34,469 bases of DNA, from the NCBI GenBank assembly GCA_903863375.1, contig CAIPBT010000082.1:1-34469 (forward strand), read 5' to 3'. Origin of the DNA: an uncultured Ferrovum sp. (GTDB lineage: Bacteria > Pseudomonadota > Gammaproteobacteria > Burkholderiales > Ferrovaceae). This document shows positions 1 through 34,469 of this stretch, one piece after another. The notes below the pieces were generated by a model that saw nothing but the letters and a program-made list of their open reading frames with translations, ran no database searches and was not told the origin of the DNA. Position 1 is the stretch's first letter, and each line of letters begins with the position of its first letter. The translations under genes and the position numbers were made by a program.

Positions 1-159
1 CAGATCAAGATCACCCTGCAGGCGCAGCTCGCCAGTGTCACCGACGTGGACTTCACGGCGGCCGTCAGCACCCTGACGCAGGCCCAGACGGCGTTGACGG
101 CGGCGCAGAAATCGTTTTCCCAGGTGGCCAACCTGTCGCTGTTCAATTACATCCAGTAA
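1..159 (+). CDS. flgL: Flagellar hook-associated protein FlgL, C-terminal end only (partial at left edge)
   Basis: Frame 1 reads QIKITLQAQLASVTDVDFTAAVSTLTQAQTALTAAQKSFSQVANLSLFNYIQ*, typical of the FlgL/flagellin C-terminal helix (DVDxxxAxxxLxQxQxALxAxxxxxxxxxxLSLFNYI). Confidence 0.85.
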   Translation, partial: QIKITLQAQLASVTDVDFTAAVSTLTQAQTALTAAQKSFSQVANLSLFNYIQ

Positions 160-196
160 CGGCCGGTGGCATTGCCGCGACCTGCGGCAACGGCCG
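160..196. terminator. Stem-loop just after the flgL stop, between convergent genes
   Basis: TTGCCGC(172-178)-gacct-GCGGCAA(184-190), flanked by CGGCCG(160-165) and CGGCCG(191-196), which can extend the stem with a 6-nt bulge. No U-tract, so termination is inferred. Confidence 0.45.
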
Positions 197-228
197 CCGA
201 CGCCTGGTCAGCCGCCTCGCGGTCACCC

Positions 229-534
229 TCAGGGTTGCCGGACCTGCGCCGCAGCACGCTGGTCGATGCCGGCCAAGCGTGCGCGCTCGAACAACAGGTT
301 GAGTTCCAGCAGTTCCCGCTCCAGCGACCGATCACCAGCCGCCACAGGGGCGGGCTGGCTTGCAGGGAGGCGTGGCTGCGGCCGGGCCTGATGTGCCTGC
401 AGCAGGGTCAACGGCGGGCTGGCGCGTCTCGCCAGCCACCAGGCGCGCAGGCGCAGGCGCCAGCGCGCGGCGGGCAGCGCTGGGACGAAATGACGATGCC
501 GTAGATGGGGCAGGACGTGGATGATGGCACTCAT
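229..534 (-). CDS. Small hypothetical protein (101 aa) between flgL and fliR
   Basis: ATG at 534 preceded by GGAG (GGAGATCCGGTCATG); product MSAIIHVLPHLRHRHF...ERELLELNLLFERARLAGIDQRAAAQVRQP. The upstream in-frame extension to 720 overlaps fliR and is less likely. Confidence 0.45.
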   Translation of the reverse strand: MSAIIHVLPHLRHRHFVPALPAARWRLRLRAWWLARRASPPLTLLQAHQARPQPRLPASQPAPVAAGDRSLERELLELNLLFERARLAGIDQRAAAQVRQP

Positions 535-661
535 GACCGGATCTCCTCGATACGACAGCCTGTCGCCAGGACGCGCATCCTGAATTGCGGCAGGGATTCC
601 GAAAACTTGAACGTCGTCCGGTTGTTCGGCGTGAACCGACGCGTCCTGGCCGGGCCGCGCT

Positions 662-1441
662 TCACAGGGTGGCGGCAGTGCGCGCAACCGCACTGATGGC
701 CACCCCCCACAGCCGGTCAAACGCGCGCAACCACTCAGGCATGCCCAGCGTCAGCAGGAGCAGGCCAGAGCCCAGCGTGATCGGGAAGCCAATCGAAAAG
801 ATGTTCAGCTGCGGTGCCGCGCGCGAGAGCATGCCCAAGGCGATGTTGACGATGATCAGGGTCATCGTGACGGGCAGGGCCATCACCAGGCCGTGCATCA
901 CCAGCACGCCACCGTACGCCGCGAGCTGGTGCATGCCCGCCAGGTGCAGGCCACCCTCGGCCACCGGCAGGGTCTGGAAGGTCTGCGCCAGGCCGCCGAT
1001 CAGCGCGAGATGCCCATCGATGGCAAAGAACACCAGGCCGGCCAGTGTGGTCAGCACCGCCGTGACCGAGGTGGTGCTGGAGGCACTGTTGGGATCGTAG
1101 AGGGTGGAAAATCCGAGACCCATGCCGGTCCCGGCCAGCTCGCCGGCCAGGGAGACGGCACCGTAGAGCACCTGCAGGATCAGGCCCAAGGAGCTGCCGA
1201 TCACGATTTCGCGGATCAGCACCGCGATGCCCGCCCAGGAGCCCACACTGACCGCCGGCAGCGGTCCCAGGGTTGGTGCGATGGCGAGCGTGATGAAGAT
1301 GCCCAGCAGCAGCCTGACCTGCATGGGTATGCCCTGTTCCGAAAAAAAGGGGGCGGTCATGAACACGCCGAGAATGCGCGCCAGCGGCCAGATCAGCATC
1401 GCCAGCCAGCCCTGCAGCTGGGCATCGGTCAGGTTGATCAT
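662..1441 (-). CDS. fliR: Flagellar biosynthetic protein FliR
   Basis: 259 aa multi-TM protein MINLTDAQLQGWLAMLIWPLARILGVFMTAPFFSEQGIPMQVRLLLGIFITLAIAP; downstream of fliQ. Confidence 0.95.
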   Translation of the reverse strand: MINLTDAQLQGWLAMLIWPLARILGVFMTAPFFSEQGIPMQVRLLLGIFITLAIAPTLGPLPAVSVGSWAGIAVLIREIVIGSSLGLILQVLYGAVSLAGELAGTGMGLGFSTLYDPNSASSTTSVTAVLTTLAGLVFFAIDGHLALIGGLAQTFQTLPVAEGGLHLAGMHQLAAYGGVLVMHGLVMALPVTMTLIIVNIALGMLSRAAPQLNIFSIGFPITLGSGLLLLTLGMPEWLRAFDRLWGVAISAVARTAATL

Positions 1442-1456
1442 GGTGCTTGGCCTGCC

Positions 1457-1726
1457 TCAGTTCACCATGCCGGGAATACTGGTGAGCAGGTGTCGGGTGT
1501 AGTCGGTGAGCTGGGCGAGCATCCAAGAACCCGCCAGCCCGAGAGTGACGAACACGGCGACCAGCTTCGGGATGAACGACAAGGTGCTTTCGTTGATCTG
1601 GGTGGCCGCCTGGAAGATGCTGACCAGCAGGCCCACGGCCAGGGCCACAAGCAGGAGTGGCGCAGACACCAGCAGCGTGAGTTGCATGGCCTCGCGGCCC
1701 ATGGTGACGACACTTTCGGGAGTCAT
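1457..1726 (-). CDS. fliQ: Flagellar biosynthetic protein FliQ
   Basis: 89 aa; MTPESVVTMGREAMQLTLLVSAPLLLVALAVGLLVSIFQAATQINESTLSFIPKL. Confidence 0.96.
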   Translation of the reverse strand: MTPESVVTMGREAMQLTLLVSAPLLLVALAVGLLVSIFQAATQINESTLSFIPKLVAVFVTLGLAGSWMLAQLTDYTRHLLTSIPGMVN

Positions 1727-1833
1727 GGCTGGGGTCCTGTGACGGGTTGGGGCGGAATGGGGAAGTGAAAGGGAGCGGAGGACAGCCTTGGGCGGCGTGT
1801 CGTCAGGTGAATCCGTTGTCAGGGGATCTGGCG

Positions 1834-2628
1834 TCAGGTGACAAAACTGGCCGCCAGCGAGCCGATCAGCAGTTGCCAGCCATCCACCAGCACGAACAGC
1901 ATCAGCTTGATCGGCATCGAGATGATGCTGGGCGAGACCATCATCATGCCCATGCTCATCAGCACGCTGGCCGTGACCAGATCGATGATCAGGAAGGGGA
2001 TGAAGATCGCGAAGCCGATCTGGAAGGCCGTCTTCAGTTCGCTGGTGACGAAGGCCGGCACCAGCAGCCGCATCGGTACCGCCGCCGCATCCTGCGGCGG
2101 GGCCTCATGGGCGATCTTCACGAACAGGGCCAGATCGGCCTGCCGCGTCTGTTTCATCATGAAGGTTTTCAGGGGGGCACTGCCGCGTGCCAGGGCTTCC
2201 TCAAAACCGATCTGGCTGGCCTGGAAGGGCTGCCAGGCCTCGGTGTAGACCTTGTCCAAGGTCGGCCCCATCACGAACACGGTCAGGAACAGCGACAGGC
2301 CGATGATTACCTGGTTGGGGGGCGAGGTCTGCAGGCCGAGGGCGTGACGCAGCAGCGACAGAACGATCACGATCCGGGTAAAGGCGGTGGTCATCAGCAG
2401 CACTGCCGGCACAAACGACAGGGCCGAGAAGAACAGCAGGGTCTGCACGCTGAGGCTGTAGGTTTGCGTGCCACCCGCCCCCGGCGTGGCGGTCAGGGCT
2501 GGCAGCAGGGCGCTTTCGGCCTGTGCCAGCGTGGCCATGCCCAGCAGGGCCGCGGCGAGGCCAGCCCGGGTCAGCACGCGCGACACGGGCGCACTCACGA
2601 CAGGCGCACTCATGACGGGCGCATTCAT
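1834..2628 (-). CDS. fliP: Flagellar biosynthetic protein FliP
   Basis: 264 aa from ATG at 2628 (ATGA overlap with fliO stop); [53 protein letters not shown] and [21 protein letters not shown] motifs. Confidence 0.96.
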
Positions 2629-2966
2629 GGCTTGCGCTCCGGCGCAGCCGACGCGAAGCGCGCCAGCCATTGCGGAAAAGCGGCCGGGGTTGCCGCCGGC
2701 ACTCCCTGGGGTGCCGCATCCTGGCGGGGCAGGGTGTGCAGGGCGTTGACCTGCCCGGCGGCCACGCCCACCACCAGCCAGGTGTCGGCCACTTCCAGCA
2801 CCAGCACCCGTTCGCGGGTGCCCACCCGCACGCCACCGACAATCCGCACGGGGCCACGCGCCAGGGCCTGCAGACCGCCACTGCGCCGGAAGATCCACGC
2901 ACTGCCGAACATCAGGGCGATAACGAGCGCGAGGCCTCCGACAGCCTGTAACAGGGCACCGCTCAT
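2625..2966 (-). CDS. fliO: Flagellar protein FliO
   Basis: 113 aa with one N-terminal TM, between fliN and fli[36 protein letters not shown]. Confidence 0.9.
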
Positions 2967-3355
2967 CGGTTCAGCTTCCGGATCCGTTCGCCCGGCGTGA
3001 TCACGTCGGTCAGCCGGATGCCAAAGCGGTCGTTCACCACCACCACCTCGCCCTGGGCAATCAGGCAGCCGTTCACGAACACGTTCATGGGCTCACCGGC
3101 GAGACCGTCGAGCTCGACCACCGATCCTTGGGCCAGTTGCAGCAGGGATTTGATCGGCAGCTTGGTGCGGCCGAGTTCCACCGTGAGCTGCACCGGGATA
3201 TCGAGGATCATGTCGATGTCGCGCGGCTGGCCCGGCGGAAGGTCGCCGGTCAGCGGCTGGAATATCGCGGCAGGCTGCACCTCCGGGGTGGCGGCAGCTT
3301 CCTGCTCCGCGAGCGCGGCGGCCCAGTCGTCGACCGGGGCTTCGTTTTCTGCCAT
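2963..3355 (-). CDS. fliN: Flagellar motor switch protein FliN
   Basis: 130 aa; [68 protein letters not shown]. Confidence 0.97.
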
Positions 3356-3365
3356 CAGAATCTCC

Positions 3366-4358
3366 TTAGCTGTCCTGTTCGCTGTCCGGTTGGGTCAGCA
3401 GGCGGTCCACCTTCAGGGCATAGCGCCCCTGGTGGATGCCGTAATGCGCTTGCAGCACCGGTACGTTGTCGACCGTGCACTGGATGTCTTCGCTGATCTC
3501 GATCGGCAGGATGTCGCCGGTCTTGATGCCGATCAGGTCTTCCACCGTGATCCGGCGGCTGGCCAGCGTCGCGACCAGTTCGACCTCCGACTGCTTGATC
3601 TGCTGGCGCAGCAGCCGGCCCCAGCGCCGGTCCACTTCGATCTGCTCGCCCTGAACCGCCGACGAGAGCAGATCGCGCACCGGTTCGATCATCGAGTACG
3701 GCAGACAGATGTGCAGATCGCCGTTGCCGGAACCCATTTCGATATGGAACGTGGTGGTGATCACCACTTCGCTCGGCGTGGCGACGTTGGCGAACTGGGT
3801 GTTCACTTCGCTGCGTACGAATTCGAATTCCACCGGGTGCACCGGCTGCCAGGAGCGGGCATAGGTTTCGTGCACCTGTTCCAGCATGCGCTGGATGATG
3901 CGCTGCTCGGTCGGCGTGAAATCCCGGCCCTCGATCCGGGTGTGGAAGCGGCCATCTCCGCCGAACAGGTTGTCCACGGTAAGGAACACCAGGCTTGGAT
4001 CAAAGATGAACACGCACATGCCGCGCAAGGGCCGCATGTGGCAGATGTTGATGTTGGTGGGAACCACCAGGTTGCGCATGAATTCGCCGTACTTGCTTAC
4101 CTTGACCTGGCCGACCGAGATCTCGGGATTGCGCCGGGTGAAGTTGTACAGCGCCACCCGCAGGTAACGGGCAAAGCGTTCGTTGATGATTTCCAGCGTG
4201 GGCATGCGCCCACGCACAATCCGCTCCTGCTTGGCGAGGTTGTAAGGCTGGATGCCGACCGTCTCGGCCGCATCGGTTGCCACGTCTTCCTCGCCGGTGA
4301 CGCCCTTCAGCAGCGCATCGACCTCGTCCTGCGAGAGGATCTCGTCGCTCATCGTCAT
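3366..4358 (-). CDS. fliM: Flagellar motor switch protein FliM
   Basis: 330 aa; LSQDEVDALLKGV N-terminal CheY-binding motif, YNLAKQERIVRGRMPTLEIINERFAR. Start may be the internal ATG at 4352. Confidence 0.97.
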   Translation of the reverse strand: MTMSDEILSQDEVDALLKGVTGEEDVATDAAETVGIQPYNLAKQERIVRGRMPTLEIINERFARYLRVALYNFTRRNPEISVGQVKVSKYGEFMRNLVVPTNINICHMRPLRGMCVFIFDPSLVFLTVDNLFGGDGRFHTRIEGRDFTPTEQRIIQRMLEQVHETYARSWQPVHPVEFEFVRSEVNTQFANVATPSEVVITTTFHIEMGSGNGDLHICLPYSMIEPVRDLLSSAVQGEQIEVDRRWGRLLRQQIKQSEVELVATLASRRITVEDLIGIKTGDILPIEISEDIQCTVDNVPVLQAHYGIHQGRYALKVDRLLTQPDSEQDS

Positions 4359-4402
4359 GGTGGAGGGCTCCCGGCCAGCCGGCGGATTGCAGGCATGGTC
4401 AT

Positions 4403-5020
4403 TTACTGGATGATGAAAGCGGTGAAGAACACCCGGGTGATTTCGGGCAGTTCCAGCTCATCGTCTTCCGCTGCGGTGGCGATCTGCTCGATGATCTGGT
4501 CCGAGAGCTTGAGCTTGCCCTCGGTGCTGCGCAGGTCGGCAGCCTTGCTGCCGGACAGCAGCTTGATCACGCGGTCGCGGATCATCGCCGTGTGCTTTTT
4601 CAGTTCTTCCACGGCGGCTTCGCCGGGCACCTGCATCACCAGCGTGGCCTGCAGGTAATGCTCCTGTTCGGTGTCGGACAGGTTGACCGTGAAGGGGTCC
4701 AGGTTGAGGTAGGCCGGCGGCTCGACCTTTTCGCCAGCCTTCTTCTTTTTCTTCTTTTTCTTTTTCTTGATCGGATTGCCGTCGGCATCGAGCGCGACCT
4801 TCTCGTCCTTGCCCTTGGCCGCTTTTCCGGCGTCTTCTTCTTCCGCGGCCGCTGCGGCCTCTTCCGCCGCCTTCGCGGCGGCCGGCTTGGCGACCAGGAA
4901 GTAGTAACCGCCACCGCCCAGGCCGAGCAGCAGCACCACGGCGCCGATGATCAGCGGTAGTTTGCTTTTCTTTTTGGCGGGGGCTTCTTCTGCACCGTGC
5001 TCTGCGTCTGCCATGACCAT
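4403..5020 (-). CDS. fliL: Flagellar basal body-associated protein FliL with Lys-rich linker
   Basis: 205 aa; LPLIIGAVVLLLGLGGGGYYFL TM, YLNLDPFTVNLSDTEQEHYLQATLVMQV, C-terminal VFFTAFIIQ; start may be the ATG at 5014. Confidence 0.93.
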   Translation of the reverse strand: MVMADAEHGAEEAPAKKKSKLPLIIGAVVLLLGLGGGGYYFLVAKPAAAKAAEEAAAAAEEEDAGKAAKGKDEKVALDADGNPIKKKKKKKKKKAGEKVEPPAYLNLDPFTVNLSDTEQEHYLQATLVMQVPGEAAVEELKKHTAMIRDRVIKLLSGSKAADLRSTEGKLKLSDQIIEQIATAAEDDELELPEITRVFFTAFIIQ

Positions 5021-5189
5021 TCCTCGAAGTGGATGGCACGATTATGGGCAGGGCTGGTGATGCCGCATGCCGGGAAAAACGCCGCTTTGAGGGGGTATAT
5101 CGCGGTTTCGGGCGGCACCCGGCGCGGCGTCCGGCACGATGCCCGGCCGCCGGGCCGCGGAATGGTCGTGGTGCGCGCAGTACGCTGGT

Positions 5190-6953
5190 TCAGGCGAAGG
5201 TGTCGAGCCGCCCCGGTCCACTGCCGCTGCTGCGCGCCGGGGCCGGGACGCTGCCAATGGTTGCGCCGGCCCCGCTGCCGCCCGGAGCGTCCGCCGCCCG
5301 GGTGGGTTGTCGGCGGGAGGGTTGCTGCTGGGCGCTGGCCTGCTGCTGGGCCTGCTGCTGCTGCGCCTGCTGCTGGGCAAGTTGCTGCTGGGACGAGGCC
5401 TGGCCGCCATCGGCTTGCACGCTTGCCTGGTTCAGCGTAAGCCCCGCTTCGGCAAACAGGTGGCGCAGCTGAGGCAGGCTGTTTTCGATCGCTTGCCGGA
5501 CCGCATCGTGCGCTGTGCTGAAGCTGGCACTGGCCTGGTCCTGTTGCACGCTGAGCGTCACCTGCAGGGGGCCCAGGTGCGGTGGATGGAGGGTGAGCTG
5601 GGCACTGGAAATCTGCTGGCTGGCCATGAACAGGGCCTGCTGGCCCAGCGCGGCGGCCCAACGGGATTCGCCGACCGTCGGGGCGACTGGCAGGGTAGGC
5701 AGCACGGCCTCGGGCGCGCTGGCAGCGCTTTGCTGCAGGATCTCGCTGGCCAGGGGAGCGGCAGCCAGTGGATTGGCGGCAAGTCCGTCGGCCAGCGGCG
5801 TCAGTGTTGCGTTGCCCAGACCGGCTGATCCCGTCAGCTCCCCGAGGGTACCCGATGCGCCATCGCCGGCCAGTCCGCGCAGGCCATTTAGCGCGGCGAT
5901 TCCGGTCGCGCCGGCGAGATCACCCCCCACCGCGCTGGCGGCACCGTTGCCGGCCTGCAGCGCCTGGACGCCGGCCAGCAGGTTCTGGAATGCCTGCACG
6001 GCATCTGCCGCTGGCGTACCGGCAGCGTTGGCGGCCGCGCCCGCCGTCGCGCTGGCGGTAAGCGCGAGTGGGTTATCGGCGCCAGCACCACCACCCGGCT
6101 GGCCACCGGCGCCCAGAGCCCCAGCACCCAGAGCCCCAGCACCCAGAGCCCCGGCACCCAGAGCCCCGGCACCCAGAGCACCGGCACCCTGGCCACCGGC
6201 ACGCTGGCCACCGGCACCCGGGCCCCTGGAGGAAGCAGCATCGTGCACCGCCGCCGCTGCCGGGCCAGACCGGGCGGCAATCTGGTGTACCGCGTTGTTA
6301 CCGTTGGCGTCGGTGCTGCCGTTGGCGACGGGGGCGTTGGTTGCCGTTTCGGCCGCTGGCTGGTTGGATCCGGCGCTGCCTGTCGTGGCGCTGCCAGCGC
6401 TGCCGTCGGTTATCGCGCCGGCGCTGGCGGTAGCGAGGGTGCCCGTCATCCCGGACGGGTTGCCGGTCGCGCCGACCGATGGGTGGATGCCGGCCGAGGC
6501 GGCTGCGTCCAGAGCCTGCGTCGCCTGTTGTGCCTGGCTGGCCAACAGCCCTTGCTGGGCCTGGGCCGTCAGCTGGGCCTGCTGGGCCTGCGCCGTCTGC
6601 TGCGCCTGCTGCGCGGCGATCTGCTGGTCCAGGGCGGTCTGCGCTGCCTGCAGGCTGGCGCGCTGGCGCGTCTGGGTGGCTTGCGCACTCGCTACCTGCT
6701 GGCGGGTCTGGTCGCTGGTCTCGTGCTGCAGCGTGGCCTGTTGCAACGCTGACTGCCGCGTCAGGTCGTTGGCCTCAGGCGCCAAGGTTGCGCCCAACGT
6801 GTCCTGCTGCTGCAGCCGGGCAGCGGTGGAGAGGCCCTGCTGGAACAGGCTGGCAAAACTGCCGCTGGCGTCCGTACCGCCCGTGCTGCCTGCCGTTGCT
6901 GGCGCTGGGGCAGTCACAGCGGCTTGGGCGGAGGTAGGGGTGACAACGCGCAT
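5190..6953 (-). CDS. fliK: Flagellar hook-length control protein FliK
   Basis: 587 aa from ATG at 6953 (GAGG 9 nt upstream); FliK C-terminal core RWAAALGQQALFMASQQISSAQLTLHPPHLGPLQVTLSVQQDQASASFSTAHDAVRQAIENSLPQLRHLFAEAGLTLNQASVQ. Confidence 0.93.
   Translation of the reverse strand: MRVVTPTSAQAAVTAPAPATAGSTGGTDASGSFASLFQQGLSTAARLQQQDTLGATLAPEANDLTRQSALQQATLQHETSDQTRQQVASAQATQTRQRASLQAAQTALDQQIAAQQAQQTAQAQQAQLTAQAQQGLLASQAQQATQALDAAASAGIHPSVGATGNPSGMTGTLATASAGAITDGSAGSATTGSAGSNQPAAETATNAPVANGSTDANGNNAVHQIAARSGPAAAAVHDAASSRGPGAGGQRAGGQGAGALGAGALGAGALGAGALGAGALGAGGQPGGGAGADNPLALTASATAGAAANAAGTPAADAVQAFQNLLAGVQALQAGNGAASAVGGDLAGATGIAALNGLRGLAGDGASGTLGELTGSAGLGNATLTPLADGLAANPLAAAPLASEILQQSAASAPEAVLPTLPVAPTVGESRWAAALGQQALFMASQQISSAQLTLHPPHLGPLQVTLSVQQDQASASFSTAHDAVRQAIENSLPQLRHLFAEAGLTLNQASVQADGGQASSQQQLAQQQAQQQQAQQQASAQQQPSRRQPTRAADAPGGSGAGATIGSVPAPARSSGSGPGRLDTFA
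6106..6225. repeat. Eight contiguous 15-bp repeat units inside fliK
   Basis: ccggcgcccagagcc / ccagcacccagagcc x2 / ccggcacccagagcc / ccggcacccagagca / ccggcaccctggcca / ccggcacgctggcca / ccggcacccgggccc; encodes Gly/Ala-rich pentapeptides (GALGA) on the minus strand. Confidence 0.95.
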
Positions 6954-6964
6954 GGGGGGCATCC

Positions 6965-7414
6965 TCAAAGGGGAGATTTGCGGGCAGCGGCGATCCGCGC
7001 GGCATAGCCGTCGGATTCGCGTTGTTCCCGTTTGGCGGCGACGCGATCGGCAGCCACACTGCGGCGCCTGGCAAGGATTTCGAAGCTTTTCAGTTGGCGC
7101 CGGCATTCCTGCCAGCGTTGCTGGGCAAGACCCAGCGCCCGCTGCGACTGCTGGCAGGCCTGTCCCTGCTGCTCGACGGCTTGGTCGAGCTGGGTCAGGA
7201 AGCGCCGGAAATTGAGCAGCTCACCGATCGCCATGCCGCCGCTGGCCGACTGGGTCAGGCGGTTCTGGTACTCCACGCGATAGCCCTGCAGCATCTGCAG
7301 TTTCTGTTCCTGCTGGTCGCGGGCGCTGGTGGCCAGCCCGAGCACCCGGGTGGCCTCGTCGTAGGCTTCCTGGGCGCGTCCGATCAACAGGGCGATGGTG
7401 CTGTCGGTACTCAT
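6965..7414 (-). CDS. fliJ: Flagellar export chaperone FliJ
   Basis: 149 aa from ATG at 7414 (ATGA overlap with fliI stop); coiled-coil, Q/R-rich, between fliI and fliK. Confidence 0.88.
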
Positions 7415-8832
7415 CCAAGCACCTGCGCGAGGCGCCGCCGGCACTCGGCATACCCGGTGGCATCGCCCAGATCCTGCTGCAGGAAGGCCTCGATTTTCGG
7501 ATACAACGCGATGGCGCGGTCTAGCTGGGCGTCCGAACCAGCGCTGTACGCCCCGACACTGATCAGGTCGCGGCTGCGCTGGTAGCGCGAATACAACTGC
7601 TTGAAGTCCCGTACCTGGCGGAATTCGTCTGGTGTGACCAGATTGTTCATCGCCCGGCTGATCGAGGCTTCCATGTCGATGGCCGGGTAGTGGCCTTGTT
7701 CGGCCAGGGCGCGTGACAGCACCACATGCCCGTCGAGGATGGCGCGCGCCGAATCGGCAATCGGGTCCTGCTGGTCATCGCCCTCGGTCAGCACCGTGTA
7801 GAAGGCCGTGATCGACCCACCGCCGGCGGCGCCATTGCCGGCGCGTTCCACCAGCTGCGGCAGTTTGGCAAACACGGAAGGGGGATAGCCCTTGGTGGCA
7901 GGTGGCTCACCGATGGCCAGGGCAATCTCGCGCTGTGCCATCGCGTAGCGGGTCAGCGAATCCATGATCAGCAGCACGTTGCGCCCCTGGTCGCGGAAAT
8001 TTTCGGCCACTGCCGTGGCATAGGCCGCGCCCTGCAGGCGCATCAGCGGTGACTGGTCGGCCGGGGCGGCCACCACCACCGAGCGGGCGAGGCCGCTGTC
8101 GCCCAGGATGTGCTCGATGAATTCCTTCACTTCGCGGCCCCGTTCACCGATCAGCCCGACCACGATCACTTCGGCTTCGGTGTAACGCGCCATCATGCCC
8201 AGCAGCACACTCTTGCCGACGCCGGAGCCGGCAAACAGTCCCATGCGTTGGCCCTTGCCGACGGTGAGCATGCTGTTGATCGCGCGAACGCCGACATCCA
8301 GCACCTCGCTGATCGGGGTCCGTTGCAGCGGATTGATCGGCCGGGCATACAGCGGTGCCAGATCGGGGTGGACCAGGGGTCCCAGGCCATCGAGCGGCGC
8401 ACCATTGGCGTCAACCACCCGGCCCAGCAGGGCATCGCCCACCGGGAAATGGCGCGACCGGTCGGATGGCCGCCGGCGCGGATGATGCACCCGGCCTACT
8501 GGCGGCAGGGTGCGGACCGCCTCATCGGGAATCACCCGGGCACCTGGGGCGAGGCCATACACGTCCTGCTGCGGCATCAGGAACAGGCGGTCTTCGGAGA
8601 AGCCCACCACCTCGGCCGCCACCGGTCGGCCATCCGGCATCGCCACCGTGCAGGTGCTGCCCACGGGCAGGCGCGGACCGACTGCCTCCAGCACCAGGCC
8701 GGCAACGCGGGTCAGGCGGCCGGTGATGGCGATCGGTTCGGCGATCTGCACCAGTTCGCCACAGTCGTTCAGATAGTCCACCCAACGCTGGCGGTGCGGA
8801 CGGGTACGAGGGCGTGGCTCGGGCGCGCTCAC
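7411..8832 (-). CDS. fliI: Flagellum-specific ATP synthase FliI
   Basis: 473 aa; Walker [67 protein letters not shown]. Confidence 0.98.
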
Positions 8833-9536
8833 GGCAGAGCTTCGCCGTCTTCCGGCGGCGCCGGGGTGTCTGGCAGGGTCGGCTCCGACCAGGGGGCAGC
8901 CCCCAGCACTTCGGTGACGCGTTGCCAGCGACTTTCCAGGGTGCCATCGATGTCGGTGGTGCTGGTCTGTACCCGGCAGCCACCGCGGCTGACGGCCGCG
9001 TTGGCGGCCAGGCTGATGCGCCGTCCGGCGAATTCCTCACCCAGGTGGGCCTGCACCACGGCCAGATCGGCGGGATGCACCAGGATGCGCGCCGGATCGA
9101 AGTTGGCAGGCAGGGCCTGCAGGGCGTGCTCGACCACCCGGGCGATCAGCGTGCGGTCGTGCTGATGTGCCACGCCGATCACCCGCTGGGCAATCGCCAG
9201 CGCCAGCGTGGCCACCTCGGCCGCCACGGCCTCGTCCAGCCGGCTGATTTCGCCGTGAAAGGCATCCGAGAAGGCGAGCAGGGCCGCGCTCTCCGCACCG
9301 CCGCGCTCGAGTCCTTCGCGATAACCGGCGTCATAGCCCTCCTGACGCGCCTGCTCCTGCATGGCCTCGATTTCTTCGGCGGTCGGCAACACGATGGTGT
9401 CGGCCGGGGGAGGCGTTGGCACGGCCGCTGCCGCCAGCCCACCGCGCCGGTCGAAGTTGCCGGGCTGCCAGGGTTGCACCACCGCGCCCGGGGCAAAGCC
9501 GTTCCTAGATGAATTCGTCATCGCCGCCCTTGCCAC
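8829..9536 (-). CDS. fliH: Flagellar assembly protein FliH
   Basis: 235 aa (start may be 9521); [54 protein letters not shown]; between fliG and fliI. Confidence 0.92.
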
Positions 9537-10506
9537 CCATGATGATCTCGCCTTCTTCGGCCAGGCGGCTCACCACGCTGAGGATTTCCTTCTGGGCGGC
9601 TTCCACCTCGCTGACCTTGACCGGGCCGCGCCCCTCGAGATCTTCCTTCAGGGTTTCGGCTGCGCGCTTCGACATGTTGCGCAGCACCTTGTCCTTCAGC
9701 TGGTCTGGCGCGCCACGCAGCGCCACCACCAGGACATCGGCCGACACGTCGCGCATCATGCGCTGGAAGCCTTTGTCGTCGACGTTGATCAGGTCGTCGA
9801 AGGTGAACATCTCGCTGCGGATCTTCTCGGCCAGGGCAGGATCGTGCGCCTCGAGGTTGGCCACCACCGAGGCTTCGCTGGCCTTGCCCATGAAGTTCAT
9901 GATCTCGGCGGCAGCCTTGATGCCGCCGAGCTTGGCCTTGCGCGTGGCATCGCCGCCCTGCAGCAGACGGGCCAGCACGTCGTTGAGCTCTTTCAGGGCA
10001 TTAGGCTGCACGCCATCCAGGGTGGCAATCCGCAGGATCACGTCATTGCGCAGCCGTTCCGGGAAGTGGCTGATGATCTCACTGGCATGGTCAGGATCCA
10101 GATGCACGGCAATGGTAGCAATGATCTGCGGATGTTCGTTTTTGATCAGCTCCGACACCGCGCCCGGGTCCATCCATTTCAGGCCATCGATACCCGCCGA
10201 TTCGCCACTGGCCAGGATCCGGTCGATCAGGCCTGCCGCCTTGTCGTCGCCCAGCGCCTTGCGCAGCACCTTGCGGATATAGTCGGACTGGTCGAGCGCG
10301 GCCAGCGGCGACAGTTCGCCGATCTCGCTCTTGAATGCCCCGACCACCTCCTCGATGTCCTCGCGACTGATGTTGTCGATGGTGGCCATCGCCGCCCCCA
10401 GCTTCTGCACTTCGCGCGGCCCCAGAAACTTGAGGATTTCGGCAGCCTCATCCTCGCCGAGGGCCATCAGCAGGATCGCACTGCGGGAAACGCCTTCGTT
10501 GCTCAT
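9505..10506 (-). CDS. fliG: Flagellar motor switch protein FliG
   Basis: 333 aa; RSAILLMALGEDEAAEILKFLGPREVQKLGAAMA, EHPQIIATIAVHLDPDHASEIISHFPE, C-terminal MFTFDDLINVDDKGFQRMMRDVSADVLVVALRGA. Confidence 0.98.
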   Translation of the reverse strand: MSNEGVSRSAILLMALGEDEAAEILKFLGPREVQKLGAAMATIDNISREDIEEVVGAFKSEIGELSPLAALDQSDYIRKVLRKALGDDKAAGLIDRILASGESAGIDGLKWMDPGAVSELIKNEHPQIIATIAVHLDPDHASEIISHFPERLRNDVILRIATLDGVQPNALKELNDVLARLLQGGDATRKAKLGGIKAAAEIMNFMGKASEASVVANLEAHDPALAEKIRSEMFTFDDLINVDDKGFQRMMRDVSADVLVVALRGAPDQLKDKVLRNMSKRAAETLKEDLEGRGPVKVSEVEAAQKEILSVVSRLAEEGEIIMGGKGGDDEFI

Positions 10507-10518
10507 GCTGTGGTGACC

Positions 10519-12234
10519 TTAGCCATTGACCCAGCCACGCAGGACCGTGGCCATCAGTTTCGGATCCTCTTTCGCCATCACCTTCAGCGCGTCGAGATCG
10601 GTCTGTAGCGGATCTTTCGGGACCTGCTCGGCTTCCTGATTCGACAGTGCCGCGACGCCATTCGCGCGCTCGCTCTCAAGCGCCAACAGTTCCGATTCTT
10701 CGCCGGCCAGCACCTCGCGACCAGTCTTTTCCGCGTCTTTGGCCGATTTTTCTTCCGCCGTCTCGACCGTGCCGGACAGTTTTCGGAAGGCCGGGCGGAT
10801 GTAGCCAAACCAGAGGTAGCCAACCACGGCGGCGAGGAGCAGGTAACGACCGGCGTCCTTGGCCATCTCGATCATCTCGGGTTGCTTCCAGAGCGGCAGC
10901 TCGGGCGGGGTGAGGTCCTTTTCCACGGTGTTGAACGGGGTGTTCACCACCGTGACCACATCCCCGCGGGTCTTGTCATAGCCGACCGCGTTCTGCACCA
11001 GGTCGGTCATCTGGGTCAGCTCCGCCGGGGTGAGCGGCCGGGTGGTGACCTTGCCCTTGGCATCTACCTCATGCTTGTTGTTCACCACCACCGCCACGGT
11101 CAGGCGCTTGACGCTGCCGGCGGGACGCTGGGTATAGACGATCGACTTGTCGACCTCGTAATTGGTGGTGGCTTCCTTGCTGTCGGTGCTCTGCGGCACC
11201 GCAGCCGGCGTGCCGGCCGCCGTTTTCGCCCCGTTGATCGGGGCCTTGGCGTCGGCAGGTGGCTGGTTGGTCAGTGCCCCGGGCACACCGGCATCCTTGG
11301 GCACGTCACCGGCATGACTTTCGGTGGACTGATGACTGCGTACGGCAGCGGCGGCCGGGTCCTGGTTGGGCTTGTAGACCTCGTCGGCCTTTTCCCCGCG
11401 GCTGAAATCCAGCTCGGCGCTGACCTGGGCGCGGATGTTGTCCATGCCCAGCACCGGCCCGAGGATGTTCTCGACGCGTCGGGTCATGCCCTGCTCGACA
11501 TCGCGGATGTACTTCAGCTGGGATTCGTCCAGGGAATTGTTTTCGTCGCGCGGCGGGTCGGACAGCAGGCTGCCAGACTGATCCACCACACTGACATTCT
11601 TGGGGGGCAGGTCGGGAACGCTGTTCGATACCAGGTGCACGATGGCCGAGACCTGGCCGCGGTCCAGGGTGCGGCCGGCGCGCAGGGTGACCATGACCGA
11701 GGCCGTCGGTTTTTCCTGATCCTTCAGGAATACCGACGGCTTGGACAGGCCGAGGTGCACCCGGGCGGTCTCGACAGCCGCCAGAGCCTGGATGGTGCGG
11801 GCCAGTTCGCCCTCCAGGCCGCGCTGGTAATTCACCTGTTCCTGGAACTGGCTGGTGCCGAGCTTCTGGGTTTCCATTAGCTCGAAGCCCACCGTGCCGC
11901 CCTTGGGCAAACCCTGGGCCGCCAGTTGCAGCCGGGCTTCATGCACCCGGGCCGACGGCACCAGGATCGCGCCGCCCTCGGTGAACTTGTAGGGAACGTT
12001 CATCTGCTGCAGGGCAGCGATGATGGCGCCGCCATCGCGGTCGCTCAGATTGCCATAGAGCACCTTCATGTCGGGGGTCTGGTTGTAGAGCCAGGCGGCG
12101 ATCACCAGCGCGATCGCCGCCGCCAGGGTGACAAAGGCCCCCAGCTTCGGGCTGTTCATCACTTCGCTGATGGCCGAGGGTTTGGCAGGGACAGCCGCCG
12201 CGGAATCGGCGCTCAGGATGTCGGTGTCAGCCAT
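10519..12234 (-). CDS. fliF: Flagellar M-ring protein FliF
   Basis: 571 aa; PDMKVLYGNLSDRDGGAIIAALQQMNVPYKF, GLPKGGTVGFELMETQKLGTSQFQEQVNYQRGLEGELARTIQ, NYEVDKSIVYTQRPAGSVKRLTVAVVV. Confidence 0.98.
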   Translation of the reverse strand: MADTDILSADSAAAVPAKPSAISEVMNSPKLGAFVTLAAAIALVIAAWLYNQTPDMKVLYGNLSDRDGGAIIAALQQMNVPYKFTEGGAILVPSARVHEARLQLAAQGLPKGGTVGFELMETQKLGTSQFQEQVNYQRGLEGELARTIQALAAVETARVHLGLSKPSVFLKDQEKPTASVMVTLRAGRTLDRGQVSAIVHLVSNSVPDLPPKNVSVVDQSGSLLSDPPRDENNSLDESQLKYIRDVEQGMTRRVENILGPVLGMDNIRAQVSAELDFSRGEKADEVYKPNQDPAAAAVRSHQSTESHAGDVPKDAGVPGALTNQPPADAKAPINGAKTAAGTPAAVPQSTDSKEATTNYEVDKSIVYTQRPAGSVKRLTVAVVVNNKHEVDAKGKVTTRPLTPAELTQMTDLVQNAVGYDKTRGDVVTVVNTPFNTVEKDLTPPELPLWKQPEMIEMAKDAGRYLLLAAVVGYLWFGYIRPAFRKLSGTVETAEEKSAKDAEKTGREVLAGEESELLALESERANGVAALSNQEAEQVPKDPLQTDLDALKVMAKEDPKLMATVLRGWVNG

Positions 12235-12306
12235 GGATACTCAATGCCCGGTGGATGCTGCGGATGACGAGCAGTATCGTGGCGGCGCAGAACCGGCAAA
12301 ACGGGG

Positions 12307-12331
12307 ATAAACCCCGGGTAAGCCGGTTTAT
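12307..12331. promoter_or_regulatory. 7-bp inverted repeat in the fliF-fliE divergent intergenic region
   Basis: ATAAACC (12307-12313) - 11 bp - GGTTTAT (12325-12331); perfect arms between two divergent flagellar operons. Confidence 0.4.
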
Positions 12332-12401
12332 TTCGGGCAAGGAAGACGGTCGCCCGCGCGTACAGTGCGTAACATCCATCCACACCTGAGGGAGCAGCAT
12401 C

Positions 12402-12905
12402 ATGGCGATCGGTGGCATTGGCGCCAGTCCCGCCGCAGGCATCGACAATGTGCTCGCACAGTTGCGCATGGCGCAGGCGCGCACGCAGGCCAGTCTCGGT
12501 TCGTCTGCTGCGGGCGCTGCAGGCGCTGTCGGTGCTGCGGCCGGCAGTGCGGCCGGCGGCAGTGCGGCGCGTGGCGCAGACGCCCTCTCGGCGGGCGGTG
12601 GCGTGCTGCGCGGCCGTCTCAGCCTGTCGGATGACAGCGCGACCAGTGCCGCCAGTGCAAGTGGCGCCGCCGGTGCCAGTCCCGGCAGTTTTGTCAGTGC
12701 CCTGCAGGCCTCACTCGCCCAGGTCAACACCACGCAGCAGCAGGCCACCAAGCTCGGGCAGGATTACGAGAAGGGCAACACCAATGTCGACCTGCAGGAC
12801 GTGATGGTGGCCATGCAGAAGGCCAACGTGAGCTTCCAGGGGGCGGTGCAGGTGCGCAACCGTCTGGTGACGGCCTATCACGACATCATGAACATGCAGC
12901 TCTGA
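12402..12905 (+). CDS. fliE: Flagellar hook-basal body protein FliE (with Ala/Gly/Ser-rich insertion)
   Basis: 167 aa; C-terminal SFVSALQASLAQVNTTQQQATKLGQDYEKGNTNVDLQDVMVAMQKANVSFQGAVQVRNRLVTAYHDIMNMQL is FliE-like; divergent from fliF. Confidence 0.93.
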   Translation: MAIGGIGASPAAGIDNVLAQLRMAQARTQASLGSSAAGAAGAVGAAAGSAAGGSAARGADALSAGGGVLRGRLSLSDDSATSAASASGAAGASPGSFVSALQASLAQVNTTQQQATKLGQDYEKGNTNVDLQDVMVAMQKANVSFQGAVQVRNRLVTAYHDIMNMQL

Positions 12906-12936
12906 GGCACGCGGCGCACAGGCTGCGCGGGAAAGC

Positions 12937-13707
12937 TCAGGGGCGCAGGCGGGCGCGCAGGGTGCTGCGTTCGGCGTGAATCACAAACCGGCGGATCAGC
13001 TGCTCGGCCTGCGGGCTGACGTTGTCGAATTCGCAGCCATAGCGCCAGCCATTGTCACCGGCCGGCAGGGTCCAGGACTCGCGTGACCGCACCACCAGGC
13101 TCAGGTTGACGCTTTCCAAGGGCCCCAGTTCCAGCTGGCACCCGCGCAGCACGCTGCCAATCTCGAACTCCTGTCCGCCATCTTCGATCAGCAGGCATAG
13201 TCCGCCGCCCGAGAGGTCGACCACGCGCAGGGGCTGGTCCGGATCGCCGGCCTCCGGCGCCAGAAACAGCAGGGGCACCCGTCCGCCCGCCATCGGCATG
13301 CGGAAGTTCTCGCGCCGCTGCCGGCGCAGCACCAGATGCGGCCATTCGGTTTCCAGCAGCAGGCGTCCCTCGACAATGCGCAGCGATCGCACCTTGGCGA
13401 GAAACCGCACCGTGACGCGTTCCACCAGCACGATGCAATCCACCACATCCTGGCTGGCCAGGGGCATGAAATCGATATCGTCCTCTTCCCCACTCAGCAC
13501 CAGGCAGTCGCCGGCCTTCGCGGTGGTCAGTTCACCGACCGCACGACGGTCATTGCCTACGCCGCGCAGTGCCACGGGTTGCCGCTCACTGCACGCGGAG
13601 TTGAAGATGGCCTCAACAGCCTTCGGCGTGCGGACGCCAAACTGACGCAGGTCTTCCTCACTGATGGTGGACAGGTCGGCATCCAGAGGGACGGGGAAGC
13701 GGATCAT
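12937..13707 (-). CDS. PilZ-domain flagellar brake protein, YcgR-like
   Basis: 256 aa; RRQRRENFR (RxxxR c-di-GMP motif) and VVDLSGGGLCL (D/NxSxxG) in the expected order, preceded by a YcgR-N-like domain. Confidence 0.88.
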   Translation of the reverse strand: MIRFPVPLDADLSTISEEDLRQFGVRTPKAVEAIFNSACSERQPVALRGVGNDRRAVGELTTAKAGDCLVLSGEEDDIDFMPLASQDVVDCIVLVERVTVRFLAKVRSLRIVEGRLLLETEWPHLVLRRQRRENFRMPMAGGRVPLLFLAPEAGDPDQPLRVVDLSGGGLCLLIEDGGQEFEIGSVLRGCQLELGPLESVNLSLVVRSRESWTLPAGDNGWRYGCEFDNVSPQAEQLIRRFVIHAERSTLRARLRP

Positions 13708-14093
13708 GAACGGTCTTGCTCCGGCAGGGTGAGGACAGGGGGCAGCGCATTGGAGTGTATCAAGCCTGCATCGAGGCGGTGTAACCAGGCCAGCAGCTCG
13801 GCCACCGCCCGGTAAAGTTCCACCGGAATGTGCGCATCGAGATCCAGTTGCATCAGCAGGCTGAGCAGTTCGCGCGATTCGTGCACGTACACGCCATTGG
13901 CCCGCGCTTTGGCAAGGATGGCATCGGCCAGCAGGCCCCGCCCCTTCGCCACCACCCGCGGCGGTCCCCGCTGGGGATCGTAGGCGAGCGCGATGGCCTC
14001 AGCGACAGCGCGCGCATCCATGCCGCGCGCATCCACGGTACGCGCATCCACAGCATGCGCGTCGCTGGTGGCCGGATCGGCGGCGCGGGTCAT
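13704..14093 (-). CDS. FlhB C-terminal domain-like protein (EscU/YscU/HrcU family)
   Basis: 129 aa; AIALAYDPQRGPPRVVAKGRGLLADAILAKARANGVYVHESRELLSLLMQLDLDAHIPVELYRAVAELLAWL; resembles the FlhB cytoplasmic domain without the TM domain and without NPTH. Confidence 0.8.
   Translation of the reverse strand: MTRAADPATSDAHAVDARTVDARGMDARAVAEAIALAYDPQRGPPRVVAKGRGLLADAILAKARANGVYVHESRELLSLLMQLDLDAHIPVELYRAVAELLAWLHRLDAGLIHSNALPPVLTLPEQDRS
14004..14063. repeat. Four 15-bp units encoding a DA(H/R)xx pentapeptide repeat
   Basis: gacagcgcgcgcatc / catgccgcgcgcatc / cacggtacgcgcatc / cacagcatgcgcgtc; encodes DAHAV-DARTV-DARGM-DARAV. Confidence 0.85.
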
Positions 14094-15190
14094 CGCGGCG
14101 GCGGTGTGGCGGAGGGCGTCTGCCCTGCTGTCACATCCAGTTGGGCGGCTTGCAGGCCACTTGACTGCAGTGCCAACACCAAGTCAGGCAGCCCGTTGCG
14201 CAGGGTGTCGACCTGTTCGCTGGCGGCCGCCAGTTGCACACCGAGGGCCTGACCCTGCAGGGTCAGCCGTGCCTCTACCGCGCCCAAGCCCGGCAGGGTC
14301 AGGCGCAGGGTACTGCGCCACGGCACGTTTGAACCCTGCTGGGTGCCGCTGTGCGCATGGCTGTCCGGGTCTTGCTGGGGTTGCGGTTCTGGTCCGGCGG
14401 TCAGGTGCACCATCTGGCCCGGCCAGGCCTGCACCGCCCAGCTCACCTGTTGCAGGTCGAGTGCCTGCAGCTGCTGCTGCACCAGCGGGGCTGCCTGGGG
14501 ATGCACCACGCCTGCGGCGAGGCCTGGGCCGGCGGTGTCGCGTAGACCGCCTGGCGATGGCGCCGTGCGGTGCTGGATGGTCGCGCCAGCGGCAGGGCTG
14601 CCGGCGCTGCCAAGCGCTGGCAGCACGGTGGCGGCAAGGCGTGCAAGCATCGAGGCCGGGCGCGCCAGCGACGCGCTGGGTGGCAGCATGGCTTCCAGCC
14701 GGGACGGCACGACCTGGGGCAGGGCTTGGGCCACACCCTGGGCGGGCGCACGAGAGGTCGCTATGGCCGGCAAGGGCAGGGGTGACAAGCTGCCCTGTGG
14801 CTCACTGCGCAAGGCCGGCAGCGAACCGAGTCCACCAACCCATGCAGCCAGATGGGACTCATAAAACAGGCCACTCTCGGCAAGACTTTGCTGCAGGCCA
14901 TTGGCCAGCGTGGCGATCGACGCACTGTCTGGCGCCGGTGGTGCCGGCAGCAGGGGTCGTGACAGCAGTGTCGCCGCTGCATCGGACATCGGCGCGTCGG
15001 CGCGGCCAGCGCCGGGTTGCGCGAGCGCCTGCAACAGGCGGCCGGTATCGGACAATTCGGTCTCGGCCAGGGCGGGCTGCGGCGCAACCGATGGAAGAGC
15101 GGCCGGCTGACCGGCCAGCCGCCCCTGTGGCGCCACAGCGCGCACGGCGCCGACGGCGCCGACGGCGGACACGGCAGGCAACGGTTCCAT
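14090..15190 (-). CDS. Second FliK-like (hook-length control C-terminal domain) protein
   Basis: 366 aa; C-terminal WRSTLRLTLPGLGAVEARLTLQGQALGVQLAAASEQVDTLRNGLPDLVLALQSSGLQAAQLDV resembles FliK C-terminal domain; ATGA overlap with the FlhB-like ORF. Confidence 0.7.
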   Translation of the reverse strand: MEPLPAVSAVGAVGAVRAVAPQGRLAGQPAALPSVAPQPALAETELSDTGRLLQALAQPGAGRADAPMSDAAATLLSRPLLPAPPAPDSASIATLANGLQQSLAESGLFYESHLAAWVGGLGSLPALRSEPQGSLSPLPLPAIATSRAPAQGVAQALPQVVPSRLEAMLPPSASLARPASMLARLAATVLPALGSAGSPAAGATIQHRTAPSPGGLRDTAGPGLAAGVVHPQAAPLVQQQLQALDLQQVSWAVQAWPGQMVHLTAGPEPQPQQDPDSHAHSGTQQGSNVPWRSTLRLTLPGLGAVEARLTLQGQALGVQLAAASEQVDTLRNGLPDLVLALQSSGLQAAQLDVTAGQTPSATPPPR

Positions 15191-15211
15191 GCAATGCGGG
15201 CCGTCGCGGGC

Positions 15212-15553
15212 TTAGTGCAGGCCCGGGCGGTAGGCCTTGTTGAGCTTCTGCTGCGTACCGGTGCGCCCGATCAGCTGCTGCAACTCGTCCATCCAGGGCT
15301 GGGTGACGGCGCGGATCGCGGCATCGTCCGCCAGGATCTGCTTCAGCAGTTCGAACTTGCGTTGCTTCTGCTGATCCGACAGGGCGGTACCAGCTTCCTC
15401 CGACATCAGGCGATGGGTGATGTCGCGACACTGATTCTCGATGGTGCGCAGGCGGTCCCAGTCGCGCGCCTCGGCGGCGCGGGCCATCTGTGCCATCAGC
15501 ACGCTGATCGCATGGTAGAGCTGCAGCACTTCATCCGGAGCCATCGCAGCCAT
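15212..15553 (-). CDS. fliT: Flagellar protein FliT (chaperone)
   Basis: 113 aa helical protein directly downstream of fliS with ATGA overlap; LLKQILADDAAIRAVTQPWMDELQQLI. Confidence 0.8.
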   Translation of the reverse strand: MAAMAPDEVLQLYHAISVLMAQMARAAEARDWDRLRTIENQCRDITHRLMSEEAGTALSDQQKQRKFELLKQILADDAAIRAVTQPWMDELQQLIGRTGTQQKLNKAYRPGLH

Positions 15554-15990
15554 CAGGCAGTAGCCTGCAGGTCGGCGGCGGCTCCCAAGGCAGCACGGCG
15601 GTTTGGCGCGATCTGGCTCCAGGCGCTTTCCAGCTCCCCCAGCAGACGATCGGCCTCCCGCAGGGGACCAGCATCGTTGTTCAGGTTGCCTTCGGTCAGG
15701 CGCCGCACCATATAGTCATAGAGCGAAGCCAGCCGGTCGGCCATCTCCGGATTGGCGTCCCAGCTCAGGCTGGCATTCAGGCCCTCGACGATGATGTTGA
15801 CGGCCCGTCCGATCGACTCACCCTTGCGGGCAATATCTCCCCGCTCTAGGGCAACCAAGGCCTTGGCGATCGACACCCGGGCACCCTCAAACAGCATCTG
15901 GATCAGCTTGTGGGGATCGGCCGCCATCACGCCAGTCTCCACGCCAGTGTGTTCGTAGGCACGCGTGCCAAATTTCGAGGATCCAAACAT
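15553..15990 (-). CDS. fliS: Flagellin export chaperone FliS
   Basis: 145 aa; YEHTGVETGVMAADPHKLIQMLFEGARVSIAKALVALERGDIARKGESIGRAVNIIVEGLNASLSWD, YDYMVRRLTEGNLNND. Confidence 0.97.
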   Translation of the reverse strand: MFGSSKFGTRAYEHTGVETGVMAADPHKLIQMLFEGARVSIAKALVALERGDIARKGESIGRAVNIIVEGLNASLSWDANPEMADRLASLYDYMVRRLTEGNLNNDAGPLREADRLLGELESAWSQIAPNRRAALGAAADLQATA

Positions 15991-16128
15991 GTCGAGGGCT
16001 CCGTACTAAGGTTCAGGCCGCACACATTCAGGGTCAGGTTCATCACGCTTGTGCCTCTTGGGGATGGGTAAGGTCCGTCCGTCCGTCAGCCAGCAAGCGC
16101 CTGCCCCGTGTGTTGCCAGCGGGATGAA

Positions 16129-16144
16129 TGCTTTACGGCTGCCA
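16129..16144 (-). promoter_or_regulatory. Weak candidate sigma-54 promoter upstream of fliS
   Basis: Minus strand TGGCAGCCGTAAAGCA: GG-N10-GC spacing, -12 element AAGCA rather than TTGCA. Confidence 0.2.
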
Positions 16145-16371
16145 GACTTTGCAACTTGAACGACAGGACGGATTCTGCGCCGCGTCCGCACCTGCCTGAC
16201 CGGTAAGGAAGGCCCGAAAACCCCGGCATTTCGGATGGCCTTGGCAGGCGTGCGGTAGAGCCCGCCGCGCCGTTCCATATCGGAGAGGTTTTTGCCGCTA
16301 TTCAGACCATCGTGAATTTGTGTGCTGTTTTAAGCTTGACACGGGCAGAAAATAATTTTTCCCCCGGTCTT

Positions 16372-16398
16372 TAAAGTTCTCCCACAGGCCACCGTTAT
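16372..16398 (+). promoter_or_regulatory. Sigma-28 (FliA) promoter of fliC
   Basis: TAAAGTTC (16372-16379) - N11 - ACCGTTAT (16391-16398), close to TAAAGTTT-N11-GCCGATAA, upstream of fliC. Confidence 0.8.
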
Positions 16399-16420
16399 GG
16401 CTTACATCGGCGCTCGTTGA

Positions 16421-16443
16421 CCGCCGAATGCAAAGTTCGGCGG
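16421..16443 (+). promoter_or_regulatory. Perfect 8-bp hairpin in the predicted fliC 5'UTR
   Basis: CCGCCGAA - tgcaaag - TTCGGCGG, between the predicted sigma-28 start site and the fliC ATG at 16522. Confidence 0.6.
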
Positions 16444-16521
16444 AGCATGCCACGGGAAGTGGACACCGCCAGAAAACCCCAACGGGCTTGTGTTCGAAAG
16501 ACTTTAAGGAGACTTACCACC

Positions 16522-17973
16522 ATGGCTTCATACATCTCTACCAACTACTCTTCCCTGCAGGCGCAGTACAACCTGAACAAGTCGCAGGGATCCCTCAGCA
16601 CCTCGCTCGAGCGTCTGTCCTCCGGCCTGCGCATCAACAGCGCGGCGGACGACGCTGCCGGCCTCGCGATCTCCGATCGGATGACCTCGCAGATCAACGG
16701 TCTGAACCAGGCTGGCCGCAACGCCAACGACGGCATCTCGCTGGCCCAGACCGCCGATGGCGCGTTGAGCTCGATCAGCGACAACCTGCAGCGTATCCGC
16801 CAGTTGGCGGTGCAGTCGGCCAACAGCACCAACAGCGCTAGCGACCGCGCGTCGCTGAATGCCGAATCGCAGCAGCTGCTGGGCGAAATCCAGCGCGTGT
16901 CGGGCACCACCCAGTTCAACGGCATCAACCTGCTGGATGGTTCGTTCAGCGGTCAGCAGTTCCAGGTCGGCGCCAATGCCAACCAAACCATCGGCATCAG
17001 CCTGCAGGGCGCCAGCACCTCCACCTTGGGCAGCTACGGTGGCGCGTCGACGACGGCCGTAAACGGCTCGGCCTTCTCGGCCGCCAATGCCATCTCGATC
17101 AACGGCCAGCAGATTGGCGCGTCGGTGGTGGGTGCCAACACGGTGAGCCAGGGTGCCGGCAGTGCGTTCTCGCTGGCCGCCGCCATCAACGTCGAAACCG
17201 CGAACACGGGTGTGACCGCCACGGCGACCACCACCCTGGCTGGCGGCTCGGTCGCGGCTGCGGCCTCGTCGCTCAACTCCGGCGACCTGACCATCAACGG
17301 TGTGGCTCTGGGTTCGGTTGCTGCCGGCTCGACCGCCGTCGCCTCGGGCAACAACATGGCAGCGGCCATCAACGCCGTGTCGGCCCAGTCTGGTGTGACC
17401 GCTTCGGTCAACAACCTGACCGGTGCCCTGACCCTGAACGCTTCAGACGGCTCGGACATTGTGTTGACCTCGGCCAACGCCACGGCCACCGCCAACATCG
17501 GCAGCTTCGGTCTGACCGCCTCGACCGGTGCCGGCACGTCTACCCAAGGCACGCTGAGCCTGTCGTCGGCCTCCAGCTTCTCGATCGCCGATACCGGTAC
17601 CAACGCGGGTGGCGGTCTGGCCGCCGCTGGTCTGAGCACCTACAGCGCCACGCTGACCTCGCTGAGCACCGTCAAGCTCGACACCACCGCCAACGCCAAT
17701 ACGGCGCTGGGGGTGATTGACGCGGCGATCAGCCAGGTCGACAGCCAGCGTGCCACGCTGGGTGCCACGCAGAACCGCTTCCAGTCGACCATCAGCAACC
17801 TGCAGCAAACCTCCACCAACATCAGCAGCGCCCGCAGCCGCATCCGCGATACGGACTTCGCTGCCGAAACCGCGAACCTGTCGCAGTCGCAGATCCTGCA
17901 GCAGGCCGGCACCGCCATGCTGACCCAGGCCAACAGCCTGCCGAACTCGGTCCTGTCCCTGCTGAAGGGCTGA
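16522..17973 (+). CDS. fliC: Flagellin
   Basis: 483 aa from ATG at 16522 (RBS AAGGAG); N-terminal [55 protein letters not shown] and C-terminal [50 protein letters not shown]. Confidence 0.98.
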
Positions 17974-18008
17974 TGCCGGGGCGCCTGGCGCCTGCTGTCA
18001 CGCAACCA

Positions 18009-18045
18009 GGCCCCGGGGACGCTGTGTTCCCGGGGCCGTTTGGGT
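18009..18045 (+). terminator. Rho-independent-like terminator after fliC
   Basis: GGCCCCGGG (18009-18017) - loop - CCCGGGGCC (18029-18037), followed by GTTTGGGTT; 36 nt after the fliC stop. Confidence 0.65.
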
Positions 18046-18131
18046 TGTTGGGGCTGCGCTGACGGCCGTTTGCTGTCTTGGCTGCCAGTCATTGTTCCGC
18101 TTGTGGTTCCGTATTTCAGGAGCATCTAGAC

Positions 18132-18542
18132 ATGGATATCTCTTCGCTCAACAGTGCTTCACCGATACCGCGCGACCTCGCTTCGCCCCCGACCGGCGGC
18201 GTAGGGCTTGGCGGTGCAGCAGGAGCCAGTTCGGCAGTGGCCGAGACAGCGATCTCCATGCCTGGATTTTCCCCGACCAGTGATGTCAGTGCCGGGGCGG
18301 CGAAAGCCGCCGGCAAAACCCTCGACATGAAATCCGCCTTGACGCAGGCTAATCAGATGTTGCAACAACAGGCCTCGACCTCGCTGCAGTTCCAGGTCGA
18401 TCCCAGCTCCAAGCAGACGGTGGTGCAGATGATCGACGTGAACAGCAAGGAAGTGATCAAGCAGTTTCCCAGCGAAGAGTTTCTGCGAATGGCGAGTGTG
18501 GTCGACACCTTGCAGAAGCAACTGGTCAACGAGAAGGTATAA
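18132..18542 (+). CDS. flaG: FlaG-family flagellar protein
   Basis: 136 aa; C-terminal LQFQVDPSSKQTVVQMIDVNSKEVIKQFPSEEFLRMASVVDTLQKQLVNEKV; between fliC and fliD. Confidence 0.92.
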   Translation: MDISSLNSASPIPRDLASPPTGGVGLGGAAGASSAVAETAISMPGFSPTSDVSAGAAKAAGKTLDMKSALTQANQMLQQQASTSLQFQVDPSSKQTVVQMIDVNSKEVIKQFPSEEFLRMASVVDTLQKQLVNEKV

Positions 18543-18545
18543 GCC

Positions 18546-20702
18546 ATGAGCACGATCAGCAGCTCGCTCAACACGCTCAACAACAGTGCCACCAGCAATG
18601 CCACCACGGGCTCGAGCGCCAGTTCCTCGGCAGCGGTCAGCGCTACGAGCAATACCGGCAACCTCGCCAGCACCGGGGGCCAGGGTACCCTGGCTTCGGC
18701 GGGCATCGGCTCTGGCCTCAACGTCAACCAGCTCGTCGGCCAGCTGATGTCGGTGGCGCAGGCGCCGGTGAACCTGTTGAATACCCAGATCACCGGCTAT
18801 CAGAACAAGCTGAGTTCCTACAGCCAGCTGAGTGCTGCGGCGTATACCTTCCAGACCGCGCTGGGTGGCCTCACCACCAAATCCGGTTTTCAGGCCATCA
18901 CCGCCACCTCCTCGGCCACCGGGGTGCTGTCGGCCACTGCCGGGGCAACCGCGTCGCCCGGACTGGTCAGCGTGAATGTCAGCCAGCTGGCACAGGCGCA
19001 AACCCTGGTGGCGGCCGGTCAGGCGAGCACCACCACCCCGATCGGCACGGGCGCTGCCACCACCATCAGTTTCCAGTTTGGCACCATCAGTGGCGGAACG
19101 CTCGCCAACGGCAGTTATAGCGGTGCCAGCTTCACCCAGGACCCCACCAAGGGTACCGGCAGCATCACCATCAACAGCACCAACAACACGCTGCAGGGCA
19201 TCGCCAATGCCATCAACACGGCTGGAGTGGGGGTGACCGCCAGCATCGTCAACGACGGCAGCGGTACCCCGTGGCGGCTATCACTCACCAGCAGCAATGC
19301 GGGCGCCGGCAACTCGATGAAGATCAGTGTCAGCGGCGATCCGGCCCTGCAATCCCTGCTGGGCGAGGATCCGGCCGGCACCCAGTCGCTGACCCAAACC
19401 CAGGTCGGGCAGAGCGCTGCCCTGACGGTGAACGGCCTGGGGGTGACCAGCAACACCAACACGATCAGCAATGCCGTGGCCGGCGTGACACTCAACCTGA
19501 CCGGGACCGGCAGCACCACCCTGTCCTTGGCGCAGGATACGGCCACCATTACGCAAAACGTGCAGTCTTTCGTGACGGCCTACAACACCCTGGATTCGAC
19601 CATCAATCAGCTGGCCGCCCCCGGCGGCGGTGGCGGCACGGCGGGGCCGCTGGCCGGCCAGGTCGAGGTCGAGCAGATGCAGACCCAGCTGCGACGGGCC
19701 CTGGGCAATTCGATGACGGACGCCAACGGCAACAGTGCCACGCTGGCCGACATCGGCATCACCTTTCAGTCGGATGGCTCGCTGTCGCTCAACTCGAACA
19801 CGCTGGCGTCAGCAATGGCGAAAAACCCCAACGAAGTCGCCTCCCTGTTTGCCCAGAATGGCAGCACCACCGATGGTCAGGTCACTTTTCTGGGGGCTGC
19901 CACCACGACCCAGGCTGGCAACTATCCGATCGAAGTGTCGAGCCTTGCCACGCAGGGTACGCTGGTTGGCAGCGCGCCTGCCAATACGACCATCACCGCC
20001 GGCAACAACGACGCGCTGAGCGTGGTGGTGGACGGTGTCTCCGCCAGCATCACCATCCCGGCAGGTACGTATACCGCCAGTTCGCTCGCCACGGCCGTGC
20101 AGGATGCCGTCAACGGCTCGAGTGCCCTGACCAAGGCCGGTGTCTCGATCGGGGTCACCAACAACAACGGCGTGCTGACGTTTCAAAGCGCGAGTTACGG
20201 CTCTTCCTCGTTTGTCAGTCTGGCAGGCAGTGCGGCCCCCGGCCTGGCCGGGGCCAGCCCCACGTTTACCCAAGGCACCGATGTGGTCGGTTCGATTGAT
20301 GGCATGCCGGCCAAGGGCAGTGGCCAGACCCTGAGTGGGCTGGCGGGAAGTGTCGTGGACGGGCTTTCCGTCAACGTAGTGGGGGGCAGCATCGGCGCGC
20401 GCGGCTCGGTCAGCCTGTCACAGGGCTTTGCGAATACCCTGAATGATCTGGCTGGCAGCTTCAATGGTCCGAACGGGGCAATCACGACCGCCACCACGGC
20501 GCTCAACACGGACGTCACCAACGCCCAGGCGGAAATCACCCGCCAGAACCAGCAGCTCGCGCTGCTGCAGGCCACCTACACGGCGGAATTCACGGCACTC
20601 GACACCACCATCTCATCCTTGAACAGCACGCAAAGTTATCTGACCGGACAGCTCAACTCGCTCGCCTCGACCACGTCCTACATCTACAGCAACGCACGCT
20701 GA
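18546..20702 (+). CDS. fliD: Flagellar filament cap protein FliD (HAP2), with S/T-rich N-terminal extension
   Basis: 718 aa; GIGSGLNVNQLVGQLMSVAQAPVNLLNTQITGYQNKLSSYSQL and C-terminal ALDTTISSLNSTQSYLTGQLNSL. Confidence 0.95.
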   Translation: MSTISSSLNTLNNSATSNATTGSSASSSAAVSATSNTGNLASTGGQGTLASAGIGSGLNVNQLVGQLMSVAQAPVNLLNTQITGYQNKLSSYSQLSAAAYTFQTALGGLTTKSGFQAITATSSATGVLSATAGATASPGLVSVNVSQLAQAQTLVAAGQASTTTPIGTGAATTISFQFGTISGGTLANGSYSGASFTQDPTKGTGSITINSTNNTLQGIANAINTAGVGVTASIVNDGSGTPWRLSLTSSNAGAGNSMKISVSGDPALQSLLGEDPAGTQSLTQTQVGQSAALTVNGLGVTSNTNTISNAVAGVTLNLTGTGSTTLSLAQDTATITQNVQSFVTAYNTLDSTINQLAAPGGGGGTAGPLAGQVEVEQMQTQLRRALGNSMTDANGNSATLADIGITFQSDGSLSLNSNTLASAMAKNPNEVASLFAQNGSTTDGQVTFLGAATTTQAGNYPIEVSSLATQGTLVGSAPANTTITAGNNDALSVVVDGVSASITIPAGTYTASSLATAVQDAVNGSSALTKAGVSIGVTNNNGVLTFQSASYGSSSFVSLAGSAAPGLAGASPTFTQGTDVVGSIDGMPAKGSGQTLSGLAGSVVDGLSVNVVGGSIGARGSVSLSQGFANTLNDLAGSFNGPNGAITTATTALNTDVTNAQAEITRQNQQLALLQATYTAEFTALDTTISSLNSTQSYLTGQLNSLASTTSYIYSNAR

Positions 20703-20818
20703 GGTCTGGTGCGCGGAGGCGAGGCACGCTCGCGTTCAGCAGGGCAGGGCGCCCCGCGCGCCGACCCTGGGCATGGCGGCGGCGCTGGCTGCGCGCTTCG
20801 TGCCGCCCGCGTGCGCGA

Positions 20819-22981
20819 TCAGGCCACCGAGAAGGATTCGGCCGCTTGCCCGGCGCACCAGCGCCCCCACATCTGCCGGAATGCACGGTCGAGGCCGGCC
20901 ACAATCACCTCAGCCTGGCGGCCCGGTGTGTTGCGCACGCGCTGGCGCATGCCGGCGCGCAGTGCGGCCAGTTCGTCGAGATGCTGGGCCCAGTAGATGC
21001 CCTCCGCCACGAAGGCTTCGGCATCGCGGGTGACAAACCGGTCCAGCCCCAGCTTGAGCAGGCAGGAGGCGGCCTGATGGCCGGCCGGGGTGGCGCCGGC
21101 GATGGTGATGGTGGGCACCCCCATCCAGGTGGCGGTATTGACCGTGGTGCCGCCGTTGTAAGGGAAGGTATCCAGGCAGATGTCAATCTGGTGGTGCAGG
21201 GCCAGGTATTTGTCCATGCCCACCTTGCGGTGGCAGACGATGCGGTCGGCAGTGATGCCGCCATCGGCGAAGGCTTGGGCCAGCCGCGGCGGCAGGCTCT
21301 CGCCCGTCAGGTGACCCATCAGCAGGCGGGCGTCCGGCACGGCGCGCAGCAAGGCACACCACACGGCGACGGCCTGCAGGGTGATCTTGCTGGGCCGGTT
21401 CAGGCTGGCGAAGGTGAGATGGCCGGTGGCCAGTGCCGGCAGGACGTTGACGTCCGGTGTCACCTCCGGTGGCCGATAGGGATCGCCGGAGGGCAGATAC
21501 ACGAGTTTTTCGGTGAACTGGCTGTCGAATTTTCCGGGTGGCAGGTAGTAGGGGTCGCCGAGCAGGTAATCCATCGCCTGCAAGCCTGTGGTGCCAGGAT
21601 AGCCAATCCAGCTGACCTGCAAGGGGGCAGGCTTGCGCACGAAGGTCAGCAGGCGGTTCAAGGCAGTGTGTCCGGACAGGTCGACCAGGATGTCGATGCC
21701 ATCCTGTTGGATGCGGGCAGCCAGGTCACCATCATCTTCGCGGTGCACCATGGTCCAGTGTGCCACCAGACCCTGTAGGTATTCCGTCACACCGTCCACG
21801 CCGGTGTTGTTGTAGTAGACATGCAGCTCGTAGTCAGGTTTGCGCGAAAACCCGGCAATGATCGGCTCGATGAAGTAAGCCACCGAGTGGTCGTTCAGGT
21901 CGCCCGAGACCAGGCCGATCTTCAGCCGTTTGCCTGGGTCCCGTGCATTGGTATGGCGTGGCCAGTGTTTCACCCACTGCTTGCCATGCATCGCATCGAA
22001 CTTGCGATGCTCGGCCAGGATCATGGCCGGATCGAGATCCGGCGTTTCGAGCAGCATGAACAAACGCACCGAACGGGCTTGCGAATTGGTCGGGTCGAGT
22101 TTGACGGCGCGGGTCATCAACTCCATTGCGAATTCCGGATTGTCACCATCGCCGCTGATGGCAGCGCCAAGCATGCCGACTGCCACCGAGTTGTTGGGAA
22201 AACGGGCCACCACCTGTTCTAGGGTGGCCTTGGCCAGCGAACGCTGATCGGCACGGGTCAGGGCATAACAATAGTTGATGGCGGCTTCCGCATCGTCGGG
22301 CAGCAATTCGCTGGCATGGCGCAAGGCCTCGAGGGTGGTGGAGCTTGGACGATGTTCCTTGAAGCTGGCTTCAATGGCGCCGACCACTTTCCAGCCAAAG
22401 CCATGTTGCGGAAACTCCTGGGTGAGCAACCGGGCCAGGAACAGCGACTGATCGCGGTTGCCTTGGCGCAGCAGCGCCTCGATATGCTGGATGCATTCCC
22501 GGCTGGGGACCAGGCCCTTGACGGTGCGCCGCTTGACCCCGGTGGCATCGGCCGCTCCGGCGTTGCCAGGATTGCTTCGTGGCGCGAGCGCCGGCCGAAA
22601 CTTGCCGAGCCGGGCGGCGAATCCCTCTGCCAGGGACGGTGCCAGACCATAGGCCAGCGCCACCTTGAGAATCTGGGCAGCCATTTCCAGCTTGTCGGCC
22701 TTGATGAGCGCTTCCAGATAGCCCTGCCAGTACTCCAGATTGTGCGGCTCGGCACCGATGGCAGTCTCCAACAGGGGCATGGCCTCCTGCGGCGCACGCG
22801 TCTGCAGGGTCAGCATGCCGAGCGCGTAATTGCCGGTGGCGTGATTCGGCTGCGCATGGAGCACGGCGCGATAAACCTCCTCGGCCAGATCAAGATGCCC
22901 CTGCACGTGATAGCCGAGCGCCTTTTCACAGGCCGCATTCAGGGTGTCGTGCAGGGCAGGGTGAAAGTCGGACGCGCTCAT
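20819..22981 (-). CDS. TPR-containing SPINDLY/O-GlcNAc transferase-like glycosyltransferase (likely flagellin glycosyltransferase)
   Basis: 720 aa from ATG at 22981; N-terminal TPR helices, then KIGLVSGDLNDHSVAYFIEP, DILVDLSGHTALNRLLTFVRKPAPLQVSWIGYPGTTGLQAMDYLLGD, FASLNRPSKITLQAVAVWCALLRAVPDARLLM, DTFPYNGGTTVNTATWMGVPTITIAG (OGT/SPINDLY C-terminal motifs). Confidence 0.9.
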   Translation of the reverse strand: MSASDFHPALHDTLNAACEKALGYHVQGHLDLAEEVYRAVLHAQPNHATGNYALGMLTLQTRAPQEAMPLLETAIGAEPHNLEYWQGYLEALIKADKLEMAAQILKVALAYGLAPSLAEGFAARLGKFRPALAPRSNPGNAGAADATGVKRRTVKGLVPSRECIQHIEALLRQGNRDQSLFLARLLTQEFPQHGFGWKVVGAIEASFKEHRPSSTTLEALRHASELLPDDAEAAINYCYALTRADQRSLAKATLEQVVARFPNNSVAVGMLGAAISGDGDNPEFAMELMTRAVKLDPTNSQARSVRLFMLLETPDLDPAMILAEHRKFDAMHGKQWVKHWPRHTNARDPGKRLKIGLVSGDLNDHSVAYFIEPIIAGFSRKPDYELHVYYNNTGVDGVTEYLQGLVAHWTMVHREDDGDLAARIQQDGIDILVDLSGHTALNRLLTFVRKPAPLQVSWIGYPGTTGLQAMDYLLGDPYYLPPGKFDSQFTEKLVYLPSGDPYRPPEVTPDVNVLPALATGHLTFASLNRPSKITLQAVAVWCALLRAVPDARLLMGHLTGESLPPRLAQAFADGGITADRIVCHRKVGMDKYLALHHQIDICLDTFPYNGGTTVNTATWMGVPTITIAGATPAGHQAASCLLKLGLDRFVTRDAEAFVAEGIYWAQHLDELAALRAGMRQRVRNTPGRQAEVIVAGLDRAFRQMWGRWCAGQAAESFSVA

Positions 22982-23041
22982 GGTGTCTTCCGGGCAGGAA
23001 CATTCCTCCATGCAGTATCGCGTAGCTGCAGTCGTGGCAAT

Positions 23042-23070
23042 GGCGGGAATTACCGCCCGTTCCGGCGGTA
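23042..23070. promoter_or_regulatory. Overlapping alternative hairpins in the OGT/aminotransferase divergent region
   Basis: GGCGG (23042-23046) can pair with CCGCC (23053-23057), which is also in the perfect dyad TACCGCC(23051-23057)-cgttcc-GGCGGTA(23064-23070). Confidence 0.5.
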
Positions 23071-23215
23071 TATCGGCGCTCGAGCCCGTGGATCATTCGA
23101 CTAGTCTGGTGGGGTTGGCAGGACGCTCCAGGTTGTCTGCCCTTGCCGCCAGACCCGCCTTGAGTCGCTGCGCGGTGCCGGCCATGCCACGACCCACGCT
23201 TCGGAGAGGCTAAGG

Positions 23216-24385
23216 ATGCAGGACAAACCGATCTATGTGACCCAGCCGCATCTGCCCCCGATGCAGAAGCTGATTCCCTATCTCGCCCAGATCTGGGATT
23301 CGCGGGTGTTGACCAATGGCGGGCCGTTTCACGTCCAGCTTGAGAAGGCCCTCTGCGAACACCTCGGGGTGCCGCACATCAGCCTGTTCAGCAATGGCAC
23401 CTTCGGCCTGGTCACGGCCCTGCAGGCGCTGCGCATCACCGGCGAAGTGATCACGACGCCGTACTCCTTTGTCGCCACCGCGCATTCCCTGCTCTGGAAT
23501 GGCATCCGTCCAGTGTTCGTCGACATCGATCCGCAGACCCTGAATCTCGACCCGAAAAAGATCGAGGCGGCGATCACGCCGCAGACCACCGCAATCATGC
23601 CGGTGCACTGCTATGGCCACCCTTGTGATGTGGAAGCCATCCAGACCATTGCCGACAATTACAACCTGAAGGTGATCTACGACGCGGCACACGCGTTCGG
23701 CGTGCAGTGCCATTGCGGCAGTGTGCTCAATCATGGCGACCTGTCAGTGCTGAGCTTTCACGCCACCAAGGTGTTCAACACCTTCGAGGGCGGGGCGGTG
23801 ATCTGTCCCGATGCCAAGACCAAGACGCGCATCGATCACCTGAAGAATTTTGGCTTCGTCGATGAAACCGTGGTGGTGGCCCCCGGCATCAACGGCAAGA
23901 TGAGCGAGTTCAATGCAGCCCTCGGCCTGCTGCAGCTGCAGTCGATCGATCAGGCGATTGCCGCGCGGGCACGCATCTCCGCCCGCTATCGGGCGGCGCT
24001 GGCCGGGCTGCCTGGCATCACCTGCGTGGCGAATTCCGGCGAGACAGTGGAAAACCATGCCTACTTCCCGGTGCTGGTCGGCCCCACGTATCCGCTGGCG
24101 CGCGATGCCCTGTACGAGCGTCTGAAGGAACGGCGCATCTTCACCCGGCGCTATTTCCATCCGCTGATTTCCGAATTTCCGATGTATCGCGGCATGCCAT
24201 CCGCAGCCGCCGCCAACCTGCCTGTGGCAACTGCCGTGGCGCGCGAGGTGCTGTGCCTGCCCATCTATCCGGACCTGAGCGATGCGGATCAGGATCGGGT
24301 GATCGAGGCCCTGTTCGACTTCGCACGTCACCCAGGTGCCGCCACCAGCCAGCCGTCGCTGCCGCTGGCGGCCGGCGTGTCCTGA
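23216..24385 (+). CDS. DegT/DnrJ/EryC1 sugar aminotransferase, VioA-like
   Basis: 389 aa; LFSNGTFGLVTALQALRITGEVITTPYSFVATAHSLLWNGIRPVFVDIDPQTLNLDPKKIEAAITPQTTAIMPVHCYG, IYDAAHAFGV, SFHATKVFNTFEGGA (PLP Lys). Resemblance to dTDP-viosamine-forming VioA is from memory. Confidence 0.9.
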   Translation: MQDKPIYVTQPHLPPMQKLIPYLAQIWDSRVLTNGGPFHVQLEKALCEHLGVPHISLFSNGTFGLVTALQALRITGEVITTPYSFVATAHSLLWNGIRPVFVDIDPQTLNLDPKKIEAAITPQTTAIMPVHCYGHPCDVEAIQTIADNYNLKVIYDAAHAFGVQCHCGSVLNHGDLSVLSFHATKVFNTFEGGAVICPDAKTKTRIDHLKNFGFVDETVVVAPGINGKMSEFNAALGLLQLQSIDQAIAARARISARYRAALAGLPGITCVANSGETVENHAYFPVLVGPTYPLARDALYERLKERRIFTRRYFHPLISEFPMYRGMPSAAAANLPVATAVAREVLCLPIYPDLSDADQDRVIEALFDFARHPGAATSQPSLPLAAGVS

Positions 24386-24399
24386 GTCCGGGCTGATTG

Positions 24400-25098
24400 A
24401 TGCGGGTCGCCATCATGCAGCCGTATTTCCTGCCCTACATTGGCTACTTTCAACTGATGGCGGCGGTCGATGTCTTCGTGATCTACGACAACATCAAGTA
24501 CACCAAGAAAGGCTGGATCAATCGCAACCGCTATCTGCTCAATGGTGCGGATGCCGTGTTCAGCCTGCCGCTGGCCGCCGCCTCCGACAGCGCCATGATC
24601 GTGGAGCGTCAGCTGGCGCAGGATTTCCGGCCGGAAAAATTGCGCGACCAGTTGTGCCAGGCGTACCGCAAGGCACCTCAGTTTGCGCAGGTTGCCCCCC
24701 TGCTCGAGCAGATCCTGTTGTACCCCGACCGCCGGCTGTTTCCCTTCCTGCACCATTCGCTGCAAGTGCTGGCGCGTCATCTGGGCCTGACCACGCGCCT
24801 TGTGGTGTCCTCCACCTTGCCAGCCCAACACGGCCTGAAGGGCGAGGCGCGGGTGCTCGACCTCGTGCGCGTGCTCGGGGCCGATACCTATCGCAATCCG
24901 ATCGGCGGGACCGGGCTGTACGACAAGGCAGTATTCGCCGGCCACGGCGTCACGCTGGAGTTCCTGCAGGCCCGTCCGCTTGACTATGCCCAGTTCGGTG
25001 CGCCCTTCGTGCCTTGGCTGTCGTTACTGGATGTGCTGATGTTCAATCCTCAGGCAGTTGTCCAGGCCTGGGTGCAATCCCATTACGACCTGGTGTGA
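24400..25098 (+). CDS. WbqC family protein
   Basis: 232 aa from ATG at 24400; MRVAIMQPYFLPYIGYFQLMAAVDVFVIYDNIKYTKKGWINRNRYLLNG and NPIGGTGLYDKAVF are WbqC-family hallmarks. Confidence 0.92.
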   Translation: MRVAIMQPYFLPYIGYFQLMAAVDVFVIYDNIKYTKKGWINRNRYLLNGADAVFSLPLAAASDSAMIVERQLAQDFRPEKLRDQLCQAYRKAPQFAQVAPLLEQILLYPDRRLFPFLHHSLQVLARHLGLTTRLVVSSTLPAQHGLKGEARVLDLVRVLGADTYRNPIGGTGLYDKAVFAGHGVTLEFLQARPLDYAQFGAPFVPWLSLLDVLMFNPQAVVQAWVQSHYDLV

Positions 25099-25100
25099 GC

Positions 25101-26084
25101 ATGTATCGCTGGCAAAAACTGGGCCGGGTGTTCAATCCCGGCGAGATCACCGGCCGGCCCTGGCTGCAGACCTTCGCACAGGCGCCCGCCACCCTGCTCT
25201 TCGACACTTTTGTGCGGGTTTATTTTTCCTGTCGTCCGGCACCCGATGCCCAGGGGCAGTTTGTCAGTTACTCGGCGTTTGCCGACTTTGACCGCCGGGA
25301 TCCCACCCGCCTGCTGGCCGTGTCGCAGCAGCCGATCCTGCCTCTCGGTGGTCTGGGCACGTTCGATGAATTCGGCACGTATCCGGTGTCGGTGATCCGC
25401 GACGGCGACCGTGTCCGTGCCTGGTACGCCGGCTGGACGCGCTGCGTGTCGGTGCCCTTCAATGTGTCGATCGGCAGCGCTGTCAGCCACGATGGCGGCT
25501 GCACCTTCGAGCGTGAGGGCACCGGGCCGGTGCTGGGCCATTCCCTCGATGAACCCTTTGTGGTCAGTGGCCCCAAGATCCGTCGCTTCGACGGTCGCTG
25601 GTATCTGTTTTACATCGCTGGCCGACGCTGGATCATGGACGCCGGGCGGCCGGAGCCGGTTTATCGGATCCGGCTCGCCACATCGGAAGACGGTGAGCAC
25701 TGGACCCGTCTCAACCGCGATCTGATCGAAAGCCGGATCGAGCCAGACGAAGCACAGGCCAGTCCGGATGTGGTCTGTGTGGACGGACGCTATCACATGT
25801 TCTTCTGCTATCGGCACAGCACCGGCTATCGCAGTCATGCCCGCGGCTATCGCATCGGCTATGCCTGGAGCGACAACCTGATCGACTGGCACCGCGATGA
25901 TCAGCGCGCCGGGCTGGATGTCTCGTCATCCGGCTGGGATGCCGAAATGGTGAGCTACCCGCATGTCTTCCAACTGGATGGCGTGACCTACATGGCCTAT
26001 CTCGGCAACGGCGTCGGGCGGGAAGGCTTTGGACTGGCCCGACTGGAGGGTACGCTGCTGGCGCGCGAGCAGGGGGCCTCATGA
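25101..26084 (+). CDS. Glycosidase-like beta-propeller protein (GH43/GH130-like fold, inferred), copy 1
   Basis: 327 aa, no obvious signal peptide; GTFDEFGTYPVSVIRDGDRVRAWYAGW, GSAVSHDGGCTFEREGTGPVL, ATSEDGEHWTR, ARGYRIGYAWSDNLIDWHRDD, YPHVFQLDGVTYMAYLGN (blade-like repeats). Confidence 0.7.
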   Translation: MYRWQKLGRVFNPGEITGRPWLQTFAQAPATLLFDTFVRVYFSCRPAPDAQGQFVSYSAFADFDRRDPTRLLAVSQQPILPLGGLGTFDEFGTYPVSVIRDGDRVRAWYAGWTRCVSVPFNVSIGSAVSHDGGCTFEREGTGPVLGHSLDEPFVVSGPKIRRFDGRWYLFYIAGRRWIMDAGRPEPVYRIRLATSEDGEHWTRLNRDLIESRIEPDEAQASPDVVCVDGRYHMFFCYRHSTGYRSHARGYRIGYAWSDNLIDWHRDDQRAGLDVSSSGWDAEMVSYPHVFQLDGVTYMAYLGNGVGREGFGLARLEGTLLAREQGAS

Positions 26085-27037
26085 GCTGGATACGCCACGG
26101 CAAGATCTTCGATCCGGCCAACCACACCCTGCCGGCGGGGTGTTTCGGCTTCGCCCAGTCGCCCCAGGCCCTGGTGTTCGACGATTTCGTGCGCGTCTAC
26201 TTTTCCACGCGCGCGCGCGATGGCATCGGCCAGTTTGTCAGCCACGTTGCCTACGTCGACTTCCGCAAGGATTTCCGCACCGTGATCGGCGTCAGCCCGC
26301 ATCCGGTGTTGCCGCCAGGTGAACTTGGCACCTTCGACGAACATGGCATCTTTCCCTTGCACCCCGTGCGCACACCAGCTGGTCTGCTGGCCTATACCTG
26401 CGGCTGGAGCCGTCGGGTGTCGGTTGCCGTCGAAACCGCGATCGGCCTTGCCATCAGTCACGACGAGGGGAAGACCTTCCAGCGGCTTGGCCCGGGACCG
26501 GTGCTGGCGGCCTCCCGCCATGAACCCTGTCTGGTGGGCGATGGATTTGTGCGCATTCTCGATGGCGTCTTCCACATGTGGTACATCTTCGGCACCGGCT
26601 GGCGTGCCTATCCGGGCCAGCAGGCGCCCGACCGGACGTACAAGATCGGGCAGGCTCGCTCGACGGATGGCGTGCATTGGGTGAAACGTGAGGGCGTGCA
26701 GATCGTGGCTGACGTGCTGGGACCGGACGAGAGTCAGGCCCTGCCGACCGTGATCGAGATCGACGGTCGCCATCACCTGTTTTTCTGTTTTCGCGAATCC
26801 GCTGATTTTCGCGCCAACGCCGCGCGCGGTTATCGGCTGGGGCATGCCTGCAGCGATGACCTTATCGACTGGACGCGCGACGACCGCCTTGCTCCGTCGG
26901 GCGGGGCACCGGGCGAATGGGACGCGGACATGCAGTGTTATCCGCATGTCTTCGCCTGTGACGGGCGTATCCTGATGTTGTACAACGGCAATGCTTTCGG
27001 GCGGGAGGGCTTTGGCCTTGCGGAGTGGATACCATGA
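26081..27037 (+). CDS. Glycosidase-like beta-propeller protein, copy 2 (paralog of preceding gene)
   Basis: 318 aa, ATGA overlap with copy 1; ELGTFDEHGIFPLHPVR, LAISHDEGKTFQRLGPGPVL, ARSTDGVHWVKR, ARGYRLGHACSDDLIDWTRDD, YPHVFACDGRILMLYNGNAFGREGFGLA. Confidence 0.72.
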   Translation: MSWIRHGKIFDPANHTLPAGCFGFAQSPQALVFDDFVRVYFSTRARDGIGQFVSHVAYVDFRKDFRTVIGVSPHPVLPPGELGTFDEHGIFPLHPVRTPAGLLAYTCGWSRRVSVAVETAIGLAISHDEGKTFQRLGPGPVLAASRHEPCLVGDGFVRILDGVFHMWYIFGTGWRAYPGQQAPDRTYKIGQARSTDGVHWVKREGVQIVADVLGPDESQALPTVIEIDGRHHLFFCFRESADFRANAARGYRLGHACSDDLIDWTRDDRLAPSGGAPGEWDADMQCYPHVFACDGRILMLYNGNAFGREGFGLAEWIP

Positions 27038-27573
27038 TGCCAGCCATCACCATGCGTCAGAACCATGCCAGTGTCAGCGAGATGGCGCGACACTTGCAGG
27101 ATTGCGATACGTCGTTTGTGCCGCTGCTGTCGCAGCGGGTCGATATTGGTCTCTACGCCGGAAAGCTGGTGACCCACGCCGAGTGTTTTGAGGCGTGGTC
27201 GACCGACCGGCTGCTGGGATGTGTTGCCCTGTATTGCAACGCGACCGATCGCGGCACCGCTTTCATTTCGAATGTCAGCGTGTTGCCGGACTGCACCGGT
27301 CAGGGATTGGCGCGTGCCCTGTTGAGCCATGCTGTGGCCTTTGTCGCCCTGGCCGGTTTTGCGCGGGTCGCGCTGGAAGTCCATCGTGCCAACAAGGCCG
27401 CCCTGGCCCTCTATCGGGGGGCTGGGTTTCATGAAGTGCCCTGTCCAGACGCCGTCACGACCGGTGCTGCGACGCGGCCGGATACCTGTCGGCTGGAACT
27501 GTCGCTGCGCGCGCTACCCCCCATGGCGGATCGTGCTGGCCCCTCGAATCGTGTATCTGGAGCTGCCCCGTGA
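27034..27573 (+). CDS. GNAT-family N-acetyltransferase
   Basis: 179 aa; AFISNVSVLPDCTGQGLARALLSHAVAFVALAGFARVALEVHRANKAALALYRGAGFHEV (Q/GxxGxA and C-terminal GNAT motifs); ATGA overlap with upstream gene. Confidence 0.88.
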   Translation: MMPAITMRQNHASVSEMARHLQDCDTSFVPLLSQRVDIGLYAGKLVTHAECFEAWSTDRLLGCVALYCNATDRGTAFISNVSVLPDCTGQGLARALLSHAVAFVALAGFARVALEVHRANKAALALYRGAGFHEVPCPDAVTTGAATRPDTCRLELSLRALPPMADRAGPSNRVSGAAP

Positions 27574-28310
27574 AGACGCCCCGCGACCTCAATCAGGAAA
27601 GCCTGGACAATGCCGGGCGGCAGTATGCCTACGGCTTTGATTTCGACGTGATGCACCCCTTCATGATGCGTTCCTTCGCCCCCTTTTTCCGACCGGGCAA
27701 CGTTCTGGAGCTGGGTAGTTTTCGCGGCGATTTCACCCGTCGACTGTGTGATCAGTTCAGCGATGTCACCTGCGTCGAGGGTTCGGACGAAGCGCTGGCT
27801 GCGGCCCGCGCCCAGCTGGGTGCCCGTGCCACCTTCGTGCACGGCCGCTTTGAGACCATTCAGTTGCCGCAGCGCTACCACAATGTGGTGCTGACCCACG
27901 TGCTCGAACATCTGGATGACCCGGTTGCTCTGCTGGCGCGGATCAGCCAGGAGTGGCTGGCTGACCAGGGTCGCCTGCTGCTGGTTTGTCCCAACGCCAA
28001 CGCACCGTCCCGGCAGATTGCCGTCAAGATGGGCCTGATTGATCATGCCGCCGCCGTTACCCCGGCCGAGGCCGAACATGGTCATCGCAGGACCTATGCC
28101 CTCGATACCCTGGAGCGCGACGCTGTCGCTGGCGGCCTGCGCGTGATCCACCGCTCCGGCATCTTTTTCAAGGCGCTGGCAAATTTCCAGTGGGACCGCC
28201 TGTTGCAGACCGACATCGTGAGTCCAGCCTATCTGGAGGGTTGTTATGCCCTGGGTCAGCAATATCCTGACCTGTGTGCCAGCATCTTCCTGGCCTGCGA
28301 GCGGGCCTGA
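27570..28310 (+). CDS. Class I SAM-dependent methyltransferase
   Basis: 246 aa, GTG start overlapping the GNAT stop (GTGA); VLELGSFRGDFTRRLCDQFSDVTCVEGSDEAL, YHNVVLTHVLEHLDDPVALLARI, GRLLLVCPNANAPSRQIAVKMGL. Confidence 0.88.
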   Translation: MKTPRDLNQESLDNAGRQYAYGFDFDVMHPFMMRSFAPFFRPGNVLELGSFRGDFTRRLCDQFSDVTCVEGSDEALAAARAQLGARATFVHGRFETIQLPQRYHNVVLTHVLEHLDDPVALLARISQEWLADQGRLLLVCPNANAPSRQIAVKMGLIDHAAAVTPAEAEHGHRRTYALDTLERDAVAGGLRVIHRSGIFFKALANFQWDRLLQTDIVSPAYLEGCYALGQQYPDLCASIFLACERA

Positions 28311-28338
28311 TCCTTTCACGCCCCACGCTGTACCATCC

Positions 28339-28355
28339 CGCCCGCCTGACGGGCG
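28339..28355. terminator. Short hairpin between convergent methyltransferase and response regulator genes
   Basis: CGCCCG-cctga-CGGGCG; no clear T-tract. Confidence 0.3.
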
Positions 28356-28361
28356 CCGGAT

Positions 28362-28994
28362 TCAGGTCAGCAGCATGTTCTCGAGCGCATAGCGAGTGAG
28401 CTCGACATTGTTCTTCAGTGCCATCTTCTCGAGGATGCGCGCCCGATAGACATTGAACGTCTTGATGCTGATGGCAAGATCTTCAGCGATTTCGCCCGGG
28501 GCCTTGCCTGCGGCAATCAGCAGCATGGTCTGGTATTCGCGGTCGGACAGCAGTTCATGCGGCGGCTTGTCCTGGTCGTCATTGATGCTGTCGGCGAGCA
28601 GTTCGGCGATCTCGGGCGTGACGTACCGGCGGCCTCTGGCCACCAGTGCCAGGGCGCTGACCAGTTCCGAGGGCGCACTCTGTTTGTTGAGATAGCCCGA
28701 CGCTCCGGCCTTGATCGCCCGGACGGCATACTGGTCTTCCCGGAACATGCTGAGCATCAGCACCCGCACGCGCGGATGCTCGCGCCGGATCTGCTTCAGC
28801 ACGTCGATGCCGTTACGGTCGCCAAGCGAAATGTCCAGCAACACAATGTCGGGTTCGGCTTCGCGGATGCGCAGGATCGCCTCGTTGCCGCTGGCCGCTT
28901 CTGCCGTAACCTGCATGTCTTCCGTGCCGGAGACGATCTGCTTCAGACCTTGGCGCACGATCGCGTGATCGTCGGCAATCAGGATGCTCAGCAT
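28362..28994 (-). CDS. NarL/FixJ-family response regulator
   Basis: 210 aa; LSILIADDHAIVRQGLKQIV, VLLDISLGDRNGIDVL, KAGASGYLNKQSAP, C-terminal LSDREYQTMLLIAAGKAPGEIAEDLAISIKTFNVYRARILEKM (LuxR HTH). Confidence 0.95.
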   Translation of the reverse strand: MLSILIADDHAIVRQGLKQIVSGTEDMQVTAEAASGNEAILRIREAEPDIVLLDISLGDRNGIDVLKQIRREHPRVRVLMLSMFREDQYAVRAIKAGASGYLNKQSAPSELVSALALVARGRRYVTPEIAELLADSINDDQDKPPHELLSDREYQTMLLIAAGKAPGEIAEDLAISIKTFNVYRARILEKMALKNNVELTRYALENMLLT

Positions 28995-29072
28995 GGGAAA
29001 ACGGGCGCTCGCAGGGTAGGGTCACCGGAAACCAGGGACCCCTTCCGGAATCCCTCACCCCGCGAGTGTAAC

Positions 29073-30206
29073 TTAAACCACGCGTTCCATTTTCAGCCGC
29101 ACCAGGGTGCCCTCGCCCGGGGCGCTGTGCACTTCGAGGGCGCCGCCGAGGGCGTTCGCGCGTTCGAACATGCCACGCAGGCCGAAGGCGTCTGACCGGG
29201 TTGGATCTCCCTGGTCAAAGCCCTGGCCGTGATCCTGCACTTCCAGGGTCAGGCAGCCCTGGTCCAACCATAGACGCACCTCGGCAAGACTGTCGCCGGC
29301 ATGCTTGGAGACATTGTTCAGGGCTTCCTGGCAGATCCGGAATACCCCGATGGCGCGATGTTCGGACAGTTCGAAATCGTCTTCCGGGCCGCTGAAATCG
29401 ACCACAATGCCGGTGCGCTTGGAGTAGTCATCAACGTACCACTCCAACGCCGCGACCAGCCCCAACTCCAGCGTGGGAGGCCGCAGGTTGGTCGAGATGC
29501 GACGGGTGGAGTCAATGGTGCGGTCGACCAAGGCATTGATGGCATCCGCCTGGTCGGCGAGGGCCGCCCGGGTGTCCGCCGGCAGACGTGCGATCAGCAT
29601 CGACAGCTGCATTTTCAGGCCGGCCAGATTGCCGCCCACATCGTCGTGCAGCTCGCGCGCCAGGCGAAGTCGCTCATCTTCCCGGGCGCGCTCCTGGTGC
29701 GCTGCCAACGTGGCAATCTGGTCACGGGCGGAGGCGATCGAGGCTTCGCGGCGCTTTGCGAGCGAAATGTTCTGCACCAGACCATCCCACACCATCCGGC
29801 CATCCGTGAGGCGCCGTGGCGTGGCACGCAGGTTGATCCATTTCAGGTCTGACCAGCCGGGTACCCGGATGCGGCCCTCCCAGTTCCATTCCAGGCCGCT
29901 GGTGCGCGAAGATTCCATCGATTCCAGCAGGGCCTGTCGCTCGTCCTCCACGATCAGTTCGAGGAAGCGCTGGGGTTGACTGCATAGCGAACGGGGTGAC
30001 AGGCCCAGAACCTTGAGGGCGCCTTCGTTGGCGTAGGTGAAGTGCCCGAAGCCCTTGTCGTCGCTCACGAACTTGAACAGCATGCCCGGCGCGCCGCTGG
30101 CGACACTGGTCAAGGCTGGCGACGCGCGGCGACTGTTCAAGGCGTCCGCGCGCTCATCCCGGTTTTGCAGGGCCGCGGAAACCAGACGGGGCAGAGGAGA
30201 CGACAT
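29073..30206 (-). CDS. PAS-containing sensor histidine kinase (HisKA_3/NarX-type)
   Basis: 377 aa; PAS-like N-terminus, LRLARELHDDVGGNLAGLKMQL (H-box), ICQEALNNVSKHAG, LEVQDHGQGFD, FGLRGMFERANALGGALEVHSAPGEGTLVRL; same strand, just upstream of the RR. Confidence 0.94.
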   Translation of the reverse strand: MSSPLPRLVSAALQNRDERADALNSRRASPALTSVASGAPGMLFKFVSDDKGFGHFTYANEGALKVLGLSPRSLCSQPQRFLELIVEDERQALLESMESSRTSGLEWNWEGRIRVPGWSDLKWINLRATPRRLTDGRMVWDGLVQNISLAKRREASIASARDQIATLAAHQERAREDERLRLARELHDDVGGNLAGLKMQLSMLIARLPADTRAALADQADAINALVDRTIDSTRRISTNLRPPTLELGLVAALEWYVDDYSKRTGIVVDFSGPEDDFELSEHRAIGVFRICQEALNNVSKHAGDSLAEVRLWLDQGCLTLEVQDHGQGFDQGDPTRSDAFGLRGMFERANALGGALEVHSAPGEGTLVRLKMERVV

Positions 30207-30263
30207 GGTGTCAAACCTTGGGCAGTTGAGCGCAACTGATATAATGTCATAACAGTATCATCG

Positions 30264-30287
30264 AAATCAGCCAATTTGTACTGATTT
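30264..30287. promoter_or_regulatory. 7-bp inverted repeat upstream of the histidine kinase gene
   Basis: AAATCAG (30264-30270) - 10 bp - CTGATTT (30281-30287) in an AT-rich intergenic region. Confidence 0.4.
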
Positions 30288-30372
30288 GCAAGGTTTGATA
30301 GGCACTTATTCAGCGGTGCCACAAAGGTTTTCATTCCCCGGCAGCCGCAGTCATCCCGCCCCCTGGTCTTGC

Positions 30373-30436
30373 ACCCGTAGCCTAGACCCCGTCGTTTAGA
30401 ACCCGGAGCCTAGATCCAATAGCCTAGAACCCGTAG
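30373..30436. repeat. Degenerate 14-bp tandem repeat across the DUF3443 stop codon
   Basis: acccgtagcctaga / ccccgtcgtttaga / acccggagcctaga / tccaatagcctaga / acccgtag: four units plus a partial. Confidence 0.85.
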
Positions 30437-32037
30437 TACGGTGTACCGGTCACGCTCGGACTGTAGATGCCGAAGTAGACGGTGCGCTGGAAGAAGAATG
30501 GCAGGCCCCAGGCGAAGACGCCGGGCGAGAAGTAGGCGCTGCTCACGATGGCCAAGCCGGCATAGGCTGGGCCGTTCGAGGCATTGAACAGGGTCAGGGC
30601 ATCGCTGACCGTCGGTGCGGGACTGATCGTGAAATTCAGCGTGCCGGCACCAAACTGCCAGGAGCCCATGGTGGTGGGCAGCGTCACGCTGCCGCCCGTC
30701 ACGCACGCAAAGGGATAGGCCGGACCGGGGTTGGCGGCCGTTCCGGGGCAGGTGCTCACAGCGCTGATGTTCTGGTCCGGCAGGCCGGTTGCGGTGGTGC
30801 CGCCATTGCTGAAGTACAGGGTATTGGACCCGCTGTCGATGTAACTGCCGGTGACCACCCCGCCGACCTGACTGACCGCATAATTTTTCCCATTGACGGT
30901 GGACTGGATGAACCCGTTCGTCGGATCGGCCACCAGCGTGGTTGTGGGGGCATTGATCGGGCCAAACGTCAGGGTGCCGGCTACGCCACCGACCGTGCCA
31001 TCCGGCTGGGTCACGTTGATCAGAGTCGGTGCGGTAGACATCGCCAAAGACAGGTTGCCTTTGCCAGCGGCGCTGACTGGGTTGGCCACCGTCACCCCGG
31101 TGATCGGGAAGGGGGTGCTGACGGCGTTGGTGACCGGGTTGATCACCGGACCCGCCGCCGTGCAGGTGCCGTTCTGGCAGGCATAGTACGTGGCCGGGGC
31201 GCCGTTCTGGCTGCACTTGTTGGTGCTGGTACTGCCCGAATTGCCGGCCGTGTGGCAATCGTCCGAAAACAGGCCAACCCCGATGATGCCGTTGGCGCGG
31301 ATGGTGTTGGCATTGCTGGACTGGGCCGACGCGAGGCCGCCTGAAACGCCGCAGTTGACCCCGGGGGTGGTGGCGGGCGGCGTCGCGGGCAGCGAGGGAT
31401 CGTTGAGCACTTGCAAGCTCAGATTGCTGATTTTCAGGCCGGTGCTGCCCGGATTGCCGGGCGGGGCTACCATGCCACCCACGGTGACATCGGCCGAGCG
31501 CACGCCACCCCAGAAGAAACTGCTGACAAAGGCATAGCATTCGCCAATCGGGGCGGTTCCGGCAAACGCCGTCTGGCTCGATCCGTTCTGGACGAAGTTG
31601 GCGGCGGTGACCGAGGGCATGGCGCTGAGTACCTGCGCAGGAATCGCCTCGGCCAGCAGCCGCAGTCCCTCGGAGCCGGTATCCACTTCGACATGGTCAA
31701 TCCAGCCGCAGGCCGTCGTGCTGCCCGGGGCACAGAGGTAGATCGAGACGTAGGGAATGTTGGCAGATACCGAGGGGGTGCCGTTGTCCGTGATCGGACA
31801 GAGGTCCATGTACACCGTGGCCGAACTGCCGTTGCCATTGTTGGCAATGCTGTTCTGCAGGCTGGTGGCGGGACATACCGCATGGCTGACGGCCTGGCCC
31901 GGGTTGGTTGGCGTCACGCTGCCATTGCTGGTGTTGATGCTCGTGCTGGTGGAAGTGGCGCCGCCGCCACAGCCGGCCAGTTGCAGGCAGAGGACCAGGG
32001 CAAGGCTGCATGACAGCCATTTCGGGAAGGCATTCAT
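30424..32037 (-). CDS. DUF3443-like secreted lipoprotein with pepsin-like motifs
   Basis: 537 aa; lipobox LQLAGC at N-terminus; VDTGSEGLRLLA, NGIIGVGL, GTLTFGP, YIDSGSNTLYFS; adjacent to a DUF2844-like gene. Confidence 0.82.
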   Translation of the reverse strand: MNAFPKWLSCSLALVLCLQLAGCGGGATSTSTSINTSNGSVTPTNPGQAVSHAVCPATSLQNSIANNGNGSSATVYMDLCPITDNGTPSVSANIPYVSIYLCAPGSTTACGWIDHVEVDTGSEGLRLLAEAIPAQVLSAMPSVTAANFVQNGSSQTAFAGTAPIGECYAFVSSFFWGGVRSADVTVGGMVAPPGNPGSTGLKISNLSLQVLNDPSLPATPPATTPGVNCGVSGGLASAQSSNANTIRANGIIGVGLFSDDCHTAGNSGSTSTNKCSQNGAPATYYACQNGTCTAAGPVINPVTNAVSTPFPITGVTVANPVSAAGKGNLSLAMSTAPTLINVTQPDGTVGGVAGTLTFGPINAPTTTLVADPTNGFIQSTVNGKNYAVSQVGGVVTGSYIDSGSNTLYFSNGGTTATGLPDQNISAVSTCPGTAANPGPAYPFACVTGGSVTLPTTMGSWQFGAGTLNFTISPAPTVSDALTLFNASNGPAYAGLAIVSSAYFSPGVFAWGLPFFFQRTVYFGIYSPSVTGTPYYGF

Positions 32038-32504
32038 GGCAGTGTCTCCGCCAGGATTCCGGCAGGCGTGAGCGACGGCACCCAGAAGCGGCCCGTAAGG
32101 GCGTAAGGGCGGCCGCTTAGGGCGGCTTTCAGCGAGGGTGTATCGATCACCAGGTTGCGTCGTTGGCCGGGCGGCACCCTGGCCGCACCGGTCTGGTAGG
32201 CATCCAGATAGCCGCCGAGCAGCAGTTCCAGCGCGGGAATGCGGTTGCCACTGAAGGTGACGGCAAAGACGGTACCCGACGGGCCAGCGTACTCATGCAC
32301 CACCATGGTGGCCGTTTTCAGGTCGTAACGGGTGTAAGCCACCGTGCTGGTGCTGGTTGCCATCGCCTGCATGGCCTGGCTGTCGCTGTAGACGCTGGCC
32401 TGGTCGCCGCCGAGTTGCGCTTGCGCCAGCAACGGCATGCCGATTGGAGGAAGCACTAGGGCGGCGACCAGGGCCAGACGGCGGATCGGGGAAGGGGAAT
32501 TCAT
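32034..32504 (-). CDS. DUF2844-like secreted protein
   Basis: 156 aa from ATG at 32504 (GGAG RBS); signal peptide RRLALVAALVLPPIGMPLLAQAQ; YDLKTATMVVHEYAGPSGTVFAVTFSGNRIPALELLLGGYLDAY; ATGA overlap with the DUF3443-like gene. Confidence 0.82.
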   Translation of the reverse strand: MNSPSPIRRLALVAALVLPPIGMPLLAQAQLGGDQASVYSDSQAMQAMATSTSTVAYTRYDLKTATMVVHEYAGPSGTVFAVTFSGNRIPALELLLGGYLDAYQTGAARVPPGQRRNLVIDTPSLKAALSGRPYALTGRFWVPSLTPAGILAETLP

Positions 32505-32633
32505 CCGGGGGGGCTCCTTACAGCAGGAATTCAGGACAGCGGGAATGTCAGGACGGCAGAGACTTCGGAAAACAGGAATCTCATGGGGAACGATACGGTT
32601 GCGGCACATCACGCCGTGGTGCCGCCAGAAGGT

Positions 32634-33077
32634 TTAGTCGAGAAACAGTGCCCGGGCAATCCGCCAGTCTTGCTGACCACTCATCACGGTATCGCAGCCT
32701 AGTGGCTCCGGTTCTCCGTCTGGGGCGAGATCCGAGCGGGACCGGTCGCCCGTTCCCACGTTCTGGTAGTAGCGATCCAGCCAGACCCGAATGTGCCGCG
32801 ACGCGTGGGTGCTGCGTACCAGGATTTTCTTGCCGTCCCGGGTTTGGCACCCAGCATCTTCTTCATGCACGAATTCGATGAACTGGCGGGGGTCGTCGTC
32901 CCTGGCGATCCGGGGTTCACTGGTGGTGACATCAATCGATGGAACCGTTTCGGCGGCGTCGGCGGGCGTGACGCTCTGGCCGAACCACAGGGCAACGCCA
33001 AGAAGCAGGCCCAGAACGATGCGAAACCCGTGGCCGGCATTGAGCCGAAGGCGCTGTGTAACGCGAAAGGTATTCAA
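32634..33077 (-). CDS. Hypothetical exported protein
   Basis: 147 aa; hydrophobic N-terminus FRIVLGLLLGVALWFGQSVTPADAAE (signal-peptide-like); same strand, upstream of the DUF2844/DUF3443 pair. Confidence 0.6.
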   Translation of the reverse strand: MNTFRVTQRLRLNAGHGFRIVLGLLLGVALWFGQSVTPADAAETVPSIDVTTSEPRIARDDDPRQFIEFVHEEDAGCQTRDGKKILVRSTHASRHIRVWLDRYYQNVGTGDRSRSDLAPDGEPEPLGCDTVMSGQQDWRIARALFLD

Positions 33078-33197
33078 GACGGGATGTTCTCCGAGGGGGC
33101 GGAAACGGAAGGCCTGCCGTTCTGGTGCGGCGACGCTTTCTCAACGGTGTTCGAGCAACAGATTAACGGCTTGGTTCGCCGTCACCAAGCGATGCAG

Positions 33198-33221
33198 GGT
33201 AAATGTTTTGGTAAATGTTTT
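33198..33221. repeat. Perfect 12-bp tandem duplication
   Basis: ggtaaatgtttt x2. Confidence 0.8.
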
Positions 33222-33324
33222 GGTGGCTGGGCCGGTTTTCCGGGTTTTCGTCCTGGGTTCCGAAACGTTTCTGCCGAGAGATTGTCTCTATATGGGGACT
33301 AGATTGCGCACCATTTCGTTCAAA

Positions 33325-33342
33325 TTGCCAGCTCTGTGGCAA
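33325..33342. promoter_or_regulatory. Inverted repeat in the long intergenic region
   Basis: TTGCCA-gctctg-TGGCAA. Confidence 0.35.
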
Positions 33343-33368
33343 GTCTTGATGCGCCATCCAACGACGGA

Positions 33369-33384
33369 TTGACAAAGCTGTCAA
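33369..33384. promoter_or_regulatory. Inverted repeat in the long intergenic region
   Basis: TTGACA-aagc-TGTCAA. Confidence 0.35.
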
Positions 33385-33604
33385 GTTTCTGACTAAATGC
33401 TGGGTTGAGAAACAGTTAATCCGTTAAATATTTTTTTACGATTATCGCTGGTAACGGCATAGGTCTGCCCCAAACCCGCTTTGGTTGGCCAGGCGACTGA
33501 ATGGCCCGAGGAGTGACCTCAGCGTTCAGTTACACAGAATTTCACAACAAACCCTTGCGTCCGCACTTGTGGTGTCGGTTAAAATTGCTTCGGTAGCTTG
33601 CTGA

Positions 33605-33621
33605 TAAGAAACAATTTCTTA
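33605..33621. promoter_or_regulatory. Near-palindromic candidate operator upstream of the LysR-HTH gene
   Basis: TAAGAAA-caa-TTTCTTA, about 70 bp upstream of the ATG at 33692. Confidence 0.5.
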
Positions 33622-33691
33622 AATCCGCTGGCAGACTGAGCCGAACACGACCGCCAGGCACGAGTGCCCAACCTTCACGAAGGATACCGAC

Positions 33692-34036
33692 ATGGATTCC
33701 AACAACGCAGAGCATCTGACTGCATTCCGCCATCTGGATTTGTCCATCCTGCGCAGCTTTGTCCTGATCGCGGATGGGCGGTCGTTTGGCGAAACCGCAA
33801 TCTTGATGGATCGGTCTCCCTCGGCCATCACCCTGCAGATCCAGAAGCTGGAATGCTTTCTGGGGGCACGCCTGTTGAACCGTTCGGGTCGTTCGATCAC
33901 CCTCACGCGCGCTGGCGAAGTGCTGCTGCAGGATGTGCGTAACCTGCTTGACGCCAACGATCGACTGCTTGACGAATTCAATCAGCGTCTGGGCATGATC
34001 GCCCCCTCGATGGAAGGTCTGGGCTCGGGCTTCTGA
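33692..34036 (+). CDS. LysR-type HTH-only transcriptional regulator (no effector-binding domain)
   Basis: 114 aa; LDLSILRSFVLIADGRSFGETAILMDRSPSAITLQIQKLECFLGARLLNRSGRSITLTRAGEVLLQDVRNLLDANDRLLDEF = LTTR wHTH plus linker helix, then ends. Confidence 0.88.
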   Translation: MDSNNAEHLTAFRHLDLSILRSFVLIADGRSFGETAILMDRSPSAITLQIQKLECFLGARLLNRSGRSITLTRAGEVLLQDVRNLLDANDRLLDEFNQRLGMIAPSMEGLGSGF

Positions 34037-34092
34037 CGAGCCGCTGCCCGACGTACCTGTTTGCAGGCCCGCCCGCTGTCGGTCGGGTCCGC

Positions 34093-34469
34093 TTACAGAC
34101 CCAGCGCGCTCAGGCCTGGATGGTCATCCGGTCGTGGCCCGGCCGGCCACTGAAATTTGCGTTCCTCCGCGCGAATGGGCAGGTCGTTGATGCTCGCAAT
34201 ACGCCGCTCCATGTAACCGAGTGCGTCGAACGCCCAGTTCTCGTTACCGTACGACCGAAACCACTGGCCGGAATCGTCGTGCCACTCGTACGCAAAGCGC
34301 ACCGCGATGTGGTTTGCATGGAATGCCCACAACTCCTTGATCAGTCGGTAATCCAGTTCGCGGGCCCATTTGCGTTCGAGGAACGCGGCAATCGCCGCGC
34401 GGCCCTGCAGAAACTCGGCCCGGTTGCGCCAGACACTGTCCGGTGAATAGGCCAGCGCGACACGCTGCG
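34093..34469 (-). CDS. DUF1348 / NTF2-like (SnoaL-type) protein, N-terminus beyond window
   Basis: Open frame from right edge: [124 protein letters not shown]. Confidence 0.9.

Follow-up and report, generated by a model that had tools for sequence, protein, structure and literature searches.

DUF3443, an exported protein family with a predicted two-lobed pepsin-like fold, and its probable partner DUF2844

The members of the DUF3443 family are probably exported, lipid-anchored aspartic endopeptidases with two lobes and a pepsin fold, on which the DUF2844 proteins most likely act in trans. For this reading, which builds on a predicted fold together with conserved motifs, we estimate a probability of about three in four. 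The analysis concerns DNA of an uncultured Ferrovum sp. (Ferrovaceae; assembly GCA_903863375.1, contig CAIPBT010000082.1), of which the whole stretch of 34,469 nt is called the window here. The relevant features are the following:

30424..32037, minus strand: intact DUF3443 lipoprotein ORF, 537 aa from ATG; predicted two-lobed pepsin-like aspartic protease (Pfam, AlphaFold2, Foldseek)
31969..32037, minus strand: lipoprotein signal peptide with lipobox L20-A21-G22-C23 (from the translation; C23 would be the modified cysteine), followed by a low-complexity Gly/Ser/Thr-rich tether
31672..31683, minus strand: D119 to S122 of the lobe 1 catalytic motif V118-D119-T120-G121-S122 (D119 in 114/114 homologues, S122 in 112/114)
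31279..31293, minus strand: lobe 1 psi-loop motif N249-G250-I-I-G253, counterpart of pepsin DGILG; family form [NK]G[ILV][LI]G
30826..30837, minus strand: D401 to S404 of the lobe 2 catalytic motif I400-D401-S402-G403-S404 (D401 in 114/114, S404 in 111/114)
30484..30516, minus strand: C-terminal F508-A-W-G-L-P-F-F-F-Q-R518, probable counterpart of pepsin WILGDVFIRQY in the lobe 2 psi-loop (G511 in 112/114, P513 in 110/114)
32034..32504, minus strand: 156-aa DUF2844 protein with a signal peptide that lacks a lipobox (PF11005, E 4.7e-24)
32634..33077, minus strand: small ORF (147 aa) ahead of DUF2844 whose product looks exported; perhaps the third gene of the operon in the genus

Residues 87-537 of the protein encoded at 30424-32037 match PF11925 (DUF3443) with an E-value of 6.3e-43 and a score of 147.5 bits, where the gathering cut-off is 25. 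An overlapping frame on the same strand (30410-31540) was dismissed as a shadow ORF. The original prediction had described an LAGC lipobox, which is indeed found at residues 20-23, and most relatives share this type of N-terminus, with ...C-GGGG after the signal peptide. DUF3443 would thus be held in the cell envelope by a flexible tether, more likely at the outer membrane, since the lipidated Cys23 is followed by glycine and not by aspartate. The protein of the window has a pI of 4.4 and large Ser/Thr/Asn-rich insertions; the median pI of the family is likewise 4.4 and its content of lysine plus arginine is 2.4%, both resembling pepsin. A classical pro-segment is not obvious in the sequence.

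The same prediction had listed a series of ordered family A1 motifs, and all of them, including G354-T-L-T-F-G359, occur at the residues given. It had also named conservation of the DTG/DSG motifs among DUF3443 homologues as a point on which it could fail. Across the alignment, all 114 homologues have aspartate at the positions of both D119 and D401, and the surrounding D[TS]G[ST] is almost invariant. For G121, S122, G250, G253, G359, G403 and S404, individual conservation amounts to 110-113 of the 114 sequences. Relatives were gathered in two ways, by an HMM search of whole genomes and by a pattern scan of GTDB contigs. The scan was built on the DTGS motif and is therefore biased towards lobe 1, in contrast to the HMM set. 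As the two aspartates are also present in 38/38 sequences of the HMM-only set, their invariance is not a product of the scan. These counts leave aside a single empty row.

The C-terminal block of residues 508-518 is an additional landmark that was absent from the earlier motif list. Its family form is [FA]-D-[WFL]-G-[LM]-P-F-F-[FY]-G-R, with FDWGLPFF[FY]GR in most relatives. The hydrophobic-hydrophobic-Gly element of the psi-loop reads I-I-G253 in lobe 1; its probable counterpart in lobe 2 reads A-W-G511 in the window and D-[WF]-G in most relatives. Position 174, which by spacing alone corresponds to the flap residue Tyr75 of pepsin, is tyrosine in 87/114 and phenylalanine in 17/114 homologues, the latter also in the window, and an invariant arginine (R126) occupies the position of pepsin Trp39. 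Across 112 relatives, the median distances between landmarks are 40 residues from Asp to flap (43 in pepsin), 98 from Asp to hydrophobic-hydrophobic-Gly in lobe 1 (90), 212 between the two aspartates (183), and 81 from Asp to hydrophobic-hydrophobic-Gly in lobe 2 (87). The protein of the window, with its insertions, has an Asp-Asp spacing of 282.

Structure prediction and a structure search, which had been proposed as a check, speak for the pepsin-type reading, since the predicted fold matches A1 pepsins across both lobes. The AlphaFold2 model, built from 51 sequences, has a pTM of 0.81 and a mean pLDDT of 74, the weak regions being the tether and the loop insertions. In a Foldseek search of the PDB, all of the best 50 matches listed were A1 proteases (probability 1.0, E 3.2e-10 to 1e-8), among them BACE1, plasmepsins, rhizopuspepsin and the Major aspartyl peptidase 1 of Cryptococcus, and the alignments run over about 500 columns at 9-13% identity. 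The model had no match in a library of viral structures. TM-scores normalised by target were 0.47-0.59 and the RMSD was about 10 Å, for which reason lobe packing or loops either differ from those of A1 proteases or are locally mispredicted, and the model suggests the same topology in both cases. From this end-to-end match, D119 and D401 should lie close to each other in the folded protein. One could argue that the match is an artefact of modelling, and that DUF3443 is an unrelated beta-rich lipoprotein using its two D[ST]GS motifs for something else, as the high RMSD and the lack of a significant sequence link to A1 might indicate. We consider this highly improbable given the E-value of 3e-10, a single family across the best 50 matches listed, the invariance of both motifs and the pepsin-like spacing of the landmarks.

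At the level of sequence, the link to A1 is indeed weak. PF00026 was neither among the best 25 of 29 Pfam families listed for 51 DUF3443 members at E-values up to 10 nor among the listed Pfam matches of the family consensus, and single DUF3443 proteins gave no significant A1 match in Pfam either. Searches of PDB sequences with a single sequence, a profile and the consensus (phmmer, hmmsearch) found no A1 protease for DUF3443, and NCBIfam and PHROGs gave no significant A1 match. The Pfam family Asp_protease_2 matched weakly in 6/51 members (best E 6.5e-4). When DUF3443 was compared with ten A1 sequences by hhalign, probabilities were 4-23% and P was approximately 0.001-0.01, as opposed to 0.45-0.61 for the unrelated control DUF2844. 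One local hhalign run set D119 and pepsin D32 in the correct register at low probability, and other runs paired the lobes crosswise. A profile alignment of the two DUF3443 lobes placed D119 opposite D401, weakly. This weak link is why DUF3443 is still classed as a domain of unknown function, and also why we state that it probably works like a pepsin without filing it in A1. For the family as a whole, the most fitting description is that of a distinct exported group of two-lobed pepsin-like proteins that by sequence are not A1 members.

In the proposed mechanism, D119 of lobe 1 (DTGS) and D401 of lobe 2 (DSGS) would jointly activate a water molecule in the cleft between the lobes, and a short flap with Y/F174 and W176 would cover this cleft. 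The enzyme would be lipid-anchored in the envelope through its flexible tether, and the secreted, co-translated DUF2844 would act on it in trans as folding chaperone, pro-domain or inhibitor. Whereas gene structure, family membership, motif conservation, predicted fold and gene pairing are results, we infer catalysis, an acidic optimum, the location and the role of DUF2844. It is also conceivable that DUF3443 is a catalytically dead binding protein of pepsin fold, for instance an adhesin or a lipoprotein that binds a ligand, partnered by DUF2844. A1 does include non-peptidases such as a xylanase inhibitor and the pregnancy-associated glycoproteins (PMC2761423), and the large Ser/Thr/Asn-rich insertions and the invariant arginine in place of Trp39 would suit such a role. 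However, those relatives have lost active-site aspartates, whereas DUF3443 keeps both within D[TS]G[ST] in 114/114 sequences, which points to selection for catalysis and makes a dead protein unlikely. For the active enzyme that we favor, serine at the position of pepsin Thr218 and the small number of basic residues would fit with activity at acidic pH. This would suit the Ferrovum relative, since Ferrovum lives in acid mine waters, but most carriers of DUF3443 live near neutral pH.

The most constant companion of DUF3443 is DUF2844, whose stop codon overlaps the DUF3443 start by 4 nt (ATGA) in the window. It was found in 79 of 80 DUF3443 loci, and in the lone exception the contig stops just upstream. 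DUF2844 lies upstream in 76 loci, downstream in one and ambiguously in two where the start call is uncertain; the upstream copies mostly overlap DUF3443 or are at most 35 bases away, with a few at 0.2-1.6 kb depending on the chosen start codon. In a sample of 150 genomes from the order, DUF2844 occurs in 13, all of which also possess DUF3443; the latter is present in 15 (one of the extra two is a weak match). One plasmid copy of DUF3443, in Burkholderia vietnamiensis, lacks an annotated DUF2844 neighbour. The DUF2844 model is confident and compact (pLDDT 90, about 95 over the mature chain) and had no confident fold match in the PDB (best E 0.05). Invariant features are an A-x-L-G at the mature N-terminus and a proline near the C-terminus.

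DUF2844 is probably a partner of DUF3443, most likely a trans-acting folding chaperone, pro-domain or inhibitor. Pepsin pro-segments are basic against an acidic protease, and in the window DUF2844 has a pI of 8.3 and DUF3443 one of 4.4; as the DUF2844 family median is 6.7, this contrast is a mere hint. With regard to the partner alone, DUF2844 might instead be exported as the dedicated cargo or substrate of DUF3443 and then be processed by it. The near one-to-one co-occurrence, the translational coupling and the invariant termini would be compatible with this, but a compact domain predicted at such confidence has no evident flexible cleavage site, so that we regard a substrate role as rather doubtful. 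A more far-reaching, still tentative extension of the preferred trans-acting role is that both genes form an unrecognised exported system, in which a deep and independent prokaryotic branch of two-lobed, envelope-anchored pepsins is controlled by a separately encoded pro-domain or chaperone that replaces the covalent pro-segment usual in pepsins.

Beyond DUF2844, no gene was common to more than 16 of the 80 loci. By tblastn, relatives of the 147-aa ORF were found only in two other members of the genus, both with DUF3443 (L024/L031, which are one genome, and L027), at 54-60% identity. Downstream of DUF3443, a histidine kinase and a NarL-type response regulator (28362-30206, minus strand) are 77-94% identical within the genus (L031, L027). 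This pair, closely conserved in the same genus only, could regulate the DUF2844-DUF3443 operon.

Of 399 genomes sampled from the phylum, 11 contain DUF3443, compared to 7 of 399 with recognised pepsins. The distribution of DUF3443 is patchy even within the genus of the window organism, where two of four other genomes (G003, G004) gave no match. A 7.8-Mb genome of the same order (G727) has four copies, which suggests an expansion into paralogues. On the Paraburkholderia plasmid pBN2 (L136, 5345-7086), the DUF2844-DUF3443 pair is flanked by an integrase and a replication gene and can hence be carried by mobile DNA.

Neither Pfam (PF11925) nor the RefSeq records examined, where the name is "DUF3443 family protein", assign a function to the family. 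Our literature search retrieved no paper naming DUF3443, DUF2844 or PF11925; an earlier structural assignment beyond the searched literature is possible. Pepsin-type proteases were thought to be nearly absent from bacteria, and a survey from 2009 listed seven species, all with predicted intracellular enzymes (PMC2761423). If DUF3443 is active, a widespread domain would gain a function, exported two-lobed pepsins would exist in bacteria including Ferrovaceae and relatives of Burkholderia, and DUF2844 would gain a testable role. Moreover, the family would be new material on the question whether the pepsin gene duplication predates the eukaryotes.

Compared with MEROPS A1 (pepsin, BACE1, plasmepsin II), DUF3443 shares the two-lobed fold by Foldseek, a hydrophobic-D-[ST]-G-S in each lobe, the Asp-flap, Asp-hydrophobic-hydrophobic-Gly and Asp-Asp spacings, and the low basic content with a pI of about 4.4. 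It differs in its low identity (approximately 9-13%), in being undetected by PF00026, and in having a lipid anchor, no obvious pro-segment, a flap shorter by about three residues, arginine at the Trp39 position, another cysteine pattern and a separate partner gene; most members also have D-W-G in lobe 2 instead of hydrophobic-hydrophobic-Gly.

Like DUF3443, the bacterial A1 proteases shewasin A and D are two-lobed with both aspartates conserved (PMC2761423, PMC4814920). However, the described bacterial A1 pepsins have no signal peptide, with shewasin D residing mostly in the cytoplasm (PMC2761423, PMC4814920), while DUF3443 has a lipoprotein signal peptide and lies outside A1 by sequence. Pepsin position 218 is alanine in six of the seven bacterial enzymes (PMC2761423), as in shewasins and renin, in contrast to S404 of DUF3443 (111/114). 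Three further loci (L111, L112, L113) encode PF00026-type bacterial pepsins with apparent signal peptides, unlike those of the survey (PMC2761423).

A retropepsin of the A2 or RimB-like type, that is, a single-lobed homodimer with one DTG per chain, does not describe DUF3443, in which about 212 residues separate two D[ST]GS motifs of the same chain. RloA, which is secreted by Pseudomonas aeruginosa, and its homologue RimB are bacterial aspartic proteases too, and one of the two is encoded in an operon together with partner genes (PMC12239564); in contrast to this retropepsin type, DUF3443 combines two lobes in one chain.
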